NCBI RefSeq assembly: GCF_022818495.1
Contig: NZ_CP089291.1
Location: forward strand, 4,667,501-4,731,500
Direction of reading: 5' to 3'
DNA: 64,000 bases
Source of the DNA: Fodinisporobacter ferrooxydans
Lineage (GTDB): Bacteria; Bacillota; Bacilli; Tumebacillales; MYW30-H2
Each line of letters opens with the position of its first letter. Position 1 is the stretch's first letter. The position numbers were made by a program, and so were the translations under genes. Below are positions 1 through 64,000 of the stretch, piece by piece. The notes beneath the pieces are model-generated. The model made no database searches. It had not been told where the DNA came from and saw only the letters and a program-made list of their open reading frames with translations.

Positions 1-19
1 CTTATTTTTTTCTCGTTTT

Positions 20-1051
20 CTATTTTGAGATTCTGGCATGATAAATATCTTCGATTGCTTGCACAATATTTGTTTCAAAATTTTGCTGTGTAAGCCTGCT
101 GGCAGAATGCAACCCGCCGCGCACAAGTTTTTGGGCTAACGCTTGGTCTGTTAAAACTTGCATAATTCCTTCTGCGATTGATTCCGGATTTTTCGGCGGC
201 ACAATATACGCACTATGTCCATGTTCACAAAAATCCAAAATGCCGCCGGAATTTGTCGTTACTACAGGTGTTCCGCAAACCATGGCTTCCAGAGGCGGCA
301 AACCGAACCCTTCCATCCAGGACGTAGAAACAAACACATCGGCAGAACGATAAAGATCCACCATTTCCTGATCTGTTTTCGGCTGGAACGTTCGATGTGG
401 AATTCCCGGAAGCGGGAGTATTGTCTCCGTGCAGATCATATGAACGATAAAATCTTCTGGATATATTTTCCTGAAAATTTGCATGCTTTTTACAAAATCT
501 TCGTATCATTTCAACCGATAACCCAATTTCGGATCCCGGGCAATATAAAGAATCACTTTCTTTTTATTTTCATCGTTTCTTTTCTCCTGTTTTGATCCAG
601 GGTTGTATAGATCGGGATCCAGTCCTAAATTCACGATTGCCGCACTTCGTTTATGTGTATAGTTGTATAATTGCTCATCAAGCCAATGGGATACAGAGAC
701 AACCGGTACATCGCGTGTATACGTCCATACTGCATAATCTGCATCCTGCACCCATAGCGGCTCAAATCCTTGACAGAGCCGGACGCATTTTTCGGGCCAA
801 GCCTCATATGCGGGAGCGAATGTCGTATAAAAATTAGGCAATATGACATCCCCGTCAGGTATATATTCTTTGCTTACTTTAGGAACAGGCACCTTTGTCA
901 GCTTGCATTGCACGTTGTAATTGACTGGAGACCAGTAGGGAAGAATGATTTCTGTTTCATGCCCTCTCGCATGCAAGGCATTCGCAATTTCAACGAGTAT
1001 TTTACATCCTCCGCCGGTTTCCAGCGATCCCACCGGAATAACAACTTTCAT
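20..1051 (-). pseudogene. GT4-family glycosyltransferase interrupted by one in-frame TGA
   Basis: Two consecutive open segments lie in the same frame and are separated only by a TGA at 506-508 (codon 182 of 344). The first half starts at ATG 1051 behind GGGGAGG and begins MKVVIPVGSLETGGG, a typical GT-B N-terminus. The second half carries the E-x7-E donor-binding signature (EGFGLPPLEAMVCGTPVV, about codons 247-264). Read through the stop, the protein is about 343 residues, normal for GT4 enzymes that transfer a sugar from an NDP donor in the cytoplasm. A GGA-to-TGA change would explain it (inference). It could be a true pseudogene, a phase-variable or read-through allele, or a base-call error. 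Confidence 0.8.
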
Positions 1052-1339
1052 TGTTGCGACCTCCCCAAAACGTATACTGTAACATACTGCCGTGATACGC
1101 AAAGTGTTTTTATACTTGCCTATTAAAAAGAAATTGTATGTTCAAACATACCAAAATACTGATATCTCTTTTCCAATTACAAAATTGTATTGCCTCTATG
1201 TCTTTCGCACAAATTCTAGTAAAATCCACTGGTATCCATAAAATCCAAAGAGCTTGTTACATATTTTAGAAAATGAATCAAAAAAATTTAGCAAGTGGAA
1301 TGGCTAGAGGAAAGAGAGATCCGATAGGAGGTTTACCAT

Positions 1340-2107
1340 TTGAATGCCGTGATCATAACCGGTGGGAAAGGAACGAGATTGGCTCCCTATACAAACGCGC
1401 TGCCAAAAGGGCTCTTGCCGATTGGAAGTCAGCCGATTTTAGAAATCATCGTAAAACAACTTCGAAGCTATGGGTTTGACAGGATTACAATGGCATGCGG
1501 TTATTTGGCGCCATTGATTCAATCCTATTTTATAGATGGAAAAAAATGGGGAGTAGACATTGATTATATCTTGGAAAATAAACCATTGGGAACAGCAGGC
1601 CCGCTAAAAGGATTACAAAACGTAACAGAACCATTTTTGGTCATGAATTGTGACGTGCTGACAACATTAGATTTTAAAAAACTATGGAATTTTCATTGCA
1701 ACAAACACGGTCTTTTAACGATTGCCGCACAGAAAAAAAGCAACATATTGGATTATGGAGTACTTGAAACAGAAGGAGACATTGTAATCGATATTATCGA
1801 AAAACCAAAGGTTGACGCGTATATCAACATGGGAATTTATGTTATGAGTCCGATTGTACTAGATTATATTCCGGAGCAAACGTTTTTCAATATTCCTGAA
1901 TTGATTCGTTGTTTGCTTGACGATCAGAAAAAAATATTGCATTTCTCAAATAATGATTTTTGGCTGGATATCGGCCGCCCAAGTGATTATGTGCGAGCGA
2001 ACAAAGAGTATCCCAAAATGATCCAATTACTGCTTCCGGGCAAACAAGACGCTGAAATCAACACGATGAGCCAACCTGCTGAACCATGGGGGATGTCCGA
2101 TCAATGA
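1340..2107 (+). CDS. Sugar-1-phosphate nucleotidyltransferase
   Basis: This cytoplasmic enzyme of the NTP_transferase (GT-A-like) family would make an NDP-sugar from a sugar-1-phosphate and NTP. The N-terminal GGKGTRLAPYT loop (residues 8-18) binds the nucleotide, NCDVLTTLD (about 102) holds the metal Asp, and an EKP motif lies near 155. At 255 residues it is a stand-alone catalytic domain without a C-terminal left-handed helix. The start is a TTG at 1340, 7 nt after AGGAGG (1327-1332). It stops just before the next glycosyltransferase, so the two are probably translationally coupled and the NDP-sugar may feed the neighbouring GTs. The sugar cannot be read from the sequence. Confidence 0.85.
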   Translation: MNAVIITGGKGTRLAPYTNALPKGLLPIGSQPILEIIVKQLRSYGFDRITMACGYLAPLIQSYFIDGKKWGVDIDYILENKPLGTAGPLKGLQNVTEPFLVMNCDVLTTLDFKKLWNFHCNKHGLLTIAAQKKSNILDYGVLETEGDIVIDIIEKPKVDAYINMGIYVMSPIVLDYIPEQTFFNIPELIRCLLDDQKKILHFSNNDFWLDIGRPSDYVRANKEYPKMIQLLLPGKQDAEINTMSQPAEPWGMSDQ

Positions 2108-2120
2108 TGTAGGAATCGTC

Positions 2121-3338
2121 ATGCCTGTATACAAACAAAAACCTTCCTATCTTCGTGCTGCCATTCGCTCCATTCTTGCACAAAATTACCGCAACTACAA
2201 ATTTATTATCGTTGTAGACGGCGCACCTGCAGACACTGTAAAAATGATTCGTGAAGAAATGCAAGGCGATCATCGGACCAGGGTCATCGTAAAAATGCGA
2301 AATGAAGGCGTTGCAAAGGCACTGAATACAGGTTTCCAGTACTTTCTGGAAGATCCCGAAATTCAATATCTGACATGGGTATCCAGCGATAATATCTACT
2401 ACCCGACATTTATTGAAAAATTGCGTGATGTATTGAAATATGGATCGGAGAACATCGGACTCGTCTACAGCAGTTTTCGGCATATCGGCTCCGGAGGGCA
2501 ATCCCTGCAAACCGAAAAAGATTTGATCGCATTTCGTGAGTTTCAAAAACAACCGAAGGAAAACTTGCTTGATGTCTGTTTTGTCGGTGTTTCTTTCATG
2601 TATAAAAAGCAATATGCCGCCAACATAAAGGGCTATGAACTGGAGCCTGTGGAAGATTATGACTATTGGCTGCGATTGACTGAGTTCTGTGACATTGATT
2701 ATGTGCCGGAAGAATTGATGGATTACAGAAAAAATTCACCATTGAGTATTTCGGCACAGCTCAATCGAACACAAATGCAATACCGCCGTTGGCGATATGC
2801 ATTTAATTTGGCCAAACAGCAAGCTCGCAACAGACGCGGCATACCATTCGAGACAACAATCGTATTCCCTGTAAGTCATGCATCAGATGAAACTGTCAAA
2901 AAACTCGATACAGTATTAGATATCTCCGCATATCCACCCTTTTACAGCAATTTCAAACTACTTATATACGATATATCTCCAACCGCTTGTGTGATCCCGG
3001 CACTAAAGACAATTCCGGATCCTCGAATCACATTTCTCGCAAGGCCTGGAGCCAACGAACGACAAGCAATAAAATTCGGGGTGGAAGCAGCAAATACTCC
3101 TTATACCATCCTTTTTGGAAAAGGGAATTTTCCGACCAGCCCTTATGTCTTTTATTCTTTGGTTCTGCAGCAAAGGCAGGTGTCCAATAGGGAAATGCTG
3201 TCTCAACCGCTTATTGCAGCATCCGCAGATCAACATGCAGCCAAGTTGCGCATATTGCTCGCTGCCACTGAACCTGTCTATGGCGAACTGTATCGGACTG
3301 ATCAGTTGTCAGCAATTATAAAAGGCTTAGGATTGTAA
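2121..3338 (+). CDS. GT2-family glycosyltransferase, paralogue of the 7079 fusion protein
   Basis: The 405-residue GT-A fold protein has the GT2 signs: SILAQNYRNYKFIIVVDGAPADT near the N-terminus and a metal-binding SSDNIYY around residue 90. It is clearly paralogous to residues about 9-420 of the 680-residue protein at 7079-9121 but ends where that protein enters its sulfotransferase domain. Oddity: the frame is open upstream and encodes DVGIV just before the ATG at 2121, matching the paralogue's MYDVGIVMPVY, but there is no ATG/GTG/TTG ahead of it. AGGA at 2111-2114 supports the ATG at 2121, which costs part of beta-strand 1. A near-cognate start or a small indel is the alternative. Confidence 0.85.
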   Translation: MPVYKQKPSYLRAAIRSILAQNYRNYKFIIVVDGAPADTVKMIREEMQGDHRTRVIVKMRNEGVAKALNTGFQYFLEDPEIQYLTWVSSDNIYYPTFIEKLRDVLKYGSENIGLVYSSFRHIGSGGQSLQTEKDLIAFREFQKQPKENLLDVCFVGVSFMYKKQYAANIKGYELEPVEDYDYWLRLTEFCDIDYVPEELMDYRKNSPLSISAQLNRTQMQYRRWRYAFNLAKQQARNRRGIPFETTIVFPVSHASDETVKKLDTVLDISAYPPFYSNFKLLIYDISPTACVIPALKTIPDPRITFLARPGANERQAIKFGVEAANTPYTILFGKGNFPTSPYVFYSLVLQQRQVSNREMLSQPLIAASADQHAAKLRILLAATEPVYGELYRTDQLSAIIKGLGL

Positions 3339-3401
3339 CGAACATTAGGGTTATTACGAAAACAACCCGAACGTTTACTACTCGAAATGGGGAGCTTTTG
3401 T

Positions 3402-4031
3402 ATGCAATTAAAAGAAATCAGCGGCACATACGATGCCATATTCAGCTTGGGTTCCAATTGTTTGCCAGCATACCAGCTTCAGAAAAATAAATTAAGACGT
3501 TTCACGGGAGTCATCGATTGGGTGATATCCGACTCATTGGCAGATGTAAATCAATTATTGAAACATCGGTTTAACGGCTTTCTGGAATTACAGAACCTGA
3601 AAGTAGTCGGATATAGCGAAAAAAATACGTACTTTGTCAAAGATGTTTCCTGTAATATCCTAACGGTTTACGATTTTCTTCTAAATGAAAACACAAGAGA
3701 ACACCTATCAGCATATCCGCAGGTGAAAGAAAAATATAATCGGCGCATTCGCCGTTTTCTGGATACCTTGGCGAACAGCCAATCTCTTCTTTTTATCCGC
3801 TCCGTCGGAAATTTTCAAGATGTACATGAGCTGCAATCTATTTTATCGGAAATCGTCATGTGCGATTTCAAAATTCTGGTTGTCAATCATGCAAACGTGT
3901 CCGGAATTGTCGAGAAAGATTGGGGGTTGAAGAACGTTTGTGTCATCGAACTGCCTGATAAAGAAATTTGGGACGGGAACAACTCGCTTTGGAGAGAAGT
4001 TTTAAAAGAAGTTGCATTAAGAAATCATTAA
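3402..4031 (+). CDS. DUF1796-family putative papain-like cysteine peptidase
   Basis: The 209-residue protein carries the family's N-terminal pattern: SLGSNCLPAYQL with a conserved Cys, then a GVIDW motif. These features are known from DUF1796 proteins, which are common in Bacilli and proposed to be cysteine peptidase-like. Family function is not established. The start at ATG 3402 follows GGGGAG by 7 nt; an upstream in-frame ATG at 3387 has no ribosome binding site. It follows the GT2 gene closely on the same strand and is probably co-transcribed with the glycan genes. No signal peptide is visible. Confidence 0.7.
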   Translation: MQLKEISGTYDAIFSLGSNCLPAYQLQKNKLRRFTGVIDWVISDSLADVNQLLKHRFNGFLELQNLKVVGYSEKNTYFVKDVSCNILTVYDFLLNENTREHLSAYPQVKEKYNRRIRRFLDTLANSQSLLFIRSVGNFQDVHELQSILSEIVMCDFKILVVNHANVSGIVEKDWGLKNVCVIELPDKEIWDGNNSLWREVLKEVALRNH

Positions 4032-4057
4032 GAGATCTTAAGAGATCTTAAGAGATC
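4030..4057. repeat. Three tandem copies of a 10-bp unit
   Basis: The unit TAAGAGATCT is repeated three times, the last copy imperfect, starting in the stop codon of the DUF1796 gene. Local duplication by slippage is likely. A short hairpin (CACGC 4112-4116 with GCGTG 4127-4131) lies downstream without a T-run. Confidence 0.85.
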
Positions 4058-4176
4058 ATTGAAAATAAATCGTTGCTATCAAATTAGGTTCAATGGATAG
4101 TTATGTATCCACACGCTTGTTTCATAGCGTGAATAGTATTCATATGTAATCTATAGAAATGAAGGGAAGGATTACC

Positions 4177-4629
4177 TTGGATGACAAAACTATAAACAGA
4201 TTAAAAATTAGAATTTTACAAATCGGTAAAATTGAAACAGCTTCATCTCTATCAAAATTAAAAGACCGGCATAAAAGACTAAAAGATAAAATTCACGATC
4301 TTCAGCACAGTCTTTCCGAAAAATTCCATGACCTTGAAAGGGAAATTTCAAAACTAGCAAAAAAGTTTGCAACATTGACGCAAACCGTGTATCAATTACA
4401 ACAACAAGTCATTGGAATACAAGCTGAGATCGTATCTGGAAACCCTAATAATCCTGTATTGCAGCAATTTTTTCAAAGTCGTACAGGACAGACCGTTACG
4501 ATTACCACTCCGGCCGGAACTGTGACAGGTACAGTTCTGATCGCGGGCACCAACGCTGTCGAATTGCGTGAAACTGCTACTGGCGATATTATCATCGTTC
4601 CTTATTCAAAAGTGGTAGCAGTTCAATAA
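4177..4629 (+). CDS. Coiled-coil protein with C-terminal small beta-barrel domain
   Basis: The 150-residue protein of unknown function has two parts. Residues about 10-95 are highly charged with a heptad pattern, consistent with a coiled coil. Residues about 95-150 are beta-rich (TGQTVTITTPAGTVTGTVLI ... IIVPYSKVVAVQ) and resemble the short Sm/SH3-like DUF2642-type domains of Bacillus spore-coat-associated proteins. The start chosen is TTG 4177, 6 nt after GAAGGGAAGG; the ATG at 4159 lacks a ribosome binding site. The next gene encodes a free-standing version of the same barrel. A surface or spore-coat role is inference. Confidence 0.65.
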   Translation: MDDKTINRLKIRILQIGKIETASSLSKLKDRHKRLKDKIHDLQHSLSEKFHDLEREISKLAKKFATLTQTVYQLQQQVIGIQAEIVSGNPNNPVLQQFFQSRTGQTVTITTPAGTVTGTVLIAGTNAVELRETATGDIIIVPYSKVVAVQ

Positions 4630-4645
4630 AGGGAGGATCTTTCTG

Positions 4646-4849
4646 ATGACATTTGAACAAATGCTTGCAAGTTTTATCGGAAGTACGGTTGAGGTTGTCG
4701 TTGTAAATGATATACTGACAGGCACTTTGCTTTCCGTCAACTCTAGTACATTAACACTCCAAACCTCTCCTGTTACCTATTATGGGCCGGGCACTGAAAC
4801 GATTGTGACATTAAGCTCGATCGATTATGTTCGGGTTCCCGCCGCATAA
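4646..4849 (+). CDS. Small beta-barrel protein, DUF2642-like
   Basis: The 67-residue protein is almost entirely predicted beta-strand: FIGSTVEVVVVNDILTGTLL, then STLTLQ, then IVTLSSIDYVRV. The layout matches the C-terminal domain of the preceding gene and the small barrel domains of spore-associated DUF2642-like proteins. The start ATG 4646 follows GGGAGG. It lies 16 nt behind the coiled-coil gene and is almost certainly in the same operon; a terminator follows. Function is not known. It could pair with its neighbour in one structural complex. Confidence 0.65.
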   Translation: MTFEQMLASFIGSTVEVVVVNDILTGTLLSVNSSTLTLQTSPVTYYGPGTETIVTLSSIDYVRVPAA

Positions 4850-4862
4850 GATTTTGGGTTGT

Positions 4863-4911
4863 AAAAAGAAACGAGGTTCCCCTGACAAGGAGAGCCTCTT
4901 TTCTTTCACGA
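4863..4911 (+). terminator. Intrinsic terminator after the small barrel gene
   Basis: An A-rich left arm with ACGAGG pairs imperfectly with GCCTC and a TTTTCTTT run. The position directly after the stop codon at 4849 supports it. Confidence 0.65.
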
Positions 4912-4958
4912 TTCTCAACAATCCACACACAAAAATATTCAGTTAAAATTTTTGGACG

Positions 4959-6233
4959 GTGAGCAAATTGTATAATTTGACCAATTTAACAGAACATTCC
5001 TATCGCATGTTGTTTTTTCAACAGGCTCTACCCTTGCATCAATTTCTTACACAAATGACTGAAATATTGAATACGATAAAAACCGAATGGGTATTGTGGC
5101 CGCCTTTTTGGGAAGTGTGGCGCGTCAACAATGCTGCAGCATTGGAGTCCTTGCTTAAAGAAATACCTCCAACTGTAACGATTGCATCGATTTCCAATCA
5201 TTTCCCCAACTTGGAACATTCTTCATTGCTGCGTAATCCCCTATTATCAAATGAGCCAATCTTGTGGAGAAACGATTGGTTAAAGAAGCAACTGGCCATT
5301 TACGATCGACACATACCTGATAAGTCCTATATCCCTTACGACATCGCTCTCAATACAAATACAACGATCCATTATAGCATGGAAACGTATCAACGTTTCG
5401 GATTGACAAAGCTATTTCAAAGCCAGACGGTGAATGCTCGCCGAACTGCAGAACACAAACTGATTCTCCCTATTCTCCGGCAGCAGACAGAAACCAATAC
5501 AAGCTATGCGATCTTAACCCGACAGCCTAAAATCAGCATCGTAATTTGCGCATATAATGAATCGTCCCGCATCGGCTGGGCCATACGTTCTGTCCTCAAA
5601 CAAACATATGCCAACTGGGAGCTGATCGTAATCGACGATGGCTCCACGGATGGCACACATGCTGTAGTTGAATCTTTTCCAGATCACCGCATCAAGCTGA
5701 AACGATTAGCTGCGAACCGCGGCAAAGCATTTGCATTGAATGATGCTCTGACGATGGTTGAAGGTTCCTATATGCTCGAACTTGATGCAGATGATTGGAT
5801 ACCACCGGAGTCCATACGCGAGTTTGTAAATGTATTGCCCGATATTGACGACACGGTCGCAATACTGACAAGCAACTACTTCCGCTGGCGGAGGAGCATG
5901 AAAGGCCGGCTGTCCTATGAAGGAGTCGAACCATCTGCGCAGCTGGAAGTTGCGCAGAATCGGGCGAAACCCATTATACCCCGGTTCTACCGGACGCAAG
6001 CGTTGCAAACGCTAAACGGATGGCCAATCCTGGACGGCCCTCTTTCCCGTTTATATGAGGATATTGCCATATGCCTGCGTTTACAGAAAACGTATCAAAT
6101 ACATTCCATCGATAAACCACTCTACCATCGTGTGATTCGGCCGACAAGCATCAGCCAAACGAATCAATCAAACTATACGAAATGGCTGAAAAACTACAAT
6201 GAGCTTTTTCCATCCACAGATTGCGAATCGTAA
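4959..6233 (+). CDS. GT2-family glycosyltransferase with N-terminal extension
   Basis: The 424-residue protein has a GT-A domain at about residues 188-310: KISIVICAYNESSRIGWAIR, the nucleotide-binding DDGSTDGT at about 225 and the metal-binding DADD at about 275-278. These are canonical GT2 motifs for inverting transfer from an NDP-sugar. The first 185 residues match no domain I recognise. The start is a GTG at 4959 with a weak ribosome binding site, so the exact N-terminus is uncertain. The 3' end overlaps the convergent APS kinase gene by 40 bp. Part of the glycan locus. Confidence 0.85.
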   Translation: MSKLYNLTNLTEHSYRMLFFQQALPLHQFLTQMTEILNTIKTEWVLWPPFWEVWRVNNAAALESLLKEIPPTVTIASISNHFPNLEHSSLLRNPLLSNEPILWRNDWLKKQLAIYDRHIPDKSYIPYDIALNTNTTIHYSMETYQRFGLTKLFQSQTVNARRTAEHKLILPILRQQTETNTSYAILTRQPKISIVICAYNESSRIGWAIRSVLKQTYANWELIVIDDGSTDGTHAVVESFPDHRIKLKRLAANRGKAFALNDALTMVEGSYMLELDADDWIPPESIREFVNVLPDIDDTVAILTSNYFRWRRSMKGRLSYEGVEPSAQLEVAQNRAKPIIPRFYRTQALQTLNGWPILDGPLSRLYEDIAICLRLQKTYQIHSIDKPLYHRVIRPTSISQTNQSNYTKWLKNYNELFPSTDCES

Positions 6234-6757
6234 ATAATATATTGACGCCGGATAAGATAATCGAGAATCCTGGATGCACTTTCTGCCGGTGTTTCACGAT
6301 CTGTTTGCACGATAATATCCGGATTTTCCGGTTCTTCGAATGTATCAGAAATTCCGGTGAAATGTTGAATCTCTCCATTCAACGCTTTTTTGTACAAGTG
6401 TTTTACATCTCTCCGGATACATTCTTCCAAAGAACATTTTACGTAAACTTCAATGAAAGAGCCGATTTCTCGCCGGCAATATTCACGCAACTTCTGATAG
6501 GGGGATATAAAAGAAGCCAGAACGATAACATCATTGCGAGTCAGCAATTTTGCAACATATGCGGCCCTTTCAATATTTTTTTGCCGATCTTCTTTTAAAA
6601 ACCCCAATTCTTTCGAAAGATATTGGCGAATCTCATCACCATCCAATACTTCTACACGAAACCCTGACTTTGACAATTCGGTTTCTACCAAACGACTAAT
6701 TGTCGTTTTTCCGGCACCGGAAAGTCCTGTAAGCCATACGGTAACACCCTTTTGCAT
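6194..6757 (-). CDS. cysC: Adenylylsulfate (APS) kinase
   Basis: The 187-residue cytoplasmic kinase phosphorylates APS to PAPS. Walker A is GLSGAGKT (residues 11-18), followed by VLDGDEIR and the ASFISPYQKLREYCR substrate loop, all diagnostic of CysC. The length is normal for the stand-alone enzyme. No sulfate-reduction genes (sat, cysH) are nearby. It sits back to back with a gene encoding a PAPS-dependent sulfotransferase domain, so its local job is more likely donor supply for sulfation than assimilation (inference). The ribosome binding site GAGG lies about 10 nt before the ATG. Confidence 0.92.
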   Translation of the reverse strand: MQKGVTVWLTGLSGAGKTTISRLVETELSKSGFRVEVLDGDEIRQYLSKELGFLKEDRQKNIERAAYVAKLLTRNDVIVLASFISPYQKLREYCRREIGSFIEVYVKCSLEECIRRDVKHLYKKALNGEIQHFTGISDTFEEPENPDIIVQTDRETPAESASRILDYLIRRQYIIYDSQSVDGKSSL

Positions 6758-7078
6758 TGCTTCACATCCTCAAACTATCAGTGTATTCATGTCTTACTAT
6801 TTTATGTGAGTCTATCCTGCGATGATACCATGGATATCAAAAATGATGCTTCTATACGCGTTTCAGGCAATTGAATATAGCTAACATACACGAATTTCCA
6901 TTCGTTTGGTCAAAATTGGATTGTTATTCTGTCAACATCTCCTTCCTATCAACATAAGAAATAAGAGGGAAAGGGAAGTCTTTATTCTTGCTTAAAAATT
7001 TTGGAATGATTGATTTGAATTTCATACACATTCGAGAAATGAAAGTATTTAGGCATGATTGGAAAGTGAGGCAAGCAG
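6758..7078. promoter_or_regulatory. Divergent intergenic region between cysC and the GT2-sulfotransferase
   Basis: These 321 bp hold no open frame that looks coding. They must carry the promoters of both divergent genes. I could not pick convincing -35/-10 pairs. The sequence is AT-rich, with no obvious repeat or terminator. Confidence 0.5.
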
Positions 7079-9121
7079 ATGTATGATGTCGGTATTGTAA
7101 TGCCCGTCTATATTCAAAATCCCGTCTATTTGCGAAGTGCAATCCGATCGATTCTCATGCAAAGCTATGCGAAATTTACATTGGTGATCGTATTGGATGG
7201 GGTACCAAGCGAAACAAAAAAATTGATTCAAGAAGAGACGAAAGGGGATCACCGTGTACAAATTATTGTCAAGAAAGAAAATCAAGGTATTGCAAAAGCC
7301 TTGAATGCCGGATTTGACCAATTGCTGCAGCAATCGGATATCGAGTACTTCACTTGGATCTCAAGCGACAATATTTACTATCCGATGTTCATAGGAACAT
7401 TGCGGGATGCTTTAAAAGAGGCTCCTAGAAATGTAGGGCTCGTGTACAGCAGCTTTCGGCATATTGACTTGGAAGGCAATTGTATGCAAAGTGAACAGGA
7501 TTTGGTCAACTTCCGCAAATCTCTGGAAAAACCGAAAGAGTATCTGTTGGATGTTGATTTTATCGGTGTTTCGTTTATGTACAAAAAACAATATGCGGCG
7601 TTGCTCGATGGATATGTTCTGGAACCTGTTGAAGATTATGAGTATTGGCTCCGTTTAACGGAGCACTGCGATATAAAATACGTTCCTTTGGAGTTGATAG
7701 ATTATCGTGTTGATTCCACACACAGCGTATCCGCTCAACTGCATAGCTCAAAGGAACAGCACCGTCGTTGGCGATACGCATTTAACCTGGCAAAGCATCT
7801 GGCGCGAATCAGGCGCAAAATTCCATTTGAAGTCACCGTCATTTTTCCGGTCAGCGACAACACATATGAAACCATTCAGAAATTGGATACACTATTGGAT
7901 CAATCGGCATACCCACCCTTTTATAGCAATTATAAAATAGAAATTTATGATTTGACACCAGACACTTCAGCAATTCCAGTCCTTCGGCCGATTTCCGATC
8001 CTAGAATTACATTCCATGCCATGCCGAACAGGAATGAAAAAGAAGTGCTTGCGGCCGCTGTTCAAAACATCACCACCCCGTTCACCATGCTCTATGGAAA
8101 GGAGAAGTTCCCTTCAAACCCATATGTCTTCTATAATCTGATCTTGAAACATCACCAACTCTCCAAAATTCCTCAATATTATAAAGATGTAATAGCAACG
8201 TTTGAAAAATATCCTGGAGTCATCAGCTACCGAAGAAGCTCCGAAGATGGAGTGCCGATTTCCGGCGATTTGTATCAAACAAATACATTGCAGCAAATGG
8301 CAAAAAATAATAACAGTCGTGCAATAGCAAAACATATGATTGCTTTGCCAAAAATACTGGTCAATTCTGTACCAAAAAGCGGTACAAATTTATTAACGCA
8401 GATTATTCAAGGAATACCCGGAATGGAACAAGATCGTTTAGATTTTTATTATCATGATGAAAACTACAGCTTTCATGAAAATTACCGGGAATTGCTGAAA
8501 ATTCAATCAGGGCAATTTGCAGTCGGCCATATTCCTTATCATTCCAATCTTGCCGTTGAATGCAAGCAACGCTTGATCAAGCAAATTATGATTTACCGCG
8601 ATTTGCGGGATGTAGCAGTTTCCTGGAGCCATTTCATAAGTACAATGCAGCAGCATCCGCTCTATCCGGCTTTTCAAAATCGCATAAAAAGCCGCGAACA
8701 ACGATTGCTTGCTATCATTAGAGGAACAAAACTGCTGCCAATGGAAATTCCGAACGGCTATGAAGGCGACACATATCCAAACATTTATGAAGAATTCAAA
8801 CCGATTTACGATTGGATGCACTCTCCGGACATTTGTTCTGTCAGATATGAAGATCTCATGAAAAACGAAATCTCCAGATATACTACTTTGTTAAAAATTG
8901 TCGAGTTTTTGTGGAGCGATTTAAAACAATTGCAGCTGGAAAAACACGATATCGTACGATTCATGGAACAAAATATAAATCCAGAGCGATCTGCAACATA
9001 TCGGCAAGGCAAGATTGGAAGCTGGCGTGAAGAGTTTAACCAGGAACATAAAGAGGCGTTTAAAAGAATTGCCGGAAATTTTTTATTGGAACTTGGTTAT
9101 GAAACCGATCCGGATTGGTAA
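7079..9121 (+). CDS. Bifunctional GT2 glycosyltransferase-sulfotransferase fusion
   Basis: The 680-residue protein has two catalytic modules. Residues 1-about 300 are GT2 (YDVGIVMPVY, VIVLDG near 41, SSDNIYY near 99), and a linker of about 100 residues is shared with the stand-alone paralogue at 2121. Residues about 428-680 are a P-loop sulfotransferase: PKSGTN at 432-437 (5'-phosphosulfate loop), YRDLRDVAVSW at 506-516 (3'-phosphate binding) and RQGKIGSW at 642-649. These are the three classic PAPS-binding motifs. The protein would add a sugar and sulfate the product or a related glycan. It has no signal peptide. ATG 7079 follows GAGG; a strong terminator follows. The divergent cysC would supply PAPS. 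Confidence 0.88.
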   Translation: MYDVGIVMPVYIQNPVYLRSAIRSILMQSYAKFTLVIVLDGVPSETKKLIQEETKGDHRVQIIVKKENQGIAKALNAGFDQLLQQSDIEYFTWISSDNIYYPMFIGTLRDALKEAPRNVGLVYSSFRHIDLEGNCMQSEQDLVNFRKSLEKPKEYLLDVDFIGVSFMYKKQYAALLDGYVLEPVEDYEYWLRLTEHCDIKYVPLELIDYRVDSTHSVSAQLHSSKEQHRRWRYAFNLAKHLARIRRKIPFEVTVIFPVSDNTYETIQKLDTLLDQSAYPPFYSNYKIEIYDLTPDTSAIPVLRPISDPRITFHAMPNRNEKEVLAAAVQNITTPFTMLYGKEKFPSNPYVFYNLILKHHQLSKIPQYYKDVIATFEKYPGVISYRRSSEDGVPISGDLYQTNTLQQMAKNNNSRAIAKHMIALPKILVNSVPKSGTNLLTQIIQGIPGMEQDRLDFYYHDENYSFHENYRELLKIQSGQFAVGHIPYHSNLAVECKQRLIKQIMIYRDLRDVAVSWSHFISTMQQHPLYPAFQNRIKSREQRLLAIIRGTKLLPMEIPNGYEGDTYPNIYEEFKPIYDWMHSPDICSVRYEDLMKNEISRYTTLLKIVEFLWSDLKQLQLEKHDIVRFMEQNINPERSATYRQGKIGSWREEFNQEHKEAFKRIAGNFLLELGYETDPDW

Positions 9122-9174
9122 ATCGATTGTTTCCCAAGTCCGATTTGTGAATCCGTTTGAATATCCCTTTGAAT

Positions 9175-9226
9175 AAAGAAACTAGCATGTGTTTCTGCTT
9201 ACATGCTAGTTTCTTTACGTTTTTTT
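9175..9226 (+). terminator. Strong intrinsic terminator
   Basis: Perfect 16-bp arms (9175-9190 and 9201-9216) surround a 10-nt loop, followed by ACG and seven T. It closes the GT2-sulfotransferase transcript and, read on the other strand, may also serve the convergent fixX end. Confidence 0.92.
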
Positions 9227-9261
9227 GCATCTGACATGCTGTCAAGAATTCAGCGAATGAA

Positions 9262-9558
9262 TCAACCGAACTTATACGTAATCCCGTATCCGCCTTTTGG
9301 ATACACCCATTCGATATTGTAATCCGGGCACCCGATGCGGCACGTTCCACATTCAATACAGTTTTCAAATGCGACATGTGTCATGTCATCCGCCCAATGG
9401 TATACATCTGCGGGACAAAAATAATTGCATTCCTTCGTGGAACAATTCATGCATACGTTTTGATCTTTAATGATCAAATGGGAAATATCATCCACTTTGT
9501 AGCGAATGGTAAACAATTTTTCTTCTATCGATTGTTTGCGCTCTTCTGCAGCACTCAT
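9262..9558 (-). CDS. fixX: FixX, ferredoxin-like subunit of the FixABCX complex
   Basis: The 98-residue iron-sulfur protein passes electrons within the bifurcating FixABCX complex. Cysteine patterns C-x2-C-x4-C-x3-CP (CMNCSTKECNYFCP) and C-x2-C-x2-C-x3-CP (CIECGTCRIGCP) are visible, and the length is usual for FixX. The chosen ATG (9558) overlaps the fixC stop as ATGA, with GGAGG upstream; a GTG 18 nt earlier is possible. It is the last gene of fixABCX, and no nitrogenase genes are in the window. Confidence 0.9.
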   Translation of the reverse strand: MSAAEERKQSIEEKLFTIRYKVDDISHLIIKDQNVCMNCSTKECNYFCPADVYHWADDMTHVAFENCIECGTCRIGCPDYNIEWVYPKGGYGITYKFG

Positions 9559-10862
9559 CCGTTCATCGCCCTCCACCCCTTATAGCCTAACCGCAACAGA
9601 TTCCATGTACCGCCTGCTGCTTCTTTCAACTGCTGCAATGCCAGCTTTTGTTTTTCCGCTTTTGATACGCCATCGACGAGCAGCATCTGATATGCGGCCT
9701 GATTCAGCGCAAGCGGCAATTTGTTAAAGAGCAGTTCAGGGTCTGCTTCCTTCAAGAGACCATGCAATCCCTGATATTTTTTCAGATCGGCATGAATAAA
9801 GGAATTGCGAAGTTTCTCATCGTATTGGCGCAACGTTTGATGCGTAAAGTCGCCCTTTTTATGTGCTTCTATTGCCGCTTCACCTGCAAAACGTCCGGAT
9901 GTCATGGCAAGATTCGTACCTTCACGATGGACAAAATTGACCAATTGTGCCGCATCGCCGCAAACCATCCAGCCGGAGCCACTTAATTGCGGTACGGAAC
10001 GCAAACCGCCTTCCGGGATCAAATGCCCGGCATATTCTTGCGTTTCACCGCCTTGAATCAGCTTGCGGATCATCGGATGCTTCTTGATGTTCTCCAATAG
10101 CTCATAAGGCTTTACCCGAGACTTTTTGAGATCACTGACCATAACCCCGACACCGAATGAAATCGTGTCTTTATTGGTATACAAGAAACCCATGCCAGCC
10201 ATGCCAGGCGTTGTTTCGCCGACAAATTCAATCGTTACGCCTTCATCTCCTTCAAGACCAAAGCGATCTTGAATTTTTTCCTTCGGCAGTTGTATCATCT
10301 CTTTGACTGCAAGTGAAACTTCATCCGGCTGCCATTCTTTATGAATGCCTAATTTCTTGCCGATTAAGGAGTTGACACCGTCAGCCACGATCACGACATC
10401 CGCATACAAATCGCCGTCTTCCCGATCGGTTTTGACTCCGACGACCCGGTCGCCCTCTTTGATCAATTCCAACGCTACCGTCTCATAGATTGGAATGGCA
10501 CCCGCCTGCTCTGCTTTCCCGGCAAACCATTGGTCAAATTTTACGCGCATTCCCGTCCAGCAGTTATAAGGTTCTTTGTACGCTTCATTCCTGTGGCCCA
10601 TTGTAAAAGCGGATTCCCGTCCCATCAACCACAATCGCTGTTCAACAATGTGGCGTTCCAACGGCGCTTCTTTCCAAAATTCCGGGACGATATCCTCCAG
10701 CTGCTTCCTGTATATAACGCCGCCAAATATGTTTTTGGCTCCCGGAAACTCTCCGCGCTCCAGTAGAATGACTGACATGCCCGCACGAGCCATTGTTAAT
10801 GCTGCAGCACTTCCAGCAGGTCCAGCACCGATTACGATTGCGTCAAATTTTTCATTAGCCAC
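9555..10862 (-). CDS. fixC: FixC, FAD-dependent quinone-reducing subunit
   Basis: The 435-residue flavoprotein is of the ETF:quinone oxidoreductase family. An N-terminal dinucleotide fold (GAGPAGSAAAL, about 13-23) binds FAD, VVIVADGVNSLIG is the second FAD motif, and the C-terminal part matches FixC length. The start is a GTG at 10862 after AGGAGG, overlapping the fixB stop by 8 nt; it overlaps fixX by 4 nt. In FixABCX this subunit takes the high-potential branch to (mena)quinone while ferredoxin or flavodoxin receives low-potential electrons (family knowledge). Membrane association is peripheral. Confidence 0.92.
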   Translation of the reverse strand: MANEKFDAIVIGAGPAGSAAALTMARAGMSVILLERGEFPGAKNIFGGVIYRKQLEDIVPEFWKEAPLERHIVEQRLWLMGRESAFTMGHRNEAYKEPYNCWTGMRVKFDQWFAGKAEQAGAIPIYETVALELIKEGDRVVGVKTDREDGDLYADVVIVADGVNSLIGKKLGIHKEWQPDEVSLAVKEMIQLPKEKIQDRFGLEGDEGVTIEFVGETTPGMAGMGFLYTNKDTISFGVGVMVSDLKKSRVKPYELLENIKKHPMIRKLIQGGETQEYAGHLIPEGGLRSVPQLSGSGWMVCGDAAQLVNFVHREGTNLAMTSGRFAGEAAIEAHKKGDFTHQTLRQYDEKLRNSFIHADLKKYQGLHGLLKEADPELLFNKLPLALNQAAYQMLLVDGVSKAEKQKLALQQLKEAAGGTWNLLRLGYKGWRAMNG

Positions 10863-11955
10863 GAGCTTTAACCTCCTCTAGAGCTGCTGCGGATTCTTTT
10901 TTAAACGGCACCGCCCGTTTCATCCGGACAGCCTCGATAATTGCAGGTACTATGTGAAACAAATCACCCACAATCCCATAATTGGCCAGTTTAAAAATCG
11001 GCGCATTCGGGTCCCGGTTGATCGCCACAATCACATCGGAGTTTTGCATGCCTACGATATGTTGTACTGCTCCGGAAATGCCGATGGCAAAGTATAGTTT
11101 GGGACGTACCGTAAATCCGGTTTGCCCTACCTGGTGATCATGATCGATCCAGCCGGCATCAACAGCCGCACGGGATGCGCCGACAACTCCACCGAGCTCG
11201 TCAGCCAGTTGTTGAAGCAATTTAAACCCTTCAGGGCCGCCCAGGCCTTTCCCGCCGGAAACGATGATTTCTGCATCCTCCAGATTGATTCGCTTCTCGT
11301 CCTGGATAAAATCCAAGACACGTGTCGCGATTTCCGATTCTGTCATCGGGTTGGAAATCTTGATTAACTCGCCTGTGCGAGATGTATCCTTTGGCAATGC
11401 TTCAAAAACACCTGCACGCGCTGTCGCCATTTGCGGCTTATACTGCTTGCAAAGAATGGTTGCGACCATTTTTTCCGAGAAAGCAGGGCGGCTTGCCAAT
11501 AAGAGCCTGCTGGGATCCGGTTCCACGTCCAACTCCGTGCAATCGGCCGTCAATCCTGTCGGCAAGTGTGTGGCAATGGCGCCTGCCAAGTCGCGTCCGG
11601 TATACGTCGCTCCGATGAGTACGATCTCAGGCTTATATTCTTCAATCACATGCAAACACACACGACTATATGGCCGCGTCCGGTAATCTTTCAATTCCGG
11701 AGCATCACACCAGTAGACTTTATCAGCCCCATAATAAAATGCTTCTTTTGCCAAATTTTCCACGTGATCGCCGATTACAAGCGCCGAGAGCTCCGTTTCC
11801 AACTTATCGGCAAGTTTTCTTCCCCGTCCGAGCAGCTGCCAAGACACTTTCTTCGCTATTCCATCACGTTGTTCAATGACGATCATGACACCGCGATATT
11901 CGGAAAAGTCGGGTAAATCTTGTACGACTGGATCTGTTTTTTTCCGTTCTGCCAT
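10855..11955 (-). CDS. fixB: FixB, electron transfer flavoprotein alpha subunit
   Basis: The 366-residue EtfA-family protein pairs with FixA. The C-terminal FAD domain is clear: VSGGKGLGGPEGFKLL, VVGASRAAVDAGW, KLYFAIGISGAVQH, NSDVIVAINRDPNAPIF. The N-terminus carries an extra 20-25 residues relative to the etfA at 16615 and has a GATYTGRDLAGAIATHL segment. About 153 bp separate it from fixA, filled by an inverted repeat with an 18-bp tandem repeat. Overlap with fixC indicates coupled translation. Distinct enough from etfA to be an old paralogue. Confidence 0.92.
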   Translation of the reverse strand: MAERKKTDPVVQDLPDFSEYRGVMIVIEQRDGIAKKVSWQLLGRGRKLADKLETELSALVIGDHVENLAKEAFYYGADKVYWCDAPELKDYRTRPYSRVCLHVIEEYKPEIVLIGATYTGRDLAGAIATHLPTGLTADCTELDVEPDPSRLLLASRPAFSEKMVATILCKQYKPQMATARAGVFEALPKDTSRTGELIKISNPMTESEIATRVLDFIQDEKRINLEDAEIIVSGGKGLGGPEGFKLLQQLADELGGVVGASRAAVDAGWIDHDHQVGQTGFTVRPKLYFAIGISGAVQHIVGMQNSDVIVAINRDPNAPIFKLANYGIVGDLFHIVPAIIEAVRMKRAVPFKKESAAALEEVKARG

Positions 11956-11998
11956 ATGAACTTGTCACCCCTTAAACATGCGATTGTACCTTCCATAC

Positions 11999-12083
11999 AA
12001 GAGGCTGTTTAAAAATCGGGTACGTATTGAATTGAAAATACGTATTGAATTGAAAAATTGTCCTCCTTTTTAAACAAGACTCT
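11999..12083. repeat. Inverted-repeat element with internal 18-bp tandem repeat
   Basis: Near-matching ends (AAGAGGCTGTTTAAAAAT at 11999-12016 and the complement of CTTTTTAAACAAGACTCT at 12066-12083) enclose two perfect direct copies of TACGTATTGAATTGAAAA (12021-12038 and 12039-12056). It lies between fixA and fixB and could fold into a long hairpin in their transcript. The ends resemble, but do not equal, the MITE-like family elsewhere in the window. Confidence 0.75.
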
Positions 12084-12108
12084 GTAAAAGTTGTATATGG
12101 TGAATTGG

Positions 12109-12939
12109 TTAGACTTCCCATCCAAGGCGTGCAGGTAAATCAGTTGTCCAAAGGTTTGCGACAAGTGTTTGACCAATCGTTTTTAGATCGCCTTCGATCA
12201 TTTGTGTCTGCACTTTGCGAGGTTCCGGAACCCATGTTTTACTGACAATCGTCGGTGAACCCTTCAAGCCGATTTTTGACCGATCCAAATCGGGAAAATC
12301 TGCTGTGGACCATACGATTGGCTTGTATTTTGCTGCTCGTAACATTCCTGGCATACTGGCTCTGCGGACTTTGTTCAATTCTTTTAAAGCGGAAATTAAT
12401 ACGGGTAGCTTTGTTTGTACAACTTCTACTCCGTCTTCTAGGTGGCGATGAACGGTGATGCTTCGGAGGGCAGGATTGACTTCCTGAACTTTTTCAACGT
12501 AAGTAAGCTGTTCAAAATCAAGTCGGCATGCGATGCCTGGACCCACTTGTCCGGTATCGCCGTCAAGTGTTTGCTTGCCGCAAAAGACAACATCCACAGG
12601 TCCCATCTCTTGGGCCACTTTTTCAATCGTTTTTGCCAACACATAGGATGTGGCTAATGTGTCGGCGCCTGCGAATGCCCGGTCACTGACCAATACGGCT
12701 TCATCAGCTCCCAGGGATATGCATTGCCGCAAACTTTTTTCTGCAGAAGGAGGACCCATGGATACGACGGTAACGCGCGCTCCCAGCTGATCTTTGAGTC
12801 GTAAAGCTTCTTCCATGCCATGCAAATCATAATAATTTACAATGGCAGGAACACCTTGGCGAATCAATGTGTTGGTTTTTGGATCAATGCGAATCTCCCG
12901 GCTGTCCGGTACTTGCTTGATACATACAACAATATGCAT
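12109..12939 (-). CDS. fixA: FixA, electron transfer flavoprotein beta subunit
   Basis: The 276-residue EtfB-family protein begins MHIVVCIKQVPDSREIRIDP. The ETF AMP/FAD-binding segment (DEAVLVSDRAFAGADTLATS, then CGKQTLDGDTGQVGP) is intact; in bifurcating ETFs this subunit carries the bifurcating FAD and accepts electrons from NADH (family knowledge). ATG 12939 follows AGGAGG by 6 nt; longer in-frame starts lack a ribosome binding site. It is the first gene of fixABCX. A TATAAT (complement of 13003-13008) lies upstream but I see no good -35. Confidence 0.92.
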   Translation of the reverse strand: MHIVVCIKQVPDSREIRIDPKTNTLIRQGVPAIVNYYDLHGMEEALRLKDQLGARVTVVSMGPPSAEKSLRQCISLGADEAVLVSDRAFAGADTLATSYVLAKTIEKVAQEMGPVDVVFCGKQTLDGDTGQVGPGIACRLDFEQLTYVEKVQEVNPALRSITVHRHLEDGVEVVQTKLPVLISALKELNKVRRASMPGMLRAAKYKPIVWSTADFPDLDRSKIGLKGSPTIVSKTWVPEPRKVQTQMIEGDLKTIGQTLVANLWTTDLPARLGWEV

Positions 12940-13195
12940 ATAGCGCCTCCTGATTGCTCCGACATGTGCGCGCTTCGTAACATCTGCGATGCCGAAGATG
13001 TAATTATACCTGTGCCGACTCATTGTTGTACCAATACCTAATTTTATAAAAGGTGGGAAATAATCATTCCTATTAAATTTTTATATATACAAAATTCGAT
13101 AGCGCTATCAATATCAAATATAGCAAATATATACATAGAAGTATAGATCCAATCGGATGATGTTTTTTAATAAGTTGTGAAGAAAACATGACATA

Positions 13196-13241
13196 AAAAA
13201 TAAAATAAAGCAGCAAGCGGCCGATTGAAAGCCACTTGCTG
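13196..13241 (-). terminator. Intrinsic terminator of sleB
   Basis: Arms CAGCAAGCGGC (13211-13221) and GCCACTTGCTG (13231-13241) form a stem; on the minus strand a T-rich tract follows. Confidence 0.85.
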
Positions 13242-13246
13242 TCTAC

Positions 13247-14047
13247 TTAACGGGTAAAAATATGCTGTCCGATTTTTTTGATTTGCGGGCGGCTCCAAAT
13301 CCATTTGGATGTGGCAGTCGCCGGATTAAAGTAATACAACGCTCCTCCTGTTGGATCCAATCCTTGAATCGCATCCATGACGGCTTTGTGCGCAGATGCA
13401 TTGGGAGTCAGATAAAACTGGCCATCACTCACTGAGGTAAACGCTCCCGGCTGAAATAAAATACCTGCGATTGTATGTGGAAACAACGGACTGTGCAATC
13501 GATTTAAAACGGTCGCTGCCACGGCGACTTGCCCAATAAACGGCTCTCCACGGGCTTCCGAGTACACACAATGTGCCAACAGCGAGATATCATGGGCAGA
13601 AAACTTGCCATTGTATGTACCCATGTCCGCTGTCACAGGTTTTTTGGGAGAAGAATTGTGCAAACGTTTCGCAACAAAACCTTGACGATTTGCTGCTCCC
13701 GGTGCATTGGTCACTGTTTTATACATTCCTGCATGATAATTTCGTGAACGGCTGACCAATAGCATCTTTGTTTGCGGCCCAACAATTCCATCGACTTTGA
13801 TATGTACATCCCTTTGAAAATTTCGTACCGCCCAATACGTTTCCCAACTGAACTTGCCATCCATTGGCCCATGGTAGTAATTCACATACCGCAAACGGCC
13901 TTGCAATTCATCGACATCGTAGCCTTGGCTGCCGCGAACGAGTACTTGCGGCGTAAACGCTTGTGATATCTCCGGTTGAAACGGCAATATGGCGAATGTT
14001 AAGAGCCCGATTACAAATACAAGCAGAAATTTTCGTGTATAACGCAC
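13247..14047 (-). CDS. sleB: Spore cortex-lytic enzyme SleB-type cell wall hydrolase
   Basis: The 266-residue secreted protein cleaves cortex peptidoglycan (muramic lactam-containing) during germination. A signal peptide covers about residues 1-31 (hydrophobic core, cut near SQA-FTP). A PG_binding_1 repeat follows (about 35-95, VRGSQGYDVDELQGRLRYV ... VDGIVGPQT), then the Hydrolase_2 catalytic domain (about 150-266) with CVYSEARGEPFIGQVAVAA, whose Glu is the conserved catalytic residue. Length and order match SleB. No ypeB follows it, unlike in Bacillus, so it may be a CwlJ/SleB paralogue working without that partner. Confidence 0.88.
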   Translation of the reverse strand: MRYTRKFLLVFVIGLLTFAILPFQPEISQAFTPQVLVRGSQGYDVDELQGRLRYVNYYHGPMDGKFSWETYWAVRNFQRDVHIKVDGIVGPQTKMLLVSRSRNYHAGMYKTVTNAPGAANRQGFVAKRLHNSSPKKPVTADMGTYNGKFSAHDISLLAHCVYSEARGEPFIGQVAVAATVLNRLHSPLFPHTIAGILFQPGAFTSVSDGQFYLTPNASAHKAVMDAIQGLDPTGGALYYFNPATATSKWIWSRPQIKKIGQHIFTR

Positions 14048-14206
14048 ATGAATACCCTCCGCTACACTTTACTTGAAAATTCATCAGTATTGTGCAACGG
14101 CAGCCTGGTAATTATACATGAAAAATTCTAGGGTTGTACCTGCGAAGTTGCCGCATATGCTTGTTTTAAAGGAGTTGGCAAGTATTCCCGCAAGGAGGTT
14201 AAACAG

Positions 14207-14578
14207 ATGTGGAATATTTTTGTGAATAATCTCTCCCCGGTTTTGCCTTTGCTTCGGTATCAATTTTTAAATCGCAAAGATCCTTCCATCCTCCAATCCA
14301 GAGCTGCAAATCTTTACTTTTTTACTGGATTGTCGGCCGGAGGATTTGCGCTGGAGCTTAGCATGCAATCCCAATCTGTTGTCCCTTCGATTGCCAACTT
14401 CATGTATTGGTGTGCGTTCACCGCCGGTATGTCAGGATTTGCAAAAGAAAAAAAGACACATTTGGAACAGCATCCCCCAAGACCTTTATCTCTGCCCCCG
14501 CCATGTTCCGTACAAGAGGAATATTCAGCCCCCGATTCACCTGTAATCCGCATTGTCTATGAGCAAACCGGCGCATAA
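14207..14578 (+). CDS. Hypothetical protein, 123 residues
   Basis: I do not recognise a family. A perfect ribosome binding site (AAGGAGG, 8 nt before ATG 14207) and a terminator right behind support a real single-gene unit. Two moderately hydrophobic stretches (about residues 30-50 and 62-80) could be membrane-inserted hairpins, followed by a Pro-rich polar tail. It sits divergently from sleB, so a sporulation or envelope role is possible but not shown. Confidence 0.6.
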   Translation: MWNIFVNNLSPVLPLLRYQFLNRKDPSILQSRAANLYFFTGLSAGGFALELSMQSQSVVPSIANFMYWCAFTAGMSGFAKEKKTHLEQHPPRPLSLPPPCSVQEEYSAPDSPVIRIVYEQTGA

Positions 14579-14604
14579 TCATCATTGTGAACCTGGCTGC
14601 AAGT

Positions 14605-14631
14605 CGGAGGGAATGGTCCCTCCGGTTTTTT
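14605..14631 (+). terminator. Intrinsic terminator
   Basis: CGGAGGGA (14605-14612) and TCCCTCCG (14617-14624) enclose a 4-nt loop, then GTTTTTT. Confidence 0.92.
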
Positions 14632-14658
14632 ATCCGATAGCCAACCGCACCTAAATAC

Positions 14659-14680
14659 TCCCGCTTTTGCAAGCGGGAGA
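14659..14680. repeat. Short perfect inverted repeat
   Basis: CTCCCGCTT and AAGCGGGAG form a 9-bp stem with a 4-nt loop, 48 bp beyond the flippase stop. There is no T-run on either strand, so it is not a classic terminator. Confidence 0.6.
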
Positions 14681-14727
14681 TGTGCAGCTCAAGCTCCTGG
14701 AATCGCAGTTGCCGATACTGCATGCAA

Positions 14728-16320
14728 CTAAACGCGCAAATGCTTTGGCAAAAGGCGATTGATGATCGGCATTTTCTGAATTTCCATTTGGGAAATCACA
14801 CCGAAGATACGTGCGACTAGCAGATACGTGTAACCGCCTGCAATGCCCGTGATGCCGATATCGAATATTGTTGCAAATGCCGGCGGCAAGTATTTGGCCA
14901 AATGCGGGATCAAAAGGCTGTGAATGACGAACATCACAAGCCACATGGGCAAAGATGTAAAAAATGGCCGGACAAAAATCAATCCGGTATCCAACCGGGT
15001 ATTTGTGTAACGACGCACCGCCAAAAGATTTAACGTAGATGAAACCGCATACCCGATTACTGTTGCAACTGCTGCACCAAACAAGCCGATCATGGGAATG
15101 ACGATGACGTTTGCAATCAACTTGATTCCCAAGCCGATCAACATATTGCGAACGGGGCGCAAAAACTTGCCGGACGCTTGCAAAATATAGGTAGTGGTCA
15201 TTTCCAGCGCAGCAAAAATCGCCATCAAAGAAATCGCCGCAAAAACAGCCCATGCGCTCGCCGTCTGCGTAAATAAAATCGCAATCGGTTTTGCCAATAC
15301 GATAAAAATCACGGCTGCCGGAATGGTCAGAATGGTCGTGAAACGAAGGGCAAGATTCACCTGTTGTTCCACCGTATGATGTTCCTTTCGCACATACGCA
15401 TGTGCAATCGCCGGAATGCAAGACAGCCCGATCGCTGTCGCAAACGCCAACGGAAGTCCTTGAATTCGCAGCGCTTGTGTCAACATCCCATAAAATTTCA
15501 CAGAATGTTGAAGATCAATGCCGTGCATTTCCAACAAACGGATGACAGACAAGGAATCGATGAACTGACTAAAAGGCAAAACCAAAGAAGCCAATGAAAC
15601 GGGTATGGATGTTTCAATGATGACTTTTACCAGTTTCTTTTGGGGACGAGGCAGTTGTTTCGTCTCGATCTTCAATTGTATTAAAGACAAGCGCAAGGAC
15701 ACCCATGCGGCTATCGCTCCCGTTACAGCACCAAAAGATGCGGCAGCTGCAGCCCATACAATACTATGTGTCCAATGAAATACGGCCCATGCGCCGACGA
15801 GTATCGTCAATACGCGAATCAGTTGCTCCCACACCTGGGAATTCGAGCTTTTCCCGACATATTGATGGCCTTGCAATAATCCGCGCATGGCGCTGATATG
15901 CGGAACGATCAGCAAACATGGGGCAATCGCCATGATGGATATGGCGGCATCTTTGTTGTCTTGAATATACGCAATCAAAGGCGCTCCTAAAAACAAAACG
16001 ATAAACGCCAGAACTCCTGTGATTGTAATCAACCGATGGCCCGTTACATATAACGCCATCGCACCTTTATGATCCTTTACACTCAACCGTTCTGCAATTA
16101 ATTTGGAGAGCGCCAAAGGAATGCCGGCTGCCGAAATCTGCAAAACCAAGGCATAAATGGAGTATGCGGCACTATAGTAGGCCATTCCTGCATCTCCGAT
16201 AATTCTTTGCAAAGGGATCGCAAAAATAAATCCAAGGATCTTGATGACAATTGTCGATATCAAGACTTGGAATGCGCCACGAATAAATTTTGCTGTCGAC
16301 GACTTCTCAGACATATACAA
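14728..16320 (-). CDS. MurJ/SpoVB-family lipid flippase (polysaccharide biosynthesis protein)
   Basis: The 530-residue polytopic membrane protein of the MOP superfamily has about 14 hydrophobic helices along its length. The N-terminus FIRGAFQVLISTIVIKILGF and GDAGMAYYSAAYSIYALVLQ, and the RGLLQGHQ segment, are typical of the SpoVB/YtgP/MurJ branch, which flips lipid II or undecaprenyl-linked oligosaccharides. Whether it is housekeeping MurJ or a sporulation SpoVB-type paralogue cannot be decided here. It follows the etfBA operon on the same strand but a terminator separates them. Confidence 0.85.
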   Translation of the reverse strand: MYMSEKSSTAKFIRGAFQVLISTIVIKILGFIFAIPLQRIIGDAGMAYYSAAYSIYALVLQISAAGIPLALSKLIAERLSVKDHKGAMALYVTGHRLITITGVLAFIVLFLGAPLIAYIQDNKDAAISIMAIAPCLLIVPHISAMRGLLQGHQYVGKSSNSQVWEQLIRVLTILVGAWAVFHWTHSIVWAAAAASFGAVTGAIAAWVSLRLSLIQLKIETKQLPRPQKKLVKVIIETSIPVSLASLVLPFSQFIDSLSVIRLLEMHGIDLQHSVKFYGMLTQALRIQGLPLAFATAIGLSCIPAIAHAYVRKEHHTVEQQVNLALRFTTILTIPAAVIFIVLAKPIAILFTQTASAWAVFAAISLMAIFAALEMTTTYILQASGKFLRPVRNMLIGLGIKLIANVIVIPMIGLFGAAVATVIGYAVSSTLNLLAVRRYTNTRLDTGLIFVRPFFTSLPMWLVMFVIHSLLIPHLAKYLPPAFATIFDIGITGIAGGYTYLLVARIFGVISQMEIQKMPIINRLLPKHLRV

Positions 16321-16441
16321 GTCCTTTCTGTGTCAAAAACGCCACAAAGAAAAAAAGCAAATCAAGCCGCTGAAATGTATAAAACTATATGAACGAATAA
16401 AGCTAAATGAATGATCAAAGCTACATGTAAGTATACCAAAT

Positions 16442-16475
16442 AAAAAAAGAGGCTGCATAGAAGCAACCTCTTATT
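16442..16475 (-). terminator. Intrinsic terminator of the etfBA operon
   Basis: On the minus strand AAGAGGTTGC and GCAGCCTCTT form a stem followed by a long T-run (the A-run at 16442-16448 on the plus strand). Confidence 0.85.
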
Positions 16476-16480
16476 CGGAA

Positions 16481-16529
16481 AGTGATGTTCAAAAAGCAGT
16501 CAAAACTCCTGCAACTTTTGGACACGCAT
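16481..16529. mobile_element. Degenerate MITE-like element, shortest copy
   Basis: The left end AGTGATGTTCAAAAAGCAGT matches the left ends at 29036 and 39830, and the right end (complement of CAACTTTTGGACACGCAT) matches their right ends with mismatches. About 49 bp; the interior is mostly lost. Confidence 0.6.
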
Positions 16530-16614
16530 GCAAAAGAATCCTTGAAATTGCAACAAATGTCCAATTGCGGCAGACTGCCAATTGCAGCAAACCGTTTTAC
16601 GTTGGGAGCGATTC

Positions 16615-17592
16615 TCATGCCAATAATCGTTTGAACTCCTCCGTCAGCATGGGTACGACTGCAAACAGATCGCCGACAATCCCGTAATCGGCCACTTTAA
16701 AAATCGGCGCTTCCGGATCTTTGTTGATTGCCACAATCACTTTGGAACTCGACATGCCGGCCAAATGTTGAATCGCACCGGAAATTCCGCAGGCGATGTA
16801 AAGGTCCGGTGTAACAACTTTGCCCGTTTGACCGATTTGCAAGGCATAGTCGCAATACCCGGCATCACATGCTCCCCGGGAAGCGCCGACTGCCGCTTGC
16901 AAAACATCTGCCAACTGCTGTAAAGGCGCAAATCCATCCGCACTTTTTACGCCGCGTCCACCTGACACAATAATTTTCGCTTCCGATAAATCGACACCCG
17001 TCGTACTTTTTTGTACGACTTCGCGAATAAACGTACGCAATGAATCTTTCGAAATATCCAAGCCACTTTCTACAACTTCTCCCAGATTCGATCCGTCTGC
17101 TTCCCCCAACCCCAAATTATTGGGACGAACGGTAATAAAACTCAATTCTGTCGGCAAAGCGACTTTCGTATACGCTTTCCCTGCGTAAATCGGTCGCGTG
17201 CATACAATCCTACCGTCTTCCTCTGTGATTGCAATCGCATCCGATACCTGTCCTGCCTGATATTTCGCCGCAAGGGCAGGCGCCAAATCCCGACCGATCG
17301 CGGAATGTGCCAACATGACGATACCAGGCTGCTCTTTATCGATGATTTGACACACAACTTGTACATAGGCATCCGGTGTGTAGTCTTTCAAAATTTCCTG
17401 ATCGGCCACATGTACACGCTTCGCACCGTTTCGAATCCATTCTTCCGCAAGTGGCTTTACTTGCGAACCGATCAGGAGTCCATGAACTTTCCCGTCTCCG
17501 GCCAATTGAGCCGCTTTATGCAACATTTCCAGGCTTACATTTCTTAGTTTTCCGTTTTTCACATCAGCGATGACCAATATGTCTCGACCCAT
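16615..17592 (-). CDS. etfA: Electron transfer flavoprotein alpha subunit
   Basis: The 325-residue EtfA has an intact C-terminal FAD site: VSGGRGVKSADGFAPL, VGASRGACDAGY, DLYIACGISGAIQHLAGM, SKVIVAINKDPEAPIF. With EtfB it forms the soluble ETF that carries electrons from acyl-CoA and related dehydrogenases to the quinone pool. ATG 17592 follows GAGGAGGGG; it lies 43 nt after etfB in one operon. It is distinct from fixB in this window, so two ETF systems coexist. Confidence 0.94.
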   Translation of the reverse strand: MGRDILVIADVKNGKLRNVSLEMLHKAAQLAGDGKVHGLLIGSQVKPLAEEWIRNGAKRVHVADQEILKDYTPDAYVQVVCQIIDKEQPGIVMLAHSAIGRDLAPALAAKYQAGQVSDAIAITEEDGRIVCTRPIYAGKAYTKVALPTELSFITVRPNNLGLGEADGSNLGEVVESGLDISKDSLRTFIREVVQKSTTGVDLSEAKIIVSGGRGVKSADGFAPLQQLADVLQAAVGASRGACDAGYCDYALQIGQTGKVVTPDLYIACGISGAIQHLAGMSSSKVIVAINKDPEAPIFKVADYGIVGDLFAVVPMLTEEFKRLLA

Positions 17593-17635
17593 TGTTTCCC
17601 CTCCTCAAGCTGACGATACACAATCGTTTATCGAA

Positions 17636-18403
17636 TTACACCACTTTATCAACATTGCGCAATGATGCGACCAATTCCTTCACCTGATCTGCCAGATCGC
17701 CGCTGAGAATTTTCCCGCCCGTTTTCGGTGTTGGCAAAAACGTCTCCACGATTTGAACTTTCGCGGCAATTTCTGCTCCATTTAGATTCAAATCGGCTGC
17801 TGTCAACCGTTCCATTGGTTTTTTATTTGCTTTGCGAATACCAATCAGCGATGGATAACGAGGTTCATTCAGACCCTGTTGTGCAGTTACGAGAATCGGC
17901 AATGAAGCCGTAATGATTTCTATATCACCCTCCGCATCCCGATTTGCCACTACTTCTGCTCCTTGTATCTCCAATTTTGTAATTGTTGAAATATGTGGAA
18001 TATTCAGGAGTTCTGCCAATCGGACAGCAACTTGTCCGGACCCGTCATCCACCGCTTGATTGCCGCAAAGAATGATATCAAACGGCCGGTCTTTAATCAC
18101 TGCCGCCAAGACCTGCGAGATCGTAAATTCGTCGCCAAACAACGTTTCATCTGCAACAAATACCGCCTCATCCGCCCCCATTGCAAGACCTTTGCGCAAT
18201 GCTTCTTCCGATCGTTCCGGTCCCACACAAATCAAAGTTACCTGTCCCCCCAATTCTTCCTTTAAGCGAATTCCCTCTTCAATCGCGTATTCATCATAGG
18301 GATTGATGATAAATTGCACCCCGTCTTCCTTGACTTTTCCATTTTCCAAAACAATTTTTTCTTCCGTATCAAACGTTTGCTTCATACATACCAGAATGTT
18401 CAT
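17636..18403 (-). CDS. etfB: Electron transfer flavoprotein beta subunit
   Basis: The 255-residue EtfB starts MNILVCMKQTFDTEEKIV, with the start at ATG 18403 behind GGGAGGAA; upstream in-frame sequence lacks a ribosome binding site and overlaps the promoter. The nucleotide-binding stretch DEAVFVADETLFGDEFTISQ and CGNQAVDDGSGQVAVRLAE are conserved. It is first gene of etfBA. Its promoter carries an AACCAA-N4-TTGGTT operator, pointing to control by a TetR-type fatty-acid or CoA-ester-sensing repressor (inference). Confidence 0.94.
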   Translation of the reverse strand: MNILVCMKQTFDTEEKIVLENGKVKEDGVQFIINPYDEYAIEEGIRLKEELGGQVTLICVGPERSEEALRKGLAMGADEAVFVADETLFGDEFTISQVLAAVIKDRPFDIILCGNQAVDDGSGQVAVRLAELLNIPHISTITKLEIQGAEVVANRDAEGDIEIITASLPILVTAQQGLNEPRYPSLIGIRKANKKPMERLTAADLNLNGAEIAAKVQIVETFLPTPKTGGKILSGDLADQVKELVASLRNVDKVV

Positions 18404-18491
18404 TCCTGTCTTCCTCCCTGCTCTTTTGGGCTTTGCCAGATCTATGAGACGGTTGGGCAAAAATGCCGATACTTCCCCTAATTTTGAGTCC

Positions 18492-18534
18492 ATTTTAATA
18501 TACGCGATCTCCCTAGTCAACCAATCGGTTGGTT
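18492..18534 (-). promoter_or_regulatory. etfBA promoter with overlapping palindromic operator
   Basis: On the minus strand TTGACT (complement of 18515-18520) is followed after exactly 17 bp by TAAAAT (complement of 18492-18497), a good sigma-A promoter. AACCAA-N4-TTGGTT (18519-18534) overlaps the first two bases of the -35, where bound repressor would block RNA polymerase. The arm size and spacing fit a TetR-family dimer; the regulator is not in this window. Confidence 0.65.
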
Positions 18535-18630
18535 TATGAAAATTTATGAAATAATGAGAAAACAAGTTGTCTTTTTGAGAATTCCATACCTATTTGTTTG
18601 AGAATATGCAAATTGACAGAAAAATAGTCT

Positions 18631-18660
18631 TTGCAATTCGTTCCCATATTCGTGTAAATT
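18631..18660 (+). promoter_or_regulatory. Putative sigma-A promoter of the riboswitch transcript
   Basis: TTGCAA (18631-18636) and TAAATT (18655-18660) are 18 bp apart, placing the start just before the aptamer. Confidence 0.4.
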
Positions 18661-18675
18661 AATGGTACAATTCCA

Positions 18676-18809
18676 TCATTCGCTGAGTTCCTATTTTGGA
18701 AACGGGGGAACCATTTTCCGGGGGTGAATCCGGTTACATCGCATGTGTAACTGGTAGGATTCTCTTACATCCGAACCCGACAGCTAACTCCGTAAGCGTG
18801 TAAGAGAGT
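18676..18809 (+). ncRNA. Cyclic di-AMP riboswitch (ydaO/yuaA leader) aptamer
   Basis: The conserved blocks of the ydaO aptamer appear in order: CGCTGAGTTCCTATTTTGG, CGGGGGAACCATTTTCCG, GGGGTGAATCC, GGTAGGATTCTCTTACATCC, GAACCCGACAGCTAACTCC and GTAAGCG followed by a closing TAAGAGAG. This class binds c-di-AMP and usually turns off genes for cell-wall hydrolases or K+/osmolyte transport. Here a terminator hairpin and then an unrecognised gene follow. Identification is by recalled consensus, not by covariance search. Confidence 0.9.
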
Positions 18810-18841
18810 TGAGCCGTTTTTTCTGGCTGTGCGGATATCCG

Positions 18842-18890
18842 CCCTGACACGCGATCTATGTATATGAATAGGCACGTGCAGGGTTTTTTT
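18842..18890 (+). terminator. Riboswitch expression-platform terminator
   Basis: CCCTGACACG (18842-18851) pairs with CACGTGCAGGG (18873-18883) with a bulge, followed by seven T. It lies between aptamer and gene, fitting a c-di-AMP off-switch by transcription termination. Confidence 0.75.
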
Positions 18891-18924
18891 AGTATCGAAA
18901 CCACACAGGAGGTTGATGGAACAT

Positions 18925-19578
18925 ATGAAACAATATTTACATGAAGCGATTGCAGAAGACAATACGTCAGGAGCCGAATACTTTCTTGCTTCAATCGTTC
19001 AGGATGCAGTCATTCACGAATGTTTTGAAACGGAAGACGATGAGAATCTTAAAAAAATGGCACACCGGGCAGCACGTTTGGCAATCAATAGTGTACACGA
19101 AAGTATGGGCATCAACTCATTCATTGTGTGTGAAACGGTTCGTGGCGTCATCCACGGCTTGGTTGCTTTAGGCGGTGATCCGACGATCATGACGCGTGAG
19201 GCAATTCGGGGTTTTTGTATGGAGGCACAGCAAACCGGATTGCCTTTCCATGATGTTACACGCGGCATTCATGTGGGCATACGCATGACTGCCCGAGATT
19301 TGGGAATTGATGAAGAACAACTGTTTTCGCTTGTCAGCGAGGAACTTTCCAAATCCATGTCACAAGAGGAGCAATTGATTCCCAGTGATTTGCCGACAAC
19401 TCCGGCATCGTTGCAAATATCCGCAACGATACACCCAATGGAATCCGATACAAAGAATGCCGTCATTGAATCTTTGGATCAATTGGAACAAGAAGTGGAA
19501 GTGTTAATCAATAAAACACTGTCCGCACGTCGAAAACGTCCATATCTCCGCTACAAACATGGAAAAGTGAAAGAGTAA
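18925..19578 (+). CDS. Unknown protein under c-di-AMP riboswitch control
   Basis: About 217 residues, with no family I can name and no signal peptide or membrane helix. The first 140 residues look alpha-helical and include SVHESMGINSFIVCETVR and GLVALGGDPTIMTREAIRGF; residues about 140-185 are acidic and Pro/Thr-rich; the tail is basic (LSARRKRPYLRYKHGKVKE). AGGAGG at 18907-18912 serves ATG 18925 (12 nt) or ATG 18916 (3 nt), so the N-terminus is uncertain. The riboswitch suggests a role in envelope, osmotic or K+ homeostasis (inference). Single-gene transcript. Confidence 0.65.
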   Translation: MKQYLHEAIAEDNTSGAEYFLASIVQDAVIHECFETEDDENLKKMAHRAARLAINSVHESMGINSFIVCETVRGVIHGLVALGGDPTIMTREAIRGFCMEAQQTGLPFHDVTRGIHVGIRMTARDLGIDEEQLFSLVSEELSKSMSQEEQLIPSDLPTTPASLQISATIHPMESDTKNAVIESLDQLEQEVEVLINKTLSARRKRPYLRYKHGKVKE

Positions 19579-19658
19579 GCTGTAAACAGCAAGCAATATC
19601 GAAATACAAGACAGATCGCAATCAGGCACAAGGGAACTTGCCGATTCCTCTATCAAAC

Positions 19659-19722
19659 AATCAGGGAACTCTATTCCGCAATCAATCAGAAACATTCACG
19701 AGCGGAATACAGTTCCCTGATT
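19659..19722. terminator. Long inverted repeat between convergent genes
   Basis: A 21-bp stem with one mismatch (19659-19679 with 19702-19722) and a 22-nt loop lies between the unknown gene and the fabI end. T-tracts are weak, but position suggests a bidirectional terminator. Confidence 0.55.
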
Positions 19723-19791
19723 CCATTTATCTTTCCTGATTCACTTTATTATTGATGATGCAGCTTGTATGTAAGTGGAGTCTGCGTTTCT

Positions 19792-20568
19792 TTAGTAGCC
19801 AAGAATGTGATAGCCGCTGTCCACATGAATGACTTCCCCTGTAATGCCGCGGGACAGATGGCTCATTAAGAACATGGCCGTGTCTCCAACCTCTGCTTGG
19901 TCAGTGGTACGACGCAATGGCGCTTTTTCTTCCATTGTTTTTAAAATTTTGTTGAAATCTTTAACGCCTTTTGCCGCCAATGTACGTATTGGGCCGGCAG
20001 AAATCGCATTGATGCGGACATTATCTGCACCCAGATCCTTTGCCAAATAGCGGACGTTCATATCTAACGCCGCCTTCGCAATTCCCATTACGTTATAATT
20101 TTCCACTACCCGTTCTCCGCCAAGATACGTCATCGTGACAATACTTCCGCCTTCTGTCATCAGCTTGCGCGCGCGTTTTGCAACAGCTACCAGGGAGTAC
20201 GCACTGATATCTTGAGCCAATAAATACCCGTCACGGGATGTATTGATAAATTCCCCTTCCAACTCTTCCGTTTTTGCAAAGGCCAAACTATGTACCACTC
20301 CATGAAGTACGCCAATTTTTTCTTCCAGCGTAGCAAATACCTGGTCGATCTCCTCGTCTTTTGTAACGTCACAAGACACCAGAAGAGATCCCGGCATATG
20401 TTCATCCACAAGCTCTCTTACACTTCGCTCCAAGCGTTCGCCTTGAAATGTAAAAGCAAGTTTGGCGCCTTCACGATGCAACGCTTGTGCGATGGCCCAG
20501 GCGATGCTTCGTTTGTTCGCAACACCCATAATGAGAATATGTTTACCGTTTAAAAGCATTCGGTTCAT
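19792..20568 (-). CDS. fabI: Enoyl-[acyl-carrier-protein] reductase, NADH-type FabI
   Basis: The 258-residue cytosolic SDR-family enzyme performs the last reduction of each fatty-acid elongation cycle. The N-terminal cofactor loop (GVANKRSIAWAIA), the TYLGG motif, the catalytic Y-x6-K (NYNVMGIAKAALD) and the RINAISAGPIRTLAAKG loop are all typical of FabI. Length is normal. It stands alone, transcribed on the minus strand; I saw no FapR site upstream. Confidence 0.95.
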   Translation of the reverse strand: MNRMLLNGKHILIMGVANKRSIAWAIAQALHREGAKLAFTFQGERLERSVRELVDEHMPGSLLVSCDVTKDEEIDQVFATLEEKIGVLHGVVHSLAFAKTEELEGEFINTSRDGYLLAQDISAYSLVAVAKRARKLMTEGGSIVTMTYLGGERVVENYNVMGIAKAALDMNVRYLAKDLGADNVRINAISAGPIRTLAAKGVKDFNKILKTMEEKAPLRRTTDQAEVGDTAMFLMSHLSRGITGEVIHVDSGYHILGY

Positions 20569-20714
20569 CCTTCCTAAGACATCCCAATTGTTTTCAATTT
20601 GTTAATTATAAATGTCCCGACCCTTCTTGTCCATTATTAAGCGATTCGCAACAAGCGTGCGGCTATAGACAATACAAAAACGGATCGCTGCATTTTTATT
20701 TTGCGCTTCAATTT

Positions 20715-20966
20715 TTAATGAATCGTTCCATCCAGCGGTGAGTGCATAGCCTCACCAAAATCTTGGGAGATACGCATCAGCAACCGTTTGACCATATAAG
20801 ATCCAAGCATTTCATACAACTCGTCATAGGAAAGTTCATCAATAAATAACATCAATTCTTCCCTTTTCAACTCCGACAACAAACTGGAGATGATGATCAC
20901 TGCATCCTCTTCGTCGCCGGTTAATTGTTCTTTATACAATTGGTAGATATTCTCGATTGCTTTCAT
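20715..20966 (-). CDS. Small DUF6154-like protein
   Basis: The 83-residue acidic helical protein begins MKAIENIYQLYKEQLTGDEEDAV, close to the short DUF6154 proteins of Bacilli (recalled similarity). Function is unknown for that family. No membrane segment or metal motif is seen. It stands alone between fabI and the yitJ-type gene, with an ordinary ribosome binding site. Confidence 0.6.
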   Translation of the reverse strand: MKAIENIYQLYKEQLTGDEEDAVIIISSLLSELKREELMLFIDELSYDELYEMLGSYMVKRLLMRISQDFGEAMHSPLDGTIH

Positions 20967-21132
20967 ACGCCCTCCCCCTATTCCAAAATGCCGATCCTGT
21001 CATATTGATCCTGTTTCTTTATTGTATTTGAAACCGTTGGAAAATATTTATCGATTTGATTCTCTCTCTATATAAACAGATGACGCTTCCTGATGCAACC
21101 ATCTTCTGCAAATTGACAACAGAGAGCCGACT

Positions 21133-23031
21133 CTATTTCGATCCCAAAACATATCTTGTCAATTCCACTGTCATGTCATATCGCAATAAAGGTGTCATCA
21201 AATAAATGCCTTTGAAATATTGCATGGCTGTGTCCAACAATTCAATAGCGATTTCAACACCTTGCTTGCGGGCGTCTTCCCCTTCATATTTCGCCATCCG
21301 CTGTAAGATATCCTCGGAAAGCTGAATGCCAGGAACTTCATTGTGCAGGAATTCTGCATTTCTGCTGCTTAGCAATGGCATAATGCCGATAAAAATCGGT
21401 ACATCCAAATGGGATGTCAATTCGTAAATCTGTTTTATGACTTGCGGATCGTAAACGGGCTGTGTCATGACATATTGTGCGCCACTCGTAATTTTTCTCT
21501 CCAGACGCTTTACTGCTTTATCCAGGAATCGGACGTTCGGATTAAAAGCAGTTGCAACCGTAAACTTCGATTTATCTTTTAACGGTTTACCGGAATAGGA
21601 TAACCCTTGGTTCATTTGATCAATCATATGCAACAGATCAAAGGATGATAAATCGTACACGGAAGTAGCGCCAGGAAAATCTCCAAAGCGGGAAGGATCG
21701 CCGGTGATCGCCAACAAGTGATCAATTCCCAATGCATGCAATCCCATGAGATGGGATTGTTGTCCGATCAGATTTCTGTCACGACAAGCGATATGGAGCA
21801 AAGGGAGAATTCCTACCTGGTCTTTTACGATTTGCCCAAGAGCCATATTGCTCATCCGCGTCATCGCCAAAGAGTTGTCAGCCATCGTCAGCGCATCTGC
21901 TCCAGCTTCTTTGAGAGCATGTGCCCCCTCAATAAATTTGCCAATTTGCAGCGTTTTGGGCGGATCCAATTCTACGATTACCGTTCTCCTTTGGTTCGCC
22001 ATCTGCGGGAGTGTCGGTTGATTCGAAGAAGAGACTGGCAAGTGATTGAACGGCTCCCCATCGTTCCTGGATTTCAATTCAGTTACCTGGATCGGCGGAT
22101 GTTGAAAAGTAAATCCTGACACGCCGGGAATACCGGAATTATCATCCGCCTTGCTTGTCCCGGCTAAACCTTCGGCAATCGCACGAATATGTTCAGGTGT
22201 TGTGCCACAACATCCGCCTATGATTTTAACACCCATTTTTCGTAAAATAACTGCACTTTTGCCAAAATAAGAAGGTGTCGACGCATATACGTATTCACCA
22301 TCTATATATGCCGGCAAACCCGCATTCGGATAGGCAGACAAAAAACCATGAAACGGTTGCGGCAGCTTTTCAAATGAACGAATCATATTGGACGGGCCGC
22401 TGCGGCAGTTCAAACCGACGATATCCGCCCCTTGATCCAATAATTGCTGAAACGCATCCGACAGCTTCGTACCGTCAAACGTATAACCGGCATCTTCAAT
22501 GGCCAGTTGACAGATGACAGGGATGGAATCCGATAGTTTTTTTACAATGTTTAATGCCAATTGCAATTCGGATATATCATAAAACGTTTCCAGCACGATA
22601 CCATCTACATGATTTTCCAACAATACATGCAATTGTTCCTGATAATTCTGCACCAATATCTGTTCGGAACATTTACGTTTGATTCCCCCGGTAATCGACC
22701 CGACTGTACCGAGTACATATGCATCTTCACCTGCTGCTGTCCGGGCCAACTCCACTGCAGCTTTGTTGATATCCTTTACCTGTGATTCCAGACCAAATTT
22801 CATGAGTTTTTCCCGTTGCGCACTATACGTATTTGTCTGTATCAATTTTGCACCGGCGCGTTTATATGCAGCATGTACATTTATAATCATATCAGGTTTG
22901 CTGATATTAAGTTCTTCATAACTAATCCCCACAGGGATCCCCAGTTGATATAAGTATGTCCCCATCGCCCCATCGCCGACAAGTGTTTCTGCAGCGACTC
23001 GTTCCAAAAAATTTTTTTTCAAAGCTTTCAC
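21133..23031 (-). CDS. yitJ: Bifunctional homocysteine S-methyltransferase/5,10-methylenetetrahydrofolate reductase
   Basis: The 632-residue fusion makes methionine from homocysteine and supplies methyl-THF. The N-terminal methyltransferase (about 1-300) starts VGDGAMGTYLYQLG and has the zinc ligands VGLNC (about 208) and GGCCGT (about 272-273). A linker follows, then the MTHFR domain (about 335-632) with VIVELDPPKTL and ALTMADNSLAMTRM. This is the YitJ architecture of Bacillus. The start is a GTG at 23031 after GGAGAG. No S-box riboswitch is visible upstream, unlike in B. subtilis. Confidence 0.92.
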   Translation of the reverse strand: MKALKKNFLERVAAETLVGDGAMGTYLYQLGIPVGISYEELNISKPDMIINVHAAYKRAGAKLIQTNTYSAQREKLMKFGLESQVKDINKAAVELARTAAGEDAYVLGTVGSITGGIKRKCSEQILVQNYQEQLHVLLENHVDGIVLETFYDISELQLALNIVKKLSDSIPVICQLAIEDAGYTFDGTKLSDAFQQLLDQGADIVGLNCRSGPSNMIRSFEKLPQPFHGFLSAYPNAGLPAYIDGEYVYASTPSYFGKSAVILRKMGVKIIGGCCGTTPEHIRAIAEGLAGTSKADDNSGIPGVSGFTFQHPPIQVTELKSRNDGEPFNHLPVSSSNQPTLPQMANQRRTVIVELDPPKTLQIGKFIEGAHALKEAGADALTMADNSLAMTRMSNMALGQIVKDQVGILPLLHIACRDRNLIGQQSHLMGLHALGIDHLLAITGDPSRFGDFPGATSVYDLSSFDLLHMIDQMNQGLSYSGKPLKDKSKFTVATAFNPNVRFLDKAVKRLERKITSGAQYVMTQPVYDPQVIKQIYELTSHLDVPIFIGIMPLLSSRNAEFLHNEVPGIQLSEDILQRMAKYEGEDARKQGVEIAIELLDTAMQYFKGIYLMTPLLRYDMTVELTRYVLGSK

Positions 23032-23244
23032 CCTATTTCTCTCCACATAATTACATTGCATTATACAACAAAACGTTTCTATTCGTTAGAATTTTTTAAA
23101 CAACTGGGCATGAAAATTCATCCAATATGATTGAAAATATTTTCCCCGATCTCTTTGATAGACTTTGTCAAGTTACTCCATATCCATTACAATGATACAA
23201 TGTGAAAATAGAAAATACGAAAAGCTGCAAAAGGGGGAGCGACT

Positions 23245-24006
23245 ATGGCCATACGTCCCATTGTTTTATTTCCGGATCAGCATCTTCGAACTGTTTGTTC
23301 AACTGTTTCAAATATAAATGAGGAGATCCTGCAGTTATTGGATGATCTGGCGGAGACTATGCGTGCTTCCAACGGAATCGGACTCGCTGCGCCACAAGTG
23401 GGCATTTCGCAAAGGATTTTTGTCGTCGATGTGGGGAATGGCTTGTTTGAATTTATCAACCCGGAAATTCTTGATTCGGAAGGAACCGAATTAGGAGCTG
23501 ACGGATGTTTATCCATTCCCGGCATCGGCGGAGAAACCTATCGTTCCGCACGGATTCGCATGCGGGCACAAAACAGAAATGGAGAATGGTTCGAGTTGGG
23601 AGCGGAAGACTTGTTTGCTCGCTGTATTCAACATGAATATGACCATTTGAATGGCGTTTTATTTATTGATAAGGCGATTCGGCTGTATGAAGATCAAGAG
23701 GAGGGCGAAGCAGGAGCGGAAGCCAATCAGCCAAACGCGACAGAAAAACAATATACGATTCAAGACATTAAGTTGCATCATGCAGATTTTCTAAATACCC
23801 GAATTCGCAATTCAATTGTTGAAGATTTGGACATGCAGGCGCAGGCATTGCAATCGCTGCTTGAAGCACATCCAGCCCAATTAAAGTTTACATTTGATAA
23901 TCAATGGGTCATGCCGAGAGCTGATCTTGAACAAGATCTCCTCCATCTGAAAAAAATCAGCCAAATGCATGTGCAAAAGAAATTAAAAAAACAGAGAAAA
24001 AAATAA
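23245..24006 (+). CDS. def: Peptide deformylase with long C-terminal extension
   Basis: Residues 1-about 160 are a peptide deformylase that removes the N-formyl group from nascent proteins. Motif 1 GIGLAAPQ is at 44-51, motif 2 DGCLS at 86-90 (metal Cys88; the usual EGCLS Glu is Asp) and motif 3 QHEYDH at 129-134 (metal His130/His134, catalytic Glu131). Residues about 165-253 are an extra tail, acidic at first and then helical and strongly basic at the end, which I do not recognise. Normal Def is 150-190 residues. ATG 23245 follows GGGGGAG. A terminator follows. Confidence 0.92.
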   Translation: MAIRPIVLFPDQHLRTVCSTVSNINEEILQLLDDLAETMRASNGIGLAAPQVGISQRIFVVDVGNGLFEFINPEILDSEGTELGADGCLSIPGIGGETYRSARIRMRAQNRNGEWFELGAEDLFARCIQHEYDHLNGVLFIDKAIRLYEDQEEGEAGAEANQPNATEKQYTIQDIKLHHADFLNTRIRNSIVEDLDMQAQALQSLLEAHPAQLKFTFDNQWVMPRADLEQDLLHLKKISQMHVQKKLKKQRKK

Positions 24007-24026
24007 AAAAATCAGCGAATTGAAAA

Positions 24027-24066
24027 CGGCTTAAGAATGCGAGAATTCTTAAGCCGCTTTATTTAT
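24027..24066 (+). terminator. Intrinsic terminator of def
   Basis: CGGCTTAAGAAT (24027-24038) and ATTCTTAAGCCG (24045-24056) form a perfect 12-bp stem, then CTTTATTTAT. Confidence 0.88.
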
Positions 24067-24078
24067 AGGGTTTTATAT

Positions 24079-24436
24079 AAAGTGTTTGTATTCATTTAGT
24101 ATTTGTATTCAATGCAATATAAAATATGGAATCCCGCTTATGCCGTCAGGTTTTCTGTTTCTCGAACCCGCACTCGCAGGTGGGCATCTCACTAAAGTTT
24201 TTGTCGTCCCATTCATCCAAACGGAGGTGGGCATGACATATGCCTTAGAGTTCGATTCCCTAGAAACAGACATAGGTTCAAAACAAGTAAACCTAAACGC
24301 ACACAGCAGGAAGTTTGTTTCAGGTGAAATGTAGTTCGTGTGCTTAATTATAGTGAAAGAAACGCCGTGATGCAACCTGTTTGAAGAAATTTCTAAAGAA
24401 AACAAATGTACTTCAATTTTACTTCCCATATCTTTC
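24079..24436 (+). other. Structured non-coding stretch, candidate small RNA
   Basis: About 360 bp show no convincing coding frame but much internal complementarity. AGGTGGGCAT occurs twice (24178-24187, 24225-24234), GGCAT-N5-ATGCC forms a hairpin at 24230-24244, CTGTTTC near 24155 can pair with GAAACAG near 24263, and GAACC near 24164 with GGTTC near 24275. GCACAC (24299-24304) and GTGTGC (24338-24343) could close a final hairpin. A TATAAA at 24118 may be a -10. It could be a small RNA or a leader of the PAP2 gene; the RNA class is not identified. Confidence 0.35.
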
Positions 24437-24487
24437 ATGTTAGAATTTCGGGGGTACTTTTCAAAGATAAGAGGTCATGACAAACGT

Positions 24488-25318
24488 ATGTTTAATTTTA
24501 TTACAGATCCCTTTTTTCACACGTCCCTTTTGCTTGTTATGATCGCATTTGCGCTTGTCGATATTAAAAGGGATCAAAAGCCGATAAACTGGCTGTTCTT
24601 TTTGCCCTTTGGCTTTTTGGCGTTTTCCTTCCTTTATCAAGCCTACCAGCAGCGGGCAGCTTATGAATGGCAAATTATGCATACCTTTTTTCAAAAGTAT
24701 TATCATTATTGGAATTGGGATAAAGCATTTACAAAGATACCCTTGAATAACGGTTGGCCATTCCGGTTGTTTCGGCCCCATTGGTTAAATGTATATTTTG
24801 CCTTTGTCTATGAAACGGCTTTTTACCTGAATCTGTGGGTGGGAGTCATCCGCGGATTTTTTGCAAAAGACATAAAAAAAATGTTTCGCTACATGTTTGC
24901 AGGTTTAGTATTGCAAATGATCATTATCTATCCCTTTTATTACACGGTTTTGCTGCAGGAAGTCTGGTTTGTACAAGGAGATCCTGATCTTTTGCATCGA
25001 CAGTTTTCTTCACATGCAGCACTTCTCAGTACAGTTGCCGACTGTTTTCCGAGCATGCATACATCCACAGCGTTTGCCGTTCTCCTGTTAGCTTTACGAG
25101 AGCGCGGGAAATGGTTTAAATGGCTCATGGTGGCAGATTGTGCAAGTATTATCGTCTCCACACTGTATAATAAAATCCATTGGCTGCTGGATGTTCTCGC
25201 CGGTATGCTTCTTGCCTATATTACGGTCATAGCGGTTGATTGGATATTGGACAGACTGCTGCCTAACGTTTGGCGAAAAATCGTTGTCCGCATCCCGCTT
25301 CTTTCCTCCATAAAGTGA
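24488..25318 (+). CDS. PAP2-superfamily integral membrane protein (inositolphosphotransferase-like)
   Basis: The 276-residue polytopic protein has about six hydrophobic helices. The PAP2 core motif CFPSMHTSTAF lies near residue 195, and IHWLLDVLAGMLLA near 235 supplies the second catalytic His and Asp. The layout, without the classical first KxxxxxxRP motif, fits the PAP2_3/AUR1-like branch, which transfers phospho-head groups or dephosphorylates lipids at the membrane. The ATG at 24488 is favoured by GAGG upstream (13 nt); an in-frame ATG at 24437 would add 17 residues but has no ribosome binding site. A terminator follows. Confidence 0.8.
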   Translation: MFNFITDPFFHTSLLLVMIAFALVDIKRDQKPINWLFFLPFGFLAFSFLYQAYQQRAAYEWQIMHTFFQKYYHYWNWDKAFTKIPLNNGWPFRLFRPHWLNVYFAFVYETAFYLNLWVGVIRGFFAKDIKKMFRYMFAGLVLQMIIIYPFYYTVLLQEVWFVQGDPDLLHRQFSSHAALLSTVADCFPSMHTSTAFAVLLLALRERGKWFKWLMVADCASIIVSTLYNKIHWLLDVLAGMLLAYITVIAVDWILDRLLPNVWRKIVVRIPLLSSIK

Positions 25319-25343
25319 AATTCGAATCAGATGGTGAAACTTG

Positions 25344-25376
25344 AATCAGATGGAGTTTGTGTCATCTGATTTTTTG
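25344..25376 (+). terminator. Intrinsic terminator of the PAP2 gene
   Basis: AATCAGATG (25344-25352) and CATCTGATT (25363-25371) with six T. A spare copy of the left arm lies at 25325-25333. Confidence 0.85.
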
Positions 25377-25894
25377 CTTTTTCCTTTTCTCCGTTCCATT
25401 ACTAATTTTTTCTGATCCTGCGAATTGTATAGAATTGACGCATCTTACATATTCTAATTTCAACAAATCAAAACTGAACTTCTTACACATAAAACACATA
25501 AAATCCGTATTTCCCCCATCTTGTTTCGTTATATTAAAAATGATTCTGCATAATGGTGGGATAAAATGTTTGTTTCATTTACAAATCAGAAAGGGTTTGT
25601 GCACAATTTCAGTTTAGCCCTAACAAATTGCAGATCAACAAACTGCAAATCGCTTCCAATTTGCATGATCATTCTTTCTTTATAATATTTATTGCAATAA
25701 AAATTTTCCTTTTTGTTAATTCTGGGTTGAATTGTCCACTCGAACACTTTAGTATAGAATTTAGTCAAGTGCGGAAACGCATACATGACTGAAAATATAA
25801 AAAAATAAGATTTTTTGTCAATTTTTCTATTAATCGATTGGTATGGTATGATATAAGAGATAATGAAATAAATAGAAAGTTGGGAGGTCTTATT
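25377..25894. other. Intergenic region upstream of citrate synthase
   Basis: About 520 bp of AT-rich sequence without a supportable gene. A TG-extended -10 (TGGTATGAT near 25845-25853) may be the citrate synthase promoter. An imperfect hairpin around TTGCAG/CTGCAA lies near 25625-25650. I see no riboswitch or repeat. Confidence 0.4.
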
Positions 25895-27007
25895 GTGTCT
25901 GATTTTAAACCAGGTTTAGAAGATGTAGTAATTGGCTACAGCAGTGTTTGTTTCTTGGACGGTATCGAGGGAAGACTTTTATATCGCGGCTATGATATCG
26001 CATATCTTGCGGAAAAAACTTCATTTGAAGATGTCGTGTATCTGTTGTTGAATGGCGTTTTGCCATCTGCCGAAGAAAGTGAAACATTTCGTGCAGAAAT
26101 GGCTGCACAGCGCACGTTGCCCAAAAGCATCATTGATTTGATTCGATTGATCCCAATTGATACACATCCAATGGATGCATTGCGGACAGCAATCTCTTTC
26201 TTGGGAACAACGGAAGAACCTGTTCTCAATACGTCTCCGGATCGCATACAGCGCGTAATTCGCGGCATTTCCGCCTCTGCCACGATTGTCGCGGCACTCA
26301 ACCGCGTTCGTCAAGGATTGGAAATTGTCGAGCCTCGCCAAGATCTGTCACATGCCGGTAATTTCCTATACATGATGACAGGCAAGGAACCTTCTTCCGA
26401 ACATACAAAATTAATGGACGTTGCCTTGATTTTGCATGCGGATCATGAATCGAACGCATCCACGTTTGCCGCTCGTGTAACTGCTTCCACTCTCTCTGAT
26501 TATTATTCAGCGATCGTCACTGGCATCGGAACATTGAAAGGTCCGTTGCACGGCGGAGCAAATGAAGCAGTCATGCACTCCTTGCTGGAAATTCAAACGA
26601 TTGACAATGTCATTCCATATGTCGATGAAAAATTGGAAAAGAAAGAAAAGATCATGGGATTCGGTCATCGCGTATATAAGACATATGACCCGCGCGGACT
26701 GATTTTGAAAAAGCTTTCTGCGCAAATCGGCGATCAGTTGGGTGAGCGCAAATGGTTTGACATGTCAGTGAAAATGGAAGAATATGTTCGTGACCGGAAA
26801 GGATTGTACTGCAATGTCGATTTCTATTCCGCTTCCGTATACTATCTCATGGGATTGCCGATTGAAATGTTTACGCCGATTTTCTTCGTCAGTCGCGTTG
26901 CGGGCTACACTGCACATATTCTTGAGCAATGGGAAAATAACCGTATCTTCCGGCCGCGTCTTGAATACAATGGACCGATTCATTCAACAGAAATAACAAG
27001 CAAGTAA
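25895..27007 (+). CDS. citZ: Citrate synthase
   Basis: The 370-residue type II citrate synthase condenses oxaloacetate and acetyl-CoA in the TCA cycle. Catalytic motifs are visible: HADHESNASTFAARV, GPLHGGANEAVM (active-site His), GFGHRVYKTYDPR (active-site His) and NVDFYSASVYYLMG (active-site Asp). The start is the GTG at 25895 after GGGAGG, which yields the usual N-terminus. It is monocistronic with a terminator behind. A 2-methylcitrate synthase cannot be excluded from sequence, but no prp genes are nearby. Confidence 0.92.
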   Translation: MSDFKPGLEDVVIGYSSVCFLDGIEGRLLYRGYDIAYLAEKTSFEDVVYLLLNGVLPSAEESETFRAEMAAQRTLPKSIIDLIRLIPIDTHPMDALRTAISFLGTTEEPVLNTSPDRIQRVIRGISASATIVAALNRVRQGLEIVEPRQDLSHAGNFLYMMTGKEPSSEHTKLMDVALILHADHESNASTFAARVTASTLSDYYSAIVTGIGTLKGPLHGGANEAVMHSLLEIQTIDNVIPYVDEKLEKKEKIMGFGHRVYKTYDPRGLILKKLSAQIGDQLGERKWFDMSVKMEEYVRDRKGLYCNVDFYSASVYYLMGLPIEMFTPIFFVSRVAGYTAHILEQWENNRIFRPRLEYNGPIHSTEITSK

Positions 27008-27034
27008 GCAACAGCGCAAACCAGTTCCTGACAG

Positions 27035-27060
27035 ACCGGCAAATAGCCGGTTTGTTTTCT
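27035..27060 (+). terminator. Intrinsic terminator of citrate synthase
   Basis: ACCGGC (27035-27040) and GCCGGT (27046-27051) with a 5-nt loop, then TTGTTTTCTTC. Confidence 0.85.
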
Positions 27061-27098
27061 TCTATCTACCGGTATTGAATATAGGAGGCTTTAACATC

Positions 27099-27488
27099 AT
27101 GACTTTTTACGAAGGACAAACACCCTATGAAGCGATCGGCGGCGCAGAAACAATTGGCAAGCTTGTCGATGCATTTTACAAGCGCGTCATTGAGCATCCC
27201 GACTTAAAACCCATTTTCCCGGAAGATATTATGCCCGTGCGGGACAAGCAATACCTGTTCCTTACGCAATTTTTCGGCGGTCCGCATTTGTATTCCGACA
27301 AATACGGAAATCCGATGATGCGTGCCCGTCACTTGCCATTTCCGATTACCCCAAAACGGGCGGAAGCATGGTTGTCCTGCATGACAAAAGCATTGGATGA
27401 AGCAGGCATAGAAGGATCGATGAAAGAGTTTATGTTTGCCCGGTTAAAACAAACCGCATACCATATGGTCAATACGCCTGACGAATAA
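27099..27488 (+). CDS. Group II truncated haemoglobin
   Basis: The 129-residue globin begins MTFYEGQTPYEAIGG and is of the YjbI type. Conserved features are the GG turn before helix B, FFGGP, RARHLPFPI with the proximal-region His, and WLSCMTKALDEAG. The family binds heme and is implicated in O2/NO chemistry and peroxide resistance in Bacillus. ATG 27099 follows AGGAGG by 9 nt. The thioesterase gene follows after 56 nt, possibly co-transcribed. In Bacillus the homologue neighbours yjbH; that is not so here. Confidence 0.88.
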   Translation: MTFYEGQTPYEAIGGAETIGKLVDAFYKRVIEHPDLKPIFPEDIMPVRDKQYLFLTQFFGGPHLYSDKYGNPMMRARHLPFPITPKRAEAWLSCMTKALDEAGIEGSMKEFMFARLKQTAYHMVNTPDE

Positions 27489-27544
27489 ACGGAAAAAGTT
27501 ATCATACCGATTGGCGATTGACCGTATCTGAAGGAGACTTCACA

Positions 27545-27967
27545 ATGGATGTAACGTTGGAAATCATTGTCCGCTCGACAGAAATCGATGTGAATGGACA
27601 TGTAAATAATGCTAAATATCTGGAATATCTGGAATGGGGACGGGAAGAATGGTATGAGCAAAACCACTTGCCATATGACCGCTTTATTGCCATGGGAATA
27701 CAAACTGTAACTGTAAATATTACTATTAATTACCGACAAGAATGCCGGCAAAATGACAGACTCACCATCCATACAACGCCAGCCTCTTTAGGCAATACCA
27801 GCTATGTTTTAAAACAAGTCATCACAAATCAACGGGATGAAATCGTGGCTGATGCACTTGTTACAAGTGTAACAATGGATCTTCACACGCGCAAAAGCCG
27901 GCTTGTTCCACAAGAGCTGGCGCAGCTTTTTCCACGTACAGAAAACCGGGGATCCGGCAATCCATAG
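27545..27967 (+). CDS. Hotdog-fold acyl-CoA thioesterase (4HBT/YbgC-like)
   Basis: The 140-residue protein of the 4HBT superfamily would hydrolyse an acyl-CoA or acyl-ACP thioester. The N-terminal signature DVNGHVNNAKYLEYLEWGREEW contains the catalytic Asp and the HVNN motif, followed by the usual hotdog beta strands. ATG 27545 follows AAGGAG by 8 nt; the upstream in-frame ATG lacks one. The substrate is not evident. A terminator hairpin lies behind it. Confidence 0.85.
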   Translation: MDVTLEIIVRSTEIDVNGHVNNAKYLEYLEWGREEWYEQNHLPYDRFIAMGIQTVTVNITINYRQECRQNDRLTIHTTPASLGNTSYVLKQVITNQRDEIVADALVTSVTMDLHTRKSRLVPQELAQLFPRTENRGSGNP

Positions 27968-28002
27968 AAGTTTTGATTCCGGAGTTCAAATTCCATCAAG
28001 AA

Positions 28003-28052
28003 AACCCTCAAGCAGACTCGAGAGCGATCTTCAAGAGGGTTGTTATTTTTTT
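28003..28052 (+). terminator. Intrinsic terminator of the thioesterase
   Basis: AACCCTC (28003-28009) and GAGGGTT (28035-28041) with extra internal pairing, then GTTATTTTTTT. Confidence 0.75.
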
Positions 28053-28082
28053 GTGTTCCATTGCCGCCCATTTTCCATGCCG

Positions 28083-28301
28083 CTAGATACTGGAGAGAAA
28101 TGGGGAAACCCCTGCAAGTGTTTGATCATCGAGTTTGGCCAAAATTCCAAAAACTGCTTTTCTTGCACTTTCGTCATCCAGTTTTTTGGTCATCGACTTT
28201 GAAAGGCCGAACTGTTTCATGACTTGATCGACTTTTTCACGAGGCATTTTCACTAAATGCTGCTGCCAAATGGATTGTAATTGTTGTTCGCGTGAACTCA
28301 T
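28083..28301 (-). CDS. Hypothetical small helical protein, 72 residues
   Basis: An unrecognised cytosolic protein, largely helical and basic in the middle (VDQVMKQFGLSKSMTKKLDD). ATG 28301 follows GGGGGAG by 8 nt, a strong site, so it is likely real. It follows the Met/Pro-rich gene at 28389 by 87 nt on the same strand and may be co-transcribed. It faintly recalls short sporulation proteins, but not enough to assign. Confidence 0.6.
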   Translation of the reverse strand: MSSREQQLQSIWQQHLVKMPREKVDQVMKQFGLSKSMTKKLDDESARKAVFGILAKLDDQTLAGVSPFLSSI

Positions 28302-28388
28302 TTTTTATACTCCCCCTTTATCGTTAGTATTGCCTCCTTTCCTTCATGTATTTGTATCATTCGTATATTTGTACGATTCCCATTCGAA

Positions 28389-28931
28389 TTATTTCTTTTT
28401 TGTTTGCAGTTTTAATTTTCCTCTGGAATGATTTTTTCTTCCAGGAGTCATGTCTTGAATGGATATTTTGGCAGATGGATTGTTGCGTTGGTGTACGGCC
28501 GACATGACTTGATTCAGATGAGTTGCAGCAGTCGTATTGGATGGAGCCGGTTGCATCCATTTCGACAATTGATCCAGAAAAGACATTGATCCGAAAGGGC
28601 TGCGATTGGGGCGATTCGATTGCATCCCTTGTCTGGGCCGCTGCATCATCCACGGCGGCATATTCCCATTCATAAAAGGAAACGGCGATTGATTTTTAAA
28701 ATTGTTTCCCGACTGGAACGGAAACCAGGGATGCTCAAACGGAGAACTTCCCAGAGAATCATTTGTCTTCTGCTGTTTTGTATCTTTCCTCTGCGCAGGT
28801 ACATTTCCCAACCATGTACCGCCAAAAGGGGAGTGCATTTGATTCATCATCCCCATCAACTCTTTCATGTGATCAGACTGCAGCAGATTCATTGTCAGTG
28901 ATCCCATCCGCAGCAAATGTTTCAGATCCAT
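28389..28931 (-). CDS. Low-complexity Met/Pro/Gln-rich protein of unknown function
   Basis: The 180-residue protein has a helical N-terminus (MDLKHLLRMGSLTMNLLQSD) and a long middle rich in Pro, Phe, Met, Asn and Gln (NMPPWMMQRPRQGMQ), ending in a strongly basic tail (GRKNHSRGKLKLQTKKK). ATG 28931 follows AAGGAG by about 8 nt. No domain is recognisable. The composition resembles coat or spore-associated filler proteins (inference only). Confidence 0.6.
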   Translation of the reverse strand: MDLKHLLRMGSLTMNLLQSDHMKELMGMMNQMHSPFGGTWLGNVPAQRKDTKQQKTNDSLGSSPFEHPWFPFQSGNNFKNQSPFPFMNGNMPPWMMQRPRQGMQSNRPNRSPFGSMSFLDQLSKWMQPAPSNTTAATHLNQVMSAVHQRNNPSAKISIQDMTPGRKNHSRGKLKLQTKKK

Positions 28932-29035
28932 TCCACTCTCTCCTTCTCCCTGCAATACTATTTTAAACTATGCATGCAGCAGACAAGTCGTAGCAGACAA
29001 TCACCCATTTCTCCCCTTATTTTTATTTTTCTTTA

Positions 29036-29192
29036 AGAGGATGTTCAAAAAGTAGTCAAAACTCCACGGCGGATTGCTTTGCCGAATCCCCAAAAGGCTT
29101 ACTCATGTACCAAACACGTACACTCCGTCGCCTTTTCGTGCTTCGGCTTCGCACTCCTTGTGTCTTACTTAACCACTTTTTGAACACGCACT
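29036..29192. mobile_element. MITE-like element, longest copy
   Basis: About 157 bp bounded by terminal inverted repeats: left AGAGGATGTTCAAAAAGTAG, right the complement of CCACTTTTTGAACACGCACT. The interior holds a second imperfect palindrome (AAAAGGCT ... GCCTTTTCG). It contains no open frame. Shortened copies lie at 39830-39894 and 16481-16529, so this is a dispersed non-autonomous repeat family. Confidence 0.8.
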
Positions 29193-29220
29193 TTAAATAT
29201 TGTGTTGAAATCGTTACAAT

Positions 29221-29276
29221 TTGTTCAATAACTGTTGTTTGATTATAATGGATATTTATTTTGTCAACTATTATAA
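29221..29276 (+). promoter_or_regulatory. perR promoter with two Per-box-like operators
   Basis: TTGTTC (29221-29226) and TATAAT (29244-29249) are 17 bp apart. TTATAAT at 29243-29249 starts a 15-bp match (10 of 14) to the Per box, and a second imperfect box ending ATTATAA occupies 29262-29276. They fit autoregulation by the encoded PerR. Confidence 0.6.
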
Positions 29277-29301
29277 TAAAGCTAGCGAAAGGAGAATTTA
29301 T

Positions 29302-29763
29302 ATGGAACTTTCCCGTGATTATTCGATTGATCCTGTCTTGTTGTTAAAAGAATATGGTTTGCGGATTACACCGCAACGGATTTCGATTTTGTCTCATATG
29401 AATCAATACAAAATGCATCTGACTGCAGAGCAAATTTATCATGCGATCAAAGATGAATTTCCGTCTTTAAGTGTTGCAACGGTTTATAATACATTAAAAG
29501 CGTTTATCGATGCCGGTTTTGTGAAAGAATTACGGGTCGGCGATCATGCCAGCAAATTCGACTTGAATCTGATTCCACATCATCATCTGGTTTGTGAAAA
29601 ATGTGGTCATATCGAAGACTTTCACTTTATCGACTTACCCATTGATAAAATTGCGAATATGCATAATTTTCATGTTCGCCATTATCATTTGGAAATTAAT
29701 GGACTATGTGCGAATTGTCAAGAAGGGCATCCCTCTTACATTCATCAAAATCAGATTTCCTAA
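29302..29763 (+). CDS. perR: Peroxide-responsive Fur-family repressor PerR
   Basis: The 153-residue dimeric metalloregulator has a winged helix at about 10-85 (YGLRITPQRISILSHM, SVATVYNTLKAF as recognition helix) and a C-terminal dimerisation domain. The regulatory-metal ligands of PerR can be matched: the His in KMHLTAEQIY, Asp in SKFD, the two His in PHHHLVC, and an Asp in EDFHFID, where Fur has Glu. Both structural CxxC pairs (CEKC, CANC) are present. ATG 29302 follows AAAGGAG. Promoter boxes suggest autorepression. No katA or ahpC is adjacent. Confidence 0.9.
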   Translation: MELSRDYSIDPVLLLKEYGLRITPQRISILSHMNQYKMHLTAEQIYHAIKDEFPSLSVATVYNTLKAFIDAGFVKELRVGDHASKFDLNLIPHHHLVCEKCGHIEDFHFIDLPIDKIANMHNFHVRHYHLEINGLCANCQEGHPSYIHQNQIS

Positions 29764-29859
29764 CGTATTTTTGCTTATATTCTATGGGGGCTGTTCAATC
29801 ATTGAATATTCAAATGCCAGTAGTTGAAGGATTTTGTTGTTTTCTTTATTCTGCATTCC

Positions 29860-30037
29860 TTATTCTGCGTTCCGGATTTGCCGACGATAGAGAAATACTG
29901 CTGCAACAATCACAATCCCAATTGTGTAAAACACATATAGCGCAAAAAATCCTTTCCATCCATTTTTATGGAATTGGTTGCCGGCATACGCATATGCGAG
30001 CATGATCGGAAATTTTCCAAGCAGAGTTGCCGATATA
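29860..30037 (-). pseudogene. C-terminal relic of a TVP38/TMEM64 (DedA-like) membrane protein
   Basis: Directly behind the ytpB stop, in another frame, about 58 codons read as FISATLLGKFPIMLAYAYAG followed by a polar loop, a hydrophobic helix (FFALYVFYTIGIVIVAAVF) and a basic end YRRQIRNAE, stop at 29860. This is the characteristic tail of TVP38/TMEM64 proteins. Upstream in the same frame the ytpB end gives unrelated sequence and no start codon, so the N-terminal two thirds are gone. It was identified by reading the strand directly. Confidence 0.6.
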
Positions 30038-30044
30038 AAAGTTT

Positions 30045-31109
30045 CTACTTCCGCATGAAACGATACATTTGACTCCCAAAGTGGAAAAATCGTGCAACTT
30101 TTCCATACTTGCGGTACATCAGGCGAAGTTGCCGGGCTTCTGGCAAGTTGCGAGCTTTCATATCTGATAAATACAATCCCATTAACCCTTGTACAACCAA
30201 TTGATGAAAGGATGCATCCGGCAAATCCGATACATGCCTGCGAGTTTGGTCAACAATCCATTCGATCCGTTGAACCGTTTGTTCCCAATTCTCGTAATAG
30301 GAGACAAAGTTCAAATCCCCCCCTTTACGGTCCTCTTCCTGATCAATCAAATAATCCAACAAAATATGTACGGCACCCATCCAAGGAAAATAGCACTTCA
30401 CAACTTCTTCCGCCCGCTTGGGTGTCAGCGCAGGATTGGATGCCAATGCACAAAGTACAAAAACCCCAAGCGTCGAACCGGTTGCAGCTGCAAATTCCCA
30501 CCAATGAAAAGCAGGAGCGAGTTGTCTATGTTGTTCCCACCACTGTATCAATCGATTCTCTCGCTCCTCGATATTCACATGTTTATGTGTCTGCAATTCG
30601 CTGTACAATACGACAAGCTGCTCAACAGTTGTCTGTACCAACGAATAATGAGGGAATCTGCGCAGTACTGCCTGGCAATCTTCCACCAATCTGCACAAAT
30701 ATCCTCCATCATCTTGATCTTCGCGGTATCGATAGTAATGCCTTTTTGCAGGATTTACGGCAGGATTTACCGCATCTGTCATGGCAACATGCAATTGGCG
30801 AAAATCCTCCGGATCTAACGAAGTACTCCGGTCACACAAGTTGTCAAGGTAATCGCTGATTGTTTGAAACGCAACAATAAACCGTGACATGTCATCCATC
30901 GCGTCTTTTGCCAGCAGTACATAAACAGAACCGCCATCTGCATGAAATTGCTTGCTTCCCATACTTGCCAAGGCTTGCTTTCTCAATTCCGGATTGGGAA
31001 TTTGCAGCGCCAATTGATGATATTGATCAAACATACATTTTGCCCGCGGAAGAACATCACGAAAAATTAAATACAATAGTTTCGCCGCATCCCGTAACGT
31101 TTCAGCCAT
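30045..31109 (-). CDS. ytpB: Tetraprenyl-beta-curcumene synthase (YtpB, DUF2600)
   Basis: The 354-residue cytosolic class-I-like terpene synthase converts tetraprenyl diphosphate to tetraprenyl-beta-curcumene, a precursor of spore-membrane sesquarterpenes in Bacillus (family knowledge). Family features seen: QTISDYLDNLCDR with an Asp-rich first motif, FHWWEFAAATGSTLGVF, and ILLDYLIDQEEDRKGGDLNF, the DYxxDxEED metal site. ATG 31109 follows AAGGAG; upstream in-frame codons lack one. No sqhC-like cyclase is in the window. The GNAT gene lies just upstream on the same strand. Confidence 0.9.
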   Translation of the reverse strand: MAETLRDAAKLLYLIFRDVLPRAKCMFDQYHQLALQIPNPELRKQALASMGSKQFHADGGSVYVLLAKDAMDDMSRFIVAFQTISDYLDNLCDRSTSLDPEDFRQLHVAMTDAVNPAVNPAKRHYYRYREDQDDGGYLCRLVEDCQAVLRRFPHYSLVQTTVEQLVVLYSELQTHKHVNIEERENRLIQWWEQHRQLAPAFHWWEFAAATGSTLGVFVLCALASNPALTPKRAEEVVKCYFPWMGAVHILLDYLIDQEEDRKGGDLNFVSYYENWEQTVQRIEWIVDQTRRHVSDLPDASFHQLVVQGLMGLYLSDMKARNLPEARQLRLMYRKYGKVARFFHFGSQMYRFMRK

Positions 31110-31207
31110 GAATGTCTCCTTATCGTTGCCTGTCTTTTTCCTGCGTGTCATTCCTGAATAAGAATAGTAAATCATTTTTTCAATCGTATCAACAAGTGAA
31201 AATCCGC

Positions 31208-31795
31208 CTAACCGATGAACTTTTGCATACAAATTGTATTCATATACGGCGGTTCTGCATACGTAAACCCTAATTTTTCCGAAAATGCAATACACGGTTT
31301 ATTTGTTGCCTGAATAAATACTTCCAAAACCCGAATGCCATCTTGTTTCGCCTGATCTTCAATTTTCCTCATAACCTCTGTGCCTATGCCCTTTCGTTGC
31401 TTGGAATGGTCAATCACCAGAGAAGTAATATGGCGTTTTCCGCTATCGTCCGAGAAAAACGTATAATACCCGATTGGTTTGTTTTGATACAGCACCACGC
31501 GGGTCTGCTGCCCCATTTGCAGCAGTTGTTGGATCTGAAATGGCGTCAACGGCACACGATAGGCACTTTGGTAAATGGCTCCTAACTCCTTTTGTGTCAA
31601 ATCGACAATCCAGCTTGTATCATCCGGTTGATATGGGCGAAACGCCATTTCTAAAGAAGGATGAATTGTTTTCTTGACAGCCGTTTTCTTTTTGGCCTGT
31701 TGTTTAAAGCCAAGACCCTTTTTATTTGAACCAGTCAACTGTTTTGTTGCACTTTTTTTTCCGCTTGCTTTCAATCCGATCACCCTCTGACTCAT
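31208..31795 (-). CDS. GNAT-family N-acetyltransferase with Lys-rich N-terminal tail
   Basis: The 195-residue protein has a basic, low-complexity N-terminus (about 1-45, many Lys) and a GNAT domain (about 50-195). Motif A is SLVIDHSKQRKGIGTEVMRK (acetyl-CoA pyrophosphate loop Q-R-K-G-I-G), followed by LEVFIQATNKPCIAFSEKLGF typical of motif B. Substrate unknown. ATG 31795 lies 10 nt after AGAGG, and that site is in the right arm of a perfect 33-bp palindrome, so initiation may be repressed by RNA structure. The tail could bind nucleic acid (inference). Confidence 0.85.
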   Translation of the reverse strand: MSQRVIGLKASGKKSATKQLTGSNKKGLGFKQQAKKKTAVKKTIHPSLEMAFRPYQPDDTSWIVDLTQKELGAIYQSAYRVPLTPFQIQQLLQMGQQTRVVLYQNKPIGYYTFFSDDSGKRHITSLVIDHSKQRKGIGTEVMRKIEDQAKQDGIRVLEVFIQATNKPCIAFSEKLGFTYAEPPYMNTICMQKFIG

Positions 31796-31800
31796 GTCAA

Positions 31801-31833
31801 ATCATCCTCTGACATACTATGTCAGAGGATGAT
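31801..31833. promoter_or_regulatory. Perfect 33-bp palindrome covering the GNAT ribosome binding site
   Basis: Sixteen-base arms (31801-31816, 31818-31833) surround a single central base. On the minus strand it follows bioB and ends 5 nt before the GNAT start; one arm contains AGAGG. It could be a bioB terminator without T-run, a protein operator, or an RNA hairpin limiting GNAT translation. Confidence 0.7.
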
Positions 31834-31879
31834 AGAAGGTACATATGTGGAGAATTTTTCAGTTTTGAATCCTCCAGTT

Positions 31880-32893
31880 TCAAATTCTGCTGTCCGATTC
31901 GATTTCAAAGCCCAAATCCACAATCAATTGCCAATCCTGTATAGGCCCTTGACCGGATGTTGTCAAATAATCACCTACGAAAATTGCATTTGCCGGATAA
32001 AAGCCAAATGCTTGCAGTTGGCGCAAATTGACTTCGCGTCCTCCGGATATGCGAATTTCCTTGGTCGGATTTACAAAACGCATCATAGCTAACAGTTTTA
32101 GACATTTTCGCGGATTTAATTCCTTTTTGCCAGCTAAAGGTGTGCCCTCAATTGGATTTAGAAAATTGCATGGAATCGAGTCTACATCTAATTCCTTTAG
32201 GGAAAAAGCAAGTTTCACGGCTTCCTCATCCGTTTCCCCCATTCCAAAAATGGCGCCCGAACATGGAGAAATCCCTGCATTCTTTGCGATTTCTACCGTA
32301 TTGACCCGATCATCGTATGTATGTGTCGTCGTGATATTTTTATAGTTTTCCGCACTTGTATTCAAATTATGGTTGTATCTTTCCACACCTGCCGCAACCA
32401 ATCGTTGGGCATGTTCCTCATTTAAAAATCCCAGGCAACAACAAATTTTTAAAGGCGTTGTTTCCCGAATTTCCTTTACAGCCGCTACAATTTCGTCAAT
32501 TTCCCGATTGCTTGGCTTGCGGCCGGAAGCGACAATACAATACGTGCCTGCTTTTCGCTTCATCGCTTCTTCTGCTCCCGCGAGAATGGACTTTCTGTCC
32601 AATAAGGAATACTTTTCAATAGGAGCATCAGAAACGCTTGATTGCGAACAATATCCGCAATCTTCCGGACAGAGTCCGGATTTTACATTCATGATCATAT
32701 TTAATTTTACTTTTTTCCCAAAATACTGTTTGCGAATCTGAAACGATGCCTGAAGAATATCCAGCAGCTCATCATCATCTGCTCGCAGAATGGATAACGC
32801 TTCGTCAAATGCAATCCCTTGTCCATCCAAGACGCGGTTTGCCAATTCTCCCCAACGGACACTTTGTTGCGGTTGCCCCACTGCTGTTTCCAT
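31880..32893 (-). CDS. bioB: Biotin synthase
   Basis: The 337-residue radical-SAM enzyme inserts sulfur into dethiobiotin. The radical-SAM cluster motif is C75-x3-C79-x2-C82 (GLCPEDCGYCSQS). Family signatures include YCIVASGRKPSNREID, RYNHNLNTSAENY and ISGGREVNLRQLQ. Length is normal. ATG 32893 follows GAGGAG. No other bio genes accompany it, so the rest of the pathway must lie elsewhere or dethiobiotin is imported. A sigma-A promoter sits directly upstream. Confidence 0.95.
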   Translation of the reverse strand: METAVGQPQQSVRWGELANRVLDGQGIAFDEALSILRADDDELLDILQASFQIRKQYFGKKVKLNMIMNVKSGLCPEDCGYCSQSSVSDAPIEKYSLLDRKSILAGAEEAMKRKAGTYCIVASGRKPSNREIDEIVAAVKEIRETTPLKICCCLGFLNEEHAQRLVAAGVERYNHNLNTSAENYKNITTTHTYDDRVNTVEIAKNAGISPCSGAIFGMGETDEEAVKLAFSLKELDVDSIPCNFLNPIEGTPLAGKKELNPRKCLKLLAMMRFVNPTKEIRISGGREVNLRQLQAFGFYPANAIFVGDYLTTSGQGPIQDWQLIVDLGFEIESDSRI

Positions 32894-32923
32894 TACATTT
32901 CTCCTCTCCATCTCCCAATTTCC

Positions 32924-32952
32924 ATTATACTCCAATTTACGCATGGAAACAA
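32924..32952 (-). promoter_or_regulatory. bioB sigma-A promoter
   Basis: On the minus strand TTGTTT (complement of 32947-32952) and TATAAT (complement of 32924-32929) are exactly 17 bp apart. A GGTTAACC palindrome lies just upstream at 32954-32961; it is only a half-match to known BirA operators. Confidence 0.65.
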
Positions 32953-33065
32953 TGGTTAACCCTGGCGCTTGACCCTGATGTTACATTATAACTCTTACGC
33001 CGGTACCATATCTAGATATGCCACAGGAATCAGTCTCTCCGGGCACTAAAGCGCCAAGTTTTGCC

Positions 33066-33950
33066 TCATATCGATTTTGTTAGTATTTCAACAAATGCTT
33101 GTGCTGCTTTTGACAGATATCTCCCTTTTTTATATGCACAAATCAGCGTACGGGTCGGTTTTTCCGGCAGCAGTGCCAGGTAATGTGGCAGCAGCGGATC
33201 ACCGCTTCCTTGCTTTTTCACCATTTCCGGGACAAATGCGATCCCCATGCCTGCACCAACCAGCGACTGCACCGTATCGATATTGCTGCTTTCAAATATC
33301 ACATGCGGCTCAAATCCCGCCTGTGTGCAAATGTCGTGTGAAATCTGCCGAAATCCTTGTCCTTTTTTTAAAAAAATAAACGATTCATCTTTCAATTCTT
33401 TGACATCGACTTGCCCTTCTTTTGCCAACCGATGTTTGGCAGGAACAGCTAAACAAATCGCCTCGTCGACTAATGGGATCCAATCGAGTTGGCTCTGTTC
33501 CACCGGCAACGTCAAAAGGGCCAAGTCAGTCTTTCCTTTTGCCGTTAATTCTTCCAGGACAGCTGTTGTCTCCTCGATCAAGACAACTTCAATTCCCGGA
33601 TATTTGTCACAAAAGATCGACAGCACGGCTGGCAGAACATGGGAACCAGTCATCGGCAAGCTCCCCAAAATCAGTCGGCCGTTTTTCATATCAGCTAAAT
33701 CGCGCATTTCCGATTGAATTTGTTCTACCTTATCAAGTACTTGAGCTGCGTGCAAAACAAATCGTTCTCCGGCATATGTCGGCTCAAGAGGGGTATTTGT
33801 GCGGTCAAATAATTGAACACCTAATCCTTGCTCTAGTTTTGCCACTTGTTGACTTAATGAGGGCTGTGCAATGTGCAATGACTCGGCCGCTTTGGAGAAA
33901 CTTCGATGTTCCGCAACTTTTAAGGCATATAGAAGCTGGCGTAGTTCCAT
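33066..33950 (-). CDS. LysR-family transcriptional regulator
   Basis: The 294-residue protein has an N-terminal winged helix (MELRQLLYALKVAEHRSFSKAAESLHIAQPSLSQQVAKLE split here as helix-turn-helix at about 18-37) and a periplasmic-binding-like effector domain (about 90-290). Length is typical. ATG 33950 has AAAGGAG upstream at an unusually long spacing of 14 nt. It is divergent from leuC, and a T-N11-A box (TATAG-N7-CTATA at 34109-34125) lies between them, so it most likely regulates leuCD and itself (inference). Confidence 0.88.
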   Translation of the reverse strand: MELRQLLYALKVAEHRSFSKAAESLHIAQPSLSQQVAKLEQGLGVQLFDRTNTPLEPTYAGERFVLHAAQVLDKVEQIQSEMRDLADMKNGRLILGSLPMTGSHVLPAVLSIFCDKYPGIEVVLIEETTAVLEELTAKGKTDLALLTLPVEQSQLDWIPLVDEAICLAVPAKHRLAKEGQVDVKELKDESFIFLKKGQGFRQISHDICTQAGFEPHVIFESSNIDTVQSLVGAGMGIAFVPEMVKKQGSGDPLLPHYLALLPEKPTRTLICAYKKGRYLSKAAQAFVEILTKSI

Positions 33951-34108
33951 ATGTGTATATGTGTCTCCTTTGAAATATATGAAATCAATTCTGCTGATTC
34001 TATCCTGCATGCAATTTCATGCTCCGCTGGCAAGTGTGTTTTCTGCTATGAATACGTGCATGATCATGAAAATTCGCTATATAACCATGAAATACTTAAA
34101 AACACCTG

Positions 34109-34125
34109 TATAGGTAAAAACTATA
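34109..34125. promoter_or_regulatory. Candidate LysR-type operator
   Basis: TATAG and CTATA are separated by 7 bp, the T-N11-A dyad typical of LysR regulators. It lies in the 309-bp divergent region between the lysR-type gene and leuC. That region is otherwise very AT-rich, with no gene. Confidence 0.5.
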
Positions 34126-34259
34126 CCATATATAGATATTATATGTTAGATAAATAGTCGCAATTATGATACAAATATATTATAGTAAGAATGATCGATA
34201 TAATTTGAAAGTGCTAGATTCAAGTTTTATAAAAAGCAAACAAGGAGTGTAAGAAGACA

Positions 34260-35681
34260 ATGAGTGCAAACAAAAAACGTACGATGTTTGAAAAAATTTG
34301 GGATGCGCATGTTATCCACCAAGAAGACAACAAGCCTAGTATTTTATATATAGACTTGCATTTAATCCATGAAGTAACATCACCTCAGGCGTTTGACGGT
34401 TTGCGGATGCACAATCGCAAAGTCCGCCGCCCGGATCGTACGTTTGCCACAGTCGATCACAATATCCCGACAACAGATCGTTCCAAACCGGTAGAAGATC
34501 CGATTTCAGCCAAGCAAATGGACACATTGACGCGAAATTGCCAGGAATTTGGCATCACCCTGGCAGATATACACAGCCCGGACCAAGGCATTGTGCATGT
34601 GATTGGGCCAGAATTGGGCCTTACATCACCAGGGAAGACAATCGTCTGCGGTGACAGCCACACATCCACACATGGTGCATTTGGCGCTTTGGCATTCGGA
34701 ATCGGCACAAGCGAAGTCGAACACGTATTGGCTACACAATGCTTGTCACAGGCAAAACCAAAGACGATGGAAGTGCGGGTCAACGGCCCTTTGCAGGCTG
34801 GCGTTACAGCAAAAGATTTGATCCTTGCGATTATTGCAAAATTTGGTACGGACTTTGCTACAGGAACGGTTATCGAATATACAGGTGAAGCAATCCGCAA
34901 TTTGTCCATGGAAGAGCGGATGACCGTTTGCAATATGTCCATTGAAGCAGGCGCCCGTGCCGGCCTGATCGCACCGGATGCAGTAACATTTGAATATTTG
35001 CGCGGCAGACGTTTCGCTCCACAAGGAGAAGCATTCGAACGCGCTGTAGAACAGTGGAAGCAACTCGTGACAGATGAAGGCGCAGATTATGACTTCCGTG
35101 TCGAGATCAATGCCGATGAAATCGCGCCACAAGTTACATGGGGCACAAGTCCTGGCATGGGTGCGAACGTAACGGATGCGGTTCCGAATCCTGCAGACTG
35201 TGAAAACGAAAACGATCGCAAAGCTACACAAAATGCCTTGTCATATATGGGCCTCGAACCTGGAACTCCTTTGGAGGAAGTCAAAATTGACCGTGTATTT
35301 ATCGGCTCATGTACAAATGGACGGATTGAAGATCTGCGCGCCGCAGCTAGCATTGCCAAAGGTTATAAAGTTGCAAGCCATGTGAATGCGATGGTGGTTC
35401 CCGGTTCAAATAAAGTAAAGCAACAGGCAGAAGCGGAAGGATTGGACAAAATCTTTACCGAAGCGGGATTTGAATGGAGAGAGCCTGGCTGCAGCATGTG
35501 TCTCGCCATGAATCCAGACGTATTGCAGCCAGGTGAACGTTGTGCGTCTACATCGAATCGCAATTTTGAAGGACGTCAAGGCCGCGGCGGCCGTACACAT
35601 CTCGTCAGCCCGCAAATGGCTGCTGCTGCCGCTATTAAAGGCCATTTTTATGATGTGCGCAATTGGGTTGTGAATAAGTAA
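34260..35681 (+). CDS. leuC: 3-isopropylmalate dehydratase large subunit
   Basis: The 473-residue aconitase-family subunit carries the [4Fe-4S] cluster for isomerising 2- to 3-isopropylmalate in leucine synthesis. Cluster ligands are visible in GSCTNGR and in [12 protein letters not shown] (two Cys). [20 protein letters not shown] and [20 protein letters not shown] are diagnostic of LeuC. ATG 34260 follows AAGGAG. leuD follows after 87 nt. leuA and leuB are not here, so leuCD is a separate unit. Confidence 0.96.
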
Positions 35682-35768
35682 CGAACGTGAGATTCGTTCT
35701 GCTTTGCAATTGAACACTAGCGTTACGAGTTTAAATTATACTTTACAAGTTTAAAAGGAGAGATATCC

Positions 35769-36365
35769 ATGCAACCATTTACAAGACTAACCGGTATTGT
35801 TGCACCTCTTGACCGGGTGAATGTAGATACAGACGCAATTATCCCGAAACAGTTTTTAAAACGCATCGAACGCACCGGATTTGGACAATTTCTATTTTTT
35901 GATTGGCGCTTTACAGAAAATGGAGAGACAAATCCGGAATTTGAATTAAACAAATCACGCTATCAAGGTTCCAGCATTTTATTGGGACGCAATAACTTTG
36001 GCTGCGGTTCCTCCCGGGAGCATGCGCCTTGGGCATTGCTGGACTACGGATTTCAAGTAGTCATCGCGCCTTCGTTCGCTGATATTTTTTACAACAACTG
36101 TTTTAAAAATGGAATTTTGCCGATAAAACTATCTGAACAGGATTTGGAACTTTTGTTTAAACGTGCATTTGAAAAAGAAGGCTATCAATTGACAGTTGAT
36201 TTGGAACAGTTGTTGATCAGCGATGAAGAAGGACTAAGCATTCCTTTTGAAATCGACCCTTACCGCCGTGAATGCTTGTTGAAGGGATTGGATGATATCG
36301 GAATTACCTTGCAGTATGAAGATGAAATCTCCAAATATGAAAAAGAACATGCCAATGCGTTTTGA
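35769..36365 (+). CDS. leuD: 3-isopropylmalate dehydratase small subunit
   Basis: The 198-residue swivel-domain partner of LeuC begins with [20 protein letters not shown] and contains the substrate-loop motif [16 protein letters not shown], both diagnostic of LeuD. Length is normal. ATG 35769 follows AAGGAG. It is the last gene of the leuCD unit, closed by a strong terminator. Confidence 0.96.
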
Positions 36366-36382
36366 CTTAATCAAATCTCTCG

Positions 36383-36412
36383 GCCGCTTTTGTTAAGAAA
36401 GCGGCTTTTTTT
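36383..36412 (+). terminator. Intrinsic terminator of leuCD
   Basis: GCCGCTTT (36383-36390) and AAAGCGGC (36398-36405) with a 7-nt loop, then seven T. Confidence 0.93.
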
Positions 36413-36503
36413 ATTGGTACTTGATAAAAATTTCATGTACTATTGATTTAGTAGGGATTTTCAAAAATAAATGGAATCAGTTAAGCTATCCAGGGAGGTA
36501 CAA

Positions 36504-37175
36504 ATGATGGATTGGTTGCGGCAAATGTCCATTTTTTCTGACCTGTCAGATCAGGAATTAGATAAAATAGCAAATATTGTCCATGCTCGCAAATTCCCGC
36601 GCGATACTTTTGTTTTTCATGAAGGCGATGAACGGGAAGCTGTTTATTTTGTTCGCTCCGGTATTGTCAAAGTCTCAAAACTTGATGAAGATGGGAGGGA
36701 GCAAATCGTTTCTTTTCTTCAGTCTGGTGATATGTTTCCACATGTAGGATTTTTTGACGACGCTCCTTATCCGGGGACCGCTCAGACAATTGAAGCAAGT
36801 GAGTTGGCGGCAATTCCTATTCGGGAATTTGAGCACCTTTTGTTGCAACAACCGAAAATTTTCTTAAAAGTCACTCGCGTGCTTGGCAGAAAGATTTTAG
36901 AACTTCAGCAAAAACTGCAGGATGTAACCATTCAAAATGCGTATGACCGGATTGTTCATGCATTGTTGCATCTCTGTAAACAAAATGGCCTAAAAGTGGA
37001 AAACGGCTTTGTATTATCCTTTCGCCTGACAAACCGGGAGTTGGCAAATATGATCGGAACATCCAGGGAAACGGTCAATCGCGTTTTAAATGACCTGCGC
37101 AAACAAGGTTCTGTAGACTTTGTCACAGAAGGAATCTGGGTCTCCGATCAGTTGATAAAAAACCAGGATTATTAA
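36504..37175 (+). CDS. Crp/Fnr-family transcriptional regulator
   Basis: The 223-residue protein has an N-terminal cyclic-nucleotide-binding-like beta roll (about 10-120) and a C-terminal winged helix with recognition sequence TNRELANMIGTSRETVNRVL (about 170-189). There is no N-terminal Cys cluster, so it is not an oxygen-sensing Fnr, and the PSS-type cAMP pocket residues are not obvious. ATG 36504 follows GGGAGG by 6 nt. Monocistronic, convergent with pgi across a shared terminator. The effector is unknown. Confidence 0.85.
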   Translation: MMDWLRQMSIFSDLSDQELDKIANIVHARKFPRDTFVFHEGDEREAVYFVRSGIVKVSKLDEDGREQIVSFLQSGDMFPHVGFFDDAPYPGTAQTIEASELAAIPIREFEHLLLQQPKIFLKVTRVLGRKILELQQKLQDVTIQNAYDRIVHALLHLCKQNGLKVENGFVLSFRLTNRELANMIGTSRETVNRVLNDLRKQGSVDFVTEGIWVSDQLIKNQDY

Positions 37176-37206
37176 TTGTTCTTTCGGTATACTTTCCGAT
37201 ATGTTG

Positions 37207-37250
37207 AAAAAGCCTTTCCAATGTACGCCGAATACGCTGGAAAGGCTTTT
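37207..37250. terminator. Bidirectional terminator between the Crp-family gene and pgi
   Basis: AAAAAGCCTTTCCA (37207-37220) and TGGAAAGGCTTTT (37238-37250) form a 13-bp stem with T-runs on both strands. Confidence 0.88.
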
Positions 37251-37317
37251 GTTCCCTGCTTTTATTCCATTCCTTACTTTTACTTCATTATTTACTTTTA
37301 CTCCATTTGATCGTTGA

Positions 37318-38670
37318 TTATTGCAGCCGTTGTTCCAATTTGACCTTTTCTTCTTCATACCCCGGTTTCCCAAGAAGAGCGAACATATTCTTCTTGTATG
37401 CTTCCACGCCAGGCTGATCAAATGCATTCACACCAAGCAAATATCCGCTGATCGCACATGCTTTTTCGAAGAAATAAACGAGTTGTCCAAAATAATACGG
37501 CGAGATCTCGGGAACACGGATGATAAAATTCGGTACGCCACCGTCCGTATGCGCCAATAACGTTCCTTCAAACGCTTTTTTATTTACATAATCCATAGTC
37601 TTCCCTGCCAAAAAATTCAAACCATCCAAATTTGCAGGATCTTTCTCGATCGTGATGTCTGTCTTCGGTTGCTCGATATATACAACCGTTTCAAACAAGA
37701 TTCGCATGCCTTCCTGTACGTATTGTCCCATCGAATGCAAATCTGTTGTAAAATCGACAGCTGCCGGATAGATCCCTTTATGATCTTTCCCTTCACTTTC
37801 TCCGAACAATTGTTTCCACCATTCCGAGAAAAAATGTAGAGAAGGTTCGTAGTTGACCAATAATTCGATCGTTTTCCCTTTTCGATACAATGCGTTTCGT
37901 GCTGCCGCATATTGATAGCACGGATTTTTTACAATATCTTTCTCCCCAAATGCTGTAACTGCATCTACAGCCCCTTGCATCATTTGTTGAATATCGACTC
38001 CGCTTGCAGCAATCGGCAGCAATCCCACAGCTGTCAAAACGGAATAGCGGCCCCCGACATCATCCGGGATGACGAATGATTCGTAACCTTCTTCTGTGGC
38101 CAATTGTTTCAATGCGCCGCGAGCTTGGTCTGTCGTCGCATAGATTCGCTTCCGTGCTTCTTCCTTGCCATATTTTTTCTCCATGTAATCGCGGAAAATA
38201 CGGAATGCAATGGCTGGCTCTGTCGTGGTTCCAGATTTGGAGATCACATTCACAGATATGTCCTTGCCTTCCAGCACATCCATTAATTGTGTCAGATAGA
38301 CGGGACTGATGTTATTGCCCACAAAATAAATTTCCGGCGCGTTACGTTGTGACTTGCTCAATACATTAGAAAAAGAATGTGTGAGCATTTCGATCGCCGC
38401 CCTTGCTCCCAGATACGACCCACCGATGCCAATCACAACAAGTGCGTCTGAATCGGATCGGATTTTCTCAGCAGCTGCAAGAATGCGCGAAAATTCTTCA
38501 CGGTCGTACTGTTCCGGCAATTCAACCCAGCCAAGAAAGTCATTTCCGGGTCCTGTTTTTGAATGGATCAAATCATGTGCCAAGGCAACTGCCGGCTGAA
38601 GATTGCTAAATTCCTGTTCACTCAAAAACGCTCCTGCTTTTGAATAATCAAATGTTAGTGGCTTCATCAA
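37318..38670 (-). CDS. pgi: Glucose-6-phosphate isomerase
   Basis: The 450-residue enzyme interconverts glucose-6-P and fructose-6-P. Family signatures are visible: [50 protein letters not shown] and the C-terminal [17 protein letters not shown]. The size fits the shorter Bacilli-type Pgi. The start is TTG 38670 or ATG 38667 (TTG-ATG adjacent), both 12-15 nt after AAGGAG. It lies downstream of the ManA-like gene on the same strand, 158 nt apart. Confidence 0.95.
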
Positions 38671-38828
38671 GTTCTATGTTCTCTCCTTTTCCATATGAAT
38701 TGCTCCTATATTCTATATCGAACGGTATGCTGAAAGTATACATAATTTTCATTTGAATTACCAATACAGGCAAGGGATTCCGGTATATATAGACAGGGAT
38801 TTCCGATGCATCAAATTGCCAACATGGA

Positions 38829-39797
38829 TTATCGTGGCAAATAAACCATGAAAACAGACAATTGCCCACGTAGCTCAAATTCTCCCAAAGAAGCAGGCAA
38901 TAAAAATACCTTTCCTCTCGTCAAAAGAATTGTGTTATTCGCTGCAATCAATTCCCCTGCTCCATCTATTACAAATCCAAAGCGAAATTTCCGTTCTGTA
39001 GACGTCTGGATGGAATCGTGAATCTCCCATTTTTCCACGATAAAATAATCGCTTGATACAAATCGGGTCAGATGTGTATTCCCTTGCTTCCATTTGTATG
39101 GCTGCACATCCGGCAAACGGGATGGATAATTGATTTGCTTCAAGACATCTTCGAATTCGATTGTGTAATCGGTCGCATCGATGTCTTCACGATTTTGATT
39201 GCCGGTATTGGGCTCATGCAAGCGGAAAGAAGCAGCATCGCTTTGCTGCACTTCCAAAGCGACTATTCCTTTCCCCAAACCGTGCACCATGCCGCTTGGA
39301 ATATAAAAAAAATCTCCCGGATGTACTTGCTTTCGCATGAATAATTGTTCCCATTCGGCTTGTTGGATCATTCCCCGGAATTCACTTTTGGATTGTGCCG
39401 TATGTCCATAATAGACGGAAGCCCCTTGATCAGCTTCAAGAATATACCAAAATTTCGTATTGATCTGAGATGAATCTGTCAATCCGGACTGCTTGCGGTC
39501 ATTGAAATGAACAAAGACAGGTTGATTTTGACCGGTGTCGAGAATTTTGATAACCAAAGGAAAGGAACGGCTTTTCTCAAAGCCAAACCATTCGGATGTC
39601 ATTGACTGAATATCCGTCAGATCCTTGCCAGCCAGCATACCGTTTAAAATCATGGAGTGAATATCTTTGCAAGCGGATAATAGCCATGCTTCCCCTACCG
39701 GTTCTTGCCCGGCAAAAGAAAATAGCGATTGTAGATGAAATCCTCCCCATGGCTGATTGATAAATACAGGTTGCAAAATAATAGGATATGGCTGCAT
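38829..39797 (-). CDS. manA: Class I mannose-6-phosphate isomerase-like protein with altered metal site
   Basis: The 322-residue cupin-type protein aligns along the class I phosphomannose isomerase family: QPVFINQPWGG at the start, FPLVIKILDTGQNQPVFVHFND, FYIPSGMVHGLGKGIVALEVQQ and a C-terminal cupin. Two zinc ligands are changed. The usual SVQVHP reads PVFVHF (Gln to Phe), and the usual KTEMW reads NTKFW (Glu to Lys). The two His remain. It may be inactive as an isomerase or regulatory. ATG 39797 follows GGGGGA. It precedes pgi, consistent with hexose-phosphate metabolism. Confidence 0.8.
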   Translation of the reverse strand: MQPYPIILQPVFINQPWGGFHLQSLFSFAGQEPVGEAWLLSACKDIHSMILNGMLAGKDLTDIQSMTSEWFGFEKSRSFPLVIKILDTGQNQPVFVHFNDRKQSGLTDSSQINTKFWYILEADQGASVYYGHTAQSKSEFRGMIQQAEWEQLFMRKQVHPGDFFYIPSGMVHGLGKGIVALEVQQSDAASFRLHEPNTGNQNREDIDATDYTIEFEDVLKQINYPSRLPDVQPYKWKQGNTHLTRFVSSDYFIVEKWEIHDSIQTSTERKFRFGFVIDGAGELIAANNTILLTRGKVFLLPASLGEFELRGQLSVFMVYLPR

Positions 39798-39829
39798 CCT
39801 AAGTCCCCCATGCAAATGAACTCTCTAGT

Positions 39830-39894
39830 AGAGGATTTCAAAAAGTAGTCAAAATTCCACGGTGGATTGCTTAACCACTTTTTGAACACGCACT
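39830..39894. mobile_element. MITE-like element, internally deleted copy
   Basis: About 65 bp with the same ends as the 29036-29192 copy (left AGAGGATTTCAAAAAGTAGT, right the complement of CCACTTTTTGAACACGCACT) but lacking its middle 90 bp. It sits between the yhaN end and the manA start. Confidence 0.8.
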
Positions 39895-39907
39895 AGTAAT
39901 AAGAATT

Positions 39908-42900
39908 TTATTTTTCTATGGTAAATTCCTGCTTCTGCGGGAAAAATTCAGTATAATGACTTGGCTGAATGTTTGCCTGCAAAGATTCTGCCACATACGG
40001 GTGGCAAGTCAAAAACAGGATTTGATGCTGTTGCGCCATTCTATCCAACACTTGAATTGTGGTTTGCAGTCGCATCGGATCAAAATTCACAAAAATATCA
40101 TCCAAAATAATAGGTGCCTCCATGCCTTTTTGGTACAGTTCATCGATCAAGGCAAAGCGCAGGGACAGATACAGTTGTTCTGCAGTACCGCGGCTTAATG
40201 ACGATGTTGACAATGCGATCGTCTGGCTTTGGATCGCCAGAATGTCGGGTGCACCAATGCGTGTCCTTACTTGTTGATAACGGTTGTTTGTGATATCTCC
40301 AAACATCCGTGATGCTTTTTGCAATACGGCTGGCTGCCGATCCTGTTCATATTTTTGTCGCGCCAACTCCAACAGTTTCTGTGTCAGCGTATAGACAGAC
40401 CATTCCCTTGCCAAATCATTCAATTGCGCATCGATTTGTTGCATTTGCTGCTGCAACCGGGAACGCTCGGAATCGATTTCCAGCCGTTCGATTTCACTTT
40501 CCAACCTCCCTTGCAGACGGCTGCACTCCGCAAGTTCCTCTTGGATTTGTTCCAATTCCCTTTCCAGCTCCTGAAGCAAATGCAGCCAGGAACTGCTGTC
40601 CTGCTCCAGGATTTGCGGCAACTGCTGCTCATACTTGTGTCGCGATCCTGAGATTGCTTCACATTTTAAATACAGCATATGCAGTTGTTCTTCTAATTGA
40701 CGTTTTTTCTCTGTATTTTCATAACTGTCGGCAATTTGTCCGGGTTCTGAAAATCCATGTTTCTTAAGCCAGCCATTCATTTCTTGCAAATGATGCTGCA
40801 GTTCCTGCCAGATCTGTACTCGTTGATTGTTCAATGTCTGACAGGAATACTCCAACTCTTGCTTTTGTACACAAGCTGCGTGATTCCGTTTTGCCTGATT
40901 GTATAAATCCTGCAGACGGTGCAGCGGATCTTTTGGATAGACGATGTCCGGATGCTCTTCTTTCTGGAATTGTTGCTGCAAGTCTATGATTTTTTGTATA
41001 AACTGCCGGATTTGCGACTCATATTGCAGCTTCTGTTTGCTGCGATTTTCAAATTCCCGCAAATTTTCTTTCCCTCGTTCCACCAATTGCAAATATTGCA
41101 AAACACTTGCGGGTGACAGCCGATGTGCAATGCCCTGTGTCGTAAGCCATACATGCCATGCATGCTCCCATTGATGCAAACTCTCTTGCAACTGTTTTTG
41201 TTTTTGTACTTCCTCCAATAAGCGCCTTTCATTTTTCTCTTGTTTGCGCAAACAGTCTTGTCTTTGGGCCACTAAAATCAGCAACCGTTCCACCTGCGTA
41301 CGTTTTTGCAAAAGAAATTGCACAAAGCGCTGAAACGCTTCCTGTGACGAATCGACACTCCCAACTCGCAATCCATCCAAGTCGATTCGAATCTCTTCGG
41401 CAAGTACCCGAATTTTTTGCATCAAGGGATCCAATTGGCGGGCAAGCTGTTCTATATTTTCCTGCACATTTGCCAGCGATTGCCCGATTGACCGGGCTTC
41501 CCTGTTGTTCCCTTTGTAATTGCTTCCATTCCGGCCTTGCTGCTCCTTTACGACCTGCAACGTGAATCCGGCAAACAGGAGTACACAAATGGCCCCTGCA
41601 AACAAACCGATACGCAGCGCTGGCCATGCCACACCTGCTGCCAAAAGTATCGTTACGATCAGAACAACCCCTGTAAAAAACAAGCGGGTTCCTTTTTCCT
41701 GCCCGGAAGATTTGCGTTCCGAGCGAAGTGATTGAATTGGGCTTTCCTGCTGTTTCCATTGGGATTCCTGCTGCTCAAACCATTTTTTCTGTGCCAACAT
41801 GGGCTGCAATTCCATTGCGAGATCTTGCAATTGCTGAATCGTATTCTGCAGTTGTAAAAGTTGATCCGGTTCGGCATGAAAGTTTGCCGCAATTTCCTGA
41901 ATGGCTGAAGCAAGGTCTTTCATGTCTTCTTCCAGCAATATTCGTTCTTTTTGCAATTGCCCGACTTGTGAAGTTTGAAAGGCCAGCTGCTCCGTGATTT
42001 GGGAACGATCCGCTTCAAATTTCCTCACTTCTTCATATGTAACAAACGTTGTTGAAATACTGAAAACGCCATTCGCGTTCGAGTTGACACCAAGTTGCGC
42101 CAGAATTCCATCCTGTTTGATTTTTATATGCTCCAATTCCGTTGACAGCTTTTCGATTTGATTGACCCATTCCATATATACGTGTCTTTCCTGATGCAAT
42201 TCAACAATCGTATTCCAATCTTCTTCCAAGTCGGGATCGAAATGGATCCCGTTGGTTTCTTCTTCCAATATTCGATATTGCCTTTCATACTCTTGCATCT
42301 TCTCTTCCAGGCCATTCAGTCGCTCTTGCCATTTGTCCCACTGATGATACATGTCCCTTGTACAAACAGGCAGATGTTGCAAACCAAGAAGCCTTTGCTG
42401 AATCGGATGAATCTCTTCCCATAATTGCCGCAGTTGTGCAAATACATTTGCCTGGTTTCGTCGCTGCTCCAACTTCTGTTTTGCCGTTCTCCATTGTTCC
42501 ATTTTGCCATGGACTTCTGCGAGCTCTTGACGAAGTTTTTCATACTGTTCCGGGATCGTTGACAATTGTTGCATGGATTTTCGCAATTCCTGCTTTTCTT
42601 TTACAAGTTTGGTCAGCGGCTGATCCTGTCCCCGTTTTCGATAGAGGGAAAGTTTCCTGTTTTCCAGTTTCTTTTCAATCTCAATCGGCGAGACGGCGCC
42701 AAGCCCCATTCCGGCGCTGTGAATTCGCCCTTGGATATCTTCTTTTGACAAGGATTGAAAATCTTCCAATTCACTTAGTCCGAATGCGTAGATCGATTGA
42801 TATACTTGCGGGGACAAATGTTTCTGAAACTCTTGCATATATCGCTCTTCCGTGTAGATCCGGCCGGAGTCATCCGTAATCTTAAGATCTCCCCGCAAAG

Positions 42901-43186
42901 CCCGCCCCTGAAACACGCGTTCGATTTGCAACGTTTGCGAATGCTTGCCGTTCTCGCCGATTTGACAAATGATTTTCCCGCCAAATTTTCCGCCGTCCAT
43001 CGGTTCATAGCGGCTTTTCGTCTTCGATGAGTCAAATCCGAACAAGATGGCGCGAATACAGGCAAGTAGCGTCGTCTTGCCCGATTCATTCGGGCCGTAT
43101 ATGATATGGAGTCCCTGTGGGGAAACGTCGATTGTCATTTGTTTTAACTGTCCGAACCCATATATGTGCAAATGTTTGATTCGCAA
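39908..43186 (-). CDS. yhaN: YhaN-like SbcC/Rad50-type ATPase with central membrane segment
   Basis: The 1092-residue SMC-like ATPase has an N-terminal Walker A (YGPNESGKTT, 30-39). Long coiled coils cover about 180-480 and 560-960. Two adjacent hydrophobic stretches (about 500-545) look like a membrane hairpin, as in Bacillus YhaN. The C-terminal lobe has the ABC-type signature region (STSSLSRGTAEQLYLSLRFA) and Walker B (PIILDDIFVNFDP). With YhaO it should form an Mre11-Rad50-like DNA-end processing complex. The start is TTG 43186, 6 nt after the yhaO stop, indicating coupling. Confidence 0.85.
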   Translation of the reverse strand: MRIKHLHIYGFGQLKQMTIDVSPQGLHIIYGPNESGKTTLLACIRAILFGFDSSKTKSRYEPMDGGKFGGKIICQIGENGKHSQTLQIERVFQGRALRGDLKITDDSGRIYTEERYMQEFQKHLSPQVYQSIYAFGLSELEDFQSLSKEDIQGRIHSAGMGLGAVSPIEIEKKLENRKLSLYRKRGQDQPLTKLVKEKQELRKSMQQLSTIPEQYEKLRQELAEVHGKMEQWRTAKQKLEQRRNQANVFAQLRQLWEEIHPIQQRLLGLQHLPVCTRDMYHQWDKWQERLNGLEEKMQEYERQYRILEEETNGIHFDPDLEEDWNTIVELHQERHVYMEWVNQIEKLSTELEHIKIKQDGILAQLGVNSNANGVFSISTTFVTYEEVRKFEADRSQITEQLAFQTSQVGQLQKERILLEEDMKDLASAIQEIAANFHAEPDQLLQLQNTIQQLQDLAMELQPMLAQKKWFEQQESQWKQQESPIQSLRSERKSSGQEKGTRLFFTGVVLIVTILLAAGVAWPALRIGLFAGAICVLLFAGFTLQVVKEQQGRNGSNYKGNNREARSIGQSLANVQENIEQLARQLDPLMQKIRVLAEEIRIDLDGLRVGSVDSSQEAFQRFVQFLLQKRTQVERLLILVAQRQDCLRKQEKNERRLLEEVQKQKQLQESLHQWEHAWHVWLTTQGIAHRLSPASVLQYLQLVERGKENLREFENRSKQKLQYESQIRQFIQKIIDLQQQFQKEEHPDIVYPKDPLHRLQDLYNQAKRNHAACVQKQELEYSCQTLNNQRVQIWQELQHHLQEMNGWLKKHGFSEPGQIADSYENTEKKRQLEEQLHMLYLKCEAISGSRHKYEQQLPQILEQDSSSWLHLLQELERELEQIQEELAECSRLQGRLESEIERLEIDSERSRLQQQMQQIDAQLNDLAREWSVYTLTQKLLELARQKYEQDRQPAVLQKASRMFGDITNNRYQQVRTRIGAPDILAIQSQTIALSTSSLSRGTAEQLYLSLRFALIDELYQKGMEAPIILDDIFVNFDPMRLQTTIQVLDRMAQQHQILFLTCHPYVAESLQANIQPSHYTEFFPQKQEFTIEK

Positions 43187-43192
43187 CGCTAT

Positions 43193-44443
43193 TCACTCCA
43201 CTTCCAACAACATTTGCAATCCTAACTGGCCGGCCTTCCGCAGCAAGAGTCGAAAATCTTCCTCAGAAAGATTCGGCAACGGTTTTCCTCTTCCATAAAA
43301 CTCTTGCAAGCTTCGCTGCAAGTCATCCCGTATCGCAGGTGATTCCATACACGTTTCGGCGATTGTCAAAAAATCTCCAATAAAATTCGGCTGTTGACGC
43401 AAAAGCTCCAAATCATAATTAGGCGCTGTCTGTTCTTCTAACGATTCAATCCAGAAATTCCCGCAGGAATTCGAAAGGATTGTCTGCAATGCATCCTGTA
43501 CCTGACGAAGATTTTCCCGATCCTGTAAATACGCATGCAAGGAAGTCGCTCCATGTACCGTCATTCGCACGATTCCTGTATTCGCATGGGATTCTGCAAC
43601 ACCCGCCACGTGTTCCGCCAAACGATCCACCATCTCTTCCACCCTGTCGCAACCGGTAAGATCCACTTGCAGCATGAACCATCTGATTTGATCTGTCGGC
43701 AAAAACGTCAACTCAGAAACTCCCGTTTCCTTTACATCGACCAAATAACAGCCGCGGGCGCCTGCTTCGCGGATATGTCTGCCTTGCGGATTGCCCGGAT
43801 AAAGGATCACGGGATTCTGATCGTTGAGAATACGCGGTATATGAATATGTCCAAGCCCCCAAAAATCAAATCCCGCCGCTGTCAGTTCTTCTACTGTCGT
43901 CGGCGCGTAATTTTCGTGCTGCTCATCACTGCCCACATTTGTATGGAGGAGTCCGATTGCATAGGGTGCCTGTGTATCTCTTTGAAATTTTTTTGCGTAG
44001 TTTTCCGATACCGCTTGAGCAGGATAACTGATTCCATAGATACGGGCAAGTTCTTTGCCGTTTCGATAGACGCTTTGGCTGTCCACTTTTCCCGCCGGAA
44101 ATACGTATACGTTGTCCGGCCATTCCATGCGAATATATTTGCCGCCGAGATGATCGTGATTGCCATGAATGATATAGATATGTATACCTTTCTTTTGCAG
44201 GCGCTTGGCCTGCTCGCGAAAGTGCACTTGTGCCCGCAAGCTTCTTTCCGGCTGATCAAACAGATCTCCGGCAATCGTTAAAAAATCCACTTCACGTTCC
44301 ATACAGGCGTCGACAATCCGCTCGAAAGCATGAAACGTCGCATCCTGCAAGTCTGTCTGCAAATCAGGCCCAATCCGTTTCATACCCTTGCACGGGCTGT
44401 CCAAATGCAGATCAGCCGTATGAATAAAGCGAAACGGTTCCAT
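43193..44443 (-). CDS. yhaO: YhaO-like SbcD/Mre11-type metallophosphoesterase
   Basis: The 416-residue nuclease partner of YhaN has calcineurin-type metal motifs in order: FIHTADLHLDSP (D-x-H), IAGDLFDQ (GD), IIHGNHDH (GNHD) and FWGLGHIHIP (GHxH), all within the first 230 residues. A capping and partner-binding domain follows. ATG 44443 lies behind GGGGAG. A 13-bp minisatellite separates it from the upstream addA stop. Part of the addB-addA-yhaO-yhaN operon. Confidence 0.9.
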   Translation of the reverse strand: MEPFRFIHTADLHLDSPCKGMKRIGPDLQTDLQDATFHAFERIVDACMEREVDFLTIAGDLFDQPERSLRAQVHFREQAKRLQKKGIHIYIIHGNHDHLGGKYIRMEWPDNVYVFPAGKVDSQSVYRNGKELARIYGISYPAQAVSENYAKKFQRDTQAPYAIGLLHTNVGSDEQHENYAPTTVEELTAAGFDFWGLGHIHIPRILNDQNPVILYPGNPQGRHIREAGARGCYLVDVKETGVSELTFLPTDQIRWFMLQVDLTGCDRVEEMVDRLAEHVAGVAESHANTGIVRMTVHGATSLHAYLQDRENLRQVQDALQTILSNSCGNFWIESLEEQTAPNYDLELLRQQPNFIGDFLTIAETCMESPAIRDDLQRSLQEFYGRGKPLPNLSEEDFRLLLRKAGQLGLQMLLEVE

Positions 44444-44465
44444 CTTCCACTCCCCTTCCGCAACC

Positions 44466-44556
44466 AATCTCATGTGTCAATCTCATGTGTCAATCTCATG
44501 TGTCAATCTCATGTATCAATCTCATGTATCAATCTCATGTGTCAATCTCATGGATC
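44466..44556. repeat. Minisatellite: seven 13-bp units
   Basis: AATCTCATGTGTC is repeated seven times head to tail; units 4 and 5 read ...GTATC and unit 7 ...GGATC. It fills the short gap between addA and yhaO. Slippage could change copy number and the addA-yhaO spacing. Confidence 0.95.
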
Positions 44557-44571
44557 GATCCTATACACGAA

Positions 44572-47500
44572 TCATAACTCTCGCAAAAAAACGAGCTTGG
44601 ATTGTACCGGTGTCCCGTAAATGGCTGTCAGCGCCCGTCGGTACAAATCCATTTGCGTTTCATATTGTGTCATAAGTTTGGAGCGATTGGCAGCGGTGAT
44701 TTGATTTGTTTTAAAATCCACCACGGTAATCGTTCCGTCTGGCATGATCAGCAATTTATCGATCACGCCGGAAATCACCCGACCGTCCAGTGTGGTACGA
44801 AACTGCACTTCGCTGTGCACTTCTTTTGCCAACTGTATTTGTTGAAACACGTCACTGCTTGCATAGCGCCGGATCAGATCAAATACCTGTCGAAAAACGG
44901 GATCGTTGTCCATATGTTCATATCCGTACTCGTCCAGTACTTGTTTTGTGACAACATGGGCTTGTTCGATCCGATCCAACTGTTCGCAAATACGATGGAC
45001 AATCGATCCGAATACATCGGCGGGAATATCCGTCTCCTCATTCTTCTCAAAACTGCCGGCCGTCCCGCCATGAAACGGATTGTCCCACTCCGGCCAGTCC
45101 GGAAACCCCATTTCGTAAATACGATGATACATGTCCGGATCGTTTTGTTTTGTCATCACCATCGATGCCGTTACATAGGAAGGCTGATTCACGGCCGCTT
45201 GATCAAAAACCGATTGCAGCAATTGCAAAGGAACTTGCTGCAGATCTGTTCCCAGTGTCTGAATTGTCTCTGTGAGAATGTCATATGCTGATGCAGAAGG
45301 TTGATCTCTCGTCTCCCTTTGATCCTTTTCAGGAATCGACTCATACATGGCATCCACCTGTTCCGCTGTCAAATAGCGAACAGCAAACGCCGCACTGGCC
45401 GCAGCCAATGAATCAAGATCCCCGCCCGCCATGACGGCAACCAGCCAATGGAACCAGTTTGCATCTGCCAACTGCAGCGCTTTTTGCTGTTTGGGCGGTT
45501 TTTTACTGCCAACCAATACGAGATAATCGCGAGCACGGGTAAGAGCCACATAAAGTTTCCGCCGTTCTTCATGCAAAGCCCTGTCGGCTTTCTCTCGTTG
45601 CAAATCTTGTGCAACACCACTGCCGTCGAGGAGAACCGTGTGCCCGCCAATCGTTTCACTTCCCTGACTTTTGGCAAGCTTGAGTCCAAGCCCTTTGCCT
45701 GGCTGATAACCGAACAAGTCCGAATCGGCTCTTGGTTTTCGAGCCATATCCGGCAGGAATACAACCGGAAATTCCAATCCTTTGCTTTGATGAATGGTCA
45801 TGATTTTTACGACATCTTCATCCAGAGATGTTACATCAGCGTCTGTTTCGTCAACTTCATTTTCAATCATTGCTTCTACATGTTGAACAAAAGCAAATAA
45901 ACTGCCATTTTTATCATTTTGAAATCGTCGGCTGACAGCGATCAATTTTTCAAGATTCCCGACTTTTTGCCTGCCGCCAAAGCGGGCAATCAAAATTTGC
46001 TCAATCCCCGTATCGTCGATCATCTGCCGGACAATCTCGTCGACAGCTGCAAACGCCGCGAGTTTGCGCCACTTTTTCAGAAGATCAAACGCCCGCAGAA
46101 GATGCTTGCTGTCTGTGTCTTCCAACTGTATTGGCAAACGTTTTTTGTCCATTCTGCTCAAACCCGCGAACCCGATCGTTCGCTGGATCCAAAACAACCC
46201 TTCGTCAGAAACGCCAAAAAGCGGAGAACGCAGCGCTCCAATCCAGGCCAGTTGATCTTCCGGATCCAAAAGCAGGCGCAGCACATGATACAGATCGACA
46301 ATTTCCTGCCGCTTATAAAAATTGCGGCTGCCGACAACGTAGTAAGGAATGTTATAGCGCTGCAGCATATATTCGTACAAATGCACATGTGTCATGGCTG
46401 AAAACAGCAATGTTATATCGCCATACCGAACCTTGCTCTCGAAGAATTCTCCCGTTTGCGAATCCGTTTTTACAATCAGCGATTCCTGCTCACACATGCC
46501 GCGTATTCGCTTTGCAATGATTTCGGCTTCTCGCAAACGAGACCGGATCGATTCTGACATGGCTTGATCAGACGCGGCTTCCAAAGGCTCCTCCTGACCC
46601 TCTTCCTCTGTATCCAGCGGCAAATGTATAAACTCGACACGCAATTGCTCTTGCCTTACAATTGCCCGCGTCGGCAACATACCGGCATCATATGCGACCC
46701 GGTAATTGAAATTTTGGGAATCTTCCAAGGCGTCGTCCACTTCCATGACTTTGGAAAAAAAGCGGTTGATAAAATGGATAATCGGCTCAACGGTTCGGAA
46801 GTTATGCCTTAATTCGATTCGATCCCCGCCGCGGATCGTTTGAATTTCCCCCTGCAAATCGAGGAACACGCCGACATCCGCCTGGCGAAACCCGTAAATC
46901 GACTGTTTGGCATCACCGACGATAAAAAGTTTCGCCCGCTCCGCCAAGTAACGGACAAGCCGCGCTTGCATATGATTGGTATCCTGAAACTCATCCACCA
47001 TTACGTAGCGAATGTTTTGTGTGATGCGGGTGCGAATGTCCGGATTTTGCAACAAGCGCACGGCAGCGATTTGCATATCCGTAAAATCCAGCACGTGACG
47101 GCTATGTTTCAGCGCTTGGTATGCTTTCTCCAGACGTATCAAAAATTGAATGAGAGCCGTTGCCAATCCTTGATAGTCTCCGGAAATCATATACGTTGAC
47201 CATTCCTGCAGCTTTGCAAGAAAAAGCGGCAAACACTCTTTATAGGTTTTGGAAAGTTGTCCTTTCCATTTGCATGCTTGTACAATGGCAGAGACCGTCC
47301 GCCGCAACTCTTCTGTCCATACCCCGTCTGCCGCTGCCAGTTGCTCCCGAAACGCTCGCCAGTATGGATGAAAGGATTCAGCCATCTGCTTTTCCAAAAC
47401 GGTTTTCCCCTGATCCGGTTGCGCCAAGTGCACCTGGTCACCCAATGACACCAGAGCGACTGCCTGCTCAATCGCCTGTATGCGATTGGCTTCGAGCTGT

Positions 47501-48156
47501 TTTTCAACTTCCTCTTGCAGTCCTGCCCATGCAGCCGGATCATGAAGTTCCCGCAGTTGATCAAACAAGCGCCGGATCGATTGCCGGAAACTATAGGCCG
47601 GATACTCTCTCAATACGACTGTGACAAATTCCAGGTCGCGGCTCAATCCGTCTGCTATCACTTGTTCGAACGCCTGCTGAAAAAGTTCTTCCGCTTCATA
47701 GGGTTGCAAGACTGAAAAATGCGGATTGATATCGGCTTGCAGCGGATATTGCCGGATCAAGCGGGCACAAAGTCCATGAATCGTCGTAATCATGGCGTTT
47801 TCCACTTCATCCATGTACAATGCCCATTTGGATCGATCCGGTTCTTGTGCATTCTGGTACAGCTTTTTCATTTCCAGCCGGATGCGTTCTTTCATCTCGA
47901 TTGCCGCTTTTTCAGTAAACGTAATCGCAATGATTTGATCTGGCGCAACAGCATCCGGGAATGCCAGTTTCGGCAATGGCTGTTCGTCTTCTGTTAAAAT
48001 AGGGTCAGGCACGATTTGCCGCCCTGCCAATTGGGTCAGATACCGCCGGGTCAAAACCCACGTCTTGCCCGACCCGGCACCGGCAGTTACCGCAATATCT
48101 TTGGTCAATGCATTGACTGCCAGCCACTGTTCCCGCGTTGGTCTTTGCTCGCTCAA
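44572..48156 (-). CDS. addA: ATP-dependent helicase/nuclease subunit A
   Basis: The 1194-residue UvrD-like 3'-5' helicase plus nuclease is the motor of AddAB in double-strand-break repair. Motif I is TAGAGSGKTWVLTRRY (about 24-39), followed by IIAITFTEKAAIEMKERI, VMVDEFQDTNHMQ (motif II) and IMTIHQSKGLEFPVVFLPD. The C-terminal RecB-type nuclease has GVIDKLL and VVDFKTNQ (about 1155). The start is TTG 48156, overlapping the addB stop by 4 nt, with AAGGAGGG upstream. Size and order match Bacillus AddA. Confidence 0.95.
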   Translation of the reverse strand: MSEQRPTREQWLAVNALTKDIAVTAGAGSGKTWVLTRRYLTQLAGRQIVPDPILTEDEQPLPKLAFPDAVAPDQIIAITFTEKAAIEMKERIRLEMKKLYQNAQEPDRSKWALYMDEVENAMITTIHGLCARLIRQYPLQADINPHFSVLQPYEAEELFQQAFEQVIADGLSRDLEFVTVVLREYPAYSFRQSIRRLFDQLRELHDPAAWAGLQEEVEKQLEANRIQAIEQAVALVSLGDQVHLAQPDQGKTVLEKQMAESFHPYWRAFREQLAAADGVWTEELRRTVSAIVQACKWKGQLSKTYKECLPLFLAKLQEWSTYMISGDYQGLATALIQFLIRLEKAYQALKHSRHVLDFTDMQIAAVRLLQNPDIRTRITQNIRYVMVDEFQDTNHMQARLVRYLAERAKLFIVGDAKQSIYGFRQADVGVFLDLQGEIQTIRGGDRIELRHNFRTVEPIIHFINRFFSKVMEVDDALEDSQNFNYRVAYDAGMLPTRAIVRQEQLRVEFIHLPLDTEEEGQEEPLEAASDQAMSESIRSRLREAEIIAKRIRGMCEQESLIVKTDSQTGEFFESKVRYGDITLLFSAMTHVHLYEYMLQRYNIPYYVVGSRNFYKRQEIVDLYHVLRLLLDPEDQLAWIGALRSPLFGVSDEGLFWIQRTIGFAGLSRMDKKRLPIQLEDTDSKHLLRAFDLLKKWRKLAAFAAVDEIVRQMIDDTGIEQILIARFGGRQKVGNLEKLIAVSRRFQNDKNGSLFAFVQHVEAMIENEVDETDADVTSLDEDVVKIMTIHQSKGLEFPVVFLPDMARKPRADSDLFGYQPGKGLGLKLAKSQGSETIGGHTVLLDGSGVAQDLQREKADRALHEERRKLYVALTRARDYLVLVGSKKPPKQQKALQLADANWFHWLVAVMAGGDLDSLAAASAAFAVRYLTAEQVDAMYESIPEKDQRETRDQPSASAYDILTETIQTLGTDLQQVPLQLLQSVFDQAAVNQPSYVTASMVMTKQNDPDMYHRIYEMGFPDWPEWDNPFHGGTAGSFEKNEETDIPADVFGSIVHRICEQLDRIEQAHVVTKQVLDEYGYEHMDNDPVFRQVFDLIRRYASSDVFQQIQLAKEVHSEVQFRTTLDGRVISGVIDKLLIMPDGTITVVDFKTNQITAANRSKLMTQYETQMDLYRRALTAIYGTPVQSKLVFLREL

Positions 48157-51100
48157 ATTTTTCCCTCCTTCTCCTCTTCCTTCATTCCTTGCTTTTGCTG
48201 CTCGAAAGCGATACTTTGAATCGGATCAAACCGACAGATGCGCTTATAGGGACAATAGGTCGTGCATTTCCGCGGCTGAACCGCAAACTCCCCTTCCTGC
48301 ATGGATTGATGGTACGACTGAATGGTCTCGAGGGATTTTTCCAATGTCTCTTCCCACTCCAGCGCAGGTATGAACGTTCGATTCCGCTTGAGTCCGATCT
48401 TGTCTTTATGCAACTCATGATAGACGCCTTTGCCGCGATTGGGCTTTTCAATGCCGTAATACAAGGCGCCTGCTGCTGCAGCTCCTTCGCCAATTCCCAG
48501 CAATTCTTTATTTTCGCCGACAGCTTGCAGGTAGACAGCCAGTTGAAAGTCGATTCCCCGTTCCAGATCCTTTTTCCCGGTCAGACTGTTTCCCGTTGTT
48601 TTATAGTCATAGATCGCATACATGTCATGCTCTTTGGCATAGTCGATGCGGTCAATTCTTCCGGCGAATTTTAGTCCTGCCATTTCGATCGGCTGTGCTG
48701 TCGAATTCGGATCTTTCAGTTGATGATCTTCCAACGGCATGCCAAAACTCCATTCCAGCCGATGCGGCTGCAACTTCGCATCCATTTGGTCAAATGACCG
48801 CATCTCATATTCCAGCCATTGCTCCAACTTCTCCTGAATTCGTTCTTTTTCGATTTGCCATGTCAAACGTTCCCCGATATAGGTGGATTGTTCCAGTGCT
48901 GCAAGCTCTTCCGCAACAATTCGCCGCAACTCTGACAACCATTTGTCCCGATCCGCATCTGTCAATTTGCGATTCCTGTTTTCTCGCCATTCTTCATACA
49001 ATCGGAACAATACCCTATGATACAAATTTCCCCGATCAGCCACAGCCAAAATGTCTCCTTCTTCATCCGGAAGTTCTGCAGCGAGAACGCGATTCACAAA
49101 AAACTGAAACGGGCAAGATCCGTATTGGTTGAAAAAGGACGCACTATAGACCCGATCTTTGTGGAACCGTTCCTGCAATTCCCTGCGAATCTCAGGATCC
49201 CTCAATGTTCCTCGATAACGGCTGACATCCTGCATCCTTTCGTCCTCGACCGCGATTTGTTGAAATCGGTACTGCCACTCTTGAAATGCACAGGAGTCTT
49301 TATACTCCACTTGCATCGCATGCTGCAAATCCGCAACTGCAACATGTGCAAACAGCCACATGTCCCGTTCTTTCGTTTGGGACAAATCCTGCCAAGCAGC
49401 AGGAACGCAAGCTGAGCCTTGAAAAAAAGCATCCGTGCATTCCCGGATATGTCGGCTCCACTGTTCCGCCTGCTGCGGGCAATCCCGCATAAGTGTTTCC
49501 AGAAAACGACTGCGCAGCATCCCCTTCTCTTCTACATACAGCAAGTCCAAACGCTGCTTTGCCAGTTGGAACGCCATTGTAAAAAATACGTGCTGCAAGT
49601 CCATCTGCAACTGCTGCTGCGGCAATTGCAATCCTTGCCGGATCAACGCCCGTCTTTGCTCTTCCCGCAACAGCCAGTGGATTGGTTTGGGCTTGGGAAA
49701 TGTTCCTTCGTTGAGATTGGCAAAAAACACGTGGTCGAATACCAATCCACGGGCTGCAGTCGGCTCCAGAATCCAAACACCGTTTTCACCCGCATCTTGC
49801 GCATCCACTTCAATCTCTTCCCAGTCAGTCTCCAGAATCTCGACAAACTCTTGCAGTGAACAATTTTCATGCTCCCGCTGCAATCGCCGTTCGATCCGTT
49901 TCACATGTTCTGCCCATGTATACAATGCATCAATGGCCCGCATATCTCTGCGAATGTAAGAAACGTGGACCGGTTGCCGAAGGTTTATTCTGATGTCTTC
50001 CCTGCTGGCGTGCAATGCCGTTTTTGCTTTTTGCACGAGGTTTTTTCGCAGCTGTACGATGGGAATCGATACAAACAGCTGTTGTATATAGTTCAGCAAA
50101 GGAGCGTGCTGCAAAAACGGTTCGATACGTTCATGAACGCTCGCAAGCCACTGCAAAATGGAACGCACATCGGCAATTTCCTTTTCCAGCTGTACGCTTC
50201 GAAATTCCCGTTCTTCCATCCCTGCTGACTCGGATGTGTCGTTCAGGGATTGCAAATAGGTTTGCAGACGTTCCTGCCATATGTCGTACCCCCGCTGAAT
50301 TCCGAGTTTTACGGCAAGACGCTTGAGCGCATGTACGGGGATCCGTTCGCCCAGCAGCTGCTTTTGTACCGCATACGCCAACACGTCTTCCCTGCGCCAC
50401 TGTTCACTTGCAATGCGCATAAACGTGATCATTTCTTGCACGAACGGAATCGATCGCAGAGATTGACTGACTACTGCCCGATGGGGAATGTGCTCTTTTT
50501 GCAATACATGATCCAGTTCCCGGATATGCTCTTTCAGATTCGGCACAAGGATTGCCATCCGTTCCAGCGGCACTCCGCCATGCGACCGTTTTTTGATCTC
50601 TTTTGCAACCCAAAGCCACTGTTTCTCCATGGATTGAACAGGTGTTATTTCTACACATAAATCTTTTTGATCCCATCGTTCCGAATCGTCTTTCCCACGC
50701 ACAATGTCAAACGGGTGGCCGGCATCTTCCGTCAATATGCGTTCGAGGGCGGACAAAGACCCTTTGATTTCCGAATGAGCTTGTCCGGTATCTGCAGAAA
50801 CAGGTATATATACGATACATGTGTCGACTCGGCGAAAATGGGACAAAATCCGTTTTTGCAGAGGAGTAAAATCGACAAAATGATCAAACAGAATACACGC
50901 AAGCTGCGGCAAAATCCTTTGTATTCCATACTGCTGCAAAAGTTCTTCCGCATACCGGAAGCTTTCCTCGATATCGATCAACCGGACATCTGCATTTTGC
51001 CTAAGCCATGTTTCATACTGCTGCCAGACAACTGTCACCGTCTGCAAATCTTCATCCGCAAACTCCCTGACATGCTCTACCGAAATACCGGACCGCCGCA

Positions 51101-51482
51101 ATTCCGCAATGGTCTGCATCATCGTTCTGACAACTCCGGGCAGCTTTGCCCACTGCTTTAACGGCTTGCCTGCCCATATGCGATCGGATTGTTCCATTAT
51201 GTGGTGAATGGCCCGTTCCTGCATCACTGTGTCAATGCGCTGTACAGGAATTGGTGAGAACCGGACAATGCGCGCAATCAAATCATCGAATGTCAGAATC
51301 GGCTTTCCGACCCAGCCGGACACTTGTGCCAGCAAGCGTTCGCGAATATCCGCCGCCAAACCGGCCGTTGGAACGACATAGTAACAATTGTCCACTTTTT
51401 TTTGCCGCAAAAACGGCAAAAACTCCTGAATCAACGTGTCTCTGTCACTTTCCCCCCAAACACCATAGATCAATTGCTTCAA
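48153..51482 (-). CDS. addB: ATP-dependent nuclease subunit B (AddB/RexB type)
   Basis: The 1109-residue partner of AddA has a C-terminal PD-(D/E)XK nuclease (about 790-1100) with FAGRIDRIDY and AIYDYKTTGNS. Its iron-sulfur ligands are YGSCPFQFF (about 800) and C-x3-C-x5-C (CTTYCPYKRIC) near the end. The N-terminus (YGVWGESDRDTLIQEF) has no Walker A lysine loop, as in RexB, so this subunit probably does not hydrolyse ATP. The start is TTG 51482 behind AAGGGGG. First gene of the repair operon. Confidence 0.9.
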   Translation of the reverse strand: MKQLIYGVWGESDRDTLIQEFLPFLRQKKVDNCYYVVPTAGLAADIRERLLAQVSGWVGKPILTFDDLIARIVRFSPIPVQRIDTVMQERAIHHIMEQSDRIWAGKPLKQWAKLPGVVRTMMQTIAELRRSGISVEHVREFADEDLQTVTVVWQQYETWLRQNADVRLIDIEESFRYAEELLQQYGIQRILPQLACILFDHFVDFTPLQKRILSHFRRVDTCIVYIPVSADTGQAHSEIKGSLSALERILTEDAGHPFDIVRGKDDSERWDQKDLCVEITPVQSMEKQWLWVAKEIKKRSHGGVPLERMAILVPNLKEHIRELDHVLQKEHIPHRAVVSQSLRSIPFVQEMITFMRIASEQWRREDVLAYAVQKQLLGERIPVHALKRLAVKLGIQRGYDIWQERLQTYLQSLNDTSESAGMEEREFRSVQLEKEIADVRSILQWLASVHERIEPFLQHAPLLNYIQQLFVSIPIVQLRKNLVQKAKTALHASREDIRINLRQPVHVSYIRRDMRAIDALYTWAEHVKRIERRLQREHENCSLQEFVEILETDWEEIEVDAQDAGENGVWILEPTAARGLVFDHVFFANLNEGTFPKPKPIHWLLREEQRRALIRQGLQLPQQQLQMDLQHVFFTMAFQLAKQRLDLLYVEEKGMLRSRFLETLMRDCPQQAEQWSRHIRECTDAFFQGSACVPAAWQDLSQTKERDMWLFAHVAVADLQHAMQVEYKDSCAFQEWQYRFQQIAVEDERMQDVSRYRGTLRDPEIRRELQERFHKDRVYSASFFNQYGSCPFQFFVNRVLAAELPDEEGDILAVADRGNLYHRVLFRLYEEWRENRNRKLTDADRDKWLSELRRIVAEELAALEQSTYIGERLTWQIEKERIQEKLEQWLEYEMRSFDQMDAKLQPHRLEWSFGMPLEDHQLKDPNSTAQPIEMAGLKFAGRIDRIDYAKEHDMYAIYDYKTTGNSLTGKKDLERGIDFQLAVYLQAVGENKELLGIGEGAAAAGALYYGIEKPNRGKGVYHELHKDKIGLKRNRTFIPALEWEETLEKSLETIQSYHQSMQEGEFAVQPRKCTTYCPYKRICRFDPIQSIAFEQQKQGMKEEEKEGKI

Positions 51483-51619
51483 ATGGTTCCGCCCCCTTGA
51501 TCCGTTCTTTCATATCTATCATTATCTCATTCGACAGCGAACACACGTTTCCCTGCAAAATATATGTACTGGAAATTCAACTGCAAATGCTTGCTGATTT
51601 TGTCAATCGGAGCACAAAG

Positions 51620-51650
51620 AAAAAACCGTCCCTGATAAGAACGGTTTTTT
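51620..51650 (-). terminator. Intrinsic terminator of the glucan operon
   Basis: AAAAAACCGT (51620-51629) and ACGGTTTTTT (51641-51650) form a stem with T-runs on both strands. A 16-bp tandem duplication (TGTATAGATTTACAAT, 51659-51674 and 51675-51690) lies just before it at the gene end. Confidence 0.85.
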
Positions 51651-51682
51651 CATTCGCTGTATAGATTTACAATTGTATAGAT

Positions 51683-52450
51683 TTACAATGCAATCTCTTT
51701 TTGCTGCTCTTCATGAAGGAGCGGTTTTAAATTCACATCTACGAGTCCGTTTAACATATCCCATTGGGTTAAAGAATACTGCTGCAGCGTTCCAATATCT
51801 GACCAATATCCATTTAAGCGAATCCCATAGAGCTTGGCCCGTTCCTCCAGGAGACGGGGAAATAATTGCTTGCCGAAATCATACTCGCCGGTTTCCGGAA
51901 TATAATGAAATACTTCCGGTTCCATCACATAAATTCCCGTATTAATGACATTGCTGATGACTTCATCCCAGGATTTGGGCTTTTCCAAAAAGTGCGTCAC
52001 TTGCTTCTCTTCATTTTTTATCACACAGCCAAATTCCAGCGGATTATCTACTTCAGTCAAAACAATCGTAGCGAGCGCCTGTTTTTGTTTGTGCCACTCG
52101 ATCGCTTCCGTAAGGTTAAAATCAGTGATTCCATCGCCGCTGATCACAAGGAATGTCTCATCGAGAAAAGATGCAGCATTGCGAACACTTCCGGCAGTCC
52201 CCAAAGGCTCTTTTTCCTCAAAGTAATGCAAGCGAACCCCAAACTGTGAGCCATCGCCAAAATGTTGCCGAATCACGTGCGGCATGTACTGCAATGTTAC
52301 AGCAATCTCTGTGATACCATGCTTTACAAGCAGCTCCAGGATGTATTCCATCACAGGGCGGTCCACCAAAGGAACCATAGGTTTTGGAATGTTGTTTGTC
52401 AAAGGACGTAACCGGGTGCCTTTGCCGCCTGCCATAATCACTGCTTTCAT
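51683..52450 (-). CDS. NDP-sugar pyrophosphorylase-type nucleotidyltransferase
   Basis: The 255-residue NTP_transferase domain protein has [12 protein letters not shown] (7-18), the metal Asp in [11 protein letters not shown] (about 110), LEFGCV and FLEKPKSW. It ends about where longer mannose-1-P guanylyltransferase/phosphomannomutase-like proteins would begin their helical and mutase domains, so it is a catalytic domain only. ATG 52450 follows AGGAGT; it lies 20 nt behind the GH57-GT4 gene in one operon. It may supply ADP- or UDP-glucose for the glucan enzyme upstream (inference). Confidence 0.85.
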
Positions 52451-52470
52451 ATTCCCACTCCTATCAATGT

Positions 52471-55350
52471 TTAGTAGTCTGTTTGAGATATGGTAGTAGA
52501 AGATACTTGACGCATCCCTGTAAACAACTCATGTTCCGACCGTATCGCTTGGTATGCACGTATCGTTTTTTCCGCGATCGCATCCCACTGGTATGTCTGA
52601 TATATTTTTTCCTTTGCATGTTTCGCCAGCGTTCGGCCGTATTCTTCATCCCGTAAAATCGATACAATTTGATCGGACAAAGATTGTACGTGGCCCGTAT
52701 AAAATGTAGCGCCATCTACCCCATGTGTTACGATATCTTTTAAACCGCCGGTATCAGAGACTACGACTGGAGTGCCGGCAGCCATTGCTTCCAGCGCAAC
52801 GATGCCAAACGGTTCATATAGGCTTGGAAATACACAAACAGAAGCAACTTGCAGCAATTGATTTCGTGTGGAATCTTCAATAAAACCGGTAAACAATAAA
52901 GATTCGGAAATCCCCAGTTCGATTGCTCTTGCCTCTAGTTCCGCCAACATAGGCCCACGCCCGGCAATCACGATTTTCGCTTCCGGAACTGCCCGGATAA
53001 TGCTTGGCGCAGCTTCGATCAACAGATGCACACCTTTTTCACGCACCAATCGTCCGACGAAAAAGATGATCTTCTGCGACTCATCAGCAAATGGCCGCTT
53101 CGATGCAAGCATACCCGCCGGAATTTGAATTTGTGAAAAATCTACCCCGTTGGGGATCACGTCCACTTTGTTCCGGTCCAGCCAGAAAATTGCGCATACT
53201 TCTTCCAACATCGATTCACTGCATACGATCACTCGCTCCGATTCATATGTGAGCTGCCACTCGGTATTGTGAATTCTATGCTGCAAATCGGAATGTATGC
53301 CATGATTTCGTCCCCATTCCGTGGCGTGAATGGTACAAAGCAACGGGATTTGCAACTCCTGCTTCAATTGTTTGGCGGCAAGACAAACAAGCCAGTCATG
53401 TGCATGTATGAGTTCAAACGCGAGGCCCGTTTGCAACAATCCGCGAACGCAATCGATCATGGCCAGATTCAGTTGGAATACCCAGGAATGAAACGATTCT
53501 CCGGCGGGACGCTGTACGTATGCTCTATGTACATGCACACCGGCAACTCTTTCATATGCCGGACATCCATCCACATCTCCCGTAATGACGTGCACATCCC
53601 AGCCATGTTTGACTAAAGCGATCGACAAATCATATACATGTCTGGATAAACCGCCAACAATCATCGGCGGAAACTCCCAGCTTAACATGACAACACTTGG
53701 CTTTTGCCTGGATCGAACGGGCGCAACCATGTTTGCCAAATTTTGTTCAGGCAGCACACATCCAAAACGATACTCGGGATGATAGACCCGGTAATCCACG
53801 TCTGGAAATACACTGTCGTGGATCTCTATTTCTGTCAGCCAATCTTCCTGAATCTGATTGGTTTCCAACATTTCCACTAATGTATGAAATCGATTCACAT
53901 GCCACTTGGTTCGTTTCACGGCGTAATCGACAAATGTCTGGGAATCCATGATGAAAGCCCAGTCGCTGCTTTGTGCCAACATCAATTCCCGTGCCGCCTG
54001 GTTCAACACACGCCGTTGTACTCCTTTTGCATGCGGGAATCGCTCGGTTAATTCGATCATGACCGCTTCCATTTCATGCAGCGCCGGATACACCCAATCG
54101 TTATTTCCTTGCAGCCAAACATCTGCATAGCCGTGACGTCCCCATGATGACATCGACATTTGACACTCTTGATAGTCGGAATACAGATTCAAATATTCTG
54201 ACGGTGTGATACAGGCGATCGTTGATTGATCGCAATATATTTTCCGGAAGAGATAATCGATCCATTGCGGGCCTTCAAACCACCAATGTCCAAATAGTTC
54301 CGCATCATAGGGGGCCACCACGATCGGGGAGCGTCCCATTTGTGACTGCAGGTATTCGACTTGGCGCTGTCGGTTAAACATAAAATTGCCTGCATGAATC
54401 GCTGCTTTTTCACTTGCCCATTGCGGCTGGTATGTCTGTTTGTCAACACCTTGCCCGGTAATGCGGTAATATTTCATTCCAGTATGAATGCGTATGCCAT
54501 CTTTATGGATATAAGGACGAATGGTATCAAGATCGAGATCAAAACCGATATCCCGATAGTATTCCCGATAATCCGGATCACCCGGATAGCCTTCTTGCGA
54601 ACTCCAGACTTGTTTGGAAGATTCGGGATCACGGGCAAATGCCGCTACACCTCTTGCTGTCACAATCGGGGAATATACGCCGAATAACGGTTGCGGATTG
54701 GCATCCAGCACACCATGTGTATCGACAAAGAAATACTGCAACTGACATTCCCGCAAGATTTCTTCAATTCCCGGGAAATATCCGCATTCCGGCAACCAAA
54801 TTCCTTTTGGCGCCTTGCCGAATACTTGTGTGTGCAATTCTACCCCGGTTGCAATTTGTGCACGCACAGCTTCTTTTCTCATGACCAGGGGCAAAAACGC
54901 ATGGGTAGCTGCTGACGTAATCAATTCCAACTTGCCTGCATCTTGAATCTTGCGGAAACCTTTCAGCAAATTTCCGCCATATTGCTGCCACAACTCCATA
55001 TTTCGTGAAAATCGTTCGATATACATATTCACAGCGGGCTGAAACTCCGGCTGCTCCTGTACCCGTTCCCTTTCCTTGTGCGCTAATTCCAGTAAAGATA
55101 CCAGATGTTTTTCATAGCGTTCTTGCAAAAGCGGATCTTGCAGCATCGAGATCAGTGTGGGAGTCATGCTCATCGTGATGCGAAAATCAATGTTTTCTTC
55201 CATCAAGGTTTCGTAGACATGTAATAAGGGAAGATACGTCTCGGTGATCGCTTCGAATAACCAGCGTTCTTCCAAATAATCCGTACTTTCCGGATGTTTA
55301 ACAAAAGGCAAATGTGCATGCAAAACCAAGGCCAGATATCCGGTCTTCAT
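52471..55350 (-). CDS. Fusion of GH57 (DUF1957) branching-enzyme-like domain and GT4 glycosyltransferase
   Basis: The 959-residue cytosolic protein has residues 1-about 540 as a GH57 branching-enzyme type: [14 protein letters not shown] at the N-terminus, [12 protein letters not shown] (about 183-194, catalytic Glu) and [17 protein letters not shown] (about 350, catalytic Asp). Residues about 565-945 are a GT-B enzyme: [34 protein letters not shown] and [18 protein letters not shown] (E-x7-E). Elongation and branching of an alpha-1,4-glucan by one polypeptide is the likely role. ATG 55350 follows AAGGAGG. Such fusions are uncommon. Confidence 0.88.
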
Positions 55351-55571
55351 CCAGAACCTCCTTAAACCAATCTTTGTTCTCTCTCACATATTCCATCCAC
55401 ACTCTCTTGCACTGCACGAAACGTGAATCCATTCACTTACAGTCATGCCAATTGCGAAATTTGAAGACTCTTCCTCAAATGTGTAACAATTGCTTTGAGA
55501 TGTTCGATGGATAGCAGGTGCCAGTCGTGTAGCAGAACATGTATGTCATATTGAAATATCTTCTTGATTCG

Positions 55572-56198
55572 TTAGCTATGAATGGCTTGAAAACGCAATC
55601 CAGGCTGCGCATATCGTTCCGTTCTGACATTCGGAGTCGATACACAATTGGAGCGTAATAGAGTTAAAAATTCTTGCTCAGGGGCGCGGAATCCGTAGTC
55701 GATAATGTAGTTTCGACCCGGCTGCAAATTATGGATATACCAGTTATCCGTATGATGATGAACGGGGATCTCATTGGTATGATGTGCGTTATATCCATTG
55801 AATTCAATGTCTGTAACGTCATAAACTCTTAAAAAAACCGGTATGTCGTACCAATTCATCTGAAAAAACTGTTCTGCCCAGATCCGCCGGTCTTCTTTCA
55901 CAAACCAGTAGGCAAAAATTGTTGTAGAATCTTTGGCTACGGCAAAAATGCCAGATTTTTTGCGTTCTCTTGTCCAGTGCTCTTCGTAAATGTTCCGTTG
56001 ATGTGCCTGTTGGTTTTCTTGCTTGTAAGATATTTTGTCCTCTTCCTCTTGGATGGCTGCTGAAACATGCGGGTTTCCGTGTTTTCGTATACGATACCGA
56101 ATTTTGCCGTAACTTAACCCAGTTTCCCGGACAATATCGGAATACTTGTACCCTTGTTCGAGCATTTCCAATATTCTCTTTAGCATTGTGTCTTCCAT
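55572..56198 (-). CDS. DUF4912 protein with N-terminal helix-turn-helix-like segment
   Basis: The 208-residue protein has residues about 5-40 (ILEMLEQGYKYSDIVRETGL) that look like a helix-turn-helix. Residues about 85-195 match DUF4912: IFAVAKDSTTIFAYW, VFLRVYDVTDIEFNG, WYIHNLQPGRNYIIDYGF. DUF4912 proteins often neighbour glucan enzymes; their function is not established. ATG 56198 follows GGAGGGAGG. It lies 221 nt upstream of the GH57-GT4 gene on the same strand, suggesting a shared role in storage-glucan control (inference). Confidence 0.75.
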   Translation of the reverse strand: MEDTMLKRILEMLEQGYKYSDIVRETGLSYGKIRYRIRKHGNPHVSAAIQEEEDKISYKQENQQAHQRNIYEEHWTRERKKSGIFAVAKDSTTIFAYWFVKEDRRIWAEQFFQMNWYDIPVFLRVYDVTDIEFNGYNAHHTNEIPVHHHTDNWYIHNLQPGRNYIIDYGFRAPEQEFLTLLRSNCVSTPNVRTERYAQPGLRFQAIHS

Positions 56199-56410
56199 TG
56201 GCGTCCTCCCTCCCTTGTCTCTGATCAAAATGGCTACAAATCATTGGTATTCTGAAAAAAAGTATATATGCCAAGAAACCGTTCGCATAGCAATACTTTC
56301 CTTCAAATTTCAACATCAATAAAAAATTAAGCGTTTTCATTTTGACAGATTTGTCGAAAGATCCAGAAAAAAGAGTGGATACACGGGGAGATGTCGAAAA
56401 GTATTTTGGC

Positions 56411-56438
56411 TTGTATGTTTATAGAAGCGTGCTACAAT
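56411..56438 (+). promoter_or_regulatory. Putative sigma-A promoter with extended -10
   Basis: TTGTAT (56411-56416), 16 bp, then TGC-TACAAT (56433-56438). The start would fall near 56445, supporting ATG 56472 as the start of the next gene. Confidence 0.5.
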
Positions 56439-56471
56439 GAAGAGGAATCTTACATGCAGAAGGTGCTTACC

Positions 56472-56783
56472 ATGGAACCATATTTTCAATATAGCCAAAG
56501 ACTTCTTATTCCGCTTCCTGAGCTTGATCAAGAATGGGAAATGTATACACGATCAGAGCAAATGACGATTATCGCAGAATGGGAACGAATTCGCGCCCAA
56601 ATCCCCGTCCGCATCCGGGAATTTGAGCGTGAATTCATGGATACATTTGAGAGCCTGCATCATGCCAATGACGCACAATCGATTGCGGAGTTGAGCGAAA
56701 AAATGGCGGAATTATCGAGTATCATCAATGAACTGAACGTCTGGTACCGGCAGGAACCGCACATCTCTCACCACGAATCCTAA
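56472..56783 (+). CDS. Hypothetical protein, 103 residues
   Basis: An unrecognised acidic helical protein, rich in Glu/Arg (MTIIAEWERIRAQIPVRIRE), with no membrane segment. ATG 56472 follows AGAAGGTG by 7 nt and fits the promoter above; an ATG at 56454 would leave almost no leader. It is divergent from the DUF4912 gene and convergent with the large AAA+ gene. Confidence 0.6.
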   Translation: MEPYFQYSQRLLIPLPELDQEWEMYTRSEQMTIIAEWERIRAQIPVRIREFEREFMDTFESLHHANDAQSIAELSEKMAELSSIINELNVWYRQEPHISHHES

Positions 56784-56833
56784 AAGGCAAACCTTTCATT
56801 CCAAAGCGGCCGCTGCTCAATCCCTTTTATATA

Positions 56834-59800
56834 TCAAGTCTCCGCTCCTGGAATGGAAGGAATATCTGCAACTGTAAGTGTCAACAAGTCTTCCATCTGA
56901 TCCATCCCATGGTTTTGGATACGTGTCGCCAATGCAAGGCGCGTTTTTTCAAATACATTTTCCGCCAGACGCCCATTTCCTGACATTCCGTCAAAAGCGG
57001 CTGTACAGTTGATAAAATATTCCCAGAGCCGTTCTTCCACTTCAGATGGCATTTCGAATTTTTCTTGCGCGGCTTTTTGTTTGAATATTTCCACCAGTTC
57101 TGAAGCTTGATAGTCCGGAAATTCCAAGTGAAAACGAATCCGGCTTTTAAGACCCGGATTCACATGCAAAAGTTCTTCCATCTCTTTCTTATAGCCGGCC
57201 AGAATGACGACAAGATTGCCCCTTTGCTCATCCATTTCTTTGACCAGGACGGCAATTGCTTCTTCGCCATATTGCCTGAGTCCGCCTTTGGCGAGTGCAT
57301 ATGCTTCATCAATAAAAAGGATGCCGCCGAGCGCTTCCCGGATTTTTGCCGCTGTTTTATGAACCGTCTGCCCCACATATCCTGCAATCAGGTCTTTTGC
57401 ACTCACTTCCACAAAATGCCCTCGTTTTAGCAAACCGATCTCTTTCAGCCATTCCCCGATCAATCGGGCAACCATCGTTTTCCCGGTTCCCGGATTTCCC
57501 GTAAATGCCATATGCATCATTGGCGGCTTTGATTCGATCCCCAATTCCAGACGTTTTTGATCGAAGACCAAAAGATTTCCAATTTGCTTGAGCGTATCTT
57601 TTACTTCCTTAAGCCCCACCGTCCCTTGAATTCGCTCCCAGACGGGATTGTGGCTTGAGTTTGTCGATTCTGCAAATGTAAAATCTTCTTTTGTCAAAAC
57701 GGTATACGGATCGAACTCCTGACTGCTGTCGGCAGCCACCCGGTTCGCGTGGTTGATCACCGCTTGCTCAATCAAGTTTCGGATCATCCGCGCATTGCCA
57801 AATGTATCATCGACACGCGCCTTTTCAATCAATTCCCGCAATACGCCATCAACATTTGCATCAAGTTCATAGGAATACTGGTTCTTCGCCATCTGCTTTG
57901 CAATTTGCAGCAATTCCTCAATCGTAAAGTCGGGAAAATCCAGATAAAAAGGGATGCGATCCCGCAAACCGATATTGGAGTTGAGAAATTCCCCCATTTC
58001 CTTCTTGTACCCGGCTAAAATCACGACGAGCTGGGAGCGGTAGTCTTCCATCGCCTTTACGAGTACATGGATCAGATCATGCCCGTAATCTTTAGCCGAT
58101 TCCGCTTTATACAGCGCATGTGCTTCATCAATGAAAAGAATGCCGCCGATTGCCTGCTGAATGTATTTGGCCAGGTTGGCTTCGGAATGTCCGATATGCT
58201 GACCGATCAGTTTTTGCCGATCCACTTCCACCACATGGCCGCTTTTCAATACACCTGCCTGTTGTAACAATTTTCCCAGGAAACGGGCAGTCATCGTTTT
58301 TCCTGTGCCGGGATTGCCGGAAAAACACATGTGCAACGATGGAACCGTTTCTTTTACGGAAATCACGGATTGGCGTTTTCGCTCAAAACTGACATAGTTG
58401 ACAATCTTAGTAACCTGTTGTTTTAAGTCCGATAAACCAATCCAGTCGTTCATTTCCATTTCGATGGTCGAGGCGCGTATTCCCTCATCCTCCTGTTCCG
58501 TCGATCCATCCACATCCATTGTCCCGGATTCTATGTTTTGCTCTGTTGCCATATCAGCAGGCAGCCAAACCTGATAACAAACATTGCGATATACGATGTT
58601 AAAGGAGGCGAATCGATTGTCATAACCGGTAAACCGTATCGTAGCTGTCTCTGATGATTCCTGGAAGGGTTGTAATATCCGCAATACTTGAGCCATTTTC
58701 ATTGCATAGTCGCCGGTTGCCACGCGTTTGGACATTTTGCGTGTTCGCACAAGCTGTTCGTCAATGGCAATATCCACAATGCCCGCGTTGGAAGAAATGC
58801 GGAGAATATCACCTGGTACGTGTTCAATATGTTTGACAAAATCTTTGACCTTTCCAAATACCAATTGAATCGATTTGGCTGGTTCCCATTTTTCTGTCTG
58901 TACCATAGCTTCCATTGTTGTGCGGAACTGACTCTCATCTGCAAACGTTTCCGGATCAAAAACATCCATATCGGCAAACGGAACGGTTACGCCAGTAAGT
59001 TCAATGGTCTGCTCCGTCAGTTCCAGCCGATCTGCATCCATGCGATTCTCAAGCGCTTCGCAGAACATGATTACGTTCCGGCTTTGAATCCACCCTTTTT
59101 TCTCCTGGATGTGTCTTGGCGTACGAGCAAATGGAATCGTTGCACGCATGCCCGAACATTCGTAAACGGTCGAAAGCCTTAGACCATATTCCCCATATTG
59201 CAGATACATGGGTGTGGCCAATGGATAGGAACAATTTAATATTTGGGAAAAAATTTTCAAGGCTGTTTTGACATCTGCAACCGCAAACGTCATTCCCTGC
59301 AATTCTTGCTTTTTCAACGGGAAAAATACTTTTGTCCGTTTGTTGAATCGAATCTCAGCTTCACCGCCGACTTCGGAATCTAACATTTGCAGGCGCATGC
59401 ATTTGTCCTCATACATTTGCAAACTGACAGTCGCAGGCAGATCCATCCATCGCAAAAAACGAACAAACGGTTCTTTGGGAAATGAACCGGAAAATGAGGT
59501 ATCCGCATACACCGGGACTGTTTGGCTGAAAATGGTTGCCAACTGATCTTGTATTTCAAATGGAATCGAAGAACCTTGTGTTGTTTGCAGGAGTTGTAAA
59601 AATTCAGATGAAATCAACCATTGCCCAGATGCATAGGAACTTTTCGCAACGGAAGCGAACTGTATTTGCTCGGAACGATTCGTTTGTACGTTCCCATCTT
59701 CCGCCAATTGATATTCGACAGGTACCCGATACGACTTTCCGGCATCTAAAAATGTCAGCGTATTTGTCCGGAATTCCAACGTTATCGTATCGGAACCTTT

Positions 59801-60064
59801 GCGATTGAACGTTTCAAAGGCTTGCTGCAGTTGATGCGCATACACAACATATATAGAATCCCCGGGGATCTCGGAGGGATCAAACGAGCGGACTGGAAGA
59901 AACATTCGTAAACAACTCTGTTGTGTTGTTTGTTCCAGGATCAAGCGCATCTTGACCGGGTCCAACCGCATGCGAATGGTTTCCTGATCTGTGTATTGGT
60001 GTGATGCGGTTCCAAAATAGTGCTGCCAGTTCGTACGATCCATGCGAACACGAATCACGCCCAT
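56834..60064 (-). CDS. PCNA/sliding-clamp-like N-terminus fused to two CbbX-type AAA+ ATPase modules
   Basis: The 1076-residue protein has two CbxX/CfqX-SpoVK-type AAA+ domains in its C-terminal half. The first has Walker A GNPGTGKT at about 582, Walker B GGILFIDEAHAL at about 640 and a presumed arginine finger in GLRDRIPF. The second has GNPGTGKT at about 855, GGILFIDEAYALA at about 912 and GLKSRIRF. The first about 510 residues read like processivity-clamp repeats: IRMRLDPVKMRLIL, then IYVVYAHQLQQAFETFNRKG with DTITLEF and YRVPVEY, and a final AMKMAQVLRIL ... TATIRF ... CYQVWLPADM resembling clamp C-termini. Single gene; ATG follows AAAGGAG. The clamp assignment is by eye. Confidence 0.7.
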   Translation of the reverse strand: MGVIRVRMDRTNWQHYFGTASHQYTDQETIRMRLDPVKMRLILEQTTQQSCLRMFLPVRSFDPSEIPGDSIYVVYAHQLQQAFETFNRKGSDTITLEFRTNTLTFLDAGKSYRVPVEYQLAEDGNVQTNRSEQIQFASVAKSSYASGQWLISSEFLQLLQTTQGSSIPFEIQDQLATIFSQTVPVYADTSFSGSFPKEPFVRFLRWMDLPATVSLQMYEDKCMRLQMLDSEVGGEAEIRFNKRTKVFFPLKKQELQGMTFAVADVKTALKIFSQILNCSYPLATPMYLQYGEYGLRLSTVYECSGMRATIPFARTPRHIQEKKGWIQSRNVIMFCEALENRMDADRLELTEQTIELTGVTVPFADMDVFDPETFADESQFRTTMEAMVQTEKWEPAKSIQLVFGKVKDFVKHIEHVPGDILRISSNAGIVDIAIDEQLVRTRKMSKRVATGDYAMKMAQVLRILQPFQESSETATIRFTGYDNRFASFNIVYRNVCYQVWLPADMATEQNIESGTMDVDGSTEQEDEGIRASTIEMEMNDWIGLSDLKQQVTKIVNYVSFERKRQSVISVKETVPSLHMCFSGNPGTGKTMTARFLGKLLQQAGVLKSGHVVEVDRQKLIGQHIGHSEANLAKYIQQAIGGILFIDEAHALYKAESAKDYGHDLIHVLVKAMEDYRSQLVVILAGYKKEMGEFLNSNIGLRDRIPFYLDFPDFTIEELLQIAKQMAKNQYSYELDANVDGVLRELIEKARVDDTFGNARMIRNLIEQAVINHANRVAADSSQEFDPYTVLTKEDFTFAESTNSSHNPVWERIQGTVGLKEVKDTLKQIGNLLVFDQKRLELGIESKPPMMHMAFTGNPGTGKTMVARLIGEWLKEIGLLKRGHFVEVSAKDLIAGYVGQTVHKTAAKIREALGGILFIDEAYALAKGGLRQYGEEAIAVLVKEMDEQRGNLVVILAGYKKEMEELLHVNPGLKSRIRFHLEFPDYQASELVEIFKQKAAQEKFEMPSEVEERLWEYFINCTAAFDGMSGNGRLAENVFEKTRLALATRIQNHGMDQMEDLLTLTVADIPSIPGAET

Positions 60065-60242
60065 CGTTTTCGCTCCTTTCTCATGTTTGCCTTATTGCAT
60101 TCTATGCGAAAGAAGTCTGGGCGTAGGCTTTTCCCGAACGAAACTGCCTGTAAAATTAAAAAAAAAACCGCACGCTGTCCTTGCATCCAAAGGAACGTTT
60201 TCAAACATTGGATACACAAGGGATACGTGCAGGTTTGTTCGG

Positions 60243-60593
60243 TTAACGGTTTAGTTCATCAATCGTTTCGTCCGTAATTCCAGTCCGTATATTATAGGCC
60301 TCAAGGACAGGAGTCACAAAAATCTTTCCATCGCCCATTTGCCCGGTTTTTGCACCTTTCACAATCGCCTCAATAGTCGCTTTGACAAATTCGTCCGAAA
60401 CGACAATCTCCATTTTCAACTTGGGATGCAGATTAATTTGAAACGTCTTGCCGCGATACACGCCAGTGATATCCTTTTGCTGTCCTCTTCCTTGTACAGG
60501 CAATACGGAAAATCCGGTCACTCCAACCAACCGCAGTTCACGAATCACATCGTGCAGCTTCTCAGGACGAAAATAGGTTTCGATCTTTTTCAT
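60243..60593 (-). CDS. PII-family nitrogen regulatory protein (P-II/GlnB-like)
   Basis: The 116-residue trimeric signal protein has motifs MKKIETYFRPEKLHDV, RGQQKDITGVYRG (T-loop), NLHPKLKMEIVV and GDGKIFVTPVLEAYNIRTG (C-loop), all typical PII features for ATP/ADP and 2-oxoglutarate binding. The position of the uridylylated Tyr51 is Phe, so control by uridylylation is excluded, as expected for Bacillota. No amtB or glnA is adjacent. ATG 60593 follows GGGGG. Its partner is unknown. Confidence 0.9.
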   Translation of the reverse strand: MKKIETYFRPEKLHDVIRELRLVGVTGFSVLPVQGRGQQKDITGVYRGKTFQINLHPKLKMEIVVSDEFVKATIEAIVKGAKTGQMGDGKIFVTPVLEAYNIRTGITDETIDELNR

Positions 60594-60705
60594 AACGTTA
60601 ACCCCCAATAGCCTCAACAGGAAACAAGCTTCTTCTTTTGATTCTACATGTTTCCATCCATTTGTCTAGTTAAAAGATCGCTGCCTGCCAGATCCGCACC
60701 ATGTC

Positions 60706-62852
60706 TTATCGATGTTGGAGCCCTAATTGCGCTTTCAGTTCTTCCGCCGTAGTGACTGGGGCATGACAGGCAAAATTTTCGCACACATATGCAGTCGGCC
60801 GTCCGTCGACAGGATTTTGACCGGCAATTGCCGGAATCATCGTTGCCAGCTGCCGGCCTTGTTCATCCGAAAGTTTTGCGATTGCTACCGTCTCGGGAAG
60901 AAAGCTTTGCTGCAAAAGCGATATCATGGATTGCAGCTGATCCATTGTGCCTGCCAACACCACTTCTCTCGAAGATGACAGCGCAAATTGCAAAGCCATC
61001 AAGAAATGGGCATACCCCATCGGATAGTGTGCAACATTTCCGGCAAACGCCTGCAATTGCTTTTGTGCAGCCTCTTCCCATTCAATATTCGATGTCAAGC
61101 GGGCCAAACGCAGCAAATTCATGGCTTGGACCGAGTTGCCGCTTGGAATCGCTCCATCGTAAATCTCTTTCGGACGGGCAAAAAGTTCTTCACTGTCTAT
61201 ACCATAAAAGAAACAACCGCCATTTTCCTCATCCCAGAACAGTTCCAGCATGGAATGGGAACATTCCAATGCTTTTTGCAAATAAGACACTTTCCACGTC
61301 GCTCCATAGAGTTCCAGCGCTCCCCATGTGACAAAGGCGTAATCATCCACAAACGCCGGCACCGCCGCATCGCCGTCCCGATACCTTGCCAACAGGCGTC
61401 CTTCTGCACGCCGCAACATCTGATCGATAAATTGAAACGCTCGTTCCGCCGCCTGTGCATACGACTGATTTTGAAACACCTGTGCCGCCTTGGCAAGTGC
61501 TGCAATCATCAATCCGTTCCATGCCGTTAAAATCTTGTCGTCTTTGTGCGGATGAACACGCCTTTCCCGCACTTGAAATACGTTTGCACGCATGTTGGCC
61601 AAACGGGCATTCCACTCTCCCCTTTGCAGTCCATTCTGCTGCAAAAACTCTTCCAGATCTGTTTCAATCAAATTAGGGATGCTTGTGCCGTGTTCAAAGT
61701 TTCCATGCAGCGTGATGCCATAATAGCGGCAGAAGAGATCGCCATCTTTCTCACCAAGGATATCCAGAATCTCCTTCGGATGAAATGCATAAAACTTGCC
61801 TTCCACACCTTCGGAATCCGCGTCTTCGGCAGAATAAAAAGCTCCCTCCGGTGACGTCATGTCCCGCAATACATAGGTGAAAATATCTTCCGCCACCTGG
61901 CGATAAAACGGATCTAGCGTCGCTTGATATGTTTCTGTATACGCAATCGCCAATAATGCATTGTCGTACAACATTTTTTCAAAATGCGGCACCAGCCATT
62001 TTTCATCTGTGGAATACCGGGCAAATCCGAATCCGATGTGATCATACATCCCCCCGCGATACATGGCTTTGAGAGACCGCGTCACCATCTCCAGCGCCTT
62101 CGTTTCTCCAGTTGTTTTCCAGTAGCGCAGCAGAAAGGAATAATGATGAGGACTCGGAAATTTCGGGGCGTTGCCAAACCCGCCATATACTGTATCAAAC
62201 TGTTCCTGATACTGTTGAAACGCTTTATCTAACGTATCTTTGGACAACTCCCCGTTTTGGTACGACCCAAACCGCGGCGTCACAGCATCCACAATTTTCT
62301 GGCCCGTTGCCAATACACGCGCTCGTTCGTTCTTCCATTTATCCGCAATTTGATCAAGGATCTCCAGCAACCCCATGCGGCCATAGCGGGCAGACTTGGG
62401 AAAATACGTCCCGGCGAAAAAGGGCTGTTTATCCGGCGACATGACGATCGTCAGGGGCCATCCCCCATGCCCCGTCAGCGCCTGGCACACTTCCATATAA
62501 ATATGGTCAATATCCGGCCGCTCTTCCCGGTCGACCTTGATGGATATGAACTCTTTGTTTAAAACCGCCGCAACTTCTTCGTCTTCGAAGGACTCGCGCT
62601 CCATGACGTGACACCAGTGACATGTAAATTCTCGATATCCTCTTATTTACAATTTTATATTATTATCCACTGACCCGAAGGTCAGGAATAGCCTATCGAC
62701 AAGAAGACAGGCTTGCTTTCACGTTTAGCTTTTTGAAAGGCTGCTGGTGACCAAGGAAACCAGTCTACCGGGTTGTATGCATGTTGAAGCAAATAGGGCG
62801 ACTTTTCATTTATAAGACGGTTTGGTTTACGAGTTGTATGCTTGGATGACAA
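60706..62852 (-). pseudogene. yyaL: YyaL/DUF255 thioredoxin-domain gene interrupted by a 59-bp insertion
   Basis: The coding sequence starts at TTG 62852, 9 nt after AAGGAG, and reads [20 protein letters not shown] through FLSIGYS, the standard N-terminus of the YyaL/spermatogenesis-associated protein 20 family. At 62684 it meets a 59-bp insertion starting with TGA. Coding resumes at 62625 with TCHWCHVMERESFEDEEVA and runs to 60706. Removing the 59 bp restores GYSTCHWCHVM and a 695-residue protein, the family's normal size. The family has an N-terminal thioredoxin-like domain (CHWC) and a six-hairpin glycosidase-like domain. Without bypass or excision, only an N-terminally truncated 632-residue product from ATG 62604 is possible. 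Confidence 0.85.
62626..62684 (-). other. 59-bp insertion inside the yyaL CHWC motif
   Basis: Read on the minus strand it begins TGACC-TTCG-GGTCA, a hairpin with a cUUCGg tetraloop whose first three bases are an in-frame stop. An AT-rich middle with further stops follows, then AAGAGGATATCGAGAATTT. Its limits are exact because the flanks join to the family consensus. No second copy was seen in the window and no clear target duplication. Confidence 0.85.
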
Positions 62853-63058
62853 TTATGACAGCTCCTTTATGGTTAATGATACCAGTATACCCTAGTTGAG
62901 TTATTAATAATAAAAATTTAAAGGACAAACCAGAGACTGTATTTTAGTCCAGGATTTTTTTAAACTACAAGCCAAATAGTTTATCCAGGCTTAAATGGTA
63001 TATTCCAAATAAAAATGGTATTATTAATTTGCAAATTCCTTTTTGTGAGGTGTGCACA
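62853..63058. promoter_or_regulatory. Divergent region between yyaL and the 63059 gene
   Basis: About 206 bp, AT-rich, containing the yyaL ribosome binding site (complement of 62862-62867) and presumably both promoters. No clear -35/-10 pair or operator was picked. Confidence 0.4.
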
Positions 63059-63319
63059 GTGAAATGGGAAGAAGTTCGAAAATTATACCCCGATCGTTTT
63101 GTGAAACTACAGGTTATAAAGTCTCACATTGAAAATCAGGTTCGTTATATTGATGATATAGCAGTTATTCAAGCTTTTGATGACGACAAAGAAGCAACCA
63201 GGGAGTTGGTTCGCTCGAAGGATGACGTACTAGTGTATCATACGGGCAAAGAAAAAATCGAAATTCAAATTAAACAATTATTTGGATATAGAGGACAATA
63301 TGATAAACATCGAGTTTAG
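63059..63319 (+). CDS. Hypothetical protein, 86 residues, partner of the retropepsin-like gene
   Basis: Begins MKWEEVRKLYPDRFVKLQVI from a GTG at 63059 with GAGGTG upstream. Charged, mixed alpha/beta, no membrane segment or known motif. The following retropepsin-like gene overlaps its last 20 nt, a pairing I recall from other Bacilli, which suggests a functional unit. Function unknown. Confidence 0.65.
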   Translation: MKWEEVRKLYPDRFVKLQVIKSHIENQVRYIDDIAVIQAFDDDKEATRELVRSKDDVLVYHTGKEKIEIQIKQLFGYRGQYDKHRV

Positions 63320-63690
63320 AGATGGGCTTTTGTTCACATCAAATGGAGATTATTTTTCGAGGGAACGCTATGGCGATTGAGAATATAGTCATTGATACAG
63401 GGGCTGCGGAAACAATCCTTTCCCCTGATGCTGTTGAGGAGATTGGTATTTTTGCTGAACTTGATGACTATGTACATTCTTTTTACGGTATCGGTGGGAG
63501 CTTACATAACTTTTATTCCAAACAGGTTGACGGTGTAAATTTAGGATCAGTGAATTTCGCCAATGTTAGGCTGGATTTTGGAGTTATCGATCCATATGGC
63601 AATATTAATGGGCTTCTGGGTCTTGACATCTTGATGAAGTTAAATGCAGTCATAGACTTGAAGAATTTAAAATTATCACTTGAAATTTGA
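63300..63690 (+). pseudogene. Retropepsin-like aspartic protease with a one-base frameshift
   Basis: The catalytic signature VIDTGAAETILS and a second conserved LLGLDILMKLNAVIDL are intact, typical of small single-domain clan AA proteases that dimerise. The expected N-terminus is MINIEFRDGLLFTS from ATG 63300, followed in the next frame by MEIIFRGNAMAIENI. One extra A in the AAA at 63341-63343 shifts the frame. Translation could still start at ATG 63370 behind CGAGGG and give about 106 residues, but would lose the first strands. Sequencing error, true frameshift or slippage are all possible. Confidence 0.65.
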
Positions 63691-63830
63691 AAAGCAAAAG
63701 AATAGACCATATACGCTGCCGGCATGTTTATCATCCATTTATGCCATGTAGTCAAATACACTCATCTGCGTCGAACTTTTTAGTGAGTAAGCCGTTCCCG
63801 TATTAATAGCATGTTTACCCCTTTTTTGCA

Positions 63831-64000
63831 TCAAGACATTCTCGTGAGTAATGCGGAACTCAGGATATAATTGTACTGTTCATTCGGTCTATCTTTAGTC
63901 AACATTTCTAACTCACGTTGGCTCATGTATCGTAAGACCACCTTTGGAAAATTTAAACTTGACAATTCTATCTTAACATACCCGATAACAAAAAAGCCCA
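63831..64000 (-). CDS. Partial unknown gene at the window edge
   Basis: An open frame runs from the window end to a TGA at 63831-63833, about 56 codons, including FPKVVLRYMSQRELEMLTKD and ILSSALLTRMS at the C-terminus. The start lies outside the window. Amino-acid use looks coding. No family is recognised. The 140 bp before it (63691-63830) hold nothing I can name. Confidence 0.4.
   Translation of the reverse strand, partial: GFFVIGYVKIELSSLNFPKVVLRYMSQRELEMLTKDRPNEQYNYILSSALLTRMS

Follow-up and report, generated by a model that had tools for sequence, protein, structure and literature searches.

A gene of Fodinisporobacter ferrooxydans encodes a protein in which a predicted sliding-clamp fold is covalently joined to two AAA+ motor modules of the SpoVK/CbbX type. 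The gene lies in the stretch of 64,000 nucleotides analysed here (the window), where its minus-strand reading frame runs from 60064 to 56834, opens with ATG, has no internal stops and specifies 1076 amino acids. We judge it reasonably probable that the product is an ATP-driven remodeller of the SpoVK/CbbX/EccA clade that would act in the mother cell late in sporulation and use the clamp fold as its substrate recruiter. Five components of this proposal were computed directly: that the two parts are fused, that residues 1–245 adopt a clamp fold, that both AAA+ modules keep their motifs intact, that the protein descends from a tandem AAA+ chassis carrying helical or TPR N-termini, and that a sigma-K-like promoter is conserved. 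The features are as follows.

56834..60064, minus strand: whole gene, 1076 aa, clamp fold plus tandem AAA+ (open reading frame; 7 orthologues within the order)
60098..60124, minus strand: sigma-K-like promoter, AC-N16-CATAGAATG (weak -35, 9/10 match at -10)
60073..60079, minus strand: ribosome-binding site AAAGGAG, rated good (sequence)
59705..60064, minus strand: clamp-fold domain 1, residues 1–120, beta-alpha-beta3 twice (models; family profile, E=1.9e-12)
59330..59680, minus strand: clamp-fold domain 2, residues 129–245 (models of the window protein and of an orthologue)
58544..59317, minus strand: probable clamp-fold domains 3 and 4, residues 250–507, a tentative assignment (strand/helix order; absent from 7/7 orthologues)
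58451..58543, minus strand: short linker, residues 508–538 (orthologue equivalent about 100–150 aa, variable and low-complexity)
57674..58450, minus strand: AAA+ module 1, residues 539–797 (Walker A 58295–58318, Walker B 58121–58141)
56861..57643, minus strand: AAA+ module 2, residues 808–1068 (Walker A 57476–57499, Walker B 57302–57322)

Pfam identified an AAA and an AAA_lid_6 domain in each of the two modules of the window protein. The Walker A sequence GNPGTGKT occupies residues 583–590 and 856–863, and the Walker B, sensor 1 and arginine-finger motifs are intact in both modules. Using the published definition of the SpoVK/CbbX/EccA clade (PMC10659427), we found its Walker A and B motifs and the GY at sensor 1 in both modules, together with the asparagine upstream of the arginine finger and the second arginine in sensor 2. 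A pore-loop-like motif in module 1, QHIGHS, carries a histidine where the orthologues have tyrosine. The whole protein scored 509.6 bits against the SpoVK model TIGR02881 over two matching stretches (cut-off 422.95), module 2 being the best single match, but it stayed below the cut-offs for CbbX (451 versus 459) and EccA (367 versus 467). The original prediction of two SpoVK/CbbX-type modules with intact Walker motifs, covalently joined to the N-terminus, is thus borne out by Pfam, by the motif positions and by the HMM scores.

The window protein resembles SpoVK of B. subtilis in its above-cut-off AAA+ type, in its origin from a sporulating member of the Bacillota and in a putative sigma-K-type promoter like P2 of spoVK. 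However, the SpoVK equivalog is defined by a single AAA+ module and a short N-terminal domain, which in SpoVK comprises residues 2–41 (PMC10659427), whereas the window protein has two modules preceded by 510 clamp-like residues. The same genome encodes a separate, single-AAA+ SpoVK-like frame. Since the SpoVK cut-off is exceeded, automatic annotation probably names the window protein SpoVK as well, and the label 'stage V sporulation protein K' then masks a different protein. CbbX and EccA belong to the same higher-order AAA+ clade, and EccA likewise has a separate N-terminal domain; in both, that domain is of another kind, and the motor of the window protein differs in being tandem.

To characterize the N-terminus we relied mainly on AlphaFold2 models, whose underlying alignments were shallow (7–8 sequences; 7 for the orthologue). 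The model of an orthologue N-terminus (pLDDT 81, pTM 0.79) consists of four beta-alpha-beta-beta-beta units, which make up two clamp domains. In a Foldseek comparison with the PDB, sliding clamps made up 50/50 of its top matches at probability 1.0 (best E 2.2e-10), with near full-length coverage, TM-scores to the query of 0.52–0.66 and identities of 8–15%; they included PCNA, Rad9–Rad1–Hus1, DnaN and the African swine fever virus clamp. All 50 top matches of the window protein model were likewise clamps at probability 1.0, and in the viral library the named matches were mostly PCNA, DnaN/beta clamps and herpesvirus processivity factors. An unrelated predicted fold had been named beforehand as the refuting outcome; the result favoured the clamp instead. 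Within the window protein, 10-residue blocks of residues 1–245 mostly had pLDDT values of 70–91, dropping to 49–64 in a loop around 121–150. Residues 246–510 show a compatible order of strands and helices, with pLDDT mostly below 50, and an internal duplication of residues 1–250 into 250–510 was undetectable by sequence.

Sequence comparison gave fainter signals. No Pfam model matched residues 1–510, even at E=10, and the clamp families PF00712/PF02767/PF02768 and PF00705/PF02747 gave no match at E<=10 in the window protein or in the four orthologue N-termini scanned. A family profile run against PDB sequences had a beta sliding clamp as its sole match at E<=10, with an E of 0.93 that is not significant alone. 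When the same profile was compared with a DnaN profile from the order, the score was 29.2, which none of 200 column shuffles reached (highest 25.4), and the two profiles aligned N-terminus to N-terminus. A proposed resemblance of the C-terminal CYQVWLPADM to the DnaN C-terminus was rejected as weak, about 0.8% of background segments scoring equally well.

It is extremely improbable that the clamp likeness is a structural coincidence, in which AlphaFold2 and Foldseek placed an unrelated beta-alpha-beta repeat near clamps: the low identity, the shallow alignments and the missing Pfam matches would fit such a coincidence, but two models each matched only clamps among their top 50, the orthologue over nearly its full length, and the DnaN profile aligned in register. 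From the models we are confident of a clamp fold across the orthologue family and mostly confident of one in residues 1–245. A second clamp-domain pair in residues 246–510 is plausible, and the window protein would then probably carry four clamp domains versus two in most members. The earlier proposal that all 510 N-terminal residues are clamp-like therefore stands for residues 1–245 and is only plausible beyond them. Its further claim, that archaeal PCNA is closer than DnaN, found no support: PCNA, 9-1-1 and DnaN fell within about tenfold of one another in Foldseek E-value, and the sole sequence-level signal, from a profile comparison made with DnaN, is to DnaN.

Like DnaN, PCNA and 9-1-1, the predicted domains are built of two beta-alpha-beta3 units each, and most family members share with PCNA two domains per chain. 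They differ from these clamps in having no significant sequence family match, and the window protein differs in its fusion to SpoVK-type motors. A normal, separate DnaN is encoded in the same genome. In one genome that carries an orthologue (G004), a second, divergent DnaN-like gene lies beside the normal one (contig 2: 55802–56146).

A survey of homologues and their neighbours, suggested with the original prediction, recovered seven orthologues among the 13 other genomes of the order (Tumebacillus and relatives) and no conserved gene neighbours. The tandem AAA+ pairs are 50–53% identical, and the orthologue N-termini measure about 250 aa and are followed by a variable, low-complexity linker. 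A search with a profile built from these seven N-termini recovers the window protein (E=1.9e-12; residues 1–226). The clamp-fused gene is missing from 6/14 genomes of the order, and sporulation there thus does not generally depend on it. Between close Tumebacillus pairs, dN/dS was about 0.31–0.44 in the clamp region versus 0.12–0.16 in the AAA+ part, which indicates that the clamp region is constrained, yet evolving faster than the motor. The N-terminus alone, used as a single-protein query on the genome contigs, gave no matches. The family profile found none in 399 genomes of the phylum, a weak negative since six candidates per genome were scored and the window genome itself was missed. Gene neighbours vary by locus and are mostly metabolic; there is no conserved operon partner, just a DUF255 gene being common to the window locus and that of one orthologue.

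Tandem ATPases of the SpoVK clade are frequent in Bacilli, with matches at E<=1e-80 in 107/400 genomes, most of them over both modules. All 22 of the closest tandem relatives examined outside the clamp family have all-helical N-termini, and the N-termini of clostridial tandem relatives look TPR-like by eye. In a tree built from concatenated AAA+ pairs, the clamp family was monophyletic (support 1.0) and nested with helical/TPR tandem ATPases (0.87 and 0.905), the enclosing Bacillota tandem clade (0.905) having TPR or helical N-termini. These Bacillota ATPases (L154–L175, L057 and L067) thus share the AAA+ chassis as neighbouring groups (support 0.87–0.91) but differ in their all-helical or TPR N-termini, and in the lack of a sigma-K-like -10 element in the 22 helical members checked. 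By profile, no other SpoVK-clade protein had a clamp-like N-terminus, and those examined had a beta-helix, TPR, helical or another AAA-like module in this position. Because the other members of the Bacillota tandem clade carry TPR or all-helical N-termini, the simplest reading of the sequences has the clamp fold taking the place of a different N-terminal module on a tandem AAA+ chassis, consistent with the published picture of a clade whose conserved motor bears diverse recruitment domains (PMC10659427). The all-helical domain of L154–L175, widespread in Bacilli on tandem SpoVK-clade ATPases, has no Pfam family and shows a mostly conserved RETDN motif.

We then considered the region upstream of the gene. 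In the window the -35 element is poor, consisting of AC only, and the -10 element matches at 9/10 positions. The -10 element CATANNNT(A/G) occurs at -39 to -49 before the start in 8/8 clamp-bearing genes, compared to 9/155 control upstream regions, although the orthologues share ancestry, so that fewer independent events lie behind such counts than the numbers imply. Upstream regions of the helical-N-terminus relatives had no such element (0/22; one match lay inside a reading frame). The full consensus, KCACM and GCATANNNTA with a 14–16 nt gap (PMC3416734), was present as KCACM-N14-16-GCATANNNTA in 4/8 members (L039, L041, L042 and L043). In B. subtilis, spoVK has one sigma-E and one sigma-K promoter (PMC517825), and a sigK match was found in 14/14 genomes of the order. 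Altogether, the consensus match suggests expression late in spore formation. In two genomes of the Tumebacillus group, sigK itself is split in two: the pieces lie about 54 kb from each other in G007 (contig 21, 201223–201642 and 255603–255869) and on contigs 27 and 24 in G005, an arrangement that looks like a skin-type element as in B. subtilis.

In the SpoVK/CbbX/EccA clade, N-terminal domains vary on a conserved motor and are thought to recruit substrate (PMC10659427). As the gene neighbours are unconserved, we infer a recruiting role for the clamp fold from the clade. Under this proposal, sigma-K would direct expression in the mother cell, the outer or interface surfaces of the clamp fold would grip a specific spore-assembly substrate, and the paired AAA+ modules would use their pores to pull on it in the way that CbbX pulls on Rubisco. 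Remodelling would then be a chaperone action resembling that reported for SpoVK on MurG. The clamp shape would probably be reused to catch a protein target, not to slide on DNA.

Clamp superfamily proteins serve as peptide-docking hubs. In a rival reading, the clamp fold would be a DnaN mimic that captures replication or repair proteins through their clamp-binding peptides for the AAA+ part to strip or unfold, for example in shutting down mother-cell DNA metabolism. The sequence does lean to DnaN, and we regard this rival as unlikely. Quite unlikely, too, is a self-contained DNA machine in the sense of the original prediction of a ring plus remodeller, in which clamp domains would ring DNA and the AAA+ part would be a built-in loader or motor. 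The clamp fold is firm, AAA+ ATPases are the usual partners of clamps, two positive residues invariant in the orthologues (K81 and R203) lie in the second helix of each domain, and addA/addB and sbcCD-like genes lie 5–20 kb off within the window; the neighbours nevertheless vary from one locus to the next, most of them being metabolic genes. Several features speak against a ring around DNA: the motor is of SpoVK/CbbX and not RFC/DnaX type, the sigma-K-type promoter points to sporulation rather than replication, the number of clamp domains apparently varies (two versus probably four), clamp and motor are separated in the orthologues by a long, variable linker, and the four helices are near neutral, although their summed net charge (-1 to +4) is uninformative as a discriminator and leaves DNA binding possible. 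In a very unlikely form of such a ring, three chains would place six AAA+ modules as a ring below a closed ring of six clamp domains around DNA or another mother-cell polymer, the four-domain version stacking two.

Most known examples of the clamp fold are DNA processivity rings or related accessory proteins of viral polymerases. Full-text searches of open-licence papers found no published description of a clamp-fold/SpoVK-type fusion and no paper mentioning both SpoVK and a sliding clamp. If substrate recruitment is its role, an ancient DNA-ring fold would be reusable for protein recruitment, as an exchangeable N-terminal module on a SpoVK-type remodeller under apparent mother-cell control. 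The protein also offers a compact system in which to ask whether the clamp fold still closes into a ring.

Elsewhere in the window, positions 52471–55350 encode a 959-aa fusion of a GH57 branching-enzyme-like domain and a GT4 glycosyltransferase, adjoined by a nucleotidyltransferase gene and a DUF4912 gene. Directly upstream of the clamp–AAA+ gene, positions 60243–60617 hold a gene for a P-II-like protein, apparently with its own terminator.
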